This document shows, piece by piece, positions 1 through 55,448 of a stretch of 55,448 nucleotides of DNA (its first letter is position 1; the number at the start of each line of letters is the position of its first letter). This DNA is from a virus: the IMG/VR virus record IMGVR_UViG_3300032284_000540, positions 1 to 55,448 of that record; one strand, written 5' to 3'. A program made the translations under genes and the position numbers. The notes beneath the pieces are model-generated. The model was not told where the DNA came from. It searched no databases and saw only the letters and a list, made by a program, of their open reading frames with translations.

Positions 1-126
1 GGAGCCGTTCGCAGAAGAGTCCGTGGTGACTACGTTAGACGTGATGATGTCTATGATCTGGTTAGTCCTAGTTAACCAGGTACCGAACGACTGGGCGTTA
101 GTTATTTCTGAGAGAGTTATAGACAT
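1..126 (-). CDS. Tail fibre/structural protein, N-terminal fragment (runs off window)
   Basis: The first 42 codons of a minus-strand gene are visible, beginning MSITLSEITNAQSFGTW at base 126 and open to the window edge. This opening (SLTISQI-x-N-x-x-x-FGTWL type) is typical of fibre or structural proteins of marine T4-like phages, which is family recollection and not a search. It starts 3 bases after the stop of the 74-aa gene, so it is part of the same late baseplate/fibre operon. The rest of the protein lies outside the window. Confidence 0.7.
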   Translation of the reverse strand, partial: MSITLSEITNAQSFGTWLTRTNQIIDIITSNVVTTDSSANGS

Positions 127-129
127 CTG

Positions 130-354
130 TTACTTTGCTTCTCGTTCTAGTAGTTTCTTTAACAAGTCTTTTATATCTCGTACGTCTTCTTTAAGAGAGT
201 CTACTTCGTCTAACAGGCGTGCTTGTCTAAGAAGCTTATCTCTCTCTATCTTGTATTTATTAAGCTCCGTGTCATTGACGTTTAGTATCGCTTTACTGTC
301 TGCGTGCTTAATAAGATGAGTATGATCTTTCACCTTATAGTACTTCGGCTCCAT
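130..354 (-). CDS. Small coiled-coil protein of the baseplate/fibre operon
   Basis: This 74-residue protein is charged. Its second half is a run of Leu/Ile heptads (LLRQARLLDEVDSLKEDV onward) that looks like a coiled coil, and it has no Cys. It is tightly packed: its start lies one base from the stop of the 821-aa gene, and its stop lies 3 bases before the next fibre-like gene. A minor virion component or fibre-assembly helper would fit the position, but no family is recognised and the function is unknown. Confidence 0.65.
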   Translation of the reverse strand: MEPKYYKVKDHTHLIKHADSKAILNVNDTELNKYKIERDKLLRQARLLDEVDSLKEDVRDIKDLLKKLLEREAK

Positions 355-355
355 C

Positions 356-2821
356 TTAGACCTGCAAAGCTATAGCTCTGACATCGTTCATGATGGGTAC
401 TATCACCGAGCTATTAGAAGTAGGAACTACTTTTATGGCGAACGTCTGGAAAGTGTCGTACACCACATCAGAGGAATTGACGTAGCGAACTATTCCAGAG
501 TTATTAGCTAGCTTGAACGCTCCCGTAGCAGACTGAAGGGACGGGATCGCTCCTACAGAGACGTTCGAAGAAGTGAACGAGGGAGGAGTGAGAAGCTGAA
601 GGACTGTGGAGTTCGTCGTATGGGTTATTTCACGGACGTTGAACTGAGTAGAATTATTATCCGAGATGTAGATATAAGTGTTATTATTATATAGAGAAGT
701 ATCTTGAACTATAAGAGTATTAGAAGTCGAGTTGGCCCGGGCCCCGTAGTTGTCGACCAGTACCGATACTGGAAGGCCAAACTCTAGTTCTACAGTATTG
801 TTTCTGTTGATGAGAGAAGAGAACTGCGCGGAAGTGGTATCAGACTCTGGCATGTACGACCACGCTTTTTTAGCAAAAGCGTCTGGGTCAGAGTTATTCA
901 AGAACTTGCCGTACACGTTGAAGTTGGAGCCGGGTGCCCTAAAAGCATTCATATAGAGTATCAGGTCTTCGGCGTTCTGGTTGGCTGACAGTATCACGTT
1001 CTTAGAGATGTAACGAGAAGCCGCATAGTACCCGTTGTTGAGAGTCTCGTCGAACCATGTAGCTGCAGTCACGGCCGCGTTTGCTGCGGAGAGAGCTCCG
1101 ACAACGGGAGTAGAGTTGACGTTGAAGTACCCGTTCACTGAGTTTACTCTCAGAGCGGAGCCGTTAGCGAAAGCTATCACTCCGTTAGCCTGTGTGTTTC
1201 CCGATCCCTGAGTCACTACTTCTCCTACTACGAAGCTCAGCTGTGTATTAGAAAGAGAGAGGTAGTATCCAGACAGCTGAGTATTACTAGGAATTATGTT
1301 ATGGGTGAACGTCAGCGAAGTTCCCACAAAGTCGATCCACGGCGCCGTTAGATTATTAGCCGTCGACATCTCTACTTGCAGAAGAAACGAGTTGTTTCCA
1401 GAAAGTTTAGCTAGCTCGTTACTACGAGACATGACGTATCTCGTATTATCCGTAAATTCGTTGGGTATTCCCGGAGAAACGCTCGTAAAAGTAGAGCTCG
1501 CGTTTACGTAAGAGGTCGTGTTGCTTGTTCCTGCGAATGAGAAAGAAATGGCGGTCTGCGCGGGAGCTACGTAGTTAATGTTAGGAGTAAGAGAGTCTAT
1601 CGGCAAGTCGTCGACAGAAACTATCGTAGCGGTCGCGCCCGACTGCATGCCGAATAAGTACTGCCCGGCCAGGTTTGCGAAGTTTACTGAGGCGTTAGCA
1701 GAGCTATGTCCCAGAATCATATGATAGTTTTCACCTGGAAAGTATTGGAACGTGCCGTTCATACATCCAAAGAGGCCGGCGTCTCCAGCCATTCTTCCGA
1801 CTATAGCGCCAGAAGTATTAGTAAAATTAAACGGAGTGGCGACCGAGAGAGTAGTATTGCTGGGAATTCCTACTATCTTTCTAAAGTCTATAACTGACCT
1901 ATCAGAAGAGAGGACGTATATCGTGTTGTTTACAGCATAGTCCGAGATGTTCGAATTAGGTACGGTAAATGTGTTAGCTCCGTTAGTTACTGACACTCCT
2001 TGTAATAACGAGGATATCGTAGCGTTTCCGGTGCTAGAGATAAGATTCGAGTATGATCCCGTGGTATTACTAAAAGTACCGACGACGTTCGTGACGTATA
2101 TAGCGCTAGCGCTTATCGAGTTGACTACGCCAGTGGCCACGTTAGAAGTACCGTTAGTCTGATATACAGTATTTCCTACTCCTATACTACCGACGAACGT
2201 AGGAGATATATTCAGTACTGCATCAGATACGATGCTGTTAGACACATATACTATTTCTTTAGGAGCGAACGTTCCTATCTGATTATTGATCGTAAGAAAT
2301 TCAGCTCTTAATACGTGATAAAAAATATTAGCAGAAGTACTAGTAAACTCGTTTATGTATATGTCGTACTTCATGCTCTCTCCGACGACTGCAGTGAACA
2401 CTAGGTCGTTGGAAGAGATGAAGAGGTTCCCGAGCTGATTAGACACGTAGATAGGAGAGTTGGTCAGAGCGTCAGTTCCTCCGACAGTAGCAGTCCATAC
2501 TTCATAGTCTGAGTTACCTCCGTCTGGAATAAGAACTATGGCGTACTGGACATTAGTTTGAATAAACGGCGGCTGGCTAAAAGCAAAAGACGTGGCTACG
2601 GAAGAGTCTGTAGAAGAAGATACTTGAGACGGAGTCGAGTGTGTCTGGCCGCCAGAGACTATGTTCGACGTAGGAACACCGTTCTCGGTAGTACGAATCT
2701 GCACAGTGATTCCGTATGTAGAAGAGACCGAAGCGAAGTATACGTTTATGCTATTTAAGAACACGCCGTCTATACTCGTGTTCGGTAAAGAGACTAAGAA
2801 AGTTTGTGCTATAGGCTTCAT
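356..2821 (-). CDS. Baseplate/tail structural protein, continuation of the DUF4815 protein
   Basis: This 821-aa late structural protein is rich in Asn, Ser and Thr. It opens with MKPIAQTFLV, followed by a beta-rich segment. In relatives I recall a (P)LAQTF segment as an internal region near the C-terminus of DUF4815-containing baseplate proteins, and here it is at residue 3 of a separate protein. The middle and end carry copies of a recurring beta module (pattern VG-x-x-V-x-Q ... G-x-V ... V-x-G-x-F) also seen in the gp8-like protein. It follows the 1451-aa gene by 60 bases with its own late-promoter-like element. A baseplate periphery or fibre-connecting role is inferred. Confidence 0.7.
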   Translation of the reverse strand: MKPIAQTFLVSLPNTSIDGVFLNSINVYFASVSSTYGITVQIRTTENGVPTSNIVSGGQTHSTPSQVSSSTDSSVATSFAFSQPPFIQTNVQYAIVLIPDGGNSDYEVWTATVGGTDALTNSPIYVSNQLGNLFISSNDLVFTAVVGESMKYDIYINEFTSTSANIFYHVLRAEFLTINNQIGTFAPKEIVYVSNSIVSDAVLNISPTFVGSIGVGNTVYQTNGTSNVATGVVNSISASAIYVTNVVGTFSNTTGSYSNLISSTGNATISSLLQGVSVTNGANTFTVPNSNISDYAVNNTIYVLSSDRSVIDFRKIVGIPSNTTLSVATPFNFTNTSGAIVGRMAGDAGLFGCMNGTFQYFPGENYHMILGHSSANASVNFANLAGQYLFGMQSGATATIVSVDDLPIDSLTPNINYVAPAQTAISFSFAGTSNTTSYVNASSTFTSVSPGIPNEFTDNTRYVMSRSNELAKLSGNNSFLLQVEMSTANNLTAPWIDFVGTSLTFTHNIIPSNTQLSGYYLSLSNTQLSFVVGEVVTQGSGNTQANGVIAFANGSALRVNSVNGYFNVNSTPVVGALSAANAAVTAATWFDETLNNGYYAASRYISKNVILSANQNAEDLILYMNAFRAPGSNFNVYGKFLNNSDPDAFAKKAWSYMPESDTTSAQFSSLINRNNTVELEFGLPVSVLVDNYGARANSTSNTLIVQDTSLYNNNTYIYISDNNSTQFNVREITHTTNSTVLQLLTPPSFTSSNVSVGAIPSLQSATGAFKLANNSGIVRYVNSSDVVYDTFQTFAIKVVPTSNSSVIVPIMNDVRAIALQV

Positions 2822-2849
2822 TAAGTTACTATCTCTTCATATGAATGAA

Positions 2850-2857
2850 TATTTATT
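2850..2857 (-). promoter_or_regulatory. Late promoter, AATAAATA
   Basis: On the minus strand the octamer AATAAATA differs from the T4 late element TATAAATA only in the first base. It sits in the 60-base gap between the 1451-aa and 821-aa genes, with room for a leader of about 23 bases before the 821-aa start. Confidence 0.5.
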
Positions 2858-2881
2858 AAATCGAGCAATGATCAGCCGGAC

Positions 2882-5800
2882 TCAGTGCCCGTCGCCGCCG
2901 CCGCCGGCGCCACCGTTTCCGCCACCGCCGCCACCGGAGCCCCAATCACCGACCACGCCACCGCTCCAACCATAATCGTAAGAAGGCGGGACGTATGGAG
3001 CCGGAGTATATACAACGTTGAGAGGAGGGCCCGCTGTAACAGTGTTCTGTTGAATAGTCTTTGTATTTACTACTTCCGCCAGAGCAACTGTAGCTTTCTG
3101 AGTATTCAGCACTGACTTAGCTAGAGATATAGACAATCCAGAACCGACATAAGTGGCCGAAGCTTGAGTCTGTATAGCGTTAGCTCCTTGTACTAAGCTA
3201 GATACATCTGCTAGCTGAAAAGTAAGGTCTCCGGCCTGAAACGTTTTTCCAGGTATGACGAATATACCGTATACGTTTCCGTTGGCGTCTGAAGAAAGAC
3301 CCGTTCCTAAAGAAGTAGAATTATACGTATAGTTATTGTTGCTACTATCAGTATATACATGATACCCGTTAGAAGTCACGGTCGAGTTATTGTTGACGCT
3401 CACGCTTCCCGTGTATAGAGTAAGCTGTACGCAGCTATTACTTACTGGAGTACTATTGAAGTAAGAGTATAACTTCGTAGAAGGCTTCATACCCGAAGCG
3501 CTAAAAAATACCGATCTAGAAACTATGTAGGGAAGGATAGACACGTTCTGAACGAACGTTCCTAAGTTTAGTTGTGTATTAGAAGTAGTGACAGAAAGCT
3601 GAGTTCCGGTCTGAGTCTGATTCAGCGTAGTGGTAGTGTTTATCTGTGAACCGTATACCGTAGTACTAGATCCGTCTGGATTGTAAGAAGTAGTAGGAGC
3701 AGTCGCGGTCTGAGTACTTACCGAGTTCGAGCTAGTCGTGACCCAGTTGCCCCACGTCGTTCCCCATCCTTGAGTTGCAGATAGATTGACAAAGTTAGAA
3801 GCCAGGTCTAAGTTGTTCACTACATCGGGCGCCACTTTGGTGTCAGGAGAAGTATCTCCCGAAGGAGAAAGAGACATGGTACCGACCCAGTCGAAGACGT
3901 TACCCTCTACGCAGTTGCGATACTTCGAAGCGTACGGCTGCGACTGAAACAGAGTAGCAGTATACGGAAGAGAGACTACTGAACCTGAAGAAGAATATTC
4001 GTCGCTGATAGAATCTACGTAGGGCCCGAGCATATGCTGCTCGAAGTACGGCCGAGCTTGATGAGCGTTTACGTCTATAGCCATTAAGAAAGTAGGATCG
4101 AGTGTGTTAGTGATGTTGAAACCGGCAAAGGGATCTACCAGTATGCCGTTCTGGAATCGATTCTGACCGGTCACGCTAGACACTATGTTAGTAGAAGCAG
4201 TGGCCTGCTCCAGCTGCGAGAGAGAAGTGTAGTACTCTAGGCTAGAGATCCTGTCGTCCAGAGACTTGATGTTAGCCATCGTGTATCTCTGGTTCTGACT
4301 CAGAGAAGTCGTCACAGAGTAGTCGTATCTCTTATAAGAAGCTGCGTCTGACGGAGCAAGAGTGGGATACGGCGGCACGTAGGCCGAACCGAGAGTCATC
4401 GTCCTCGGCGGTTCTGGAGGAGCAGCCGGCGTGATAGACGGGATTCCCTCGGTCACGATCATCTGACCAGAAGTCGTAAGAGACACGCGATCTATCCTAG
4501 GAAGATAGTGCGCCAGGTCTGTCACAAAGTTATAATTGGGGCTCGGCGAATGAGCTCCAGAAGAAAGGACAGAGAAAGTCAGCGCGGCCGAAGGATTGAC
4601 GTTCACGCTGTTAGCAGCGAAGCTGTTGTTAGCGGCGGCCGTGTTGGCGGCGAACGGCCTGAAGTCTGCCGAGTCTCTTAAGTCGAAAGTCGTACCCTTC
4701 GTTGGTGAAGTGAATACCGGTATCTGAGCCGTAGTGATAGCAGCAGCGTTAGAAGTATTGATGTCGTCTATCGGATAAGAGTTAGCAGTAAAGAACCCGA
4801 CTCCCTGCGTCTGATTATAAGTGAAATGATCGATAGACACGAGAAGCAGAGTGGTATTAGCAAGAGCGGTGTTAGAACTTATGTATCCAAGACCGTAGTA
4901 CCCGTCTCTCTGACCATTGTCTAGATTGAAAGAAGAGACGGCATCTATTCCAGTATTGACATAACCAGAAGTAGAGTTGCATACCCATACATGATTCAAT
5001 TTGAACACGTCTGGAACGCCTAAGCACCACGGTCCTGATACGCCGCCGACGTTATTAGACAAGTTAATTCTAACCAGAGTGCCGCGATTAATTACTTTAC
5101 TGATAGGAACCGTGGCAGATCTATCTACGTCATAGTAAGTCGAGACATTGAAAGCTCCATTGGTCGTGGTTCCTAAGTTGAGAGTAGCCGTAGTCCCTGA
5201 TATCGAGATAGAACGATTCGGTCTATTGACGAACGGGATAGGAAGTCCGGCCGGCCAAAACTCTTGATGAACCATAGTAGAAGTATTAGAGGCGAACGGA
5301 GCGTCTACGTAGAGAGAAGTGTCAGATACTATAGATACTATCTGTCTGTAAGCGCTGGTAGTAGTATTGCTGACGTATATGACGTCTCCTGCAGAATACT
5401 TCGAAGTAAACGTAGTTCCTGATCCGACTATCTGGCTGGATCCGTTAGCCGCCGCCGAGCTAGAGATAGTCACGGTACCGGTGTTGTTCGAGCTATAAGC
5501 GTTGATCGTCGGTATCACTTCGAAAGAACCTGCTTGTGAGTAAGACAGCGTTCCAGAATAGATGAAGTTCTCCGTGCCGGTTCCTACCGGCGCCGGTATG
5601 GTTATCGTGGTATTTCCGGTCGAAGAGAAAGTAGTATTAGATCTGTTCCTGTAGATATAAGAAGTATTATTGAAGCCGTTAGCTACTATAGCTTTCTGAC
5701 CAAAGGGATATATGTTCGTGTTATTGATGATCTCTTGTATTTGAGCTATGTTGGTGTTAGTACTATAGTTATACGTGAGGACTACGTCTGCTACAGCTCC

Positions 5801-7237
5801 GACTGTACCTCCACCGTTATTAAGAACTATGCTCTTAGTCTGACTAAAGCTGTAACCGGCAGACATCTGGATGTCGAAAAGATACATGAGATAAGTGGCG
5901 TCGAATCCCGGAGTTCCAGAATTTAGTTCTATACCGCGAACGTATGCCGTTCCTATCTTGCTACTAGAAGAGTAAGATGTAGCAAGATAAGTCGTGTTCG
6001 ATACAGCCATCCTAGCGTCGTTATGTAACTCTACTTGAGCCAGGTTCTGATTATTGAAGTCGCCGACGAGCTGATAGACGATCACGTAGTAACCGAAGTT
6101 TAACGAAGTCTGATGCTGTAAGAAAGATTCAGTATCGGTTCCTTTACGAAGATTGACGGAACTATTATTCAAGAAGTCTACGCGATAGCCTTTTACATAT
6201 CCTAGGCCCGGAGAAGATATAAGATTTAGTGTATTAGCTACGAGAGGATCCGACGGTACTTTAGATTTGACAGAGAGTATAAACGGGTTTACTACGAAGT
6301 CGCCGTTAGTCTCATAGACCGTCTGCGCCAGCTGCTTTCCTATAGACGAGAGCTGAGGATCGTTCTTAATCGTGACTGGCTTTCCGGCCGAGAAGTCACA
6401 TACCGAAAAGAAGTCAGAGGTATTCGAAGTATTCGAAGTAGCTCTTACTACGAGGTTGGGAGTAAGGACTAGACGATCAGCTCCCGGAGAGGAGTAGTTA
6501 GGAGCTCCGGCGGCGTTGTCGAGAAGAGCGGTATTAGACAGCGCAGTATCGACGCTCTCTATTACGCCGAAACCGACAGACAGCCCGTCGGGAACATTAG
6601 AGTAAGGAGTCACCACGGCAGTCTGAGTCGGGAATCGTATGAAGTATCCCTTCTTGAATATGGTGCCTTCTGTCACCGTCATGGCGTAAGCAGAGCCCGT
6701 CACGTTTCCGATGGAGACGTTCCCGGTGTTAGAAGCCACAGCCACGTTTCCGACGGCGACGTTTGCAGTAGAAGCTATGACGAGAGTATCTGCCGGATCG
6801 AACGTGCTCTGTTGAGCGCTATTGGAGTACGTGCCAGAGTTTAGATACTTGATATATAGAGTGTTTAGAGCCGGAGCTTGAGATAATAGACCCTGCGTAG
6901 CGTTTATGATCGTAGCCTGTAGACCGTTCTTATTGTATACGACTCTTCCTACGAAGTCAGATATAGTAAAAGCAGCGCCGTTGGAGTAGTTGTCGTTTAT
7001 CTTTACGAAAGTATAGTTGTTATCGAAAGTGAAAGAACAACCGTCGATTACCGACCCTTCTTGAAATACGTTTCTACCAAACTTTGTTATCTGATCCTGA
7101 AGAATGCTCTGTAGAGAATTTAGCTCTCTTACCTGTACCGGAAGGCTAGGTTTGAATAATACAGCATACTGATTAGAGTCTGGATTGAAATCATCAAAGT
7201 ACGGGTTAAGAGAGAGATCTGTTTGAAGCTCTGACAT
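2882..7237 (-). CDS. Baseplate structural protein, DUF4815 family
   Basis: This 1451-aa protein begins MSELQTDLSLNPYFDDFNPD, followed by the segment LQDQITKFGRNVFQEGSVI around residues 44-62. This is the characteristic opening of DUF4815 baseplate proteins of marine T4-like phages, which occupy the place of T4 gp9/gp10. Most of the rest is Asn/Ser/Thr-rich beta structure. The C-terminus is a Pro/Gly tail ending in a Gly run (bases about 2885-2950). The segment that usually continues the family appears as the separate downstream 821-aa protein. An AGAGGA ribosome site lies just before the ATG, and transcription probably starts from a late element at 7263-7270. Confidence 0.8.
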   Translation of the reverse strand: MSELQTDLSLNPYFDDFNPDSNQYAVLFKPSLPVQVRELNSLQSILQDQITKFGRNVFQEGSVIDGCSFTFDNNYTFVKINDNYSNGAAFTISDFVGRVVYNKNGLQATIINATQGLLSQAPALNTLYIKYLNSGTYSNSAQQSTFDPADTLVIASTANVAVGNVAVASNTGNVSIGNVTGSAYAMTVTEGTIFKKGYFIRFPTQTAVVTPYSNVPDGLSVGFGVIESVDTALSNTALLDNAAGAPNYSSPGADRLVLTPNLVVRATSNTSNTSDFFSVCDFSAGKPVTIKNDPQLSSIGKQLAQTVYETNGDFVVNPFILSVKSKVPSDPLVANTLNLISSPGLGYVKGYRVDFLNNSSVNLRKGTDTESFLQHQTSLNFGYYVIVYQLVGDFNNQNLAQVELHNDARMAVSNTTYLATSYSSSSKIGTAYVRGIELNSGTPGFDATYLMYLFDIQMSAGYSFSQTKSIVLNNGGGTVGAVADVVLTYNYSTNTNIAQIQEIINNTNIYPFGQKAIVANGFNNTSYIYRNRSNTTFSSTGNTTITIPAPVGTGTENFIYSGTLSYSQAGSFEVIPTINAYSSNNTGTVTISSSAAANGSSQIVGSGTTFTSKYSAGDVIYVSNTTTSAYRQIVSIVSDTSLYVDAPFASNTSTMVHQEFWPAGLPIPFVNRPNRSISISGTTATLNLGTTTNGAFNVSTYYDVDRSATVPISKVINRGTLVRINLSNNVGGVSGPWCLGVPDVFKLNHVWVCNSTSGYVNTGIDAVSSFNLDNGQRDGYYGLGYISSNTALANTTLLLVSIDHFTYNQTQGVGFFTANSYPIDDINTSNAAAITTAQIPVFTSPTKGTTFDLRDSADFRPFAANTAAANNSFAANSVNVNPSAALTFSVLSSGAHSPSPNYNFVTDLAHYLPRIDRVSLTTSGQMIVTEGIPSITPAAPPEPPRTMTLGSAYVPPYPTLAPSDAASYKRYDYSVTTSLSQNQRYTMANIKSLDDRISSLEYYTSLSQLEQATASTNIVSSVTGQNRFQNGILVDPFAGFNITNTLDPTFLMAIDVNAHQARPYFEQHMLGPYVDSISDEYSSSGSVVSLPYTATLFQSQPYASKYRNCVEGNVFDWVGTMSLSPSGDTSPDTKVAPDVVNNLDLASNFVNLSATQGWGTTWGNWVTTSSNSVSTQTATAPTTSYNPDGSSTTVYGSQINTTTTLNQTQTGTQLSVTTSNTQLNLGTFVQNVSILPYIVSRSVFFSASGMKPSTKLYSYFNSTPVSNSCVQLTLYTGSVSVNNNSTVTSNGYHVYTDSSNNNYTYNSTSLGTGLSSDANGNVYGIFVIPGKTFQAGDLTFQLADVSSLVQGANAIQTQASATYVGSGLSISLAKSVLNTQKATVALAEVVNTKTIQQNTVTAGPPLNVVYTPAPYVPPSYDYGWSGGVVGDWGSGGGGGGNGGAGGGGDGH

Positions 7238-7245
7238 TAAATCCT

Positions 7246-10200
7246 CTAGAACTGAATTACTATATTTATTTTCTCGGACGAAGTATTCGACCTAGTGAAA
7301 GGCGTTAAATTTTCCAAGTATAATACCTTTCCGCTGTTTCTAGTCAAGTCTGGATACGTTATAGACTTTGCCAGAGAAGGAACACCGGTCGCTGCAGAAC
7401 TCGCTCCTGTCACGGCATTGTTTCCTACTTGAAAAGTACCTACTACGTCCGACAGCACCAGAGAAGTATATACTCCGGCCAGCGCTCCGCCTATATTTAG
7501 GTTGTTCGTTACAGTGTCTCCGATAATAAAGACTCCGTTGGCCGCCGTACATCTAACGTAGCTATTGTTCGCCACGTAAGTCACAATGGCAGTAGCTCCT
7601 GTGTTTGCGTCAGTAAGAGTCTGACCAGCAAATATCGTACCGTTAGAAGAAGTGAAAGCCAAGTCTATGTCGGTGTTAGTACTGACTACCGTGCCGTACG
7701 CGTTAGTAACCGCCTGAGTCACCGTTTCGTACAGAGAAAATGCTCTGTTGTTAGAAGTCAAAGTGATCCTACCAGTCTGTACGAAACTGTGCACGAAGTT
7801 GGCCGAAGAATCCACGGTGTCGTTCGCCGTATATATCGATACTACTGAAGCAGAAGCGTTGGTAGCAGGATCATAGACTATATCACCGGTGTTTATATGG
7901 CCGGTAACGTTAGAGACTTGTATAGTAGTGTTAGTAACTGCCTGTGTGATGGTACCAGTCGACAGAGTATTTTTATCCTTTAGTGTCTCTACGTCTGAGT
8001 ATACAGAAAAGTATACTATGTTCGACGTAGTAACGTTGGCCGTTGTGTTAGAAGTTAGGCCGACTATCTTATTATTGTTAGTGTTAGAGAACTGGTGAAG
8101 AGTAGCCTGCACACCGGTAAGCTGCAAGAAGCTGCTGTTGGCATAGAGCACGGTACCGGCAGCGTTAGTAGAGGGCTGAAACACCGTCTCTCCTACCGCG
8201 AAAGAGTTAGACTGAGTGTTAGACACTGCGACATCAAGCGTAGTAAAAGAGCTCAAGTTCAAGTATACTTGCTGGAACTCTGGAGACTCTAGTATTCCTA
8301 TACGTCTGTAGCTCCCGTACAACGGGTAACGATAGCTCTCCGAGTACCCGTTGCCGAACGTCATCGATACACCGACGTACTTGGCTCCCAGCTCGGAGTA
8401 CACGTTCGCGCCGTGCCCTAGAGCCGGGCTTATAGCGGCGCTTAACGCAGCTCCGGACCCGTAAGAGTTATTAGAAGATATAGAAATGTTGGCGTATGTA
8501 TAGTTTTGGCCGTTGTTTATCAGGACAATGTCTGATATCTGTCTAGACAGATTGTTTCCGCTAGTATCGACATACGCGTATGCTACGGCTCCGTTACCGT
8601 CTCCAGAGATGGTGACTTTTGGTGATATCACGTACTCTGTCAGCTCGTTAGGAGTTATTGCGTAAGAGACTACGGTAGCAGACGATACTGGAACAGTGCA
8701 TGCTGTCGGGTATATACTTATATTTTCTCCGACTAAGAAGTCGCCGCCGGGTGATGTTACTGTTATGTTAGGATATGAGTTCACTGATACTATATAAGCT
8801 CTAGCGTTAGAAGAAGCTCCGAGCATGTAGAGGTTCGCCGTCAGCGTTCCAGAGACGTTAGAGAGTATCAACACACTAGAGTTAGAGAATGACACTACTC
8901 CGTTCGCGGCCTGATTCACGTTGTTGACGTCTACTTGAGTAACCAGCTCTCCAGGAATGAAGTTAACACCCGCCGGTGTCGTGTTAGATATATTCAAGCT
9001 CTGACCAGTAAGGTTCGTATATACTACCTGACCAGACAGGTCTATGGAAGTGAGCGAAGACGGTTCGGCTGCGTACGGTATAGAGTAGTACACGTTGGCT
9101 ACTAGCGTATTAGAGAACGGAGTAGCGGGATTAACCGTAATAGAAGTCGTGTTAGAAGCCGTGATTCTTCTTATATTGAACTGATTCAGCCCGCCAGAGT
9201 TTCCTACTTGAACGTAAGTACCCACTGCAAACACACTAGTGTTGATAGTCGTGTTACCTACCACGGACACCACGGTGTTACCAGATACGACGCTTACTGT
9301 CCCGGTTCCTGCTAAGCCGCCGTGTGAAGTATCGTAGATCGGATAAGAATATAAGTTAGACCACTGAGAAGCAGCCGTGTTAGGCTGCAATAAGATACCA
9401 GAAGAATTGGACTGAGATACTACACCGTTGTATCCGGACACGGACTGGTACACCGTGTCTCCTATGTTGAAGTACCCCGTTGGATAGACATAAGACAAGC
9501 TTACTAAGTTCTGAGTTACGACGTCTCCTACTATGACATTGGAGCTAGTCACGTTTGCGAGACCTAAGTTGACGTAACTAATAAAAGGAGGATTAACTAG
9601 TATCTGCTTGGAAGTACCGGAGTAGTTAACGACGTTGCTGATCTGGCCAGCTCCTCCGCCGGCTTTCAAGTAGATAGAAGATCCCGTGTAGTAGTTGTCT
9701 TGCGGCGAAGAAGTAGACGGGAGCTGAACTACGTAGTTGTTCACTACTGCCGCTAAGAATCCTTCTTCGTACACCTCGTATCCCTGCCCCGGGTTAGTGA
9801 GAGCCAGATAGTCTATCGTGCCGGGTACGGCGTTGCTCTGCACGTTCGCGTTTATAGTGACCGGGACGTAAGTGTTAGAAGTGAAAGTACTATTCGCAAT
9901 GGAGCTTATCGTGTACATGTACTTCCAGATATATCCGTCGACCGTAATAAAGTTTCCGGACGGAGTATTAAGAGCAGGTTTTACTATTGAGTTGGCGCCG
10001 TTATTATTGTATATACACTTATAAACTTCTCCGGCATCAGTGACTACAAAGAACTTCTCGTTGATCAAGTTTCCGTCGTACTGTGAGTACTGCGCATAAG
10101 TCGTATTGTTAGTCCACTGATAGTTGGGTATCATATAAGAGATGTTGTTACTGAATATCAGCTTACCGTAGCTAAGGTCTTGATACAGAGACAGCTCGGT

Positions 10201-10383
10201 CTGTTCTACGGAGTTGTTCGCTGCTGGCACGTCTCCTGCGCTGTCGTCTACTTGACCGTTGGAGTTCAGCCACGGAGTCGGCTTTCCGACGAAGAGGTAG
10301 TAAGACTTGCTTGTGTCTTCTACATTCGATATGAAATTGCTTATGGTGTCTATTATCTGGTTTACTGTGACTGTCGCCATCAT
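7246..10383 (-). CDS. 8: Baseplate wedge protein, T4 gp8-like, expanded
   Basis: The first ~170 residues match the gp8 pattern: SYYLFVGKPTPW near residue 26, SYMIPNYQW near residue 83, and NEKFFVVTDAGEVYKCIYNN followed by DGYIWKYMYTI near residues 108-158, comparable to DGYVWEYLFEI in T4 gp8. T4 gp8 has 334 residues; this one has 1045. The extra length is about nine tandem-like beta modules (VG-x-x-V-x-Q ... GVV ... V-x-G-x-F) inserted before and after the conserved PEFQ region. gp8 is a dimer in the baseplate wedge, joining gp7, gp10 and gp6. Two adjacent ATGs (10383 and 10380) could both serve as start. Confidence 0.85.
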   Translation of the reverse strand: MMATVTVNQIIDTISNFISNVEDTSKSYYLFVGKPTPWLNSNGQVDDSAGDVPAANNSVEQTELSLYQDLSYGKLIFSNNISYMIPNYQWTNNTTYAQYSQYDGNLINEKFFVVTDAGEVYKCIYNNNGANSIVKPALNTPSGNFITVDGYIWKYMYTISSIANSTFTSNTYVPVTINANVQSNAVPGTIDYLALTNPGQGYEVYEEGFLAAVVNNYVVQLPSTSSPQDNYYTGSSIYLKAGGGAGQISNVVNYSGTSKQILVNPPFISYVNLGLANVTSSNVIVGDVVTQNLVSLSYVYPTGYFNIGDTVYQSVSGYNGVVSQSNSSGILLQPNTAASQWSNLYSYPIYDTSHGGLAGTGTVSVVSGNTVVSVVGNTTINTSVFAVGTYVQVGNSGGLNQFNIRRITASNTTSITVNPATPFSNTLVANVYYSIPYAAEPSSLTSIDLSGQVVYTNLTGQSLNISNTTPAGVNFIPGELVTQVDVNNVNQAANGVVSFSNSSVLILSNVSGTLTANLYMLGASSNARAYIVSVNSYPNITVTSPGGDFLVGENISIYPTACTVPVSSATVVSYAITPNELTEYVISPKVTISGDGNGAVAYAYVDTSGNNLSRQISDIVLINNGQNYTYANISISSNNSYGSGAALSAAISPALGHGANVYSELGAKYVGVSMTFGNGYSESYRYPLYGSYRRIGILESPEFQQVYLNLSSFTTLDVAVSNTQSNSFAVGETVFQPSTNAAGTVLYANSSFLQLTGVQATLHQFSNTNNNKIVGLTSNTTANVTTSNIVYFSVYSDVETLKDKNTLSTGTITQAVTNTTIQVSNVTGHINTGDIVYDPATNASASVVSIYTANDTVDSSANFVHSFVQTGRITLTSNNRAFSLYETVTQAVTNAYGTVVSTNTDIDLAFTSSNGTIFAGQTLTDANTGATAIVTYVANNSYVRCTAANGVFIIGDTVTNNLNIGGALAGVYTSLVLSDVVGTFQVGNNAVTGASSAATGVPSLAKSITYPDLTRNSGKVLYLENLTPFTRSNTSSEKINIVIQF
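7263..7270 (-). promoter_or_regulatory. Late promoter, AATAAATA
   Basis: The octamer AATAAATA lies on the minus strand inside the end of the gp8-like gene, about 26 bases before the DUF4815 gene start, with an AGAGGA ribosome site in between. It is one mismatch from the T4 late consensus. Confidence 0.5.
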
Positions 10384-10405
10384 TCAACTCTGTGTGATTT
10401 CGATA

Positions 10406-10413
10406 TATTTATG
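10406..10413 (-). promoter_or_regulatory. Late promoter, CATAAATA
   Basis: The octamer CATAAATA lies on the minus strand at the 3' end of the 709-aa gene. The gp8 start codon follows 22 bases downstream. It is one mismatch (first base) from TATAAATA. Confidence 0.5.
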
Positions 10414-12538
10414 GTGTTATCTGTGTGAATACGAGAGAGCTAGGTGATGGCTCTTCCGTGGCTACTATACTATTCACCACATAGCTTCCGAATAGCGCTA
10501 TGCCAGAAGGATGAACAATGTCTCTCACGAAAGTCTCATAAGTCGAAAGCATCCTTGACGCCATGATGTCGTACGAGTACGCCTGATAGTACTTGCTATC
10601 TTGTAAGTGTTGAGTATCAGATAAGAACCCGCTCCTGTTCGCGAAAGATCCGACGCCGATTCCCTGAGAAGCTACAACGGTAGTACCGGATACCGAGCTC
10701 TGGCTCAACGAGTTAGAAGATATTAAGTTAATGTTCTGATCGGGATAATACCCGAATCCAGAGTCGTATATCGCTACGGACGTGACGACGCCTTTTTGAT
10801 TTCCAGCCGTCGCCTTCACATCTGCGTCGTATCCCCAGTATCCACCCGAACCGTCTGGAATCCTTAAGTCATATATCGCCGGTTCTAAGATGGTCACCGT
10901 CGGGTTCGACGAGTAACCCGTTCCAGGATTTATAGCCGTCAAATAAGTTATAGTTCCAACAGTAATATCGTACGTGGTCAATACTTGACCCATCGAAGAG
11001 TCTAAGTTATGAATGTTTGGTATCAATACTGACGGAAAGGCCCAATTAGTGTCTCTAACTACAGAAGATACGGTAGCGTTAGCGGTCGTGTTCGAATCGA
11101 CTACGCTAGATCCCGGAAAGAAGTAGTTACCGGTGAGGTTATTTGCCACTATGACCGTGGAGTTAGTAGAGATGATAGTAGCCGTAGTCGTTGTATTTTG
11201 TACGGCAAACTTTGTGTTGACGGTGATCTGAGACTGTGTAGTATTACTTATGAGCGTCACTCCCGGAGCTATGTTAGCATAAGTGGCGCCGGTGTTGAGC
11301 CTGGCTACTACGAGAGAACCGTCTGATATAGCCACTGTCAAGTTTGCTATACCGAGAGCCGAGTTTGTAAGAGACTCGCCTACTGCTAGGTTGTTAGCTA
11401 CTTTTAAAGTGACGTCTAACGGAAGAACGTTCGCCGAAGAAATTATGGTATCGCCTGCATTAAACGTACCATGTGTTGTGTTAGGTGTTAGTACTAAGTT
11501 GTATCCGGCAGAAGACACGTCCAACTGTGTATTATAGTAATCGTTTATTATGTCAGAGTTTATATGAAAAATCTGCTTGTTAGTTAAACCGCCTATCTTA
11601 AAAGTGGCGCCGGTTCCTGCTCCGCCAGACACGGTGGGTATAGTGTTGATAGAAAACCCGAACCCCCCGGAGACCAAGTCGAAAGATACTTCACCGTTCT
11701 GATCTTTAGTAGAAGTTACTCTAGCTACTCCTCCTAGACCAGTACCTCCCTGAACATTGAGCAAGTCTCCTTTTTCGAATCCGAACCCGCCGTTAGTCAC
11801 CCCTATAGCAGTTAGAGATCCTATAATATAGGGGGCGTTGTTACTATTGATAGCCAAGCTATAGGCGTTCTGAGAAGTTGGAGGAAGATTCTCGTATTGA
11901 TACTGTGTGATAGTATCGCCGTTAGCATCTACATATAAGCCGTCGCATAGTAATAAGTTGCCGTAGTTGAAGCTTCCTACTAAGTCGCTAAGTACGAGTA
12001 TGTTTATTAGCTGGTTGTTCACAGACTTGGTGTAGAAGTTATCGAGAGTCGCGGACCCGGAACCCGAGCTGTCGTATATCCTCATTCCTATTATACTAGA
12101 AAGATACTGGTTGTCTGTAACTTCTACGTACTTGGGTACGACGTATCGATTATCAGAAAGTTTGAAGACGTCGTTTCCAGGAACGTATATCTGAACGTCT
12201 TCGTTGAAGAGGATCCTGAACAGTAGCTCGTAAGATCTAGGAGAACCCTTAGACCTATAAAGATCTAGCACGTGCTTGACCAGAGTAGCTTGATCTACTT
12301 CAGTACCCTGGGGCAAAGAAAGAAGAAATTTATTCTTGAAGTAAGTTAGAAAGTTGCTGTCAGTACTGTCTACGTCGAAGTAGTCGTACATTTTTCGAGA
12401 ATGATACAACGGGTTAGCCGTAGACTCCATCCACTCGAAGTACGCTTTGACAAAGGCTATGAAGTTCGGTCCTTCAGCTTTATAGAACTCTGGGAACTGA
12501 GACTGAATGAACGGAGATATAAGTTTTTCTACGTTCAT
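10409..12538 (-). CDS. Baseplate wedge protein in the gp7 position
   Basis: This 709-aa protein opens MNVEKLISPFIQSQFPEFYK and then AEGPNFIAFVKAYFEWME (residues 21-38). This helical opening is shared by many myovirus baseplate proteins of marine T4-like type. Residues 90-115 (VLDLYRSKGSPRSYELLFRI) are a conserved second block. The remainder is beta-rich with Gly/Asn/Thr turns, including the shared beta modules. It lies between gp6 (stop one base before this start) and gp8, the place of gene 7 in T4, so a wedge role is inferred from position. Sequence similarity to T4 gp7 itself is not evident by eye. Confidence 0.7.
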   Translation of the reverse strand: MNVEKLISPFIQSQFPEFYKAEGPNFIAFVKAYFEWMESTANPLYHSRKMYDYFDVDSTDSNFLTYFKNKFLLSLPQGTEVDQATLVKHVLDLYRSKGSPRSYELLFRILFNEDVQIYVPGNDVFKLSDNRYVVPKYVEVTDNQYLSSIIGMRIYDSSGSGSATLDNFYTKSVNNQLINILVLSDLVGSFNYGNLLLCDGLYVDANGDTITQYQYENLPPTSQNAYSLAINSNNAPYIIGSLTAIGVTNGGFGFEKGDLLNVQGGTGLGGVARVTSTKDQNGEVSFDLVSGGFGFSINTIPTVSGGAGTGATFKIGGLTNKQIFHINSDIINDYYNTQLDVSSAGYNLVLTPNTTHGTFNAGDTIISSANVLPLDVTLKVANNLAVGESLTNSALGIANLTVAISDGSLVVARLNTGATYANIAPGVTLISNTTQSQITVNTKFAVQNTTTTATIISTNSTVIVANNLTGNYFFPGSSVVDSNTTANATVSSVVRDTNWAFPSVLIPNIHNLDSSMGQVLTTYDITVGTITYLTAINPGTGYSSNPTVTILEPAIYDLRIPDGSGGYWGYDADVKATAGNQKGVVTSVAIYDSGFGYYPDQNINLISSNSLSQSSVSGTTVVASQGIGVGSFANRSGFLSDTQHLQDSKYYQAYSYDIMASRMLSTYETFVRDIVHPSGIALFGSYVVNSIVATEEPSPSSLVFTQITP

Positions 12539-12539
12539 A

Positions 12540-14330
12540 CTATCCGCTTACTATGTTTACTACTAAGCCAGAAGCGATGTCTATCTCTATGACTTGATTA
12601 TTCACGCTGTATAAGTCTTGATTCTGAGGAAGAGCGAACAGCTTGAGTATACTGTTGTTAAGAGCAGCGTATATGTTAGAAGATATGCTCACCGCTCCGG
12701 TAGTATAATTTATCGTGCCGGCGGGTGAGTAGCTAACTACATTAGAGACAGGATTCTGAAGCACTTTATAAAGAGTACCGTTCGTATTGGTCACACCAGG
12801 CACATAGTCTGTATACACGTAGTTGGTTCCGTTGGATACGAACTGATTGGTCAGCAGTGTGCCTGGTGTGATGGCAAAATTAAAGTTTGCAGTAAGTGTG
12901 GATGAGACGTTCAGAGGAGGATTAAGTATCTTATAGACGAAAGCTTTCGTCTCATTACTTATGATGCTAGAGTCAGTCAAGTTTATAGCAGTCATAAGAT
13001 TAGATAGTCTAAAGTCTTTACCGAACTGCTGTAGATACTGTGTGTTATAGTTGGTTATACTCTGCTTCACCGCGGTAGTTATCTCAGCTGGTGTCAAGCT
13101 AGTCTGAGTAAAATCTACGTGTACGTTCGAAGATAGAGTCACATAAGTGTAGTCAGGATCTATAAGAACAGCAGTTATTCCTAGATTCATACGCTGAGAT
13201 AAAAAAGTAGCTACGTCTTGTTTTCTAGAAGTAGACAATGGAGTCCCAGAATACGTCGTTGTAGAGATGAATACTTTTCCATACTCTACTGCGCCGGTAG
13301 AAGTTTCTCCACCGAACACGCCGACACTCTCGATATCAGGAAAGTTTTCCAATATAAGATCTTGATAGTCTGCAGTCGTAACAGCTCTCTCTTGAGTCTG
13401 GAAATGTCTGGGCGCGTTGTATCTAATAGACTCTATCCCTTCTGCGTTAGCTCCTCCAGAAGTAAGAGTGTTTGTGACTACAGTGAGTCCAGAGAGTATA
13501 GCAGTGCCGTTAAGAGATCCCAGATCTGTTTCTATTGTTAGAGTATCCACGGAGTTTGCATCAGACCCCGAGCAAGTACGATACTGTACCGTTATCACTG
13601 AGCCGTTCAACGGAGTTCTTCCGAAGACATTGTCTCCAAATACTAGCTGATAAGTTCCTCCGGTAGAAGCCTGAAGGAAGTATACGTTAGAAGACGGTCC
13701 TAGGCCGTATAAGCTAGAAGCAAACTGAAAGTCGGTGATGTTAGCTCCGCTGTTCTCCACGACTACTACTGTGAGACTAGAAGTGTCTATAGTATTGCTG
13801 GAAAGTTGGAACTGCTGTGTCTGATTCGTGTAGTCTATCACGAAAGATTCTTGAAGATAAGTTCCCTCGTATACCGGCAAGTTGTTGGCTACGAAAGTAT
13901 TGTTTCCAGAATTAAGAGTTATTGAAGAAGAAGTTATGAACGTGTAGTTGCCTATATTGTTTTTTCCACCGAATGGAGTACCGGACGGTATAGTAAAAGA
14001 TACCGCGTTAGAAGTCGGGATCTTCACGTTTATGGTAGTCGTAGAAGAAGTATAAGATCTAGGCAAGTAGTTCAGCATCTTGGCGTGTGATACTACCGAG
14101 TCTCTGATCTGAGCGCTATCTAAGAACATCTCCGAAGCTACCATGTTCAAGTAGAACGCGTTCAGATACGTGTTGTACGTAAGAACGTCTAAAAGCACGC
14201 TCATATTAGAGCCAGCAAAATTATAGTCTTTTAACTGACTCTGATTCGCCAGATAAGAAGTCAGGCTGTTCTTGAGAGTATCGAAGTCTAGCGAGGCTAG
14301 GTTTACAGAATTATTCGTAAATGCAGCCAT
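12540..14330 (-). CDS. 6: Baseplate wedge protein gp6
   Basis: This 596-aa protein is of the gp6/baseplate J class. The N-terminus (LDFDTLKNSLTSYLANQ near residue 14, then the block YNFAGSNMSVLLDVLTYNTY and NMVASEMFLDSAQIRDSV) is the usual gp6 signature. A second conserved block, QERAVTTADYQDLI near residue 315, is typical of the J domain. T4 gp6 is 660 residues and forms the core ring of the wedges that holds the baseplate around the hub. It is packed between gp25 (4 bases upstream) and the gp7-position gene. Confidence 0.9.
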   Translation of the reverse strand: MAAFTNNSVNLASLDFDTLKNSLTSYLANQSQLKDYNFAGSNMSVLLDVLTYNTYLNAFYLNMVASEMFLDSAQIRDSVVSHAKMLNYLPRSYTSSTTTINVKIPTSNAVSFTIPSGTPFGGKNNIGNYTFITSSSITLNSGNNTFVANNLPVYEGTYLQESFVIDYTNQTQQFQLSSNTIDTSSLTVVVVENSGANITDFQFASSLYGLGPSSNVYFLQASTGGTYQLVFGDNVFGRTPLNGSVITVQYRTCSGSDANSVDTLTIETDLGSLNGTAILSGLTVVTNTLTSGGANAEGIESIRYNAPRHFQTQERAVTTADYQDLILENFPDIESVGVFGGETSTGAVEYGKVFISTTTYSGTPLSTSRKQDVATFLSQRMNLGITAVLIDPDYTYVTLSSNVHVDFTQTSLTPAEITTAVKQSITNYNTQYLQQFGKDFRLSNLMTAINLTDSSIISNETKAFVYKILNPPLNVSSTLTANFNFAITPGTLLTNQFVSNGTNYVYTDYVPGVTNTNGTLYKVLQNPVSNVVSYSPAGTINYTTGAVSISSNIYAALNNSILKLFALPQNQDLYSVNNQVIEIDIASGLVVNIVSG

Positions 14331-14334
14331 TCTA

Positions 14335-14754
14335 TTATCTTACTCTCTGCAGGATGAGGTCTAGAGATATCGGGTTAGGATTATTTATCATGCTAAAATA
14401 GATGTTTACAGTATAAGAATTTTGATCTTCGGACGGTATGACGTTGACGGACTGAAGTGCAACTCTAGGCTCGTTGAACTTCACTGTCTGCTCTATAGCC
14501 GTCTTTATGCTAGACGCTGCGAACGGGCCGAACGGCTCGAACAATGAGCGATATACTATGCTGCCCTTGTTCGGCTGAAAAAGGCTTTCTCCGAGATTCG
14601 TCAAGACCAGCGCTCGAATCGATTGCTTCACGCTGTCTTCGTTAGTAACCAGTCCTACGTCGTTAGACAAGGGGCTCTTATCGAGATTCACGAGAAAATC
14701 GCTGAAGTATTCTTGTGACTTATTTGATACGGTATAGAAATCTGCTCTTGCCAT
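14335..14754 (-). CDS. 25: Baseplate wedge protein gp25 (GPW/gp25 family)
   Basis: At 139 aa it is close to T4 gp25 (132). The family motif is visible as SVKQSIRALVLTNLGESLFQPN near residues 42-63 and GSIVYRSLFEPF following it, with the C-terminal strand pair ending LDLILQRVR. gp25 starts sheath polymerisation with gp6 and gp53. A late-type octamer AATAAATA ends only 9 bases before the ATG, so its own late mRNA would have a leader of about 3-4 bases and no ribosome site; read-through from the upstream spike gene could supply one. Confidence 0.92.
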   Translation of the reverse strand: MARADFYTVSNKSQEYFSDFLVNLDKSPLSNDVGLVTNEDSVKQSIRALVLTNLGESLFQPNKGSIVYRSLFEPFGPFAASSIKTAIEQTVKFNEPRVALQSVNVIPSEDQNSYTVNIYFSMINNPNPISLDLILQRVR

Positions 14755-14763
14755 CTTAGATGC

Positions 14764-14771
14764 TATTTATT
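14764..14771 (-). promoter_or_regulatory. Late promoter, AATAAATA, almost at gp25 start
   Basis: On the minus strand AATAAATA overlaps the stop codon of the spike gene and ends 9 bases before the gp25 ATG. The predicted transcription start is 3-4 bases from the ATG. Confidence 0.45.
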
Positions 14772-15762
14772 ATGGAGTAGACGGAACATGTGGCGGGTTC
14801 GGAGAAGAAGAAGTACTCGGCACGCCATTTGTGTAAGTTTTAATGCTATAGGAACCGGAGATGTACTTATACACGTATCCGGCACCATACGTATCCCAGG
14901 CGTTAATCGACTTAGCATACGTCTGTACGACATTTCCAGACATTCTCAACTCTCCGCCGGCAGGAGGATTGGCGCCAGTAGGATCTTGTTTGTCGGAACC
15001 GGATGCTCTAATTGCGACATATGTGTTACCTGAAATTGCAGCAGAGCCTTTTAGTCCATATATTCCGGCCTGGCCCTCTCCAGAAAACATTTTAGCGTCG
15101 CCTTTAGCATTAACGTAATAATTGCCTGTATCTGATAATACAGATACATCTCCTCCTTCTGATCTAACAAGAACGTCTTTAGCTGCTGCGAGTCTAACAT
15201 CAGATGCTAGTGCTCCTATTACTACGTCTCCAACATTAGCACTTATTATAGTACCATTCAATGATTGAAAAGTAGCTTTATTTTGGGCAAAAAAGTTCAT
15301 GTCATGATTTACCATAAGATTATAATTCTTGCCTACTGTCAGATTATAGTTTCCGCCTACCACGTGATTGACGTCTCCCTTGACCTCGAGATGAGCGTCT
15401 CCTCCTACGACTATGCGCGCTGCGCCGCCGATCTTGATGTCGCCGTTCTTCTCGATAGTTATTGTGGTGCTCTGCTTTACGGTCTTGCTCTCGTTCGCGC
15501 TGACTACCTCTACCTTACGACCATCTTCTGAGACTTCAGTATATGATCCGGACTTGTGAGCGATCCTGACTCTTTCGTTTCCCGGTGTGTCGTCAAGATG
15601 TATCTCGTGGCCCGCGCGCGTAACCTGTGAGTAGTTGTACGGGTATTGAGACGCGTATGTGGTGCCGGGAGTACGCGTATTAGCAGAAGACGGAGTCGAT
15701 AGAGTCTTAGTCTTACCCGTAAAGAGACCAGTTATAGTATCAAATATAGGAACATTTACCAT
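14770..15762 (-). CDS. Central spike beta-helix protein, gp5 C-terminal-like
   Basis: This 330-aa protein begins with a variable leader and then GHEIHLDDTPGNERVRIAHK (about residues 51-70), the sequence that in VgrG/gp5 proteins follows the OB domain. It continues with short repeats of the V-x-G-(D/N)-x-x-x-x-V kind (IVVGGDAHLEV, KGDVNHVVGGNYNLTVGKNY) that build the triple-stranded beta-helix needle. The C-terminal tail is Ser/Pro rich. In T4 this domain is the C-terminus of gp5; here it is a separate protein 2 bases downstream of the OB-domain gene. It should be the membrane-piercing needle under the hub. Confidence 0.8.
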   Translation of the reverse strand: MVNVPIFDTITGLFTGKTKTLSTPSSANTRTPGTTYASQYPYNYSQVTRAGHEIHLDDTPGNERVRIAHKSGSYTEVSEDGRKVEVVSANESKTVKQSTTITIEKNGDIKIGGAARIVVGGDAHLEVKGDVNHVVGGNYNLTVGKNYNLMVNHDMNFFAQNKATFQSLNGTIISANVGDVVIGALASDVRLAAAKDVLVRSEGGDVSVLSDTGNYYVNAKGDAKMFSGEGQAGIYGLKGSAAISGNTYVAIRASGSDKQDPTGANPPAGGELRMSGNVVQTYAKSINAWDTYGAGYVYKYISGSYSIKTYTNGVPSTSSSPNPPHVPSTP

Positions 15763-15764
15763 TA

Positions 15765-17489
15765 TTACTTTCCTCTCCTAGCAGCTCTGGCAGCTACCTG
15801 ATCGGCAATTGCATTTCTAGAATCTAAGGCAGCGAGCTGCTGAGTCTCTTCTTGAGCACCGATCTGCTTCATGATATTTTCGTTTTCTGCATTAGGGTCG
15901 TTCTCAGGAGGAGGCGGTATACCCAGAGCTTCACTCTCTGTGACGAGCGGAGGAGCTTCTGGAGCGGCAAGTTGAGCGTTAACCGCTTCCTGCTGCATGG
16001 ATACTTCGTTTTGATTTAGAGCAGCGTTAAGCTGGTCTTGCGACGCCGATCCTACTTGTGGAGTCGGAAGAGACGGAGGCGATGGAGCCGGTGTAGTCGC
16101 GGCTTCAGAGTCCGTAGTAGTAGATGGTACAGGAAGAGGAGGAGACTTTTGCTGAGAAGCTAGAGTACCAGCGCTTAACTTTAGCGAAGAAAGCATAGTC
16201 GAAAGAATTGTTTGAATTATATTTGGTGCCTGTATTAGACCTCCAAAATCGGAAATCAGCGAGTTAATATTGGATACTGAAGAAATTACACTCGTGAGAG
16301 AAGATAGACCCGGAACTATAGAAGGTCCTAGAGCGACTAGCTGATCGAGACTCTTTATACTAGAACCAAATAGAGCATTTATTCCGCCGAGCTGTATAGA
16401 ATTCATAAGAGAATTTAAACTACCACCGAGCCCTCCTCCACTCAATAGTCCGGCACCTAAAGATGAGATCGCAGAAGTCGCTGCTACGTCGCTGAGGAGC
16501 GACTGTGTTAGACCTATTCCACCCGGAACCGCCGCCATCGCATCGATGCCGCCAAGAGAACCAAAACCCGTCATAGAATTAATTGATGATAGCTGAGATA
16601 CCAGAGCCTGAGAAGAAGCGAAGTGGGGGCTATCTTGAGGAAAGCTCAGCACGGCCGGATTGAACGCGGGAGCTGACAGTGTGGCTAGTGGATTAGGTCC
16701 TCCGGCTGCGAAAGTTGACGTTATACTGTTTAGCGCGCCGTTCGTCGCAGTGAGAGCGCTCGGTGATAGAGATGCTGGATTTATTGCGTTAATCGCCGAA
16801 AGCACGCTGCCTATGCCGAACTGACTCATAGCAGTCGAGAGTACTCTAGTTATGCTCGACGTACCTATATCTGCTAAACCGGACACAGAGCTAAATGCAT
16901 CTATAGCTTGAATTTTACTGATTCCCGTAAGCGCTCCAGACAGAGCGCCCGACATGTTCGACGGATCGAGAGTTAGCAAAGTAGAAGTAAGGTTTGAAGG
17001 TATAGAAGAAAGAACACCGACGCCAGCCGACAGAGATGCAAACTTTAGACCAGCGGCCGCCAAAGCAGTTAAATTCTTTCCTCCAAGAGCAGAGTTTAGA
17101 TCTTGACCACGAGCGGCTCTGGCCATGTCGTTGTTCGTTGGATTTAAGACGTAAGAACCGTCCACGACTTGCCCCGGCACTGTACTGCCGGCAGATTGAA
17201 GAGATCCTTCTATGTACAAGATCGTCTTATCGTCGTCTGCGAACCTTCCTACGAGCACTGTTCCAGGGACAACTCCTACTGGAGAACTGCCCACGCCCGC
17301 CAGAGAAGCTCCGTGTGTTATAGGTATGATAGGAGCAGCCCACGGTAGATCAGCGTCCGGAATACGAGCTACGTCGTCATGAAGACCGAACACGCGAACT
17401 TGTACACGGCCCTGCTGCTTAGGATCATTTACATTGACGACTTTACCGTACCATCTGTTCTCGCCGGATCCGAGCGCTCTGTCAGTCAT
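15765..17489 (-). CDS. 5: Baseplate hub protein with gp5 OB-fold, no lysozyme domain
   Basis: The first ~100 residues form a gp5/VgrG-type OB-fold: NRWYGKVVNVNDPKQQGRVQ near residue 11, LPWAAPIIP near 49, and PGTVLVGRFADDDKTILYIEG near 74. Residues 120-440 are Ala/Ser/Leu/Gly-rich low-complexity sequence, then a Pro/Ser/Thr linker and an acidic Gln-rich tail. There is no T4-lysozyme domain, which in T4 gp5 sits between the OB and needle domains. Its ATG overlaps the gp27 stop by 4 bases (ATGA). It should bind gp27 and the separate needle protein. The function of the Ala/Leu-rich middle is unknown. Confidence 0.8.
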   Translation of the reverse strand: MTDRALGSGENRWYGKVVNVNDPKQQGRVQVRVFGLHDDVARIPDADLPWAAPIIPITHGASLAGVGSSPVGVVPGTVLVGRFADDDKTILYIEGSLQSAGSTVPGQVVDGSYVLNPTNNDMARAARGQDLNSALGGKNLTALAAAGLKFASLSAGVGVLSSIPSNLTSTLLTLDPSNMSGALSGALTGISKIQAIDAFSSVSGLADIGTSSITRVLSTAMSQFGIGSVLSAINAINPASLSPSALTATNGALNSITSTFAAGGPNPLATLSAPAFNPAVLSFPQDSPHFASSQALVSQLSSINSMTGFGSLGGIDAMAAVPGGIGLTQSLLSDVAATSAISSLGAGLLSGGGLGGSLNSLMNSIQLGGINALFGSSIKSLDQLVALGPSIVPGLSSLTSVISSVSNINSLISDFGGLIQAPNIIQTILSTMLSSLKLSAGTLASQQKSPPLPVPSTTTDSEAATTPAPSPPSLPTPQVGSASQDQLNAALNQNEVSMQQEAVNAQLAAPEAPPLVTESEALGIPPPPENDPNAENENIMKQIGAQEETQQLAALDSRNAIADQVAARAARRGK

Positions 17490-18712
17490 TTAGTAGGATT
17501 ACCCTTCAAGCATTCTAACACGCATGAGTATCTAGGTCTCTCTCCCTCGGGTGTTATCATGTGTCGCAGAGAAGCTATGACCATGTTACCTCCTACGTCT
17601 CTGTCTCCGGTCTGGCTGCCGGTAGTCGACGTCTGACTAGGAATGGCCGCGTAGATCAATCCGCCAGCATAGAGCTTAGGATCACCGAACACCCTGAGCT
17701 TTATGAGGTTCTGCATGAGCTCGCCGGAATACGACAGCTGGTTCGGTGTAGTCTCTGGAATGTTGGTTATAGGATTCCTGTTGTCGTACGGCAATACAGA
17801 AGATCTTCCCGGATACTTACCGAACTTGTTATTGAAGCTATTATTGTTCCAGGTTCCTTTTCCGCCAGACGTGTCCGAAGCTCCGGGCTTACTGGCCGTA
17901 TTCTGCTTATACTCGTTCGTCTCGAAGTTAAACGTAGAAGTCCTAGAACTTATAGTACCACGGCTGATACGATCTACGGCGTTAAACACGTGAGGCAGCT
18001 CGTACGCGAATATATTTGTGTCGGTCAGTTTTGTCATGTCTGCGCCGACCGTGTTATCTACTACGAAGTTCTTAAGAGGAGATCCTTTGAACATGCTCTC
18101 GATCGTAACGAAGTTGAACCCGTTCTGATTCTCGAAGAAGACGTAGCTCGAAGACTGATTAGTGCTAGACGCCGCTCTGCGACGTATACGATCTATGAAC
18201 TCCCAGCACTTCTCGTTCTGCGCCAGCAAGTTTTGCGGGCCCTTGGTGGGTTCCAAGTTTATCTTCTTCGTGGTGTTCAAGTAGCTGGTCAGCACGTCTT
18301 TTACTATGTCGGATATGAGCTTCTGCTGGTAGCTCTTCTGTATGTATCCCTGGACGCTGACGCCTCCAGAGGCATAGAATGTTTCTTGCGAAGTGCATAT
18401 CAGCTTTATGGTCTTAGACTTGTAACTTATACCCGGCTCTGCGTCTTCTGGCTTATTCACTAGCATGTTGTAAGTGACTCGCTGACCGCCCGGAACAGAA
18501 AAAGAGATAACGAACGGCTCTCCTCCAGAAAGATTCAGGTTGCCGAAAAGAGCGTCGTCACTGTCTCTAACGTTTATTTCTGCTACGACACACGGCATGA
18601 ATATGCTCTCGTATATCGAAGCCGATATGAAACCAGATGTTATAGCTTTACCGGATATAGACATGCTGTTTATTACAAAGTCGCCGGGTTGATACGAATT
18701 GCTTAGAGCCAT
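17486..18712 (-). CDS. 27: Baseplate hub protein gp27-like
   Basis: This 408-aa protein resembles the hub proteins of T4-like marine phages. It has an N-terminal tail-tube-like barrel (FVINSMSISGKAITSGFISAS... VVAEINVRDSDDALFGNL), a central helical block (SDIVKDVLTSYLN, NEKCWEFIDRIRRRAASS near residues 130-185) and a second barrel. T4 gp27 is a 391-residue trimer that links the tail tube to the gp5 spike. Its position immediately upstream of the gp5 OB gene, with ATGA overlap, supports this. Confidence 0.8.
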   Translation of the reverse strand: MALSNSYQPGDFVINSMSISGKAITSGFISASIYESIFMPCVVAEINVRDSDDALFGNLNLSGGEPFVISFSVPGGQRVTYNMLVNKPEDAEPGISYKSKTIKLICTSQETFYASGGVSVQGYIQKSYQQKLISDIVKDVLTSYLNTTKKINLEPTKGPQNLLAQNEKCWEFIDRIRRRAASSTNQSSSYVFFENQNGFNFVTIESMFKGSPLKNFVVDNTVGADMTKLTDTNIFAYELPHVFNAVDRISRGTISSRTSTFNFETNEYKQNTASKPGASDTSGGKGTWNNNSFNNKFGKYPGRSSVLPYDNRNPITNIPETTPNQLSYSGELMQNLIKLRVFGDPKLYAGGLIYAAIPSQTSTTGSQTGDRDVGGNMVIASLRHMITPEGERPRYSCVLECLKGNPTK

Positions 18713-18715
18713 GAC

Positions 18716-19669
18716 TTACTTACCGGTAAGAAGATTGGCCAGCTGGTCTGATACGACTTGTGTAAAAGAAGGATCTAACATTCTTATCGTCTTATTGATG
18801 GTATTCTTCTCGACTTCATAGTCGTATACAGTGACTGGCTCCCAGTATATAGTCTCTGCAAGAGATATGTTATTCGCCAGAGACGTTATCGTAGAAGATA
18901 CAGAACAGTTAGACCCGCTCTGCGTGCCGTATATGAAGCTGCCAGACGTCGGCGTATAACCGCCTGGATATTCTCTCACGTAGCCGCTAGTGCTCTGTAT
19001 AGTCACGGAAGAAGAGTTAGAGACTACTACTTGACCCTGGCCGGCCGAGAGATAGTGTGTGCCAGAGTTAGCATATGCCAAATTTACTCGGACGATCTCG
19101 TTCTCAGTAAACGCGCTGTTTCCAGTCGTCACATCATATCTTATGATTCTATTAGTAACTAGCCTATCGTCTATTCTTTTTCTTGCGTATGTGATAGGGA
19201 CGTTATTGACTATCTGATCTTGTACGAAGTACTTCTTGGCAGTGTCTATAAAGATTTTTCCATTGACATCTACTCTAGATATATCTGGTAAGCTGTTGTA
19301 TTGCGAAGCAGTGATGGGAGCGGTGTCGTTATACCAGTTATTCCTATAGAAAGCTACTTGCTGCTGTATGAGTTCTATAGACCCGTACTTCTGAGTAAGG
19401 TACTGAAAGAAAGTGTCGGCGTCCATATACCAGTCGTAGTACGGATCGGTAATACCGTTAGAAAGATAGACGAGCCAGCTGAGATACTCGTCGTTGTACT
19501 GAACGTCTGATATCTGGTCGGGCCTCTCGTTGTTCTGTAAGTCGTACGGATAGAACACGTATGGATTCTTCAGCACGTTATCGCGAATACTGGTCCGTTC
19601 AGTGATGTTTACGACTACTTGACCGTTATACGATATGAGAGGGAACTTATCGAAATATTTTTCTGACAT
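18716..19669 (-). CDS. 53: Baseplate wedge protein gp53
   Basis: This 317-aa protein (T4 gp53 has 196) starts MSEKYFDKFPLISYNG, followed by RPDQISDVQYNDEYLSWLVY and ITDPYYDWYMDADTF (about residues 49-85). The block of Asp/Tyr/Trp residues after the start is the gp53 signature. The extra length near residues 190-280 is a Ser/Gly/Val beta insertion of the same flavour as the modules in gp8. The C-terminal helix NTINKTIRMLDPSF is conserved in the family. gp53 holds the inner baseplate with gp6 and gp25. Confidence 0.85.
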   Translation of the reverse strand: MSEKYFDKFPLISYNGQVVVNITERTSIRDNVLKNPYVFYPYDLQNNERPDQISDVQYNDEYLSWLVYLSNGITDPYYDWYMDADTFFQYLTQKYGSIELIQQQVAFYRNNWYNDTAPITASQYNSLPDISRVDVNGKIFIDTAKKYFVQDQIVNNVPITYARKRIDDRLVTNRIIRYDVTTGNSAFTENEIVRVNLAYANSGTHYLSAGQGQVVVSNSSSVTIQSTSGYVREYPGGYTPTSGSFIYGTQSGSNCSVSSTITSLANNISLAETIYWEPVTVYDYEVEKNTINKTIRMLDPSFTQVVSDQLANLLTGK

Positions 19670-19671
19670 GT

Positions 19672-20688
19672 TTAAGATCTTGGGCCAGTGTATGCTATAG
19701 AAGATTGATTGATGTCGTTCTTAGACCAGTACTCAATTTCTAGAAGATTCATGGACATCTCTACTTCTGTGGGAACGTTAGACTGACCCTTGAAGAACGA
19801 CGGACCAGAGGGAGCGTAGTTCGAAGAAAAACTCTTTATGACGCACGGCTTAAACTTAAAGAGATAGTCGGATTCTGGCATGAAACTAAGCTGAACTATA
19901 TCCGGATAGTTCAACAGTGTACCGACATTAAATCCACTCTTAGGAAAATCTGGTAGAAGATGATACTTAAACATAGTCAGTATAGCCTGTATTATATTGG
20001 ACTCTTCTGGTGTATTGGCTATGAGTCTCCAGTTAAACTGATACTCTTTAAAGTTCGGTTGCTTGAACATCACGGTCAGGAACGGATTTACTGCTAGTCC
20101 CAACGGTTGTATAGCTTGATTCAAAGTAAGACCGTCTATGCCTAATGCAGTTGCACCCTGTTGAATTTGTTTTTCGGCTGTATTTATTGCTGCACCAACT
20201 GCTATACCTCCTGATGCTCCACCCAGACCACCGAGAGCCCAACTTACAGTATCTCCTATACTGGATTGTGACGAGCTTCCTTGAGTAAGAGAAGCTCCGT
20301 TTCCGTTTTGCATATTCTCGATAGCCGCGCCTACTACGGGGTTTTCAGAAGTTTCTTCCCAAGACTGAGTAAACGTTTCTAGAAGAGACTTCGGAACAGG
20401 AAGCTTTATTGTTCCTTGGGGCTTCATGAACGGCTGATTAAACATAGATCTTCTGGTATACTGATAGAAATCAAAAGACATAGCTATACCGTATTGATCT
20501 AGATCAGATGGAAACGTAAGATTAGATCCTAAAAGATTATTCTTAAATGGACGACTATTAATTACAGCGCTAGCAACAAAAGGAGCAGCTATTAAAGCTC
20601 CTGCTGCAACTCGCACTGCGCCGATTCCTAAATCTACCAGTTTTTCTGCAATTGCAGCTCGGGGATCAAAAGGTGTTGGTCCTGCCAT
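19672..20688 (-). CDS. 48: Baseplate tail-tube cap protein gp48
   Basis: This 338-aa protein is close to T4 gp48 (364). It has a hydrophobic N-terminal stretch (AVRVAAGALIAAPFVASAV, residues 24-42), the GIAMSFDFYQYTRRS motif, and a conserved C-terminal half (NPFLTVMFKQPNFKEYQFNW, then FKYHLLPDF) with the tail-tube fold. gp48 and gp54 cap the hub and start tail-tube growth. The middle (residues about 130-200) is Gly/Ala rich and more AT-rich at DNA level. It is the first gene of the leftward baseplate operon, behind a perfect late promoter at 20724-20731. Confidence 0.85.
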   Translation of the reverse strand: MAGPTPFDPRAAIAEKLVDLGIGAVRVAAGALIAAPFVASAVINSRPFKNNLLGSNLTFPSDLDQYGIAMSFDFYQYTRRSMFNQPFMKPQGTIKLPVPKSLLETFTQSWEETSENPVVGAAIENMQNGNGASLTQGSSSQSSIGDTVSWALGGLGGASGGIAVGAAINTAEKQIQQGATALGIDGLTLNQAIQPLGLAVNPFLTVMFKQPNFKEYQFNWRLIANTPEESNIIQAILTMFKYHLLPDFPKSGFNVGTLLNYPDIVQLSFMPESDYLFKFKPCVIKSFSSNYAPSGPSFFKGQSNVPTEVEMSMNLLEIEYWSKNDINQSSIAYTGPRS

Positions 20689-20723
20689 TTGTTCTTTCTT
20701 CTTTATACGAGAGAATCTTTACT

Positions 20724-20731
20724 TATTTATA
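20724..20731 (-). promoter_or_regulatory. Late promoter, perfect TATAAATA, for gp48 operon
   Basis: The minus strand reads TATAAATA exactly, 35 bases before the gp48 start. It is placed back to back with the plus-strand element for gp4, so the two divergent late operons share a 59-base control region. Confidence 0.8.
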
Positions 20732-20734
20732 GCT

Positions 20735-20742
20735 CATAAATA
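20735..20742 (+). promoter_or_regulatory. Late promoter, CATAAATA, for gp4 operon (leaderless geometry)
   Basis: The plus strand reads CATAAATA, one mismatch from consensus, followed by 5 bases and then the gp4 ATG. The expected start site is at or next to the ATG. No Shine-Dalgarno sequence is present in the 5-base interval. Confidence 0.65.
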
Positions 20743-20747
20743 GAACC

Positions 20748-21188
20748 ATGTCATACAAAGGATTCTTTAAGCCCAGACACCCCGAGAAGTATAAGGGCAA
20801 TCCCATGCAGATCGTGTACAGGTCTCTGTGGGAATGCAAGTTTATGTCTTATCTAGACCAGCATCCGGACGTCATACTGTGGCAGTCCGAAGAGCTGGCG
20901 ATACCCTATAGATCACCAGTAGATGGAAAAATTCATCGATACTTTCCAGACTTCGTAGTAAAGAAGAGAGATAAGAACGGGACAGTAGCTACGATCATGG
21001 TAGAGATAAAGCCGGCTAAGCAGACTTCTCCTCCAAAGCATCCGGGAAAATTGACGCGCAGGTATATACAAGAAGTATACGAGTGGGGTAAGAACGAAGC
21101 CAAGTGGAAAGCTGCACAAGAGTTCTGTGCGGATCGTAAGTGGCAGTTCAAAATAATGACTGAAAAAGAGTTAGGTATCAAGTGGTAG
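20748..21188 (+). CDS. 4: Head completion nuclease-like protein gp4 (gp50)
   Basis: This 146-aa protein (T4 gp4 about 150) starts MSYKGFFKPRHPEKYKGNP, then IVYRSLWECKFMSYLDQHPD and WQSEELAIPY. The sequence YFPDFVVKKRD ... TIMVEIKPAKQT (residues 64-91) is a PD-(D/E)XK-like active site: D67 and the E-I-K group. gp4 is needed to finish DNA-filled heads before tail joining. It opens the rightward cluster. Its start follows a late promoter so closely that the monocistronic mRNA would be leaderless. Confidence 0.88.
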   Translation: MSYKGFFKPRHPEKYKGNPMQIVYRSLWECKFMSYLDQHPDVILWQSEELAIPYRSPVDGKIHRYFPDFVVKKRDKNGTVATIMVEIKPAKQTSPPKHPGKLTRRYIQEVYEWGKNEAKWKAAQEFCADRKWQFKIMTEKELGIKW

Positions 21189-21784
21189 CCTATATCTTTC
21201 AGACTTTGGCAGAAAAAGCTGCTAAGAACGAAGTACAAGCTTCAGGAGCCAAGAGCTGGTATCGCGCAGAATCCGCAAAGATAAAGCAGATCAATGAAAA
21301 TAAGCTTATAAACGACCCGAAGAACATCCGGACTAGGCTAGTGGTTCAAAATATAGGTCAGATGTTCATGTTTTTTTATGATCCCAAACTAAAACAGACG
21401 CTGCCGTACTACGATAGGTTTCCTCTCGTGTTTCCGGTAAAGCTGTATGGCGACGGGTTCTTAGGAATAAACTTGCACTATCTTCCTCAAAGACTCAGAG
21501 CAAATCTCATGGATGCTCTATATACTACTATAAATAATAAGAATAATGATCAGACGACGAGGCTAAGACTGACATATCAGATACTAGAATCATCTTCAAG
21601 GATGAGATATTTTAAGCCGTGTCTGAAGAGATACTTGAATATTCATGTACTCAAGAAATTTTTATACATAGATCCAGATAACTGGGATAAAGCATTAATG
21701 CTACCGACAGAAAGATTCGTCAAGAAGAGCAAGACTTACGTACAGAACGAAAGCGCCAGGACAATAAGAGAAAATGCCGTTTAA
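21182..21784 (+). CDS. 2: Probable DNA end protector gp2-like head protein
   Basis: This 200-aa protein starts with GTG overlapping the gp4 stop by 7 bases; no ATG is available near the N-terminus. Conserved-looking blocks are GQMFMFFYDPKLKQTLPYYD (residues 60-79), GFLGINLHYLPQRLRANLMD and FKPCLKRYLNIHV. In T4, gene 2 (protector of packaged DNA ends against RecBCD) lies next to gene 4, and similar proteins sit beside gp4 in marine T4-like phages. The assignment rests on this neighbourhood and on recalled family appearance, so it is moderate. Confidence 0.55.
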   Translation: MVAYIFQTLAEKAAKNEVQASGAKSWYRAESAKIKQINENKLINDPKNIRTRLVVQNIGQMFMFFYDPKLKQTLPYYDRFPLVFPVKLYGDGFLGINLHYLPQRLRANLMDALYTTINNKNNDQTTRLRLTYQILESSSRMRYFKPCLKRYLNIHVLKKFLYIDPDNWDKALMLPTERFVKKSKTYVQNESARTIRENAV

Positions 21785-22457
21785 CATCAGCGAATACAAG
21801 CAGCATATCGGACAATTCGGAGCTCTTCCTACTAACAAGTTCTTCGTCAATATACCCATGCCTAGAGTCATGAGCAATGCGCAGATGCTCGTTAATAACA
21901 CCAGGATACCGCTGCCTACTCTAGGCAAGCTAATAGAATTTAGGGCTGAGTCAGTAAGAGCCCCCGGTGTAGCTATAGGATTGACACAGAACAACAGGTA
22001 CGGTATAGGCCCTATACAGAAGTATCCTAACAACGCCAACTTCACAGATACTTCTATAACTTTTCTTGCTGACACACAGAACATAGTCTGGTCTTTCTTC
22101 TACACGTGGCTAAATAATGTTTTCTCGTTCGAAGAGAAGACACCAAGAAACTACGGATCTGCTAGCAGCGGAAACTACTCTACTTACAGATCTAACTATA
22201 GAATGGACTACTCGGTTCCTATATTCATCTACATATACGACCAGACAGGAAACACATATACTACAGTCCAGCTCGCCGACGCGTTTCCTGTGAATATGAA
22301 CGACATAGACCTGTCTTGGGCAGAGACCAACCAGCTAATGAGAATAACTGTAACGTTTGCTTTCCGTGACTGGCAGATCATGAATACTACTCAGCAAGAT
22401 GCTTCGAGTCAAGCGGGAGTACCATATAGATTAGGCATTCCTTCGCATTCCGGCTAA
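21774..22457 (+). CDS. 54: Baseplate tail-tube initiator gp54-like
   Basis: This 227-aa protein has the tail-tube fold pattern: SEYKQHIGQFGALPTNKFFV at the N-terminus, ESVRAPGVAIG in the middle, and LADAFPVNMNDIDLSWAETN with ITVTFAFRDW near residues 168-200. The last block is diagnostic of the gp19/gp54/gp48 family. The position next to gp4/gp2 and gp26, together with the longer N-terminus, favours gp54 over the tube protein gp19. Its ATG overlaps the upstream stop by 11 bases. Confidence 0.75.
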   Translation: MPFNISEYKQHIGQFGALPTNKFFVNIPMPRVMSNAQMLVNNTRIPLPTLGKLIEFRAESVRAPGVAIGLTQNNRYGIGPIQKYPNNANFTDTSITFLADTQNIVWSFFYTWLNNVFSFEEKTPRNYGSASSGNYSTYRSNYRMDYSVPIFIYIYDQTGNTYTTVQLADAFPVNMNDIDLSWAETNQLMRITVTFAFRDWQIMNTTQQDASSQAGVPYRLGIPSHSG

Positions 22458-22490
22458 GAATCATTAAACAAAACTAATTGAGGTTTCGCT

Positions 22491-23201
22491 ATGACACTAC
22501 CTAAGATACAACACCCTACGTTTCGCCTAGAAGTTCCTTCTACTAAGAAGACTCTTTCTTTTAGACCCTTCTTAGTCAAAGAAGAGAAGATCCTTCTCAT
22601 GGCAAAAGCCAGTCAGGATCCGACCGACATCTTAACAGCTATCAAGCAGATCGTAAACAACTGCTGCATGGTAGATAACATCGACGTGAATAAGTTCACG
22701 ATATTCGACCTAGAGTACTTGTTCCTTAAGATCAGAGCTAACTCTGTCAGTAACATAGTAGAACTAAGCTTCCGAGATAACGAAGACGATAAGAGCTATG
22801 ACTTTAAAGTCGACTTGAATCAAGTCAAGATGAAGTATCCAGATGATATCGATAACAAGATAGCCATCGATGACAAGACCGGGATCATCATGAAATACCC
22901 GTCGGCCGAGATGTACGACGATAAGAACTTTCTTCAGTTAAAGGAAGACGCGCTATTCGAGCTTATCGTCAGGTGTATAGACAAGATCTATCAGGGCGAC
23001 AAGCTATTCGATCCTAAGACGCATAGCAAGGAAGAACTAGAGGCGTTCTTGGACAGCGTAGATACTAAGACTTTCGAGAAGATTCAAAACTTCCTCAATA
23101 ATGTTCCTAACATGGAGTACGTTATCTCATATAAGAACTCTATGGGAAACGACAGGAGAATCGAGCTTAAGTCTCTAACTGATTTTTTTACGTTGCGCTG
23201 A
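22491..23201 (+). CDS. 26: Baseplate hub assembly protein gp26 (T4_baseplate family), zero-frame product
   Basis: This 236-aa protein (T4 gp26 208) opens LPKIQHPTFRLEVPSTKKTLSFRPF after two residues, then VKEEKILLMAKAS and ILTAIKQIVNNCC, the usual gp26 start. A clear GAGG ribosome site precedes the ATG. The gene ends TTT-TTT-ACG-TTG-CGC-TGA. The -1 frame is open across this stop and encodes a gp51-like tail (see 22491-23371). By family knowledge gp26 and gp51 are assembly factors of the hub and not virion components. Confidence 0.88.
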   Translation: MTLPKIQHPTFRLEVPSTKKTLSFRPFLVKEEKILLMAKASQDPTDILTAIKQIVNNCCMVDNIDVNKFTIFDLEYLFLKIRANSVSNIVELSFRDNEDDKSYDFKVDLNQVKMKYPDDIDNKIAIDDKTGIIMKYPSAEMYDDKNFLQLKEDALFELIVRCIDKIYQGDKLFDPKTHSKEELEAFLDSVDTKTFEKIQNFLNNVPNMEYVISYKNSMGNDRRIELKSLTDFFTLR

Positions 23202-23371
23202 GTCATAACACGCTAGAGAACTTTTATAAAGTTACTTTCGCGCTAGCTCAGCACCATAAATACTCGTTAAGTGACTTAGATAATCTTATGCCGTTCGAGC
23301 TTGACATATATGTCGATATGCTTCAGAAGTTTAATATAGAACAAGAAAAACGTAACAGAAGTACGGGTTAA
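22491..23371 (+). CDS. gp26-gp51-like fusion made by -1 ribosomal frameshift
   Basis: Seven T residues at 23183-23189 form a slippery heptamer T-TTT-TTT in the gp26 frame. A -1 slip gives TAC at 23189 and 60 more codons, to TAA at 23369-23371, for a product of about 293 aa. The extension reads YVALSHNTLENFYKVTFALA, then QHHKYSLSDLDNLMPFELDI, which has the look of the short gp51 of marine T4-like phages. The -1 frame has a TGA at 23180, just before the slip, and no ATG or GTG before the core, so independent initiation is unlikely. A possible stem GCTGAG/CTCAGC (23197-23202 with 23247-23252) starts 7 bases after the slip site and encloses a smaller hairpin. The stop overlaps the ATG of the next gene (TAATG). 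Confidence 0.75.
23183..23189 (+). promoter_or_regulatory. -1 frameshift slippery site T TTT TTT
   Basis: The heptamer is a run of seven T in frame X-XXY-YYZ relative to gp26. It is followed after a 7-base spacer by a potential 6-bp stem with an internal AACTTT/AAAGTT hairpin at 23219-23233. The spacing matches known stimulatory structures. Confidence 0.7.
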
Positions 23372-25947
23372 TGGCCGAACCAGTTCCAGAAGTCAAAGAC
23401 GTAAAACAAGATATTAAAAAGCCCGAAGATGGCATGAAAGCCATGGCTCGCGAAGCTGGCAATGGAACTACCGGCGGCGTGTCCAAGACTATGGACACAA
23501 TTATGAAGGCAGTAAAGTCTAACTCGACATCCCCGCGTAAGTACGAAGCTAAGACTAAGCCGGCTGGTCTACCAGAAACTGCTGCTCAAGAGATCAAAGA
23601 TACTGGGGCCGAAGTCAGAAGATTGTCCGCTTCTGTCGGGATGATCAACTACAATGTCAATAATATGTTGAACGTGGTTGAAAAGAATACTGGTCTCATG
23701 AACGTTATGATGACTCAGCTCGGCTCCATGGACTATAAGATAGATTCATTAGATAAAAAAATATCAAGTTCTGGAAGTTCTGGAAGTTCTGGAAGTGGAG
23801 GCTTAATAAGTGGCATAGTAGATGGATTAATTTCTGGATTAACTACTGAAGGGTTGCTAGGCACAGCTAGTACAGCGTTAGGAGCTGCTGGTGAATTAGC
23901 TGCTGGTACATTATTACCTATTGCTATGATAGCAGTAGGAGGGTATGGTGCTCATGAACTGTCAGAACAGGCTAAAGAAGAATTTGGCCAAGATTTTAGA
24001 GAAAAGTTACAGCCGATTCATAAAAGAGCGATGAAAGAAGGACTAACAGATATCGCTCCTCAGAACGCTGAACTACAAGAATTATTAGATAGACCGGATA
24101 AAGCACAGTTTGCAAAAGAACTCTTATCAGGAGAAATAGGATCTCCTAAAGATGTACAGAGATATGGAAAAGAAAATTTAGAAAAAATTGCTAGGGGAGA
24201 AGATTTAACTGTTAAACAGATGAGAACAGGCGGGCCCCAAGAATCTGCTGCAGTAACAAAAGCAAGAACTGAGATAGATGCGGCGCGAGTCAGGCCTCCA
24301 AAACCGACATCAGACGCTAGTAAAATAACTGGTGGCGGCGTAGGAGGAGCTGTAGGAGGAACGGATGACGACGTCTCTGGTATTAAACCATCTAAGAACG
24401 TAGACGGAAACACGAAACAAAAATTTGATACTATAGCAAAACAGGCTGCGGGTTTCGGCGATTCTATGGGAGGAATTATAACAGCGGCTCAATGGGCTCT
24501 AGAATCTGGATGGGGTAATAGTACTATAGCCAACACGTTAAATAACGAATTTGGTCAGACTGCTACTGCTTCTGAACCGGGAAAAACTTTTCCTGGAAAC
24601 TCTCTTAAATTCAAAGCTTATCAGACTAGAGAAGACGGTCGTAAAGAACACGTACAGCATTGGGCTTCAAAATATGCGAACGCTAAGACTCCGGCTGAAG
24701 CTATACAGATGCTTATAAAAGCTGGTTATAATTCAGAACCTGGCTATCTAAAAAATCTAAGTTCTGTTATTGCTAGTATGGGAATAGATGTCAATTCTCC
24801 GGTAGAAAAAGGAGCTTCTCAAGCAGGAACTGCGGCGGCGACTCCTACAGCCGGCCCAGACACTGCTACTCCGGAAACAACACCGTTAAAAGCTCCTCCA
24901 GCTCCCATGGGAGCTACGTCTGGAGCTATTCCTATACCAGCTGCAGCTGCAGCAACTCAAGCAGCGGCCGGTCCGGCTACTACTGCTCCGGATCCCGGTA
25001 CGTACGGTGTATCATCGCCTCCGGCCGGAGTAGCAAATCAGGCTGCTCTTAGTTCTCTTCCTAACGTGAAGATAGCTTCTGGAGTAAACGTAGATAAGCT
25101 AGACCCAGAATTTGCTAATAAGCTAGCAGCTGCTATACAAGAGTACGGACAACCAGTCGCTATAAACTCAGGATTTAGAGACGATAAGTATCAAGCAGAA
25201 TTGTGGGTAAGAAGTCATATACTAAGAGATCCTACAGTCATAGGAGCTGCTCCGCCGAAACAAGCTCAGAAAGTTACGATAAACGGCCGTACGTATGACG
25301 TGCCCGGCGGAGGCGGTGGTTCACTGCACAGTCAAGGAAAGGCCATCGATCTAAGTCCAGCACAAGCTCAAGACATGTCTAGGAAGGGAATCTTAAGAAA
25401 ACACGGTTTAGCTGCTCCGTTTAGCTGGGATCCTGTACATGTTCAGCTGGCCGGCGCTGGTGGAGGAGGCGACGCAGGAGCTCAACCGACAGGAGCGCCT
25501 GCTGCAGGAAGTATGAATATCTCCGGAGCCGGTGGAGTAGCGCCGGGAACTAGCTCGATATCGAACTTAGCCGCTAGTCCCAGAGGCTTCATGGGAGCTC
25601 CCGGGAGCCCCGCCATGATGGCTCAGGGCCCGTTGGGTATGGGTCTACCCAATCCTATAGGAGGTCTCAGGAGTCAGCTGGGAGCCGGTCCGTTAGGGCC
25701 GTTGATGAGCATGGTAGGATCCATGGGTAACATCGGCAATCTCATAGGTGGGCTAACGAGAGCCATCGGCGGTTCTGCTCAACAGAACAGAGGATACAGA
25801 GACGCGCCGAACCCGAACTTCGTTCCAGACAACTACTCGAGAAATCAAGTACCTACTGCAATGCCTAGCAGCAACCTTCTCAGAGAGCTGTTCGATCTTA
25901 ACGTCGGAGCTGGAATGAACCCTGCCGGATACGCGTTCGGTAGATAA
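23371..25947 (+). CDS. Hub/tape-measure-position protein with GH73-like and M15 peptidase domains
   Basis: This 858-aa protein has an N-terminal helical part (residues 1-130) with a coiled-coil-like run ending DYKIDSLDKKI, an SSG repeat, and a hydrophobic Gly/Ala helix pair (about 145-190). A glucosaminidase-like (FlgJ/GH73) domain follows at about 348-473, with likely catalytic E378 in AAQWALESGWGNS and the partner motif NEFGQ. A Pro/Ala linker leads to an M15 D-Ala peptidase-like domain at about 565-695, with SLHSQGKAIDL giving H653 and D660, and DPVHV giving H690 as zinc ligands. The tail is Gly/Pro rich. It lies right after the gp26/51 frameshift gene, where hub or tape-measure genes sit. 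It likely degrades peptidoglycan during injection. Bases about 23,760-24,800 are visibly more AT-rich than the ends, suggesting mosaic origin. Confidence 0.75.
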   Translation: MAEPVPEVKDVKQDIKKPEDGMKAMAREAGNGTTGGVSKTMDTIMKAVKSNSTSPRKYEAKTKPAGLPETAAQEIKDTGAEVRRLSASVGMINYNVNNMLNVVEKNTGLMNVMMTQLGSMDYKIDSLDKKISSSGSSGSSGSGGLISGIVDGLISGLTTEGLLGTASTALGAAGELAAGTLLPIAMIAVGGYGAHELSEQAKEEFGQDFREKLQPIHKRAMKEGLTDIAPQNAELQELLDRPDKAQFAKELLSGEIGSPKDVQRYGKENLEKIARGEDLTVKQMRTGGPQESAAVTKARTEIDAARVRPPKPTSDASKITGGGVGGAVGGTDDDVSGIKPSKNVDGNTKQKFDTIAKQAAGFGDSMGGIITAAQWALESGWGNSTIANTLNNEFGQTATASEPGKTFPGNSLKFKAYQTREDGRKEHVQHWASKYANAKTPAEAIQMLIKAGYNSEPGYLKNLSSVIASMGIDVNSPVEKGASQAGTAAATPTAGPDTATPETTPLKAPPAPMGATSGAIPIPAAAAATQAAAGPATTAPDPGTYGVSSPPAGVANQAALSSLPNVKIASGVNVDKLDPEFANKLAAAIQEYGQPVAINSGFRDDKYQAELWVRSHILRDPTVIGAAPPKQAQKVTINGRTYDVPGGGGGSLHSQGKAIDLSPAQAQDMSRKGILRKHGLAAPFSWDPVHVQLAGAGGGGDAGAQPTGAPAAGSMNISGAGGVAPGTSSISNLAASPRGFMGAPGSPAMMAQGPLGMGLPNPIGGLRSQLGAGPLGPLMSMVGSMGNIGNLIGGLTRAIGGSAQQNRGYRDAPNPNFVPDNYSRNQVPTAMPSSNLLRELFDLNVGAGMNPAGYAFGR
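23767..23793 (+). repeat. Three tandem 9-base repeats (SSG linker)
   Basis: Three perfect copies of AGTTCTGGA encode a Ser-Ser-Gly linker in the 858-aa hub protein, between its coiled-coil-like part and the hydrophobic segment. Copy number could vary by slippage. Confidence 0.8.
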
Positions 25948-25976
25948 AAAAAAGGGAAGCCGAAGCTTCCCCTTTT
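25948..25976. terminator. Bidirectional intrinsic terminator
   Basis: A stem GGGAAGC/GCTTCCC with a CGAA tetraloop is flanked by an A run on the left and CTTTT on the right. It lies between the converging 858-aa hub gene and gp32, so it can stop transcription from both sides. Confidence 0.88.
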
Positions 25977-25982
25977 AATTGC

Positions 25983-26864
25983 TTAGTCTCCAGCAAGTTT
26001 CTTAAAGAATTCCAATCCCTCGTCGTCTGAACTATCGAGAGACTCTGCAGCGGGCGCCGGCTTTTCTTTAAACTTAGGAGCCGGCCGAGAGTCCATCTCA
26101 GCAGCCGTTCGAGCCAGATCTTCTGCAGCGGGTGCAAGCACCCGCTGCAGCTTCTCCTTTAGCTCTTCATAAGTCTTGAAGTTCTCGGAAGAGAGGAACG
26201 GCTGAAGAGCATGCTCCTGCTTATAGATCTGTTCCATCTTCGAGTCTTCCTTGAAGAGCGGACCAGAAGTCATGAAAGCAGACTTGTCGTAGTTTCTATA
26301 ACCCTCTACGTTACGAATCTTCAGAGCCATGTTAGCTCCAGTCCAGAAGTCGAACGGATTCATAGGCTTCTCGTCAGGGAACTCGGGGTTCATCACTTCG
26401 TTGAGCTTATCGAAGATCTTCTTGCCGTACTTGAAGAGGAATACCTTACCCTCGTTCTCCGGCTTACCCTGATCAGTAACGACGTAGATGTTCGAGATGA
26501 AATGAAGGCGGCGCTTCTGCTTACGAGCTACGTCCTTATCGGACTCTACTCCAGAATTCCATAGAGACGAGTTGAGCTCCGAGACGGGATCTTTCTTACT
26601 GAGAGTAGTAAGTGAGTTCTCGATGTACCAAGAACCGCTCGGTCCCTGAAAGCCATGATCGAAGATGCGAACGAACGGAACGTCCTCGCCGTTCGGGGCT
26701 GGAAGAAACCGAATGACTGCGTAGCCGTTGCCAGCCTTGTCGACCGACGGTACCCAGAACCGTTCGTCGTTCTTTCGTTCCTGCTTTGTGTTGAGTTTGT
26801 TGAGCTCTTCAGTGAGCTTGCCGAGTGAAGACTCGGAATTACGCTTTAGTGTCTTGAAGTCCAT
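25983..26864 (-). CDS. 32: Single-stranded DNA-binding protein gp32
   Basis: This 293-aa protein (T4 gp32 301) has the basic N-terminal cooperativity arm (MDFKTLKRNSESSLGKLTEE). The core follows with ERFWVPSVDKAGNGYAVIRF near residue 33, and FVRIFDHGF and SWYIENSLTTL further on. The C-terminus is acidic (ESLDSSDDEGLEFFKKLAGD), the part that in T4 contacts gp59, gp43 and other partners. The Cys residues of the T4 zinc site are not evident. A late-type promoter at 26921-26928 and a structured leader precede it. It coats replication-fork ssDNA; gp59, its partner, is the next gene upstream. Confidence 0.93.
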   Translation of the reverse strand: MDFKTLKRNSESSLGKLTEELNKLNTKQERKNDERFWVPSVDKAGNGYAVIRFLPAPNGEDVPFVRIFDHGFQGPSGSWYIENSLTTLSKKDPVSELNSSLWNSGVESDKDVARKQKRRLHFISNIYVVTDQGKPENEGKVFLFKYGKKIFDKLNEVMNPEFPDEKPMNPFDFWTGANMALKIRNVEGYRNYDKSAFMTSGPLFKEDSKMEQIYKQEHALQPFLSSENFKTYEELKEKLQRVLAPAAEDLARTAAEMDSRPAPKFKEKPAPAAESLDSSDDEGLEFFKKLAGD

Positions 26865-26915
26865 TGTATTCTCCGTATTGTTTGTATTAACAGTATTAGT
26901 GCAGGGACTCCCCGC
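26865..26915 (-). promoter_or_regulatory. gp32 leader with 5' hairpin and AATAC repeats (candidate autogenous operator)
   Basis: From the predicted late start (about 26915) the RNA begins with a hairpin GCGGGG/CCCTGC with loop AGT (26901-26915). It continues with A/T-rich sequence carrying AATAC four times and then a GGAG ribosome site about 8 bases before the ATG. T4 gp32 represses its own translation by nucleating on a 5' pseudoknot and spreading over an unstructured leader, and this layout is analogous. The loop AGT could pair with a downstream ACT, but that pseudoknot would be very short. Confidence 0.45.
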
Positions 26916-26920
26916 GATAT

Positions 26921-26928
26921 TATTTATG
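26921..26928 (-). promoter_or_regulatory. Late promoter, CATAAATA, for gp32
   Basis: CATAAATA on the minus strand overlaps the end of the gp59 gene. It would start the gp32 transcript at the base of the leader hairpin. It differs by one base from consensus. Confidence 0.5.
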
Positions 26929-27508
26929 CTCCCTTCCTGAATGTTTCGACTACTATTTTACTATATTTCTGATTATCTAGTTTTAAGAACGGAATATATT
27001 TCATTATCTTCTTTGATACGTGTTCCCACACCGGATCGTAGGACATACTCTTATCCCAATACTGCTTACAGCCAGACACTGTAACTAGTATAGCTAGAGT
27101 CTCTATACAGATCTCTTTACTTAAAAAGAGTCTTAACAGGTTAGGATGAGAGTTCTCTTTTATTAAGAGGTTATTGTCAAATGCCGGATCAAGTTTCTTT
27201 AGATCCTGCTTAAACACATAAGAAAGAGACTGTTTCTTCTTCATCCATTCTTGATATCGATTCTGCGCCGGCTCAGAATAAGCTAGTTCTTTTATCCAGG
27301 CTTTTTCGTTATCTATGAAGTTGGCTACAAGAAAACCGATAGGATCTTCTTTCTTAGAAAGTTTGGCAAAGAAGATCTTGTCTGGTCTAGCTTCGAAGCT
27401 GTCCCTAGAAGCCCTGATCTTGCCGTTATACTTAAAATAGTCGTAGCTCTCTGACGTGAAGTGCTTCTTCAGCGCCAAGTATAAGACGTAACACTCGTAG
27501 GGCGTCAT
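26924..27508 (-). CDS. 59: Replicative helicase loader gp59
   Basis: This 194-aa protein (T4 gp59 217) starts MTPYECYVLYLALKKHF, then SYDYFKYNGKIRASRDSFEA and DKIFFAKLSKK. This aligns by eye with T4 gp59 (YKLYLMIKQHM, YDVIKYNWCMRVS, KYFFQKLSEK). The C-terminus ending KYSKIVVETFRK matches the T4 ending style. gp59 loads gp41 helicase onto gp32-coated forks, and its gene is next to gene 32 as in T4. Confidence 0.9.
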   Translation of the reverse strand: MTPYECYVLYLALKKHFTSESYDYFKYNGKIRASRDSFEARPDKIFFAKLSKKEDPIGFLVANFIDNEKAWIKELAYSEPAQNRYQEWMKKKQSLSYVFKQDLKKLDPAFDNNLLIKENSHPNLLRLFLSKEICIETLAILVTVSGCKQYWDKSMSYDPVWEHVSKKIMKYIPFLKLDNQKYSKIVVETFRKGA

Positions 27509-27759
27509 ATTCTTTTATTAATCATGTTAATAAAGAAGCTTTTGATCTCTTGCTCGAAAAGTGCAGGTGCAAGAGTAATCTTACTAAGATATAGATTATA
27601 GACAGCCGTATTAAGCGCTTGGTATGAATATTCACTCTCTTCGATGTCGTCTAGATTATTTTCCAGACTATAGAGTTCGTCTTTCAGATAAGCTTTATCT
27701 CGTTCTAGCTCTTCGATGTATTCGACCAGCTCGTCGTAAGTCATGTCTAAACGTTTCAT
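27505..27759 (-). CDS. Small coiled-coil protein between gp59 and metallopeptidase
   Basis: This protein has 84 residues if it starts at the ATG at 27759, which overlaps the upstream stop as TGATG; a GTG one codon earlier is possible. Residues 5-45 are charged helix with heptads (VEYIEELERDKAYLKDELYS) and many Glu/Asp. The rest is a helical, hydrophobic segment ending FFINMINKRI. It overlaps the gp59 start by 4 bases. The family is not recognised; a replication or transcription accessory role is only a guess from position. Confidence 0.65.
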   Translation of the reverse strand: MKRLDMTYDELVEYIEELERDKAYLKDELYSLENNLDDIEESEYSYQALNTAVYNLYLSKITLAPALFEQEIKSFFINMINKRI

Positions 27760-28223
27760 CACACCCTTCCTTCTTCGATCATATGATTAATCATCCTAAT
27801 ATATAAGCCCAGTTCTCTTCCGTTAGCTTCTATCTCCCACGGATGATCCCAATAGTCTATCTTATCAAAGTTGTATTTCTTATTTTTCCATTTTACTATA
27901 TGTTTGTCTTTGAAGCTCATACGAACATATTCTCTACTTGCATATTGCTTAATATGAACTAGCTCATGAGCTATGGTCGATAAACATGGTCTAAAACCAA
28001 GCTTATTGTTTATCAACATCTTATAGCTATATTTGTATTCTATAGGATCGTAGTAGGGGCAATCACCCATCAGATCTGCAGGAAGATCTATGAACTCTAT
28101 GAGAATTTTAAGCTTCTTTCTAAGAGCTTTCTTGAATATCTTCTCCGAGTAATAGACTACGGCTTCTTCAACCAGCTTCTTCTTGAGCTTCCTTGGCGGC
28201 TTGCCTTTTACCGTCAACTTCAT
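27759..28223 (-). CDS. SprT-like zinc metallopeptidase
   Basis: This 154-aa protein has the zincin motif HELVH at residues 86-90 and a downstream acidic group in DHPWEIEAN (E130/E132) that could give the third ligand. The N-terminus is very basic (KGKPPRKLKKKLVEE). Small proteins with this layout occur in T4-like phages of marine type; the substrate is unknown. A perfect late element TATAAATA lies at 28250-28257, 26 bases before the start, so late expression is expected although the gene sits among replication genes. Confidence 0.75.
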   Translation of the reverse strand: MKLTVKGKPPRKLKKKLVEEAVVYYSEKIFKKALRKKLKILIEFIDLPADLMGDCPYYDPIEYKYSYKMLINNKLGFRPCLSTIAHELVHIKQYASREYVRMSFKDKHIVKWKNKKYNFDKIDYWDHPWEIEANGRELGLYIRMINHMIEEGRV

Positions 28224-28249
28224 ACTGGTCTCCGAGAGTTAGTCGGAGA

Positions 28250-28257
28250 TATTTATA
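28250..28257 (-). promoter_or_regulatory. Late promoter, perfect TATAAATA
   Basis: TATAAATA lies on the minus strand between gp33 and the metallopeptidase gene, in intergenic sequence, with a leader of about 20 bases. Confidence 0.75.
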
Positions 28258-28260
28258 CCC

Positions 28261-28485
28261 TTATACTGGAAGCCTGGCTCCCTTCTTACGGAGATAGTTT
28301 ATGCTCTCTGCTTCAGCCTTAATCTTAGACTTGAGAGTCTTGTTTCCTTTAATGATATGCGCTACGAGTTCTACTTCTATGGAACGAGCCTCGCACCAGT
28401 ACACGACCGCTTCCATCATCGATATATCGAGTGTTTTTCGTATCTCTTCTACGTCGAGAAGAAACTTGTTCTTGTTTATGTTCAT
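28261..28485 (-). CDS. 33: Late transcription co-activator gp33
   Basis: This 74-aa protein is shorter than T4 gp33 (112), as in marine T4-like phages. It has ISMMEAVVYWCEARSIEVEL near residues 21-40, comparable to MSYLEATTAFLEENSI in T4. The ending (SKIKAEAESINYLRKKGARL) resembles the IIEKIQSEAIDENLL block. gp33 bridges RNA polymerase and the gp45 sliding clamp for late transcription from TATAAATA promoters, which are present in this window. It sits near gp59 and gp32 as in T4. Confidence 0.8.
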   Translation of the reverse strand: MNINKNKFLLDVEEIRKTLDISMMEAVVYWCEARSIEVELVAHIIKGNKTLKSKIKAEAESINYLRKKGARLPV

Positions 28486-28544
28486 TGCTATTAACCTTTC
28501 AATCGGTTGGAACGATTATGATGCTCGCCTGCCATTGCGTCGGC

Positions 28545-28573
28545 CACGAATAGAAATCGGAAAAATATTCGTG
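28545..28573. promoter_or_regulatory. Inverted repeat upstream of gp33
   Basis: A perfect 8-bp inverted repeat CACGAATA/TATTCGTG with a 13-base interval lies in the ~100-base gap between the kinase stop and the gp33 start. No T run follows it, so a terminator is unlikely. An operator or RNA structure is possible. The gap holds no convincing ORF. Confidence 0.3.
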
Positions 28574-28586
28574 TCCATCGTCCTCG

Positions 28587-29108
28587 TTACGTCCGATTAA
28601 CACCAACCGCCATATTATTTATTTCAACTACTTCATCAAACCCCTCGTCGAGGGCCGGTACTTCAAGATTGGCACGCATCTCATCCAATACCGACTGCGG
28701 AATACACTTGCCCGGGCGTGAGGCAAGGCGCCGCTTCCACTCAGTGTCATCAGGAACAGGAAAAAAGATCGCAATTTTTTTATACGTCTTAGGAAGCTGA
28801 GCCATCTTACGCGCGCGGCTCTTACGAGTTAGGTTGGTCTGATCTAGAACGATGTCAGAACGATTCTTAATGGCATTAGACATCTTCTGGTTTACGATCT
28901 TTTGGGCTTGATCAATGAAGAGTTTAAAGCCTTGATCATACGCAATTCCTTGAGAGGCGCACATCTTCTCGATCTCGGCATCAGTAGAGAGCGGAACACA
29001 GTCGACGAACGGAACATCTTGATAGTCGTTAGTCAACCATGTCGACTTACCGGTACCGGGAAGACCGACCAGCATTAAAAAAATTGGTATGTTATTACTC
29101 AGTTGCAT
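28587..29108 (-). CDS. P-loop polynucleotide kinase-like protein
   Basis: Using the ATG at 29108 (173 aa), the P-loop GLPGTGKS is at residues 15-22, near the N-terminus as in PseT/Pnkp kinase domains. IVLDQTNLTRKSRARKMAQL provides the catalytic D-x-T-N and Arg-rich region, and KRRLASRPGKCIPQSVLDEM looks like the lid region. A longer ORF runs to 29201, but a GGAGA ribosome site sits 7 bases before the 29108 ATG, deciding the start. It overlaps the preceding 39-aa gene. It likely phosphorylates 5'-OH nucleic acid ends; there is no phosphatase domain, so it would be the kinase half only. Confidence 0.75.
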   Translation of the reverse strand: MQLSNNIPIFLMLVGLPGTGKSTWLTNDYQDVPFVDCVPLSTDAEIEKMCASQGIAYDQGFKLFIDQAQKIVNQKMSNAIKNRSDIVLDQTNLTRKSRARKMAQLPKTYKKIAIFFPVPDDTEWKRRLASRPGKCIPQSVLDEMRANLEVPALDEGFDEVVEINNMAVGVNRT

Positions 29109-29214
29109 ATGCTTCTCTCCAACGATCGACGATATAGAAGTTCGGATTATCACGAACGATCTCTCGAACTTCATCGAGAGTAACATTCCTAGGGAACTCA
29201 TAGTGTATAGTCAT
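29095..29214 (-). CDS. 39-aa protein preceding the kinase
   Basis: A short ORF reads MTIHYEFPRNVTLDEVREIV and ends DRWREAYATE. It has normal codon use and overlaps the kinase start by 14 bases. A -10/-35 pair of the early promoter family ends 6 bases before the ATG, so the message may start at the ATG itself. Proteins beginning FPRNVTLDEVR look familiar from other phages, but I cannot name a function. Confidence 0.6.
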   Translation of the reverse strand: MTIHYEFPRNVTLDEVREIVRDNPNFYIVDRWREAYATE

Positions 29215-29220
29215 GAGTAT

Positions 29221-29249
29221 ATAATACCACTCTCTAGCGTGAATGTAAA
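29221..29249 (-). promoter_or_regulatory. Early-type promoter P1
   Basis: Minus strand: TTTACA, 17 bases, TATTAT. The box context GTTTACAT and the GTGG just before -10 resemble the other four early promoters in this window. The -10 ends 6 bases before the ATG of the 39-aa gene. Confidence 0.65.
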
Positions 29250-29292
29250 CAAATATTTTATGGCTCTTACGAGCTTTATAAAGTCAGTAGAC

Positions 29293-29505
29293 TTAACTGT
29301 ATCTCTGACCGTTTCTCCAAACTTCTACCCATTCTTTTCCGCACGTGATACATTTCTTAGGATAGCTGGTAGAGTTCATATCAGGATTCAAGTTGTTCCC
29401 GTGCTTGTCGTACACGGGAGGATAGTACATACAAGTAGTAGTACCGTAACCGTTGTCAATGATTCGGCAGTCTTCTGCCGAGCAGTCTTTTGCTGGTTCG
29501 AACAT
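29293..29505 (-). CDS. Small zinc-ribbon-like protein
   Basis: This 70-aa protein has six Cys, including KKCITCGKEW near residue 51 and two earlier Cys (CSAEDC). It could hold one zinc. It lies 12 bases after the 380-aa gene in the same direction. The early promoter P2 upstream of that gene probably transcribes both. No family is recognised. Confidence 0.6.
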   Translation of the reverse strand: MFEPAKDCSAEDCRIIDNGYGTTTCMYYPPVYDKHGNNLNPDMNSTSYPKKCITCGKEWVEVWRNGQRYS

Positions 29506-29517
29506 ATAATTTGCCTC

Positions 29518-30660
29518 TTACTTTATTACTCTTAAGAGTATCGTGTCTGTACTGATACGCCCATTCAAGCGGCCGGGCTTAGTCTTAAGATCATCCATCA
29601 GCTTTTTCAGTGAAGCTTTCGAACCCTCTAGTACTCTCTTAAGCGTCTCTTCTGGTTTACGAAGCTTCTTAGTCGAAGAAGTCGACGCGTTATACCCAGT
29701 AATATTAACTGTCTTGATACCGAGCCCGCCAAGGTCTTGCGCCCTGTATACAGTCAACGACTTGTACTTGGTATTGAAAGTCCACAGCTCTGAAGCAGAC
29801 ATGATCTCTTGAGGATTGATGGATACCAGCTTATACTCTTGATCGTTCTTCTTAAACTTGAATCTCTTAAGAAGCTTCTCGATCGAGACAGTTTTAGGCT
29901 TACGATCGATCTTCCTAACTTTCTTGGCGTTAGATCCGTAGCGTTCCGCTTCCTCGATTAGACGAAGAAAGAACTCTAGCATTTCTTTTATTTGTGATCG
30001 ATCGAAGTTCTTGTAAGCTTCTTTCAGATCATGATCCGGCTCGGTTAAGACTTCATCGAGCTCGATGACCATCTTACTGTAATAAGAAACTATATACGGA
30101 GCGTAAGTCGCCGGAATCTCGTTCTTCTGTAGGTACTCATACACAGAGAAAGTATTGCCCTGATCTATAAGCAGTTCGATGCCGCCGATGATGTCACGCG
30201 CGCGTTCTCTAATATTAGCTTGAACATCCACGTGTTGCCTGGGTGGCTTCTTGACTTCTTCTTTAATCTTTTCTACAACCCTGCCCATCGCCACGTTAAG
30301 ACGATCGATCATGAACTCTTTAGTACGACTTGGTACTTTTCCACCGCGGTGCATGATACGACAGATCCAGCCCGCAGTAGTCGGGAACGAAGTATCAGAC
30401 ACTCGAGACACGGCGTCGGCGAACTTCTTCTGTCCGATAGAATTCAAGTAGTCTACGGCGTATTCTCTAGCGTCTGCGGCTGTATGCATATAAGCGTACC
30501 AGTTATACATCTTACCTAGCTGAGAGTCTGTAAGCTCTTCTAGAGGAGGTACTGGCTCAGCTCCAAGATACTTAGAGTTGATGATATACTCTTCGGTACG
30601 TGTCGTACGAGGCTTCTTGTTACGCTTGAACTTTCTGTCAATCGTGTGTCTCTTACTCAT
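29518..30660 (-). CDS. Conserved-looking phage protein, unknown function (380 aa)
   Basis: The N-terminus is very basic (MSKRHTIDRKFKRNKKPRTT). Residues about 40-125 are Tyr/Trp-rich helical sequence (LGKMYNWYAYMHTAADAREY, TTAGWICRIMHRG). A helical middle follows, and the C-terminus (LLKRFKFKKNDQEYKLVSI to the end) is basic with SST/K repeats. A GGAG ribosome site and early promoter P2 precede it. The sequence has the look of a nucleic-acid-binding early protein of T4-like phages, but no named domain can be supported. Confidence 0.7.
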   Translation of the reverse strand: MSKRHTIDRKFKRNKKPRTTRTEEYIINSKYLGAEPVPPLEELTDSQLGKMYNWYAYMHTAADAREYAVDYLNSIGQKKFADAVSRVSDTSFPTTAGWICRIMHRGGKVPSRTKEFMIDRLNVAMGRVVEKIKEEVKKPPRQHVDVQANIRERARDIIGGIELLIDQGNTFSVYEYLQKNEIPATYAPYIVSYYSKMVIELDEVLTEPDHDLKEAYKNFDRSQIKEMLEFFLRLIEEAERYGSNAKKVRKIDRKPKTVSIEKLLKRFKFKKNDQEYKLVSINPQEIMSASELWTFNTKYKSLTVYRAQDLGGLGIKTVNITGYNASTSSTKKLRKPEETLKRVLEGSKASLKKLMDDLKTKPGRLNGRISTDTILLRVIK

Positions 30661-30683
30661 TCCATATCTCCACAGTATAACTG

Positions 30684-30712
30684 ATTATACCATAAACATG
30701 ATAGGATGTATA
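30684..30712 (-). promoter_or_regulatory. Early-type promoter P2
   Basis: Minus strand: TATACA, 17 bases, TATAAT, within AGTATACAT and ATGGTATAAT. Predicted start about 17 bases before the 380-aa gene, with a ribosome site in the leader. Confidence 0.75.
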
Positions 30713-30716
30713 CTAA

Positions 30717-31262
30717 TTAGTAGTTGATAGTATTAAAGAAGAACGTCTGGAACAACCTTCCAGACTTAAGATCTTCTCCGAAGTAGTCTAGACTTGCATG
30801 AAACAAGTCGCCCCTATAGACTATGAGACGATTGTACTTGTTTCCTACACGATCGAACAGGTCCCATTTAGTATAGTCGTATCCTTCATGATCAGTAGTA
30901 ATCTTATGATGTTCTCCAGTAGCACGATGCCTAAACAGCCCGGTCCCGCCGGTGTGAGGAGCGTCAGGAGTCAAGTAACATACTCCGGCCCACATGTTAT
31001 TAGGATCACTATGAATCCAAGTTCTATCAGAAGCAGTGGTTACTTGAAAAGATCCGTTATACTCTAGCTTCTGATCGACGATCCTGTTCACGTATCTAGG
31101 CATTACTCGTTCTATGGCGAGTCGCATGTCATCGTTGAAGTACGACTTCGTCCTCGCACCCGGAAAGTTGCCCTTCACGTCGAAAGACTGAGACAGCGCG
31201 AAGTTCCTAACTTCATCCGGGTTCGTATAGAAATCATCTACGATGACGAGCGAGACGTTCAT
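30717..31262 (-). CDS. 2-oxoglutarate/Fe(II) oxygenase-like protein
   Basis: Start at 31262 (181 aa, MNVSLVIVDDFYTNPDEVR) is chosen because an AAGGA site lies just upstream; an in-frame extension to 31301 lacks one. WIHSDPNNMWAGVCYL supplies an H-x-D pair and VYRGDLFHASLDYFGED a distal His followed by an Arg-containing strand (SGRLFQTFFF). This is the cupin metal-site layout of prolyl-4-hydroxylase-like phage oxygenases (DUF6445-like). The substrate is unknown. It is the last gene before the hairpin at 31283-31305, reading from the DUF932 gene. Confidence 0.7.
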   Translation of the reverse strand: MNVSLVIVDDFYTNPDEVRNFALSQSFDVKGNFPGARTKSYFNDDMRLAIERVMPRYVNRIVDQKLEYNGSFQVTTASDRTWIHSDPNNMWAGVCYLTPDAPHTGGTGLFRHRATGEHHKITTDHEGYDYTKWDLFDRVGNKYNRLIVYRGDLFHASLDYFGEDLKSGRLFQTFFFNTINY

Positions 31263-31282
31263 GTATGTCCTTGAAAAGAGAA

Positions 31283-31305
31283 GAGGGTGGTCATTGACCA
31301 CCCTC
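31283..31305 (-). terminator. Intrinsic terminator after DUF932 gene
   Basis: A strong stem GAGGGTGGT/ACCACCCTC with a short loop lies between the DUF932 stop and the oxygenase start. On the minus strand it is followed by TTCTCTTTTC, a modest U-rich tail. Confidence 0.7.
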
Positions 31306-31350
31306 GATTAGAGAAACGATATGGAAAATAAAAAAGTATCGTCTCTCAGA

Positions 31351-32310
31351 TTATGCTGCGTTGGCCATCTCGACTGCAGTCTCGAGAGCCTTAGTCTTCA
31401 GGTTACGATTATACCCGTACCAGGCCGAAGCCAGCCGGGTGTCGGCCGATCGGCCGAGCTTATGATCGGTGACGTAAGTCACTGCGTTGAAGAGCTGCCA
31501 GAAAGTACCACGAGCGTACTCCGCTCCCGGCTGAACTTCTACCTGACCGAGAGCCATGTTGGCGTTACGCGACAGAGTGTCGGCAGTCTTATCGTTAGAC
31601 GACGTACGAGGGAACACCTTGTTGAAGTACTGGATCATTGCATCGGCAGAGTACTTCTTCGAACCAAGAAACTTAGCCATGTCCTTGTAAGTGTTAAGCT
31701 TCGTCTTAGCGACGCCGAGCATAACCTTGACGTTTTCGGGATCGAACTTAGTACGATGACTGATCTTGACCATGCGCTCTACGCTCGAGCTCAGCGAGAG
31801 CGTGAGGGTGTTGTTACAAATCACACGAATCGGCGTGAAACGAACGTCGGTAGCGAAGCCGAACCTGTGAAAGTTCGAGAACAGCAAGTAAGAATCGATC
31901 TTGTCACCCTTGAAGAGCTCGAAAGACTCCTTGACCTTGGCGAGTCCCCACACGATCTGACCGTCACGAAGCGATCCGGCCGTGTTCATCTCCATGTCGC
32001 CTTCCATGACAAACTCGTTAAAGAACTCGAAAGCTTCCTGATTCTGAACCGGATTCCAGTCGTTCGTCACTACGTCTAGGATCTTATCGTCTTCGTCACG
32101 AACCAGCGCAGACTCGCCGATGCTGACTCGCTTACCGTTAAGCTCTACGTAAGCGGGAACCTTACGAACCTGCCAGTCTAGACTGGCAGCCTTAAGCATC
32201 TGCGCGGGCGTCAAGTCTGCCGGAACTTCCTTACCCAAGCCGTGCCAGGGCGTCTGACCGGCATATGCCATAGAAGCCTCGCCGTTCTTCATCTCAATCA
32301 TATGTGCCAT
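31351..32310 (-). CDS. DUF932 family phage/plasmid-like protein
   Basis: This 319-aa protein starts with a short leader and the motif AYAGQTPWHGLGKEVPADLT, which is characteristic of DUF932 (TIGR03299). Further conserved blocks are NQEAFEFFNEFV near residue 89, DSYLLFSNFHRFG and PIRVICNNTLTLSL. The family is common on phages and plasmids; its biochemical role is not established. It is expressed from early promoter P3 with a leader of about 45 bases. Confidence 0.85.
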   Translation of the reverse strand: MAHMIEMKNGEASMAYAGQTPWHGLGKEVPADLTPAQMLKAASLDWQVRKVPAYVELNGKRVSIGESALVRDEDDKILDVVTNDWNPVQNQEAFEFFNEFVMEGDMEMNTAGSLRDGQIVWGLAKVKESFELFKGDKIDSYLLFSNFHRFGFATDVRFTPIRVICNNTLTLSLSSSVERMVKISHRTKFDPENVKVMLGVAKTKLNTYKDMAKFLGSKKYSADAMIQYFNKVFPRTSSNDKTADTLSRNANMALGQVEVQPGAEYARGTFWQLFNAVTYVTDHKLGRSADTRLASAWYGYNRNLKTKALETAVEMANAA

Positions 32311-32361
32311 AATTAACTCTCTTTTGCTTGTTAAACGGTTTATTCACCGTTCGATAAGATC

Positions 32362-32390
32362 ATTATATCTCTTATCATAAGCAATGTACA
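32362..32390 (-). promoter_or_regulatory. Early-type promoter P3
   Basis: Minus strand: TGTACA, 17 bases, TATAAT, with AGTGTACATT at the -35 side and TATAATGATCTTAT at the start side. Both ends are nearly identical to P4. Confidence 0.8.
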
Positions 32391-32407
32391 CTAGAAAATG
32401 TGAAATA

Positions 32408-33070
32408 TTATTTCTTTTTTTGGGCATCCATGAATAACTTTATTACTCTGTCTCTATAAGTATCTGTCTTCTCTATGAAGACTTGAGGAGTATCATTCTC
32501 TTCACAGGCTATTATAATAGCTATCTGAGGAATTTTGAGTCCTGTCCTCTCTTCTGTCATGAGAGCATAACACGCAGATTGAAGAAAATAATTCAAGATA
32601 AAAGACTTCTTCTTTAGACGTGTAGATGTCTTGAAGTCTACTACAGAATCTATCCCGACAAAACTGGTTAAGAAGTCTGAACGACCCGCAGTCTTGAGTG
32701 TGTCGGAGTATAGAGGAAATTCGATGCCATAGACGTCTCCGACACACGTATCAAGGATCTTCTTGATATTCTTAAACATCGATATAGTAGTAGGCATCGC
32801 ATCTTTCGCATAGTCTTCTTCATTAAGAAGATACTTCTCGCATATCTTATGAACAGCGGTACCTCTGCTAGCGGCGAGGCCAGCTATCTTACTCGCTTCT
32901 TTCTCTCCTACTCTCTTTCTCCATGCATGAAGACCCGACTTGTCAGAAGCTTCTCCTATGATGGTAGTGACTGAGCGATACTTGTTTCCTTCTGGAGTCA
33001 AGTACACTCTACCCTCTTCCGTGCTAGTCGCGACTAGCTCTACTTTAGGTAAGAAGTTATGCTTAAACAC
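32408..33070 (-). CDS. PD-(D/E)XK exonuclease (RecB-like)
   Basis: This 220-aa protein uses a GTG start overlapping the PhoH stop by 8 bases; no ATG lies near. SVTTIIGEASDKSGLHAWRK opens the fold, ASRGTAVHKICEKYL is the usual helix, and GRSDFLTSF ... SVVDFKTSTRLKKK supplies D and D-x-K of the nuclease core, followed by a Q-x-x-x-Y (QSACYAL) helix. This is the arrangement of Cas4/RecB-type phage exonucleases seen in T4-like marine phages. A role in recombination or host DNA breakdown is inferred. Confidence 0.75.
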   Translation of the reverse strand: MFKHNFLPKVELVATSTEEGRVYLTPEGNKYRSVTTIIGEASDKSGLHAWRKRVGEKEASKIAGLAASRGTAVHKICEKYLLNEEDYAKDAMPTTISMFKNIKKILDTCVGDVYGIEFPLYSDTLKTAGRSDFLTSFVGIDSVVDFKTSTRLKKKSFILNYFLQSACYALMTEERTGLKIPQIAIIIACEENDTPQVFIEKTDTYRDRVIKLFMDAQKKK

Positions 33071-33806
33071 TTATTCCCAGTCTATCTTTAGTTATGATAT
33101 ACTCTTTGACTAGCTTACTTCGTACGATGTCTTCTTGTATGAAGTCTATGAACTCGAAAGATTTCATCTCTTTTATTATCTTCATGAACTGTTTCACGCC
33201 AGACTTCTCGTTCTCTCTACGAAAGTCAGTCTGCCTAAAATCGCCACATATCAGTACTTTACAGTTCTTGCCTATCCTAGTTATGACAGAATCTAGCTCT
33301 CCTAGATCCATGTTCTGACACTCGTCTACTATGATTATGCAGTCGTTAAAAGTAACTCCTCTCACGAACGAAGTAGATACGAACTCTAAGTAGTTCTTGC
33401 TCTTTAATACTTCGTAAGCGTCTCCACGACCGAAGAGCTCGCTACACATAGAAATATACGGAGCTTCGTATACTCTAGTCTTTTCTTTGTTGTTTCCCGG
33501 TAAGAAACCCATGTCTCTAGTAGGAACAACAGACCTGACTATCATCACTTTCTTATAGTTAGTACTCTTAGAGAGCACTTCTCTTAGAGACGAGTAGAGC
33601 GAAAGGAAGCTCTTACCGGTTCCGGCTACGCCATGAAGCATGACATTTTTTCCGGCCGTATAGTGATTAAAGAACAACTTCTGATTATCGGTCAGAGCTT
33701 CTATGTTTTTTATGACGAACTGTTGCTTAAAGAAATCTTGTATATCATCTTCACTAGCGCCGCCCTGTCTTAGTTTTCTTTTCTGCTTGCGCGTGAGTCT
33801 TTCCAT
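33063..33806 (-). CDS. phoH: PhoH-like ATPase
   Basis: This 247-aa protein has Walker A GVAGTGKS at residues 59-66 and Walker B IIIVDECQ at 157-164. Between them are MIVRSVVPTRDMGFLPGNN and the YISMCSELFG block typical of PhoH. LICGDFRQTDF follows as sensor. PhoH is among the commonest auxiliary genes of marine and other T4-like phages; it is an ATPase of uncertain role, possibly RNA-related. The next gene downstream overlaps by 8 bases. Confidence 0.9.
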   Translation of the reverse strand: MERLTRKQKRKLRQGGASEDDIQDFFKQQFVIKNIEALTDNQKLFFNHYTAGKNVMLHGVAGTGKSFLSLYSSLREVLSKSTNYKKVMIVRSVVPTRDMGFLPGNNKEKTRVYEAPYISMCSELFGRGDAYEVLKSKNYLEFVSTSFVRGVTFNDCIIIVDECQNMDLGELDSVITRIGKNCKVLICGDFRQTDFRRENEKSGVKQFMKIIKEMKSFEFIDFIQEDIVRSKLVKEYIITKDRLGISV

Positions 33807-33830
33807 TTTACTCTTTTTGTTGTGTGAAAG

Positions 33831-34082
33831 TTACCATGTATTTACAGTAGATCTAGTAGCTCCTTGAGAATGTTTCTTCTTAATTTCTTTCAATCGATCT
33901 CGAAAAGCAGCATCGGGTTTCTTAAGACCCAGTCTAATAGGATCACCCAGCGCAGGCGCCTGCGTTATCGTCTGCTCTATATGTCGATTATTTTTTAAGA
34001 ACTTATCCAAAGCATCCATAGTCATGAAGTCTTCGAACTCTTCGCCAGTCTTTTTATTCTTAAAAGAATAAGTCGGCATCAT
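33831..34082 (-). CDS. Small conserved T4-like phage protein (MPTYSFKN type)
   Basis: This 83-aa protein begins (M)MPTYSFKNKKTGEEFEDFM, the style of FmdB-like zinc ribbons but without Cys. It is followed by LDKFLKNNRHIEQTITQAPA and a basic C-terminus with AFRDRLKEIKKKH. I recall proteins of this layout in many T4-like phages, without a function. The ATG overlaps the preceding stop (TGATG), so translation is coupled. Confidence 0.7.
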   Translation of the reverse strand: MMPTYSFKNKKTGEEFEDFMTMDALDKFLKNNRHIEQTITQAPALGDPIRLGLKKPDAAFRDRLKEIKKKHSQGATRSTVNTW

Positions 34083-34261
34083 TCATTCCTATCATACGGG
34101 TCATAGTCGTCGTTGTTCTTCAAGAGACTATCCACGTCTCGTGTCTTAAGAGCTCGAGCTATTCTTTTGTTCTTCTTCTTGTTTAGATAGTCTGACTTAG
34201 GACCATAATAATCATGGTCTTCATAGTCGTCGTAGTAGTTCTTGTTTTTACTTTTGCTCAT
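34079..34261 (-). CDS. Small acidic/basic Tyr-rich protein
   Basis: This 60-aa protein is made of charged residues and Tyr (NYYDDYEDHDYYGPKSDYLN), likely disordered. It overlaps the 141-aa gene by 14 bases and the next gene by 4. The tight overlap on both sides supports a real gene. Unknown function. Confidence 0.6.
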   Translation of the reverse strand: MSKSKNKNYYDDYEDHDYYGPKSDYLNKKKNKRIARALKTRDVDSLLKNNDDYDPYDRNE

Positions 34262-34673
34262 CGGGTAACAAACCTGGAAATGCCTCTCTTACGATAGATG
34301 GTGTGATGCCTTTAAACGGAAGCTTCTTGTCTTTAATAGAACAAAGGAGCTCGGCGTCCGCGGGCGCTAGGTTCTCAAGCATCTCTATAAAAAGAGCTTC
34401 GCGCCTGAGGGGCTGTAAGCTGTCGTTCCCTCCCTTTACGAAGAGATACAGCTTACGCGCTTCTGCATAGAAGACACTCTCCAAGTCGGTGAGATCGTTC
34501 TTCTTGTATGGAGGTACTCCCTTAGGAAGTAACCATTCGACACGAGGATCGAAAGCTCCCTGAAGGACTGTCTTGATAGTAGTGTTTTCGTTCTTACGAA
34601 GCTCTTCTACTCTTGTCTTCTTAGAAGAGATCTTTGAGATCTCGCCTAGAATCTCTGCTACACCCTTTTTCAT
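34248..34673 (-). CDS. DUF6433-like protein
   Basis: This 141-aa protein opens MKKGVAEILGEISKISSKKT. It continues with TVLQGAFDPRVEWLLPKGVP and GGNDSLQPLRREALFIEMLE, and ends SIVREAFPGLLP. I recall this pattern as a family (DUF6433) found next to RNase H in marine T4-like phages. It is helical with no visible catalytic motif. The gene begins 3 bases after the RNase H stop, so the two are co-transcribed. Confidence 0.7.
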   Translation of the reverse strand: MKKGVAEILGEISKISSKKTRVEELRKNENTTIKTVLQGAFDPRVEWLLPKGVPPYKKNDLTDLESVFYAEARKLYLFVKGGNDSLQPLRREALFIEMLENLAPADAELLCSIKDKKLPFKGITPSIVREAFPGLLPDEQK

Positions 34674-34676
34674 TTA

Positions 34677-35522
34677 TCAAAAGTCTCCGATATGTTCTAA
34701 AAGATTCTTAAGTCTGTTGTCGATGAAGTAACTCATGAGCTTGGAACGGTTCTTATCGGACTGCTCTTCATAAGAAGATATAATCTTGTTCTGTAGCTCG
34801 ATCGGCGTATAAGACAGATCGATGAGCTGCCTATTACGAAGATAGTTTCTGCATGCTTCATGCTCCGTCTCGTGATCGAAGTCTATCGACATAAGATAGT
34901 CGACTCTGTTCTGTGTCATCGTCTTCTGGCGTTCTCCTAGAACGAAGCAGTTGTCGTTGCTGAGAACATTAGGCACGCCGTCTCCCTTATCTCCGCGTAG
35001 AATATGTTCTTTAAGGAATCGCTTAGGATCGATGGCAGAGATCTTCTTCTTTCGAGTAGGATCGTATTGCTCTACGTTCTGATACTTATGTAGCTGAATA
35101 AAGTCTTTATCACCAGACAAGATCATGATATGCTGAGGGCTAAACTCAGAAACGAGAGTGGCGATGACGTCGTCGGCCTCACACCCCTCAATATGAATTA
35201 CCCTATAAGGAAAAACGTTCTTTAGCTCTTCCCTTAGCTTATTCATGCACTCGAATATACCGGTCCAGTCTAGTTCAGACTTGGCAATGTTCTTCTTACG
35301 ATTGGCTTTATAGTAAGGAAATACCTGCTTGCGCCAGCAATTGGGGGCGTCTGCAGCGACGATCAGCTCTCCGTACTGGTCTCTAAACTTAGAGTTTAAG
35401 CTACGAATGGTGTTAAGCACCATGTGTCGTACCATGTTTTCTTCTAGCTTAGTATTAGTATGATTTCCGATCTGCATCATGAGATTGGAGATCATGACTT
35501 GATTCAAGTCTAAGATAAGCAT
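34677..35522 (-). CDS. rnh: T4-type RNase H (5'-3' exonuclease)
   Basis: This 281-aa protein (T4 RNase H 305) has acidic active-site blocks in FEN-1/T4 RNase H order: MLILDLNQVMISN, VAADAPNCWRKQVFPYYKAN, GCEADDVIATLVSEF (residues ~113-127), LSGDKDFIQLHKY and RGDKGDGVPNVLS. It removes RNA primers and adjacent DNA from lagging strands and works with gp32. It is followed by the DUF6433 and small genes. Confidence 0.92.
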   Translation of the reverse strand: MLILDLNQVMISNLMMQIGNHTNTKLEENMVRHMVLNTIRSLNSKFRDQYGELIVAADAPNCWRKQVFPYYKANRKKNIAKSELDWTGIFECMNKLREELKNVFPYRVIHIEGCEADDVIATLVSEFSPQHIMILSGDKDFIQLHKYQNVEQYDPTRKKKISAIDPKRFLKEHILRGDKGDGVPNVLSNDNCFVLGERQKTMTQNRVDYLMSIDFDHETEHEACRNYLRNRQLIDLSYTPIELQNKIISSYEEQSDKNRSKLMSYFIDNRLKNLLEHIGDF

Positions 35523-35544
35523 GATAAAATTCGATTCTTTATGT

Positions 35545-35931
35545 TTAAGCTGTAGTTTCAGAAGTATTTTCTATGAACTTAAGATGTAACTCGTCTACTA
35601 GAGTTAATTCATCATTCTCATCTTTAACGAAGATATTTTCAGAAATAGTCTGGAACGGATGATATAACTCGTAGTATTTACATAGTAAAGCATGAATAGA
35701 TTCTACTATAAAAGCTCCGTACTGGATTTCTTTTTCGTCTGAGAACTCCGAGAAATCAAAACCGGCCGCGTGTAATCTTTCGAACAACATAGGAGAGATC
35801 GCCAGTAGCGTCTCCTGTATATGTGCGTGTTTCATAGTATCCACAGTAGCTGCTACTTGCTCTTCATCCCCGGGAGGAGAGTTAATTTTCTTTATACTCT
35901 TGATCGGAAACTTAATGACTTCGGCGGTCAT
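35545..35931 (-). CDS. Unknown 128-aa protein upstream of RNase H
   Basis: The N-terminus resembles other small phage early proteins (MTAEVIKFPIKSIKKI). The centre is helical (LLAISPMLFERLHAAGFDFS, ALLCKYYELYHPFQTISENI) and the end acidic. It is transcribed from early promoter P4, overlapped by a late-type element. It is probably in one operon with RNase H, 22 bases downstream. No named family can be supported. Confidence 0.65.
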   Translation of the reverse strand: MTAEVIKFPIKSIKKINSPPGDEEQVAATVDTMKHAHIQETLLAISPMLFERLHAAGFDFSEFSDEKEIQYGAFIVESIHALLCKYYELYHPFQTISENIFVKDENDELTLVDELHLKFIENTSETTA

Positions 35932-35960
35932 TTACTGCTTTCTAAAATGTCCATAAGACC

Positions 35961-35989
35961 ATTATATTTATAATCTGAACTAATGTACA
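35961..35989 (-). promoter_or_regulatory. Early-type promoter P4 overlapping a late element
   Basis: Minus strand: TGTACA, 17 bases, TATAAT. A perfect late octamer TATAAATA (35965-35972) overlaps the -10 by two bases, so the same site may work early through the host sigma and late through gp33/gp55. Confidence 0.75.
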
Positions 35990-35992
35990 CTG

Positions 35993-36970
35993 TTATTTTG
36001 GCCTATAGACAAACTTTCTTTCTTCTTTAAGAATCTCAGTAGGCAGGTTACGAATCGATTCGAGTAGATGCTTCCATTGCACGAGTCTATTATTCCAAGA
36101 ATAGAATATATCTGCATAAGACTTCTGCGGAGTTACTCGATTAACGTATGATCCATCGATCACAGACTTGATAGCGTTCTCAAGCATGAAATAAAAGATA
36201 TTAGCATGCTGAGTCTTATCTTCGTGCCAGTTATACATGTCTGTCCAATTAGAAGCAGTCTCTGGCAAAGCGCCATAGTTAGGATGTACACAGACTAAGC
36301 CGGCAGACATCGCTTCTATCAGTGCTATACAAGACGTCTCTAGCCATATAGAAGGATACGCAAAGATGTGCGCTTGCTGCAGAGCTGAACGAATCTGCTC
36401 GTTAGGTACCGAACCATGATAGTTTATCTTAGGATGATTCTTGCAACGATCGAATAGCGCCTGATACGGCGCGTCTCTTTCAGACCATCCATAGATCTTA
36501 AATGAAGAAAATACGTCTAGCTCTATATTATCATACTTCTCACATAGCTTGTCAAATACAGGAACGAGAAGCTCCAGCCCCCGGTGGGGTGTCGAAGTAT
36601 AAACCATCCTGATAACATCTTTAGGTTTTTCATGCACTGGAATAGGATCTATGGTGTTGTGCAATACTAATCCGTGTGAGAACGGAATGTCATACATCGT
36701 TTGATAACGCGTCATCTGCCAGTGTGAGTTGTATACGATCTTATGAAACTTTTTCCAGCCTCCGTTAGCTAGGTGCTTGGATTCGGGGTCTTCTGGAAGA
36801 TCCTGAAGCCAGAGTACACGTCTCTTAGTCTCGTCTAGCTCTCTTACTCTAGACATGATTATTTGAAACGGTTCTATATACTCTTCACCGAGTCGATCTC
36901 GAAGACCCCATTTCATGATCTCGGATCCACCCATAGCATTAAGTGATAGTTCGTCAGTCGCGATAGGCAT
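35993..36970 (-). CDS. GT4-like glycosyltransferase
   Basis: This 325-aa protein has a GT-B C-terminal domain: VYTSTPHRGLELLVPVFDKL near residue 123, then FAYPSIWLETSCIALIEAMS with the E-x7-E pair E211/E219 that binds the nucleotide-sugar, and VHPNYGALPETA. The N-terminal domain is shortened (MPIATDELSLNAMGGSEIMK). It may modify phage DNA bases, virion proteins or host surface; the acceptor cannot be told. Its neighbour is a second, different glycosyltransferase-like gene, so the two may act on one glycan. Confidence 0.8.
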   Translation of the reverse strand: MPIATDELSLNAMGGSEIMKWGLRDRLGEEYIEPFQIIMSRVRELDETKRRVLWLQDLPEDPESKHLANGGWKKFHKIVYNSHWQMTRYQTMYDIPFSHGLVLHNTIDPIPVHEKPKDVIRMVYTSTPHRGLELLVPVFDKLCEKYDNIELDVFSSFKIYGWSERDAPYQALFDRCKNHPKINYHGSVPNEQIRSALQQAHIFAYPSIWLETSCIALIEAMSAGLVCVHPNYGALPETASNWTDMYNWHEDKTQHANIFYFMLENAIKSVIDGSYVNRVTPQKSYADIFYSWNNRLVQWKHLLESIRNLPTEILKEERKFVYRPK

Positions 36971-36981
36971 GATATATTTTC

Positions 36982-38250
36982 CTAAGCTGTTATAAGAGTA
37001 TCTACTAGCAAAGATTCGTAGTCTAAGTCTATAAGATGATCATGATTGTGTATCATGACGTCATAGTTTGCTTCTATCAGATCTTCTAGAATGTCGTATC
37101 TTCCTTGATATTTAGCCACGTTCTGAACTATTATTTCATGACGATCTATAAAATTTAACTTATCGTCGTAAGACTCGTCGAAAAGAAAGTCGTAAGTCTT
37201 GAACCCAATCTCTTTAAGATATCTAAGATTACCGGGGCCGCCGTTCATCATGAATGGCCTATAGTAGTACAAGCTCTTAAAAGTCTTTTCCGTGATCACA
37301 GAAAAGTCAACCGGATCGATCAGCTCGTATTGCGTACCGGTCTCATTGATCAAGTCGTAATATGACTTTACGAGATACTCGGTAGGCAACGGAATGTCGT
37401 TCATCCTGTTCTTGTCGTCTGTTCCTAAGTCGTCTATATGAATTACTTCGATGTTGGACTCGATCATGTCTTCTCTTACCGTAAAAGCATAAGTCGTGTT
37501 AGACTTTATAGTAGAAGGATCGTACTTCGAAAGCTTTCTATTACTAATGTATCCTTCCCGCATGAAACCTTTAGATCTTAGACCGTGCAAGAGAGCTACG
37601 CGATGAAGTCTAGGACCTCTTGTAAGGCAAGTGAACTGTTTTTCTTTCTTGGTATTCTTCTTATAAGCCTCGAACATTCCTCGTGGATCTACCGTGTCGT
37701 GCAAGTCTGTTATATCTAACAAATACTTGAACATTAACGGAGACCTAAGCAACTTCATGCTGCCATAGAAATACTCGTTCATGAAAGTTTTCTGTGAATC
37801 TATAAGATCGCCTGCTGTAAGAAATACAAACTTTAGATCGTTAAAAGAATAACACGCTCTCATATGAAAGAGCCATTCAAAGTTTTTTACTAAGCGCTCG
37901 AACTCAAAATTAGGAAGCATTTCTAGATCATGAGCGAATAGTATGGGTATATTATTCTCTGCAAAAAACTTCAGCTTAGACCGGTCTATTATAGGAAGAA
38001 ACTTCTGAAAGTCAAAGTTCCAATGATCTATAGGAATAAAGTAAAAGTATTTTTTAGAAGGATCTAGACCAGTCAGTTCATGAAACGGCTGGAACGCTAT
38101 CTTCTTTTTAACTACGTTATAATAAGTATTAGTAATCTCTTGATAATAATGATCGATCCAGTTATTACATATACTCTTCAACCTGTCTGCTACGGTAAAC
38201 GGCCGGCCGTCTACTGACATGCCGTCTACCAACAAAATTACTTCACTCAT
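36982..38250 (-). CDS. Putative glycosyltransferase-like protein (422 aa)
   Basis: Near the C-terminus is the block SVITEKTFKSLYYYRPFMMN, then GGPGNLRYLKEIGFKTYDFL and FDESYDD. I recall this ITEKT-x-K...RPF...G-x-x-x-YL...GF-x-T segment from phage and bacterial glycosyltransferase-like proteins related to GT10 fucosyltransferases. The first half (residues 1-190) is not recognised. It lies 11 bases upstream of the GT4-like gene. Acceptor and sugar are unknown. Confidence 0.6.
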   Translation of the reverse strand: MSEVILLVDGMSVDGRPFTVADRLKSICNNWIDHYYQEITNTYYNVVKKKIAFQPFHELTGLDPSKKYFYFIPIDHWNFDFQKFLPIIDRSKLKFFAENNIPILFAHDLEMLPNFEFERLVKNFEWLFHMRACYSFNDLKFVFLTAGDLIDSQKTFMNEYFYGSMKLLRSPLMFKYLLDITDLHDTVDPRGMFEAYKKNTKKEKQFTCLTRGPRLHRVALLHGLRSKGFMREGYISNRKLSKYDPSTIKSNTTYAFTVREDMIESNIEVIHIDDLGTDDKNRMNDIPLPTEYLVKSYYDLINETGTQYELIDPVDFSVITEKTFKSLYYYRPFMMNGGPGNLRYLKEIGFKTYDFLFDESYDDKLNFIDRHEIIVQNVAKYQGRYDILEDLIEANYDVMIHNHDHLIDLDYESLLVDTLITA

Positions 38251-38262
38251 AGATAGATTTTT

Positions 38263-38622
38263 TTAAGCCCGTCTGTGTAAAAACGTATCTTTGACAGTAT
38301 CTGGCTTAAAGCATTCTCTTACTAGTTCGATCACGATCTTGGTATCAAATGGTTTGCATGAAAATACGTCAAGGTACATCTCGTTCAACTCGTTGACGAA
38401 GTGCGCACAGATGTTACTAGTCTCGATAAGCTGAACTAGAGTAAATCCAGCTTTATCTCCGCTTCCGAAGTCTACTATCTGAGGTTCGCCGTAAGCTACC
38501 ATGTCGATATCTTTTACTAGTCGTTTAGTAAAATCGTGGACAGTCTGATGATTACGAATGGCCGCCGGATCACATCCAGCACAGTCTAAGATGAGGTGAT
38601 AACCCCAGTAGGCAGTTTTCAT
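38263..38622 (-). CDS. speD: S-adenosylmethionine decarboxylase proenzyme
   Basis: At 119 aa it is the size of bacterial class 1B proenzymes. S69 (in IETSNICAHF) is the expected pyruvoyl-forming serine, with H74 and C89 (DVFSCK) at the same spacings (5 and 20) as S63, H68 and C83 of Thermotoga AdoMetDC. The usual E-S-H is T-S-N, so one conserved His is Asn. The enzyme makes decarboxylated AdoMet for spermidine synthesis; phages may use it for polyamines that neutralise packaged DNA. No spermidine synthase is in the window. Confidence 0.82.
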   Translation of the reverse strand: MKTAYWGYHLILDCAGCDPAAIRNHQTVHDFTKRLVKDIDMVAYGEPQIVDFGSGDKAGFTLVQLIETSNICAHFVNELNEMYLDVFSCKPFDTKIVIELVRECFKPDTVKDTFLHRRA

Positions 38623-38635
38623 GTCTTTTCCTTAA

Positions 38636-38917
38636 TTAAGCGTTGTCTAGAATCTGAGCGTATCTTACGGAGTCTATACGAAAAGACCTCCAGCCGCCCT
38701 TCTGAATATCCCACACCGCGATAGTATCTTGATTCTTAGCATGAAAATCACGCTCTTCTTTTTCCTCGTTGACGTACTGTGGAGGTAGTTTTCCGGGAAG
38801 AAGAGTGCATCGCATGACACGATCCTCGCCATTCGCTTTAGTAAAATGAATCTCTACTACGTTCTGTCTAAGGTCGTTGAGAAGAGCATCTCTTTGATAC
38901 ATATCACCGTTCATCAT
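38636..38917 (-). CDS. Small SH3-like protein (DUF2693-like)
   Basis: This 93-aa protein has VVEIHFTKANGEDRVMRCTL near residue 20 and a C-terminal VWDIQKGGWRSFRIDSV strand pair. I recall this small beta-barrel as a frequent T4-like marine phage protein (DUF2693 type), of unknown role, perhaps nucleic-acid binding. It overlaps the glutaredoxin stop by 4 bases. Confidence 0.7.
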   Translation of the reverse strand: MMNGDMYQRDALLNDLRQNVVEIHFTKANGEDRVMRCTLLPGKLPPQYVNEEKEERDFHAKNQDTIAVWDIQKGGWRSFRIDSVRYAQILDNA

Positions 38918-39195
38918 AGTTTCACCTGTTCCTGTTCCATAAGTAATTGTTTATTAGATGTAGCAGCTTCTTCTTTTAATAGTATAGTCTGCAGCTCGTT
39001 ATACCCGCCGATGTAGAACCCGTCTATCACTACCACTGGATAAGTCTTAACGGAAGGGTATCTTTCTAGCAGTATCTCTCTGGTGAAGTCTACGTTTAGC
39101 TTCTGTTCAGAGAACTTCATATTCCTGTTAGCCAGTAGCTCTTTAGCTCTGGTGCAGTACGTGCAGTCAGTCTTAGTGTATATTTCTACGTGCAT
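38914..39195 (-). CDS. grx: Glutaredoxin
   Basis: This 93-aa protein opens MHVEIYTKTDCTYCTRAKEL with a C11-T-Y-C14 active site. YPSVKTYPVVVIDGFYIGGY carries the cis-Pro and the GG motif. It can recycle the ribonucleotide reductase NrdA, which in this phage ends with a C-terminal CDSC pair. A Gln/Glu-rich tail extends beyond the fold. It overlaps the 168-aa gene by 23 bases. Confidence 0.9.
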   Translation of the reverse strand: MHVEIYTKTDCTYCTRAKELLANRNMKFSEQKLNVDFTREILLERYPSVKTYPVVVIDGFYIGGYNELQTILLKEEAATSNKQLLMEQEQVKL

Positions 39196-39679
39196 CTCTA
39201 AGCCTCTTCAGTTCGGTCGTGTCATGCTCGTCTTTATACGGTTCTAAGTCAAGGTCCGGAGGAACGACTTTTATTTTCTCTGAACCTACTCTCTTCATCT
39301 GAGGATCTAAGAGCTTCGTGTACTGTCTCCAGTCTATACCAGACTTGCTCGCTGCTTCGTGTTCTAGGTAAGTGGCTATATGATGAGCCTGCTGATAGTC
39401 TAGATCGAATATATCTAGCAGAGCTTTCTCTACTACTTCGTGTGTAACTATAAGAGGAGTAACGTCTTTTCCATTCTTCATCTTTAGTTTCATGTGACGA
39501 TCTATGTATATCGTCTTGCCGTCTTCGGAGTATCCAGCCACGTACGGAACGTCATACTTAGTAATAGGCTTAATGGTACGAATAGCGGCGACGCGCTTAA
39601 GAAAGCGTCTGTCGTTCACCATCGTCTTTACCTTTTTAGAATGTACTTTGAAGAGCTGTGTATGTCTCAATCTAGGCAT
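39173..39679 (-). CDS. Unknown protein with HE/HH motifs (168 aa)
   Basis: This is a basic protein. The segment KTIYIDRHMKLKMKNGKDV is followed by LIVTHEVVEKALLDIF and QQAHHIATYLEHEA. The spacing of His and Glu residues (THE-x-x-E ... AHH ... LEHE) suggests a metal site, but it is not HExxH. I recall similar proteins in unrelated phages. It ends in a charged tail overlapping the glutaredoxin gene. A possible late element (GATAAATA, 39716-39723) precedes it. Confidence 0.6.
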   Translation of the reverse strand: MPRLRHTQLFKVHSKKVKTMVNDRRFLKRVAAIRTIKPITKYDVPYVAGYSEDGKTIYIDRHMKLKMKNGKDVTPLIVTHEVVEKALLDIFDLDYQQAHHIATYLEHEAASKSGIDWRQYTKLLDPQMKRVGSEKIKVVPPDLDLEPYKDEHDTTELKRLRDARRNIH

Positions 39680-39680
39680 A

Positions 39681-40349
39681 TTATTCGTTCAGTATCCTCG
39701 CTAAATCTTCTAATGTATTTATCGTCTCGTCACGATCACACAACCTGACGAATTCATTTTTATCGGTCGACCACTCGTTCCCTGTCCACCACTCGAACCC
39801 GTCGTACTTGCTCTTATATATGGCGCTCGGCCCGTATCCGGCGCCGATGTATAGATGATCTAAACTCTTCGACCTAGCATGATCGATCTCGTAATGCAAA
39901 AGCTTGGCTCCAATAGACAGCTTAGGCTTATGATAGTTCCATGCCGAAAAAGTCGACTCTATTCCACCGTCATAGTTAGTCATCTTAGTAAAAGCTACGG
40001 GTGTGCCGGTGTCTTCTACTACGATCCATTCTGCCCTATTCAAGTCTACTTTAAAGTCATAGTGCTTGCTGAACTTCTTTATACTCATATACTGCTCGAA
40101 TATGACGTCTAGCTTCTTGTCGTACTCGCCCAACGAAAAAGTAACTCCCGGTATCTTAGGTAGTTTCTTACTAGCTAAGCTCAGGTCTATACGCGTGGAA
40201 CGTGAATGATACCATTTTCCGTCGTGTATAAGCCAACCCGCTTCTAAAGCTTTCTTTTCGTCTAGGTTTTTTGTATCCAACTTCAGCTTAACTATCTCTA
40301 AGTCATACTTTTCATGTGAACCGTAGATCGTTAGGATGTCTTTCTTCAT
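39681..40349 (-). CDS. GNAT/arginyltransferase-like protein
   Basis: This 222-aa protein has a C-terminal half that resembles the acyltransferase fold of the GNAT/ATE kind: AEWIVVEDTGTPVAFTKMTN, SIGAKLLHYEIDHARSKSLD, then LYIGAGYGPSAIYKSKYDGF, where a Y-x-G ... Y-K-S-x-Y-x-G-x-E-W block sits as in aminoacyl-tRNA-protein transferases. The N-terminus has DKKLDVIFEQY. The substrate is unknown; small-molecule or protein N-terminal modification is possible. A perfect late element lies 37 bases upstream. Confidence 0.55.
   Translation of the reverse strand: MKKDILTIYGSHEKYDLEIVKLKLDTKNLDEKKALEAGWLIHDGKWYHSRSTRIDLSLASKKLPKIPGVTFSLGEYDKKLDVIFEQYMSIKKFSKHYDFKVDLNRAEWIVVEDTGTPVAFTKMTNYDGGIESTFSAWNYHKPKLSIGAKLLHYEIDHARSKSLDHLYIGAGYGPSAIYKSKYDGFEWWTGNEWSTDKNEFVRLCDRDETINTLEDLARILNE
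39716..39723 (-). promoter_or_regulatory. Possible late promoter, GATAAATA
   Basis: One mismatch from consensus, within the end of the 222-aa gene, 37 bases before the 168-aa gene. Weak on its own. Confidence 0.3.
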
Positions 40350-40384
40350 CTACTCTTTCTGAAATTAGAACCGCTGTGATTGGT

Positions 40385-40867
40385 TTATTTATACTTATAG
40401 TAGAGAAGACTCTTGTACCTATCGGCAGCATAAGTGGCAGCGAAAGCATTAGGTTTGACCATAGGAACGACGTTACACGTGGCTTTGATGTATCCGATGG
40501 CCTGTTGCATGACACAGAAAGATCCTTGTTTTTCGTCAGAATTAATATCGAGATGTATCTCGAAGTGTCTATCTCCTATAGCTTCGGCTAGCTGGAGATA
40601 CAGGCCAGAGATCTTATAGACTTCGTTCATTAGTCTGAATCTGGGTTTATCTTTTTGCTGATCGAAGTCTTTTTCGGTGCTAATGTCGCCGAAAAGCTTA
40701 GCGCCCTTACACCCATCATAGTGGACGACGACGGCTAGTGTATAATCTGCATACCATACTTCATTTTTTACATATCTCTCTGAATCAGACCCGAGATATA
40801 TCTTGGTACTACTAGAAGTATTAGATATGAAATGGCTGACTTCGTCGATGTTTATATTTCTTTGCAT
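40385..40867 (-). CDS. RNase H-like DUF458 protein
   Basis: This 160-aa protein has KIYLGSDSERY near residue 22, TLAVVVHY, HLDINSDEKQGS near residue 106, and KPNAFAATYAADR. Acidic residues in the first strand (GSDSE) and after the central strand (DINSDEK) match the RNase H-like DUF458 (YkuK) layout. The activity is unproven. It lies between a tRNA gene and the acyltransferase-like gene. Confidence 0.72.
   Translation of the reverse strand: MQRNINIDEVSHFISNTSSSTKIYLGSDSERYVKNEVWYADYTLAVVVHYDGCKGAKLFGDISTEKDFDQQKDKPRFRLMNEVYKISGLYLQLAEAIGDRHFEIHLDINSDEKQGSFCVMQQAIGYIKATCNVVPMVKPNAFAATYAADRYKSLLYYKYK
40386..40393 (-). promoter_or_regulatory. Late promoter, perfect TATAAATA
   Basis: TATAAATA overlaps the end of the DUF458 gene and lies 37 bases before the 222-aa gene. 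Confidence 0.7.
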
Positions 40868-40881
40868 GATTTATATTAGAG

Positions 40882-40956
40882 TGGAGCGGAGAGAGGGAAT
40901 CGAACCCTCGACCAACAGTTTGGAAAACTGTGACTCTACCACTGAGTTACCCCCGC
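40882..40956 (-). tRNA. tRNA-Gly (anticodon UCC), CCA encoded
   Basis: Minus strand: acceptor GCGGGGG/TCTCCGC with two G-U pairs, D stem ACTC/GAGT, anticodon stem ACAGT/ACTGT with loop TTTCCAA (anticodon TCC), T stem GAGGG/CCCTC with TTCGATT loop, discriminator T and an encoded CCA. It reads GGA, a codon frequent in this phage. It is the only tRNA seen in the window. Confidence 0.95.
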
Positions 40957-40973
40957 AGACTTTGTTTATTCGG

Positions 40974-40981
40974 AATAAATA
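40974..40981 (+). promoter_or_regulatory. Late promoter, AATAAATA, 6 bases before HNH gene
   Basis: AATAAATA on the plus strand ends 6 bases before the ATG of the HNH-like gene. No ribosome site lies between, so the late mRNA would be leaderless. Confidence 0.5.
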
Positions 40982-40987
40982 ATATTT

Positions 40988-41488
40988 ATGGATATGACTA
41001 GTGCTATAAGATGGTTGGCAATGCAGCGAGGCTGCATGTGTGAGATGTGTGGTCGTGGCGAATGGCTTAAGATCGTGACGTCTACTGGCAAGATACCAGA
41101 TTATTTAATATTATACCACAAAGACGGAGACGTTGTAAACAATAATTTGGACAACGTATCATTAAGATGCGACACGTGTTCTAAACTAAGAGACGCCAAG
41201 AAAGTAGCGTTCTTGACACCGGCAAAAGGAACGAAGAACGCCAATCATGCACACGTAGGAAAGTTATACATACACAAGGGCGCGCAGAACAAGTTTGTGT
41301 TTCCTAGAGACCTGGAAAGATACTTGGCCGAAGGATGGGAGAGAGGTAGGATCACTCATACCAGACCCCCGCCACACACTGGAAAGATCAGAATAACCGA
41401 CGGAGTAAGAAATAGAATATGGGAAAAAGACGTGCCATTACCAGAAGGATGGTGGAGAGGTCAGGTCAAGAAAGATGACTCTTTCTGA
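40988..41488 (+). CDS. HNH-like endonuclease with C-terminal repeats
   Basis: This 166-aa protein is on the opposite strand to all neighbours. A C18-x2-C21 pair and C61-x2-C64 bracket YHKDGDVVNNNLDNVSLRC, the HNH layout (H44, N52). The first His of the usual HH pair is Tyr and the last His is missing, so activity is doubtful. Two C-terminal repeats (KLYIHKGAQNKFV ... GWERGR and KIRITDGVRNRIW ... GWWRGQ) look like DNA-binding modules of phage homing endonucleases. It lies beside a tRNA gene and faces a GIY-YIG-like gene. A mobile endonuclease is likely. Confidence 0.7.
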   Translation: MDMTSAIRWLAMQRGCMCEMCGRGEWLKIVTSTGKIPDYLILYHKDGDVVNNNLDNVSLRCDTCSKLRDAKKVAFLTPAKGTKNANHAHVGKLYIHKGAQNKFVFPRDLERYLAEGWERGRITHTRPPPHTGKIRITDGVRNRIWEKDVPLPEGWWRGQVKKDDSF

Positions 41489-41867
41489 TCTTGCAGAATA
41501 TCCAAGAGTTATAGTACTCGTCAGACTCTAACACCCTAAGCTCAAACTGTAACCTAGCTTCGTGATAAGAAGCATCTCCCTTAGTCTTACAGAGAACTAG
41601 TATCTCTCTACTAAAGTTTTCTTTTCCTAGCTTCTCTATGTCTGCTTTAAGCTCTGCGCTAGAGCCGTAGTACTTCTGCCAGTCAGACTCGAGCTTCACA
41701 CGCTTCGCACGCTTCTTTCCCCTGATCTTCTTTTTTCTAGAAGACCAGAACCATTTCTTTCCGATATATTTTCTGTCAGTAAGTTTGTTCGTTATGCGGT
41801 ATACAAAACCGAAATTGTCACCGATCATAGACGAGTCAAAATCTTTAATTCCGTAGGTCCATACCAT
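41466..41867 (-). CDS. GIY-YIG-like (Seg-like) endonuclease
   Basis: This 133-aa protein has FGFVYRITNKLTDRKYIGKK near residue 19, a GIY-YIG type pair (VYR ... YIG). SDWQKYYGSSAELKADIEKL and FSREILVLC follow, with YHEARLQFEL giving a candidate catalytic Glu. Similar short proteins are scattered in phages as Seg/homing endonuclease relatives. The gene converges on the HNH-like gene with a 23-base overlap of coding regions, and its start follows a perfect late promoter by 5 bases. Confidence 0.7.
   Translation of the reverse strand: MVWTYGIKDFDSSMIGDNFGFVYRITNKLTDRKYIGKKWFWSSRKKKIRGKKRAKRVKLESDWQKYYGSSAELKADIEKLGKENFSREILVLCKTKGDASYHEARLQFELRVLESDEYYNSWIFCKIRKSHLS
41469..41486. terminator. Weak hairpin spanning both converging stops
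   Basis: AGAAAGA/TCTTTCT with a TGAC loop lies inside the 23-base overlap of the two endonuclease genes, at both stop codons. It is AT-rich, so it is only a candidate bidirectional terminator. Confidence 0.3.
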
Positions 41868-41872
41868 AGACC

Positions 41873-41880
41873 TATTTATA
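41873..41880 (-). promoter_or_regulatory. Late promoter, perfect TATAAATA, 5 bases before GIY-YIG gene
   Basis: TATAAATA on the minus strand is followed by GGTCT and then ATG. The spacing is identical to that at gp4. A transcript from this site would begin at or near the start codon. Confidence 0.7.
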
Positions 41881-41882
41881 TG

Positions 41883-42977
41883 CTAGAGTGACATACCCTT
41901 GAAAGTATCTCTACTGACGTCTTGCTTAACTCCGCCGACGACGTACGAGCTAATTTCTGTTTCCTGCGGCGCCACTTGAACTTCAGAACCGCTGATCCAT
42001 TTAGAAGTCCACGGCAGCGGATTAGATCCTCCCTTATACGGCGTATCTAAGCCGACGGCAGTCATTCTCTTATTAGCGATCCACTCTATGTAGTTTACGA
42101 GTAATTGCTCGTTCAAACCGATCATAGAACCGTCTTGGAATAGATACTTGGCCCAAGACTTCTCCTGCTCGACGGCCGAGATGAACATCTGAATACATTC
42201 TTTCTCAGTCTGTTTTGAAATAATCGAGAAAGCTTTATCTTCTTGCGGCAAAGCTTTTATTAGCTGCTGAGTGCTTGCCAGGTGTAAGTTCTCGTCTCTA
42301 CATATCAGCTTAATAATCTTCGCGTTACCTTCCATCTTCTTGACTTCAGCGAACGCCCAAGAACAAGCAAAAGAGACGTAGAAACGAATGCCCTCTAAGA
42401 TGTTGACAGACATAAGAGCCAACCACAACGACTTCTTATGTTCGTATAACCCACTATCCGGATACTTCTTGTTATGAAAGAAATTATTAAGATCGATAAG
42501 ATTGTCGTAGTATTTGCTAATATCGGCAGCGCAATCTACTATTTCTTTAATATCCAGCATCTCATCAAAGACTTTAGATGGATCCGGATAGACGTTTTGG
42601 ATTAAATATGAGTAAGACTTCGAATGAATAGTCTCAGAGAAAGACCAAGCTGAGAGCCAGAGCTCGAGCTCTGGCAAAGAGCAGACGGGTCCAAAAGCTG
42701 CGACGGGTGCCCGGCCCTGTACAGAGTCTAATAGAATCTGTCTCTTTAGATTAGAAGTAAAGATGTGTTGCTCGTGTTTAGTCAGAGCTTTAAAGTCTTT
42801 AGCGTCTCGACTGACGTCTACTTCTTGCGGTCTCCAGAAAAAGCCGTGCTGACGTTCTGTAAGTTTATCTAGCCAAGAGTATTTGTGGCGATCGTACCTG
42901 GCTATAGATACTGAATCATCAAAGAACGCATGAGACTTCGTCTGATCACGTTTAGAGCTAGAATCGAATACTTTCAT
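41883..42977 (-). CDS. nrdB: Ribonucleotide reductase class Ia beta subunit
   Basis: This 364-aa protein (T4 NrdB 388) has WRPQEVDVSRDAKDFKALTK near residue 48, LPELELWLSAWSFSETIHSK with an iron-ligand helix, and LICRDENLHLASTQQLIKAL carrying the second E-x-x-H pair. The tyrosyl radical helix is SKSYSYLIQNVY. It makes dNTPs together with NrdA, whose stop is one base upstream. No intron is seen, unlike T4 nrdB. The late element at 41873-41880 overlaps the end of the operon. Confidence 0.95.
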   Translation of the reverse strand: MKVFDSSSKRDQTKSHAFFDDSVSIARYDRHKYSWLDKLTERQHGFFWRPQEVDVSRDAKDFKALTKHEQHIFTSNLKRQILLDSVQGRAPVAAFGPVCSLPELELWLSAWSFSETIHSKSYSYLIQNVYPDPSKVFDEMLDIKEIVDCAADISKYYDNLIDLNNFFHNKKYPDSGLYEHKKSLWLALMSVNILEGIRFYVSFACSWAFAEVKKMEGNAKIIKLICRDENLHLASTQQLIKALPQEDKAFSIISKQTEKECIQMFISAVEQEKSWAKYLFQDGSMIGLNEQLLVNYIEWIANKRMTAVGLDTPYKGGSNPLPWTSKWISGSEVQVAPQETEISSYVVGGVKQDVSRDTFKGMSL

Positions 42978-42978
42978 A

Positions 42979-45264
42979 TTAAATAGTGCAGCTATCGCAG
43001 GCCGCTTCCTCTATCTCAGATGTTTCAAGCTCTGGCAAAGCTATTTCGCCGGAGCCATCAAGAACGTTCATATAATAAAGTTGTTTTCCGCCGAACTTAT
43101 AGAACATTACTATATGTTTTATTAGCTCCGACATCGGGATCTGCTCTCCCTCGTAGTGTCGAGGGTTGTACGAAGTATTAACAGAGATGCCCTGATCTAT
43201 GAACTTTTGTAGCACAGCGCATATCTTAAGATAACCTTCTGGTGACTTTTGATCCCATAACAAATCATACTTATTTTTAAGAGAACGGACGTTTGGAACT
43301 ACCTGCTTAAGTACTCCGTCTTTAGACTGTTTTACTGAGACCAAAGAACGAGGAGGCTCGATGCCGTTAGTAGAGTTCGATATCTGGGCGGACGTCTCGG
43401 CCGGCATCAATGCCATTAGAGTAGAGTTACGTATACCGTACTTCTTCACTTTCTCACGAAGCTCTTCCCAGTTCATATTATACTTCGATTTTACCAGTTC
43501 GTCTACTTCTTTTTTATAAGTGTCTATGGGAAGCAGTCCGGCCGAGTACTTAGTCTCTACAGACTTCGGGCAAGCGCCCTTCTCTTCGGCTAGATCTACA
43601 GAGGCTTTAATAAGATAGTATGACCAGGCTTCGGCGAATTGATGGAGTCTGGCAAGGCCGGTATCAGAGACTTCTGAGTATTTGAGGTCGTTTCTAGCCA
43701 GCCAGTACGCAAGATTAACGATACCGACGCCGAGAGGACGACGATCCATGGTAGATACCCGAGCGGCTTCGACTGGATAATCCTGATAGTCAAGAAGAGC
43801 ATCGAGAGCCCTAACGACGAGAGTACAAGGACGTTCAAAATCGGATGGCTCACGTATCTTTCCCCAATTGATCGCAGCTAGAGTGCATAAGCTAATCTCT
43901 CCGTCTTTGTCTAGGATGTTATTTATTGGCTTGGTAGGCAGATCTATTTCACAACAAAGATTACTCTGTCTGATAGGAGCTTTTTCTTTTATGAAAGCGC
44001 CATGATCGTTAGCATGATCTACGTTCATCAAGTAGATACGACCTGTATCTTTGCGTTCTTGAAGGAACGTAGAGAACAGCTCTAGAGCAGGAACCGTCTT
44101 CTTACGAAGCTTAGTGCTTCTCTCAGCTTTCTCGTACATCTCTCTGAACTTATCTACGTCGACGAAGAAAGCCTCGTACATCTCCGGAACGTCGTGCGGC
44201 GAGAACAGCGTGATGTCACCTACAGAAAGTAGACGCTCGTACATTACCTTGTTGAACTGCACGCAGTAGTCCATGTGTCGAAGACGGTTGGACTCAGTAC
44301 CCTTGTTGTTCTTGAGTACTAGTAGATCTTCTACTTCGAGATGCCAGAGAGGATAGTATAGAGTCGCCGCGCCGTTTCTAACGCTTCCCTGCGAGCACGA
44401 GCGTATCGCTGACTCAAATAGTCTATAGAAGGGAACGACGCCCGTATGAGAAGTGTCGCCGTTCCTAACAGGAGAATTAATAGCACGAATACGACCAGCG
44501 CCGATTCCAATGCCAGCTTTTTGAGAAACGTACTTAGTGATAGCAGAAGAGGTAGCCGTGATCGAGTCCAGCGAGTCGTCTGTCTCGATAAGGACACAAG
44601 AGCTAAACTGCTTCTGCGGAGTTCGTAACCCAGCCATGATAGGCGTAGGAAGAGACACTTGAAAAGTAGAGACTGCGTCATAGAATTCTTTAACCCATTT
44701 TATTCTAGTATCACGAGAGTACTCTTTGAAGAGAATCATAGAGATGAGCATATAAGCCATCTGAGGAGTCTCGAAGATCTTACCGGTCACCCGGTTCTTC
44801 ACCAAGTATTTACCGCGAAACTGTTCCATACCGGCATAAGTTATATCAAAATCACGGTCATGATATAAGTACTTACCGAGCTCTCCTATCTCGAGCTCGC
44901 TGTAAGACTCTAGTATCTCTGAGTCGTAGTATCCAGCACCTATCACGTTCTTAATATGTTCGAGAAAGTTGCCCGGTTCATGACTGCCGTAGACGTCTTT
45001 TCTAAGATGATAGTTGATAAGACGACCGGCTACGTACTGATAGCCCGGATTTTCTTCAGAAATAAGATCGGCCGCCGCTTTGATCAGAGTCTCTTGTATG
45101 TCGGAAGTCTTTATACCGTTATAGAACTGTATGTGTGACTTGATCTGTATCTCGCTAGGAGACACCGTCTTCAAACCCTCGCACGCCCATGCCGTGACTC
45201 TATGGAACTTATCTAAGTTTAACGGCTCTTTGCTACCGTCACGCTTCGTTACCATAAGAGTCAT
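42979..45264 (-). CDS. nrdA: Ribonucleotide reductase class Ia alpha subunit
   Basis: This 761-aa protein (T4 NrdA 754) begins with MTLMVTKRDGSKEPLNLDKF, a short ATP-cone-like region. QFSSCVLIETDDSLDSITAT carries the first redox Cys, RQSNLCCEIDLP holds the N-x-C-x-E catalytic group, and LMPAETSAQISNSTNGIEPP is the usual loop. The C-terminus ends in CDSCTI, the shuttle Cys pair reduced by glutaredoxin, for which this phage has a gene. It is co-transcribed with nrdB and the 80-aa membrane protein gene. Confidence 0.96.
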   Translation of the reverse strand: MTLMVTKRDGSKEPLNLDKFHRVTAWACEGLKTVSPSEIQIKSHIQFYNGIKTSDIQETLIKAAADLISEENPGYQYVAGRLINYHLRKDVYGSHEPGNFLEHIKNVIGAGYYDSEILESYSELEIGELGKYLYHDRDFDITYAGMEQFRGKYLVKNRVTGKIFETPQMAYMLISMILFKEYSRDTRIKWVKEFYDAVSTFQVSLPTPIMAGLRTPQKQFSSCVLIETDDSLDSITATSSAITKYVSQKAGIGIGAGRIRAINSPVRNGDTSHTGVVPFYRLFESAIRSCSQGSVRNGAATLYYPLWHLEVEDLLVLKNNKGTESNRLRHMDYCVQFNKVMYERLLSVGDITLFSPHDVPEMYEAFFVDVDKFREMYEKAERSTKLRKKTVPALELFSTFLQERKDTGRIYLMNVDHANDHGAFIKEKAPIRQSNLCCEIDLPTKPINNILDKDGEISLCTLAAINWGKIREPSDFERPCTLVVRALDALLDYQDYPVEAARVSTMDRRPLGVGIVNLAYWLARNDLKYSEVSDTGLARLHQFAEAWSYYLIKASVDLAEEKGACPKSVETKYSAGLLPIDTYKKEVDELVKSKYNMNWEELREKVKKYGIRNSTLMALMPAETSAQISNSTNGIEPPRSLVSVKQSKDGVLKQVVPNVRSLKNKYDLLWDQKSPEGYLKICAVLQKFIDQGISVNTSYNPRHYEGEQIPMSELIKHIVMFYKFGGKQLYYMNVLDGSGEIALPELETSEIEEAACDSCTI

Positions 45265-45267
45265 GCG

Positions 45268-45510
45268 CTACGCTCCAATACTTTGGATTAAAAATAATGT
45301 ATGAGTTAGTATATATGCTGACCAAGCGAAGAAGTTCAAGATCATTAAGATGGTCGCGATCATCTTGAATAGTACTATAACTGGCATAAGAAACATGAAA
45401 GCCATAGCCGCTACAAGACAGTAGAGTACAATCCTACCGAATATATCAAATACAGAAACGCGTCGTGAGTCTTCTTTATTCTTCATCTTAGTCGCTACTG
45501 CTTTAGTCAT
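45268..45510 (-). CDS. Small two-helix membrane protein
   Basis: This 80-aa protein starts with a basic 20-residue leader (MTKAVATKMKNKEDSRRVSV), followed by a long hydrophobic stretch (residues about 22-60, IVLYCLVAAMAFMFLMPVIV and onward) and a second one to the end. It should lie in the inner membrane as two helices. It precedes nrdA by 3 bases, behind a late-type octamer at 45546-45553. Function unknown. Confidence 0.7.
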   Translation of the reverse strand: MTKAVATKMKNKEDSRRVSVFDIFGRIVLYCLVAAMAFMFLMPVIVLFKMIATILMILNFFAWSAYILTHTLFLIQSIGA

Positions 45511-45545
45511 TGAGACGCGTCATGATATTGGTCTAGTCATTCCGT

Positions 45546-45553
45546 TATTTATG
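45546..45553 (-). promoter_or_regulatory. Late promoter, CATAAATA
   Basis: CATAAATA on the minus strand, 35 bases before the small membrane protein and the nrd operon. One mismatch from consensus. Confidence 0.5.
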
Positions 45554-45557
45554 TGTG

Positions 45558-46217
45558 CTAATCATGTAAGCTATCTTTTAGAGACGGAAACATGTTAGTA
45601 AGTTCATACCATACCGAAGTCGCGACTTCACGATGCTCTTTCTGAGTGCCGTTAGACGTACGCAACTGGCAATAATGGATCCACGATCGAACAGATCCGG
45701 CCATATACATACGAGATACTGTTAACCCTTCTGGCAATATGGCTCTGGCTTGCTCTTTAGCTATGCCGTGTTCTATAGCCCATCTATAATCGATAAGCGT
45801 CTGTTCGATTAGTTTAGCTTGAATTACTTTCCACGTTCCCTGCAACGTCTTGTCGTCGGTCTCTATGGAGTTCTGGCGGTTCTTATTATCCTGTAGGCGC
45901 GCTTCTCGTTCAATGAAACCAAGATCTTTGGTCGGATCGGCGTATCGCTGGCTGAACTCTTGAAAAGAGAACGAACGATGGCGTAAGATTTGACGCGCGA
46001 TATCTCTGGTCGTCGTGATCTCCATCACGACGTGAACCATCTCGAACGGAGACCAGTGATTATTCTTGCGTAAGTACTTGACCAACTTAGGCGCAGTCTC
46101 GACGTTATTCTGATTCGAAGGACTGGAGACTCTAGCTACGTAAGCTATCATGTCATCGGGAGAAGCTACTCCCTCTATAGTCGGCTTGGTCGCTGCTACT
46201 AGCTTTGCGTGATGCAT
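45558..46217 (-). CDS. thyX: Flavin-dependent thymidylate synthase ThyX
   Basis: The start is put at 46217 (219 aa, MHHAKLVAATKPTIEGVASP) because an AGAGG site lies 10 bases upstream of it and only 1 base from the alternative ATG at 46226. The ThyX signature RHRSFSFQEFSQR is at residues 79-91, and LPEGLTVSRMYMAGSVRSW is the C-terminal substrate region. It makes dTMP from dUMP using FAD and methylene-THF. It overlaps the small 91-aa gene. Confidence 0.94.
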   Translation of the reverse strand: MHHAKLVAATKPTIEGVASPDDMIAYVARVSSPSNQNNVETAPKLVKYLRKNNHWSPFEMVHVVMEITTTRDIARQILRHRSFSFQEFSQRYADPTKDLGFIEREARLQDNKNRQNSIETDDKTLQGTWKVIQAKLIEQTLIDYRWAIEHGIAKEQARAILPEGLTVSRMYMAGSVRSWIHYCQLRTSNGTQKEHREVATSVWYELTNMFPSLKDSLHD

Positions 46218-46428
46218 TTCTAACATACCTCTTTATGATATCGTTGTAGTTCGTTTCAAAAACAGATAATACTCTAGGCATAGAAGAGTAAGCGTCAGTC
46301 ACTAAAGCTTTCGCGAAAGGAAACGTCACGCCCTGCGACAGTGCATACAAGTCTTCTTCAGCAGCATGCTTGGCTTCTAAGCGCGCGTAAAAAAGTTCTT
46401 GATCTTTAAGTCTGACACGCGCTTCCAT
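46153..46428 (-). CDS. Small protein between primase and ThyX
   Basis: This 91-aa ORF overlaps the primase end by 52 bases and the ThyX start by 65. It has an ATG with a GGAG site 8 bases upstream. Its middle (VTFPFAKALVTDAYSSMPRV) is well-formed and fills the 159-base gap between the flanking genes, so a real gene is likely. The last 20 residues, overlapping ThyX, are Ser/Arg-rich and may be disordered. Unknown function. Confidence 0.55.
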   Translation of the reverse strand: MEARVRLKDQELFYARLEAKHAAEEDLYALSQGVTFPFAKALVTDAYSSMPRVLSVFETNYNDIIKRYVRNASRKASSSDQADYRGSSFSR

Positions 46429-47426
46429 CTACTAAACTCCACCGTAGCTCTTAACCCGCTGAACGTATACTCTTCTATCATGTTCTCTACCGACTGCGGC
46501 TTAAGCCCAGACAGCACCATGTCGTTGACGTCTTTCTGCTCTAGACCGTCTGGCCAGATACATATAGAGTAGCCGGCGTCTATAGCTTTCTTCATCTTCT
46601 TTACGGTATGTACAGACCTGGGTTCGTTGTCATACACTATGACTAGGTTTTTCTTATCTAGGCCTCTAGATAGAGACACTAGGTCTCCGCCGGCGGTAGC
46701 TACTGAGTTAGTCACAAACATCGAGTCTATTGGTCCCTCGAAGACATACACACGTTGCTTAAAGTCTACGGTATCTAACCCGTAGACTTTTGGAATAGAT
46801 TCGTCGACGACTATAGTTACGTACTTTGTCTTCGAAGCAGGATCTAGCGACCTACCCTGAAACGCGTGTACCTTATCTTTATATAAGAAAGGAATCACCA
46901 GCCTTGGTTCGTCTCTTTTTAAGACCGCGTCATCGAATTTGCCTGGCAACACTGCATTGACGAACTCGAAGAATCGTTCACTCTTAAATAGTTTGTAATG
47001 ATACTTGGCTGGTATTCGACGTGATACTACGTACTTCTTTATCGGGTCTTCTACGTGTAGAGAAGATACTTTTTGAAGTCTGCTCAACGGGTCAGTCTTC
47101 TGAAATACCGGTGTCGAGATCGATCTATGAGCAACCATCGATGCTTTATTCTGAGGAGCTCCCAACTTCTCGATCTTAAACTCAGTGTATAAGTTTGGAT
47201 CTAAGAACTTAATAAAATTTGGTAGCGTCATCGACGCGTTACAGTTGTGACAGAAGAACAAAGACTTTCCTTGCTTCTCGTATATCCAACCACGCGCTTT
47301 GGTCTTACTTTTTTGAGAGTCACCACATATCGGACATCTGAAATTAAAAGTATTACCAGATTTTCGTTTGAATCCTGTGAGACGATTCGAGACTAGTCCT
47401 AGATACTTCTGTTCAAGCCAATCCAT
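46377..47426 (-). CDS. 61: DNA primase gp61
   Basis: This 349-aa protein (T4 gp61 342) has an N-terminal zinc ribbon with CPIC at residues 31-34 and CHNC at 59-62. The Toprim core is QRVYVFEGPIDSMFVTNSVA followed by NLVIVYDNEPRS, with the catalytic acidic residues. It primes lagging strands together with the gp41 helicase, which is not in this window. Early promoter P5 lies about 30-60 bases upstream. Confidence 0.92.
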   Translation of the reverse strand: MDWLEQKYLGLVSNRLTGFKRKSGNTFNFRCPICGDSQKSKTKARGWIYEKQGKSLFFCHNCNASMTLPNFIKFLDPNLYTEFKIEKLGAPQNKASMVAHRSISTPVFQKTDPLSRLQKVSSLHVEDPIKKYVVSRRIPAKYHYKLFKSERFFEFVNAVLPGKFDDAVLKRDEPRLVIPFLYKDKVHAFQGRSLDPASKTKYVTIVVDESIPKVYGLDTVDFKQRVYVFEGPIDSMFVTNSVATAGGDLVSLSRGLDKKNLVIVYDNEPRSVHTVKKMKKAIDAGYSICIWPDGLEQKDVNDMVLSGLKPQSVENMIEEYTFSGLRATVEFSRWKRVSDLKIKNFFTRA

Positions 47427-47457
47427 TACTATCCATTAGTATAAAACCGATATACGG

Positions 47458-47486
47458 ATTATACCATCGGTAAGAATGGTTGTATA
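47458..47486 (-). promoter_or_regulatory. Early-type promoter P5
   Basis: Minus strand: TATACA, 17 bases, TATAAT, within AGTATACAA and ATGGTATAAT. The -10 side is identical to P2 over ten bases. It leads into the primase gene. Confidence 0.75.
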
Positions 47487-47489
47487 CTA

Positions 47490-47885
47490 TTATTTTACCA
47501 TGGTATGATAGTTAGATATGAAAGAGAACAACCAGCTCACTGCTATTGAAGCTCCTATGGCCATCCATATATACTTTTCGAAAGAGATCATTCTTTCTTT
47601 GAGCTTATCGTGTTGTTTCTTCGATTCGTCTGATAGATCTTTTATTTCTTTGAAAATGTTTTCTGTATTTTTTTCTATAGCGCCATATAGATCATTAGTA
47701 ACTACAGATATCTCAGACCTTCTTTTTTCTATGGAATCTTCTAAGTTGTCCTGTTTCTTTTCATGAATATTCAAGCGTTCTTCATGAACTGCCAGCATCT
47801 TATTGATATCACTAGAAATTTCTGTAAGACGATCTATAGCATGCTTAATACTATTATTGGCGTATGTTATTTTATTGCGATCCAT
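47490..47885 (-). CDS. Coiled-coil protein with C-terminal membrane helix
   Basis: This 131-aa protein is mostly charged helix (residues 5-100, with DRLTEISSDINKMLAVHEER and repeated heptads). It ends in one hydrophobic helix (YIWMAIGASIAVSWLFSF, about 105-122). Tail-anchored layouts of this kind occur in many marine T4-like phages beside the next gene. It overlaps that gene by 14 bases. Unknown function; holin- or spanin-like activity cannot be supported. Confidence 0.7.
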   Translation of the reverse strand: MDRNKITYANNSIKHAIDRLTEISSDINKMLAVHEERLNIHEKKQDNLEDSIEKRRSEISVVTNDLYGAIEKNTENIFKEIKDLSDESKKQHDKLKERMISFEKYIWMAIGASIAVSWLFSFISNYHTMVK

Positions 47886-48159
47886 CTGGAATCTTTCTCT
47901 TGAACATCGAAGAAAACTTCTTTAGTCTCTTCTTTGACAAGTCTAAGAGAGGATCGTACGTTTGAACGGGGCCAGAAGTAGAAGAAGAAGCTCCCATAGC
48001 ATTGATAGGAACCGCAGATTCCGTCTCGTTAACTACTTTCTTATCACGGTTCCTATCATATACTTTCTTATTCTTTACTACGCGCTTAGCAAAGCGTGCA
48101 TCTTTGAATAGCTCTATAGCTCTTCGTGCAGTCCTGTCTTTCTTCTTCTTGGCCATCAT
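47872..48159 (-). CDS. Small basic protein
   Basis: This 95-aa protein is strongly basic at the N-terminus (MMAKKKKDRTARRAIELFKD) and has a short motif YDPLLDLSKKRLKKF near residue 68. It is probably largely disordered. It overlaps the 129-aa gene start by 4 bases. Function unknown; nucleic-acid binding is a guess from charge. Confidence 0.6.
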   Translation of the reverse strand: MMAKKKKDRTARRAIELFKDARFAKRVVKNKKVYDRNRDKKVVNETESAVPINAMGASSSTSGPVQTYDPLLDLSKKRLKKFSSMFKRKIPDGSQ

Positions 48160-48545
48160 ATCTTCCTTAGTTGCTTTATTATATAGCCGTCTATAGGGAT
48201 CAATGCCATATCGATAATTTTCTCGTCTCGAATATTATACATCTTATCCGGCATGATATTTATCATAATCATAAACGGGATGATATAGCTAAAATAGTCT
48301 TTCATCTTCAAGTATAGTATCCTGCAGAGATGTGGTGGTTTGAATACGTTATTCAATACTATAAGATGATTTAGTATAAGCCTTTCTTTAAGCTCTTTGT
48401 TCTCTATATATCTAGTCAATAACTTCTTGATATACTTTAGTCTCTTAAGATCTTCTAAGAACTCGTCAGTAGAATGACACTGTGGATTATCATAGTGTCT
48501 AGCGGCGTATATCAAAAAATTATCATCATTCAAAGGTTCGAACAT
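48156..48545 (-). CDS. Conserved-looking phage protein (DUF7207-like)
   Basis: This 129-aa helical protein reads DDNFLIYAARHYDNPQCHST at the N-terminus, then LEDLKRLKYIKKLLTRYIEN and NHLIVLNNVFKPPHLCRILY. The end is hydrophobic (IIPFMIMINIMPD). I recall this NFL-x-YAA-x-x-YDNP-x-C opening from T4-like marine phages. Unknown function. Confidence 0.7.
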   Translation of the reverse strand: MFEPLNDDNFLIYAARHYDNPQCHSTDEFLEDLKRLKYIKKLLTRYIENKELKERLILNHLIVLNNVFKPPHLCRILYLKMKDYFSYIIPFMIMINIMPDKMYNIRDEKIIDMALIPIDGYIIKQLRKI

Positions 48546-48549
48546 ACTG

Positions 48550-49233
48550 TTATGATAATCTTATCTTTACGTTTCCATTGGTGTCGTAGTATAGACTCTT
48601 TACTGCTACTCCACCGGCAGCTGCTGTAGTAGAATTAGCATATGGGCCTACAATATTATAGGCTGTTTTTTGTGTTGTTCCATCAGGCCACAATAGACCG
48701 AAATTATTATCTTCTGAAAAGAATTCCCAACCAAGAGTTTTACCTGGAAAAAGAGTTGTGTTACTATTTGGTAATTGCACAATAAATGAAATATTATTAT
48801 AGTTATTCGAAGAACTATTCGAATAACCGGCAAGATATGCATATCCTGTTGTATTTGAATTTGAGGCATTACCATCAAGGCTGTATGTGAGACTTACATA
48901 TGATGTGATGTCTGTATTAGGAGCATATGTAGTATTTGCATTCACATAACCGTATAAGTCTATACCAGATGAAGGATTATTTTCAATATAATTGCCGATT
49001 AAGCCACCGCCGGGCAATTCTACATTTCCATTTGCATCAACTGTTAGCGATTTATTATTGCTATTCTTGATACTAGAACTAGAAATGGATATCGCGTTAA
49101 CAAAGTTGTTAACGGTTATGGTGCGCGTTGACGGAGCTGATGTATTTGCTTGATAGAGCACCACTAGACGATCGGTAGCTACCACGGTATTAGTCTGTGG
49201 TAGCCCCGAAGTCGTGGTTACATTATTGGCCAT
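48550..49233 (-). CDS. Virion/fibre structural protein (227 aa), AT-rich
   Basis: It begins MANNVTTTSGLPQTNTVVAT, then DRLVVLYQ and TRTITVNNFVNAI, a usual head of minor structural proteins. Its end carries LGWEFFSEDNNFGLLWPDGT. It is Asn/Ser/Thr-rich beta sequence. Its DNA is visibly richer in A and T than its neighbours, so it may have been acquired from a different phage. A hairpin at 49240-49268 separates it from the upstream structural gene. Confidence 0.65.
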   Translation of the reverse strand: MANNVTTTSGLPQTNTVVATDRLVVLYQANTSAPSTRTITVNNFVNAISISSSSIKNSNNKSLTVDANGNVELPGGGLIGNYIENNPSSGIDLYGYVNANTTYAPNTDITSYVSLTYSLDGNASNSNTTGYAYLAGYSNSSSNNYNNISFIVQLPNSNTTLFPGKTLGWEFFSEDNNFGLLWPDGTTQKTAYNIVGPYANSTTAAAGGVAVKSLYYDTNGNVKIRLS

Positions 49234-49239
49234 AACAAA

Positions 49240-49268
49240 CTATCCTTGGCTATTAAGTGCCAGGATAG
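49240..49268 (-). terminator. Hairpin at stop of the 331-aa gene
   Basis: The minus strand forms CTATCCTGGC/GCCAAGGATAG with one bulge, the stop codon lying in the loop, followed by TTTGTT. It could be an intrinsic terminator or attenuator, or an mRNA 3' stabiliser before the 227-aa gene. Confidence 0.5.
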
Positions 49269-50248
49269 AACGTGTTATCCGATGTAGCGTCTACCACTGT
49301 AGTCGTCAAGCCCGCAACACCCGTAGACGAGGTAGTATTCGCACCGAGAGATCCGTACGCCACTAGTGTTTCGGTCTGTACTCTACCAGATCTTCCTCCG
49401 AGAGTGACTGTAATAGTGCCACCGGTAGAGTTGGCTAGAGTACCCGAGAAAATGGCGCCGCTTCCTGCGGATGCAGCTCCGTTAGCTGCCAGTGCTGTAA
49501 ACAAGATGCTGCCGTTTATGGCGGCGTTCGTGAACAAGCCGGCATTGGTGATAGTCACGTTAGCCGTGACGAAACCACCCGTCGAGTTGGTAGAGATCGA
49601 AGCTGCGCCGTTCGAGATGCCTACGGTGCTGTTCGACAGCACGATGACGTCTGTGTTATTATATCCGGTAGGCGAGCCAGACACTGTGATAGAAGCTACG
49701 TGCTTCTCTCTGTCGAAAGACGAAGTGATGCTAGTGCTGTTAACGAAACCGCTACCTGCATTATTGACCGTGGCTGTAGATAAGCCACCAGTGGTGTTAG
49801 TAGTAATGAAAGCTGTCGCGTTGACTTCACCACCAGAGACCGTGATAGTCTCATTGTTCTGGAATCCAGAACCGCCAGAGACTGCGATAGATACGACCGG
49901 ACCGGTTCCGGCTTTGCGGAACACCCATCCAGCATGCGCCGGCCGCTCTTTAGAGTTGTTAGCAATATTATTGCTCATCTCAGTAACAGATACACCGAAC
50001 ACACCCGTAGCCAGGTTGGTAATAAACGCACCCGGAGTAGAGTTATTGAAGAGGTTGGAGTCTACGTTTGCTCTGGAACCAGGTGAAGTATTTCCGAAGT
50101 GCGCGTTGGCGGCCATCGAAACAAAATTGTCTCCGTTACCGCTACCCTTTACTAGGGCGTATACTCCCATCGGAGCGCCCGTCGACGTCTCGATCGTCGT
50201 GGTGCTATTGGCTGTTACGGCCTGATCGTTTCTACCCCATTGCGCCAT
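49253..50248 (-). CDS. Virion structural protein (331 aa)
   Basis: It opens MAQWGRNDQAVTANSTTTIE and has RPAHAGWVFRKAGTG near residue 103 and GGRSGRVQTETLVAYGSL near the C-terminus. These blocks, especially the opening and the HAGWV and GR-x-GRVQ-x-E-x-LVA pieces, are typical of a structural protein common in marine T4-like phages. Between them are repeats of an ISVSGG-x-G / INNAGSGF type. It has a very good AGGAGAT ribosome site and a perfect late promoter. Confidence 0.78.
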   Translation of the reverse strand: MAQWGRNDQAVTANSTTTIETSTGAPMGVYALVKGSGNGDNFVSMAANAHFGNTSPGSRANVDSNLFNNSTPGAFITNLATGVFGVSVTEMSNNIANNSKERPAHAGWVFRKAGTGPVVSIAVSGGSGFQNNETITVSGGEVNATAFITTNTTGGLSTATVNNAGSGFVNSTSITSSFDREKHVASITVSGSPTGYNNTDVIVLSNSTVGISNGAASISTNSTGGFVTANVTITNAGLFTNAAINGSILFTALAANGAASAGSGAIFSGTLANSTGGTITVTLGGRSGRVQTETLVAYGSLGANTTSSTGVAGLTTTVVDATSDNTFYPGT

Positions 50249-50278
50249 CTTTTATCTCCTGAAAGAAATTCTTTGTGT

Positions 50279-50292
50279 TATTTATATTTATG
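50279..50292 (-). promoter_or_regulatory. Late promoter pair, TATAAATA and overlapping CATAAATA
   Basis: Perfect TATAAATA (50279-50286) overlaps a second octamer CATAAATA (50285-50292) on the minus strand, about 31 bases before the 331-aa gene. This is the strongest late signal in this region. Confidence 0.8.
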
Positions 50293-50297
50293 ATGAC

Positions 50298-50465
50298 TCA
50301 ATCGGATATAGAGTAGTCGGCTGTGTCATGGGTGACTCCTACGCCAGACTGGTCCTGATTGGCACCCTTTAAAGGGGAAGAGACCGACGTCGGAGGCGAC
50401 GGCTCGGTCTTTCCCTTCTTCTTGTTCTTTTTAGCTTCGAGGATTATCCTAGACAGTCTTCTCAT
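50298..50465 (-). CDS. 55-aa small protein with prohead-protease-like N-terminus
   Basis: A short ORF begins MRRLSRIILEAKKNKKKGK and ends GVTHDTADYSISD. Its ATG overlaps the stop of the 407-aa gene (TAATG), so it is translationally coupled. Residues I8-L9-E10|A match the (I/L)-x-E cleavage rule of T4 gp21 protease. The middle is Pro/Ser-rich. It is a candidate packaged internal peptide. It lies directly before the late promoter of the 331-aa gene. Confidence 0.6.
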   Translation of the reverse strand: MRRLSRIILEAKKNKKKGKTEPSPPTSVSSPLKGANQDQSGVGVTHDTADYSISD

Positions 50466-51688
50466 TAGGTTCCAGTAGCTGCCTTGAACGAGGCGTGTGA
50501 ATGAGCTAGCTGCTTGGCGTACTCTTCTTTGTCAGAAGCTTTCTTCATGTTGTTATGCATCTGCAGGGCATGGGCAGCATGCTTAGGCTCGATATGATGC
50601 TTCTCGCCGTTGTTGAACTCTACGGGCTTGGCGCCACGAAGAGAGACGGTCTTGCGTAGCTGCATAACGATATGCTCCGGGCTCTTGTCAGTAGAGGGGT
50701 CATACTCTTCCGGATCTTTATCGTCATCGTGAGCTTCATTCATCTTAGCCACGATACGGGCAGTCTCCTCGTCGGAGAGAGCTACCTCTTCTTTATGAAG
50801 TTTCTTCGACGCCATCTCGATACCCTTGTCTCTAGACGACTTTACCTTCTCAGGCGGCAACGCAGCCACTTTCTTTACGTATGAGGTTAGTGTAGACTTG
50901 CTTACCTCGTCGACCTGATCGACTTCTTCCGTAGCTTTTACTCTCGGCTCAGATGTGCCATAATTTTTGTCACCCCACTTCTTTTTAAGAGCTAATGCTC
51001 TACCAGCCTTACGTGAGCTTGAGTCTTTTGTTTTATCTATATAACGCGATGCTAGGCCACGCGAAATCTCGTCAACCTGTTCGACTTCTTCCGTAGCTAG
51101 CTTGTCATCTGTCTTAGGGTTCATGACGACTGGTGTCTTTCCACCCGTGATCTTCTTATCGTCTGTATCTTTGACGTCTTTCTTTTCCATCACTGACTGT
51201 GCAGCAGCGATTAGCGACTTTGGTAGACCGAAATTCTTTTCTGAGTTCATGACTTCTTCCTCGTCTATTATTTTTGTTTTGATTTCTGCTTGTTTCGACA
51301 ACTTTGACTTAGAACTGAACGGAGTAGGAGCCGTAGTTGGACGACCGACGTTCTCTATCTTACGGCGCTCGATCGTGCCAGAAGCTTCTTTGGCTTCGAT
51401 GACATCTTCTTCTTCTTTGATAGGAGAGTCGGCTTTTCTCTTCTCTTCGTCTTTCTTTCGCTGTTCGATCTCGGTTTCTTTCTTCTTCTGAGAATCTTCG
51501 GCCTGCTTAGCGGCGGCAAGTTCTTGGCTAGTGTTCCTAGCTGCTCCTACTTTTAGAGCGTGAGAAGAGCTACCCTTGTTATACGTAGAACGAAACTTTG
51601 AATCCGTTCCTACGCTCTTAGCCTGTGCAGTAGAAGTGGCTTCTAACAAATCACGGATGGCGTGTTCTAGGCTTCGAGTATCAGACAT
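50465..51688 (-). CDS. Capsid-internal protein candidate, highly charged (407 aa)
   Basis: This is a charged, Lys/Glu/Asp/Ser-rich, probably elongated protein. The N-terminus EHAIRDLLEATSTAQA has L14-L15-E16|A, like a prohead-protease cleavage site. Two copies of an E-E-V-(E/D)-Q-V-D-E-(I/V)-S motif (about residues 200-212 and 254-265) each precede a short helix (SRYIDKTKDS, TSYVKKVAAL). I recall such QVDE-(I/L)-S repeats from internal or core proteins of marine T4-like phages. The C-terminal part is His/Met-rich (KHAAHALQMHNNMKKAS). A scaffold/core or injected role is inferred. Confidence 0.6.
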   Translation of the reverse strand: MSDTRSLEHAIRDLLEATSTAQAKSVGTDSKFRSTYNKGSSSHALKVGAARNTSQELAAAKQAEDSQKKKETEIEQRKKDEEKRKADSPIKEEEDVIEAKEASGTIERRKIENVGRPTTAPTPFSSKSKLSKQAEIKTKIIDEEEVMNSEKNFGLPKSLIAAAQSVMEKKDVKDTDDKKITGGKTPVVMNPKTDDKLATEEVEQVDEISRGLASRYIDKTKDSSSRKAGRALALKKKWGDKNYGTSEPRVKATEEVDQVDEVSKSTLTSYVKKVAALPPEKVKSSRDKGIEMASKKLHKEEVALSDEETARIVAKMNEAHDDDKDPEEYDPSTDKSPEHIVMQLRKTVSLRGAKPVEFNNGEKHHIEPKHAAHALQMHNNMKKASDKEEYAKQLAHSHASFKAATGT

Positions 51689-51690
51689 CT

Positions 51691-52128
51691 TTAGACCTTT
51701 ACTATAGACCGGAGCATCCAGTCATGTTTGAAATGTACGTCTATTCTCTCTTCTATAAAGTTCACTATGCCGTGAGCTTTTTCAGCTACTCCTAGCTCGT
51801 GCGCTTTCTCTAACGAAGAGATTACTTTCTTGTTATCTTCTAGAAGCTTTTTGATCATCGACATGGCTTCCGGAACGTTAAGTTCATCTTCTATGCTAGA
51901 GAGCTCTTTGAAACGTGTAAATGAACCCGGCACGTATGCATTCAATGTCCTGATATGTTCTGCTACAGAGTCTACGGCTTCGAATAGTTCATCATATAAG
52001 TCATTGAGAAACTTATGATACTGAGGAAAGTTGGGGCCCTCGATGTTCCAATGAAAGTTGTGTGCCTTAAGATATAGAGCAAACGTATCTGCCAATACCA
52101 CTTTCATCTGTCCTATCAATTTTTCCAT
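51691..52128 (-). CDS. dps: Dps/ferritin-like DNA-protection protein
   Basis: The start is the ATG at 52128 (145 aa, MEKLIGQMKVVLADTFALYL), which has GGAG 9 bases upstream; a TTG 15 bases earlier lacks support. Residues HNFHWNIEGPNF and YHKFLNDLYDELFEAVDSVA give H26, H38, D53 and E57, the same spacing (H-x11-H-x14-D-x3-E) as the ferroxidase site of Listeria Dps. Dps dodecamers bind iron and can bind DNA. No capsid-targeting N-terminus is visible. It sits between probable internal capsid protein genes, which suggests use in or near the virion. Confidence 0.85.
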   Translation of the reverse strand: MEKLIGQMKVVLADTFALYLKAHNFHWNIEGPNFPQYHKFLNDLYDELFEAVDSVAEHIRTLNAYVPGSFTRFKELSSIEDELNVPEAMSMIKKLLEDNKKVISSLEKAHELGVAEKAHGIVNFIEERIDVHFKHDWMLRSIVKV

Positions 52129-52130
52129 AA

Positions 52131-52421
52131 CTAGCAGCTCCAAGCTCTACGAGACCAGTAGTTGGCGCTGGTCTTCTTCGTAAGATTTCCTTGACCAGAA
52201 GAACGAGCGCAGTATGACTTCTTTCTAGCTGGGATATTTTTCTTGATACTTAAGTGCTTATCACCGAAGTTGACTTTCTTGATGTTTCCAGTATTCGGGT
52301 CTTTCACGAATACCTTAGACTTCTTGACGTCGCCCTTCATCGGCTTGTTAAGAGGCACGTCCCGGCCATGATACTTGGCTTCGAACAGTGTCTTCTTAAT
52401 AGTTTCTAGAGTGGAACTCAT
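52131..52421 (-). CDS. Probable capsid-internal small protein (96 aa)
   Basis: The N-terminus MSSTLETIKKTLFEAKYHG has L12-F13-E14|A, like a prohead-protease site. The conserved body reads VPLNKPMKGDVKKSKVFVKD, then VKFGDK-like and SIKKNIPARKKSYCARS, with a C-terminal Trp/Cys pair (YWSRRAWSC). I recall this KPMKGDVKKSKV-x-VKDP block from many phages. A ribosome site (TAGGAA) and a possible late octamer (52443-52450) precede it. Role unknown; a packaged protein is inferred. Confidence 0.65.
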   Translation of the reverse strand: MSSTLETIKKTLFEAKYHGRDVPLNKPMKGDVKKSKVFVKDPNTGNIKKVNFGDKHLSIKKNIPARKKSYCARSSGQGNLTKKTSANYWSRRAWSC

Positions 52422-52442
52422 GTATTTCCTAATGTTTACATC

Positions 52443-52450
52443 TATTTATC
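52443..52450 (-). promoter_or_regulatory. Possible late promoter, GATAAATA
   Basis: GATAAATA on the minus strand overlaps the end of the 133-aa gene, with a leader of about 16 bases to the 96-aa gene. One mismatch from consensus. Confidence 0.4.
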
Positions 52451-52847
52451 GTTGCCCGGGTGTCGACTTTTTATAGATCCTGACCAGTGAATCAGTAGAA
52501 TCGAAGCGAGAATCAGAGTCGTTCGGGTCTTTAGACTGCGGTTCTACAGTCTCTCCGGTCTTAAAATGATCCGAAGTCTCATGAGGCGTCTTTAACCTAG
52601 CGTGCTTGTTTATCTTGGCTATCAGCTTGGCTCTATGCAGGGAGTTGTTTCTGGCTTCGGTATAGACTAGTCTTGACGCTTCTGGCGGCGCAATTTCATC
52701 TTCTTTTATAGACTTAGAATTCTTAAGATCGGCCGCTGTCGGCCTGCCCTTCTCGCCCGGTCTGCGCATGCGCTCGCCGGAACCGTGCTTGATCCTCTCC
52801 TGCTTGGCATGAATGTTATCCCAGAGGCCTCTTTTTTCATCTAGCAT
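52446..52847 (-). CDS. Conserved-looking phage protein (KRGLWDNIHAK type, 133 aa)
   Basis: The opening DEKRGLWDNIHAKQERIKHG, then SGERMRRPGEKGRPTAADLK, is a pattern I recall from many phage proteins, sometimes as a module in longer ones. The rest is hydrophilic and basic, likely flexible. No (I/L)-x-E site is present at the N-terminus. Function unknown. It lies 10 bases downstream of the 538-aa fibre-like gene. Confidence 0.6.
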   Translation of the reverse strand: MLDEKRGLWDNIHAKQERIKHGSGERMRRPGEKGRPTAADLKNSKSIKEDEIAPPEASRLVYTEARNNSLHRAKLIAKINKHARLKTPHETSDHFKTGETVEPQSKDPNDSDSRFDSTDSLVRIYKKSTPGQR

Positions 52848-52857
52848 CTTCGTTCTC

Positions 52858-54474
52858 TTATAGTGATTCTGTTAAGTTCCATGTACATACTATATTGGCG
52901 GCCGAGCCGCCAGCTACCAGCTGTCTTATACCAAGAGTAAGAGTAAACGGATTCCCGTTTATGTCTGAACCGACGTTAAATTCTCCCGGAAAACTGTTGA
53001 ATGATTGTAGAGCTGCGGCAGAATCTGTTAGACCGGAAAGGAGCACGGATCCTCCCGTCATAGTAGCATTGTTTGCCCAATTCCAGTATTGGCTGGCTCT
53101 TCCTATGTTAGCAGTATTAACTGCTCCGTTGCCGTTATAAGCGTAAGTAGAGTTAACGTTGGCGTTAAGTATTACCTCATACAAGAAAGTACCGGGAGTA
53201 GAATTTTTTCCTTGGTTGTTCGTATCTATGATAGAAATATCACTCGGATTTATGCTCGATCTATTATAGGGAGAACCCGAACGCAGTCCTATAGTCATTA
53301 GCGGAGTGAGGCTTCCGGCTGGAACATACCCGTTTATATTCACGGCAGTCGTGGGAGAAGGATTTACCGTAGATACGGTCTCGGACTGATAAGTAACCCC
53401 CGTCATATTGAAGACTGGAGCGGTCGTCTGAGCAGCAGTGTTTAAGATCTCTCTTCTAAGAGGAAGACTTCCTTCAGTGACGAAAGGAATATTTAGAGTA
53501 CCTGTATAAGACTGAACGTGTGTTATCTGTGGACCGATCGGAGATCCTATACCGAATCTGATTCTTCCGGTACGACCCCCGATAAAGTCGAACCAGAAAG
53601 TATAGTATTCATTTAAGCCGGAAGAGAATATATTCATTCCGGACGGTCCGGTACCGTCTAGCTTATCAGTATTAAAACTATTAGCGTATACTCTATCTTC
53701 TACAATATTCCCGTTAGCCTGTGTCCTTCTTATGACTACTGCTATGGTATTAGCTGTTTGTTCCCAGAACAAACCGGCAGCGGTATCGAATAAGCCAGTT
53801 CTTCTAGTGACTCCCGTCTCAGTGGAGTTAGCAGAAAAATTTACGGAAGAGTATACTACGTGCGAAGTACCCGGAATTATAGAATACTTTTGAGTAGTCT
53901 GTCTATAGACGTAAGAGTTTATCGTGTTACCTGGAGTCATTTGAATCTCTCCAGTATTAGCCATGAAAGACGATCCTGCTCCAGATCCGGAAGAAGCTTC
54001 CGACCATCTTAAAACGGTGTCGTCGTCTACTAAGGGCGTGAACCAGTTCTGAGTCAGTGTGCTAGAAACACGTATCTTCGTCAGAGCGTCTGTCGACCAG
54101 GTAGGAGCAGCTTGCGTATAGACATAGCTAGTAGTATTAGACAGTATCTTTACTGTCTGGTTGGCAAAGGATACGTTCTGAGTTACTGGAAAATTGTTTA
54201 CGGTTAAGTTGGCTGTTATACCAGCCAAGTTTCCAGATATATTCACGGTCTGGTTGGCAAAGGATACGTTCTGAGTTACTGGAAAATTGCTTATTGCTAC
54301 CGTGGTACCGATGTTGACATTACCCGTTATGGTAATAGTATTACTGCCGAGAGTTACAGGAAGAGGATTAGTATTGCTTATAACAGAACCGTTATTAGAA
54401 GCAAGCATCATAGTCTCGAATAGAGTCTTGTTTCCAGCTTGGAAGTTTCCGTTAGCAGAATTAAACGTAGCCAT
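52858..54474 (-). CDS. Virion structural/fibre-like protein (538 aa)
   Basis: It opens MATFNSANGNFQAGNKTLFE. It is beta-rich with Asn/Thr/Gly turns and has two copies of a 31-residue unit (FPVTQNVSFANQTV) near residues 60-110. The second half has GGRTGRIRFGIGSP and FVTEGSLPLRREI, which look like a lectin-like or jelly-roll fibre domain. It starts 3 bases after the stop of the nucleotidyltransferase gene. An adhesin or head-decorating role is possible. Confidence 0.6.
   Translation of the reverse strand: MATFNSANGNFQAGNKTLFETMMLASNNGSVISNTNPLPVTLGSNTITITGNVNIGTTVAISNFPVTQNVSFANQTVNISGNLAGITANLTVNNFPVTQNVSFANQTVKILSNTTSYVYTQAAPTWSTDALTKIRVSSTLTQNWFTPLVDDDTVLRWSEASSGSGAGSSFMANTGEIQMTPGNTINSYVYRQTTQKYSIIPGTSHVVYSSVNFSANSTETGVTRRTGLFDTAAGLFWEQTANTIAVVIRRTQANGNIVEDRVYANSFNTDKLDGTGPSGMNIFSSGLNEYYTFWFDFIGGRTGRIRFGIGSPIGPQITHVQSYTGTLNIPFVTEGSLPLRREILNTAAQTTAPVFNMTGVTYQSETVSTVNPSPTTAVNINGYVPAGSLTPLMTIGLRSGSPYNRSSINPSDISIIDTNNQGKNSTPGTFLYEVILNANVNSTYAYNGNGAVNTANIGRASQYWNWANNATMTGGSVLLSGLTDSAAALQSFNSFPGEFNVGSDINGNPFTLTLGIRQLVAGGSAANIVCTWNLTESL
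54155..54289. repeat. Two identical 42-base direct repeats in the 538-aa gene
   Basis: The 42-base copies at 54155-54196 and 54248-54289 are identical at DNA level, 93 bases (31 codons) apart. Identical third-codon positions imply a recent duplication or gene conversion. Confidence 0.85.
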
Positions 54475-54477
54475 GAC

Positions 54478-55101
54478 CTACTTCTCCATAGAATTTTTTA
54501 CGTCATGGAATAACTCTTTAGCATGTTCATGAGAGACGTGATCAGGAACACCTTTACGAAATTCTTTGAAGTTATTGTTCTTGGCATGCTCGCGCATCTT
54601 CGATGCAGACATGCCCTCTGCTCCTTCTGCATCAGGATCTCTATGACCGGCAGACACCACACTAATCTTCTTGAAACTATAGGGTATCTTTCCTGACTTG
54701 TCTGGCTTCCCGTTATAAGTATGCAGCAGCTTCTCGTACTCTGGGACTCTGTCGGACCCTGCTACCATTATTAGATGATCATGACCAGCTTTGTTTAGAC
54801 GAGCGGCATGATGTAATAGAGTAGGCTCGTTCTTTGTAGCAGCTTTTATATTAGTGTGCGGAAAGAACCTCTTGGCGTGCTTCACTTTAGTCTTGGGATC
54901 TAGCGGGTTCTTCTTCTTGTCCTGCGACCCGGATAGCACGACTTCATGATACGCCCCGTGCTTCTTTGCTAAGTCGTGTACTTTGTTAACTAGAACTTGA
55001 TGTCCTGTAGTAGGAGGATTCATGCGGCCGAAAGCAAACACTACCGGCTTCTTCGGCTTATCTTCTTCCTCTTCTACTATGAAATGTTTAAACTTCTTCA
55101 T
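54478..55101 (-). CDS. Cytidylyltransferase-like nucleotidyltransferase with capsid-targeting-like N-terminus
   Basis: This 207-aa protein has FAFGRMNPPTTGHQVLVNKV near residue 23, the nucleotidyltransferase T-G-H motif, and GMSASKMREHAKNN near residue 163, equivalent to the ISSTxxR motif. The N-terminus MKKFKHFIVE|EEE resembles the T4 capsid-targeting sequence MKTYQEFIAE|A, with I-x-E at the same place (E10). It may be packaged, trimmed by the prohead protease and injected. The substrate (NMN, CTP-alcohol or other) is unknown. It overlaps the preceding gene by 14 bases. Confidence 0.75.
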   Translation of the reverse strand: MKKFKHFIVEEEEDKPKKPVVFAFGRMNPPTTGHQVLVNKVHDLAKKHGAYHEVVLSGSQDKKKNPLDPKTKVKHAKRFFPHTNIKAATKNEPTLLHHAARLNKAGHDHLIMVAGSDRVPEYEKLLHTYNGKPDKSGKIPYSFKKISVVSAGHRDPDAEGAEGMSASKMREHAKNNNFKEFRKGVPDHVSHEHAKELFHDVKNSMEK

Positions 55102-55448
55102 TTCCTTGAGATTCTTTCTTCGCCTGCTGCATCTTACCAGCCAGGAAATTCTGGCGCGAGAACTGCTTCCTATTTACAAATTTTGACATGTCGCCGTTCT
55201 TCGTCACTGCTACTGCACCTTCCGGTCCGGTCTTGGCTCCGCCGATGCTATGTTCGAACTCTTGATTCTTAGCCATGACGTTAGTCAGCACATCTTTCGC
55301 GTCTTGTAGATGTTTATGAAGCTGCAAAGCTTGATCAAAGTCTTTCTTATGATTAGTAACATGCTTTATAGTATCAGACAGCTTCTCTCTCTTCTGCTGC
55401 TTACTCTTTTCTGTCTTAACCTTATCTATCTCTTTCTGACCCTTATTA
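55088..55448 (-). CDS. DUF6267-like protein, C-terminal part (runs off window)
   Basis: The frame is open from the window end to a stop at 55088, giving 119 visible codons and no start. It includes HKHLQDAKDVLTNVMAKNQE, then GPEGAVAVTKNGDMSKFVNR and QFSRQNFLAGKMQQAK. A PEG-x-V ... K-(F/L)-V-x-R-x-x-FS-x-x-NF ending is familiar from marine phage proteins (DUF6267 as I recall). The EG-x-V and K pair could even be a ligase motif IV/V, but this is weak. Confidence 0.55.
   Translation of the reverse strand, partial: NKGQKEIDKVKTEKSKQQKREKLSDTIKHVTNHKKDFDQALQLHKHLQDAKDVLTNVMAKNQEFEHSIGGAKTGPEGAVAVTKNGDMSKFVNRKQFSRQNFLAGKMQQAKKESQGNEEV

Follow-up and report, generated by a model that had tools for sequence, protein, structure and literature searches.

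A candidate programmed -1 frameshift cassette joining gp26 to a gp51 domain in T4-like phages

The gene 26 locus and its two reading frames

The window analyzed here is the whole of IMG/VR record IMGVR_UViG_3300032284_000540, 55,448 nt of DNA from a T4-like phage. We identified a gene for gp26 (Table 1), with matches to PF12322 (E 6.5e-55) and phrog_150 (E 7.2e-58). It is the single gp26-like place in this record, which may be a fragment. The 3' end of the gene reads GAT TTT TTT ACG TTG CGC TGA. A T-run heptamer near this stop codon had been noted in the original prediction; its coordinates are right, and in the gp26 register it reads T TTT TTT. Among the 48 genes of the window, this one alone has an in-frame X XXY YYZ heptamer with a -1 frame that is open for at least 40 codons past the stop.

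Table 1. Features of the gp26/gp51 locus (positions in the window)
Feature	Position	Strand	Basis or note
gp26 ORF, short chaperone form (TAC-N), 236 aa	22491..23201	+	PF12322, phrog_150
TGA in the -1 frame, immediately 5' of the slip heptamer	23180..23182	+	sequence
Slippery heptamer T TTT TTT (candidate)	23183..23189	+	in gp26 register
-1 open stretch encoding the gp51 domain (TAC-C)	23183..23371	+	phrog_634, conservation, codon-position bias, alignment
Stem 5' arm, 7-nt spacer from slip	23197..23204	+	covarying; MFE -18.9 kcal/mol for the window's own fold
0-frame TGA, ends short form	23199..23201	+	sequence
Stem 3' arm	23245..23252	+	covariation; second synonymous-constraint peak
858-aa gene with glucosaminidase and VanY-like domains	23371..25947	+	PF01832 E 2.9e-14, PF02557 E 9.5e-6

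Also in agreement with the sequence are the earlier claims that the -1 frame has a stop at 23180 and is then open to a TAATG overlap, with no early ATG or GTG. The stretch has 62 sense codons (23183-23368), and the TAA that follows (23369-23371) overlaps the ATG (23371) of the downstream 858-aa ORF. The first ATG in this frame is codon 36 of the stretch, within the conserved domain, and there is no earlier GTG or TTG. The TGA directly before the heptamer closes this frame to ribosomes coming from farther upstream. In many relatives it opens at the same position as in the window. A shift at the heptamer would join 233 gp26 codons to 60 codons starting at 23189, for a predicted fusion of 293 amino acids.

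The extension matches phrog_634 (annotated as "baseplate hub assembly catalyst", i.e., gp51) with E 1.2e-22. Pairwise differences at codon positions 1, 2 and 3 are 27/15/57% in the extension and 25/13/62% in gp26 itself. This codon-position bias is in line with the well-formed protein that had been proposed. Conserved residues in the alignment include the FF of the junction and then P37, E39 and Y43 in the domain. The gp26 and extension halves were folded separately. The AlphaFold2 model of gp26 has a pLDDT of 87.4, and three helices were predicted with low confidence for the extension alone. Judged from sequence, gene 26 and the overlapping -1 frame very probably form a programmed -1 frameshift cassette for production of a short and a long tail assembly chaperone.

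Conservation of the slip site and the downstream hairpin

The slip site is conserved in relatives, an outcome on which the original prediction had been staked. The gene end is complete in 78 IMG/VR relatives recovered by a first scan, all of which have GAT TTT TTT at the same codon (78/78) and a -1 extension of the form FFYVxLSHNTLENYY. The set was enlarged to 328 complete gp26 ends by four further scans (cyanophage, vibriophage and Sinorhizobium phage gp26 as queries) and 13 GenBank records; a KVP40-like gp26 used as the scan query returned two loci only. We identified T TTT TT(C/T/A) at the gp26 end in 326 of the 328 loci (T TTT TTC in 231, T TTT TTT in 94, T TTT TTA in one, and none in two). 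The -1 continuation is 47-71 codons long in all 321 relatives with a complete extension. The gp26 family reached from the window comprises 655 records, mostly of cyanophages, with one place each. The members examined, among them KVP40-like VH7D, Aeromonas 65, Delftia PhiW-14 and Sinorhizobium phiM19, have T TTT TT(C/T) and a -1 extension, and the slip of Rhizobium phage RHph_I1_18 is T TTT TTA.

Dereplication at 90% identity left 197 sequences. The first slip codon is TTT in all of them (197/197) and is the sole fully fixed codon column of the gene (next best 0.88, median 0.55). The residue encoded just 5' of the slip is D, N, S, A, T or H, yet the third base of its codon is T throughout. In 155 clusters formed at 80%, background usage is 64% TTT and 61% T-ending codons, and of 140 other Phe-Phe pairs encoded by these genes only 5 have the form T TTT TTN. 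Multiplied probabilities (10^-33 and 10^-36) are indicative only, because the sequences share ancestry. The pattern of fixed and free positions, in which the Z base alone is free, is that of a slip heptamer by the X XXY YYZ rule, as read from these alignments. In the window clade, synonymous constraint peaks at codons -1 to +3, which is the slip.

These comparisons refute the explanation that one gene was split by sequencing error or decay. An in-frame fusion of gp26 and gp51 in one ORF does occur, without a slip site, in IMGVR_UViG_3300049043_000112 (positions 1501-2394; TSFWLGMAHVDL), and this contig is either a natural fusion or an assembly error. However, 326 loci drawn from many assemblies and isolates share the split, their slip codons do not vary and the -1 frame is conserved, so that an artefactual or decayed gene has almost no probability.

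The original prediction included a 6-bp stem 7 nt past the slip. That stem is borne out: its pairs covary, and the RNA folds more stably than controls with shuffled synonymous codons. The core is GCTGAG (23197-23202) paired with CTCAGC (23247-23252), lengthened to 7 bp in the window and to 8 bp in relatives. For the folding null, synonymous codons were shuffled so as to keep the protein and codon usage of each extension, and 65 nt beginning 4 nt past the slip were folded. The mean z in the window clade is -3.41, with 78% of values below -2, and the mean z in other relatives is -2.0. For two stretches farther downstream, the window clade has mean z values of 0.12 and 0.14, and other relatives have -0.3 and -0.6.

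For the window clade, in which the stem encloses a loop of 40 nt, RNAalifold on its own proposed no consensus stem. The stem was tested instead by counts for the named structure and by synonymous shuffles. Of the cells for the eight pairs of 23197-23204 with 23245-23252, 88.8% are paired, compared with 14-36% when the pairing is slid. Double changes number 13 (5.2 in shuffles), and three of the eight pairs vary solely by breaking. A second peak of synonymous constraint in this clade, at codons +21 to +25, contains the 3' arm.

Cyanophage-type relatives have a different, shorter-looped hairpin that starts about 5 nt past the slip. In 57 such sequences, chosen by an extension residue and not by pairing, 93.3% of cells are paired and there are 24 double changes, compared with 6.7 in shuffles. 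Pair 21-35 is seen as U-A, G-C and A-U, and RNAalifold recovers this stem unaided. No Rfam family was identified for the downstream element, and no conserved Shine-Dalgarno-like stimulator was seen by eye upstream. By analogy with lambda-type chaperones, the hairpin probably stimulates -1 shifting.

The stem also bears on whether a mixed product could arise by transcriptional slippage, for which the seven consecutive Ts of the window clade would be suitable. The architecture is unchanged in the 231 of 326 loci whose run is only six Ts before a C, and in the one locus with T TTT TTA. Across loci the heptamer stays in the X XXY YYZ register and varies at the Z base alone, and a covarying RNA stem a few nt downstream is expected of ribosomal frameshifting. 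Thus, we regard slippage of the polymerase as very unlikely.

Equally improbable is that gp51 is a separate small protein, whose translation would begin near the gp26 stop, through reinitiation or coupling, at a start codon inside the region. In GenBank records of cyanophages and pelagiphages, gp51 is either annotated as a separate ORF with an internal start, as in S-PM2 and P-SSM4, or left unannotated (further such records are S-RSM4, Mosig, ACG-2014j and S-WAM2). In favor of a gp51 with its own start, many cyanophages have an ATG five codons past the slip, just beyond the gp26 stop. However, where present, this ATG sits in a hairpin arm and after conserved residues. Most of the window's clade lacks a start ahead of the FFYxxLxHNxLENYY block, and the first ATG in the window is at domain residue 36. 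Further, the slip codons are fixed, FF and the next residues are conserved in the -1 frame, and the homologous tail of T4 is covalently joined to a gp26-like domain.

Besides the contig with the in-frame fusion, a few relatives depart from the standard site. Vibrio phages D532 and D506 keep a gp51-like -1 extension, with CTTTTC in place of T TTT TTN. They also carry TAATG, as would suit a separate start. The -1 extension of Ackermannviridae (L336, L337) lies past G ATT TTC, with no standard heptamer. Both groups may use other slip sites or may have switched to coupled starts.

Proposed chaperone products and the gp51 of T4

Frameshifting at this locus would yield two proteins. Most ribosomes would halt at the gp26 TGA (23199) and release gp26 as the short tail assembly chaperone. 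A minority would pause at the stem-loop (23197-23252), re-pair one base back on T TTT TTT and run to the TAA at the end of the -1 stretch, producing the gp26-gp51 fusion as the long chaperone. The fusion would be the counterpart of the long chaperone that T4 makes from a separate gene 51. By analogy to lambda gpG/gpGT, coating of the tape measure protein would fall to the gp26 part, and tail tube or hub subunits would be brought in by the gp51 part. On the same analogy, ribosomes probably shift here and the products probably act on the tape measure protein.

The lambda system (Xu, Hendrix and Duda 2004; reviewed in PMC5009743) likewise makes a short protein and a long protein extended in the -1 frame, with a slip heptamer close to where the first gene ends and a second frame that lacks its own start. 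The cassette described here differs in its protein family (PF12322/phrog_634), in its T TTT TTT slip and in its conserved downstream hairpin, and the tape-measure identity of the next gene is putative.

The role of the products was also considered in light of structure. The gp26 model resembles, in BFVD, gp26 of T4-like phages and other phage proteins. A Foldseek search of the PDB with this model found no solved chaperone and no match better than E 0.2, and a sequence search of the PDB identified no solved relative. With no solved chaperone among its PDB matches, gp26 is called a chaperone on the strength of the published assignment. Pfam and PHROGs carry older T4 names, by which the fusion might instead be a factor for baseplate hub assembly. 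The lack of a fold match to solved chaperones fits this function, as does the lack of a tape-measure match next door in the window. On the other hand, short and long products made by -1 frameshift are a hallmark of tail chaperones, a tape-measure-like gene follows the cassette in Rhizobium phage RHph_I1_18, and a 2022 study, by its title as cited in PMC10885494, assigned the T4-like chaperones. A hub assembly factor is thus unlikely, and we favor tail assembly chaperones.

T4 itself has separate proteins with the same domains. T4 gp51 (249 aa) has PF12322 over residues 1-201 and a phrog_634 tail, and T4 gp26 has PF12322 alone. The architecture of T4 gp51, a gp26-like domain plus a gp51 tail, is that of the fusion predicted here, and the families are the same. 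T4 and 44RR have two separate, divergent genes, whereas the window phage has one gene and a putative frameshift. T4 gene 26 ends AAA GAG TTC TTT GAG, without a slip heptamer. We identified T4-type full-length gp51 in about 1,330 phage records. In the 55-kb window record, possibly a fragment, no second gp26-like gene ending in a gp51 domain, as required for expression of the T4 type, was identified. On comparative evidence, the suggestion that gp26/gp51 of T4-like phages are a frameshift pair is strongly supported for the lineage of the window and for marine/cyanobacterial, KVP40-like, Aeromonas 65-like and Sinorhizobium/Rhizobium relatives. It does not apply to T4 itself (Tevenvirinae and allies), given the separate full-length gp51.

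The gp51 of cyanophages and marine vibriophages has been described as lacking the first ~200 residues of other T4-like gp51 (Sullivan et al., 2010, PMC3037559). This "short gp51" is the same domain, treated there as a reduced separate protein, and the word "frameshift" is absent from the text of that paper. Frameshifting would supply the missing ~200 residues from gp26, and so explain the "truncated" gp51 of marine T4-like phages. This would account for the length of gp51 in those phages, about 80% less than in T4 (PMC3037559).

The original prediction took such frameshifting to be undescribed for T4 relatives, which is not the case according to the cited portions of the literature. By its title, Vladimirov, Gautam and Davidson (2022, Virology 566:9; cited in PMC10885494) identified the chaperone genes of T4-like phages and suggested a mechanism other than frameshift. 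The passage on that study in PMC10885494 states that some T4-like phages have one short and one fused long gene, with no frameshifting. A passage of PMC12846349, citing the same study, treats poly-T slip sequences as known in TAC-N genes of T4-like phages. From these passages, the chaperone identity has already been published, and very likely so has frameshifting in part of the T4-like group. PMC12846349 also reports that chaperone genes of Vandenendeviridae and Andersonviridae have a -1 frameshift at GTTTTT. These likewise have a poly-T slip near the gene end and a -1 extension, but they are other phage families with another slip motif, and no mention of a hairpin was found in the portion of PMC12846349 consulted. 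No description of conserved hairpins or of a link to "short gp51" was found in the literature searched, which covers Vladimirov et al. (2022) through the papers that cite it.

A broader interpretation is possible, although we consider it somewhat doubtful. The -1 frameshift and covarying hairpin may be widespread, and perhaps ancestral, in the T4 superfamily, and the hairpin may be undescribed. The full-length gp51 of T4 would then have arisen through duplication followed by in-frame joining, and the apparent truncation of gp51 in cyanophages and marine vibriophages would be an annotation artefact. The comparison with T4 suggests that frameshift and gene duplication are interchangeable routes to a short and a long chaperone. 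The proposed cassette provides a coherent account of a gene pair that is annotated inconsistently, or omitted, in many marine T4-like phage genomes. The corresponding change in annotation would be to record gp51 of such phages as a ribosomal-slippage product of gene 26.

Neighboring genes

The 858-aa gene that follows the cassette in the window has matches to lytic domains only, and no tape-measure match was identified. Elsewhere in the window, phrog_430 (gp5-like hub/tail lysozyme) is matched by two consecutive ORFs on the minus strand (14770-15762 and 15765-17489). One ORF matches the N-terminal part and the other a later part, with the middle region missing. Glucosaminidase and VanY-like domains are carried by the 858-aa ORF, and a relocation of the lytic function is possible.
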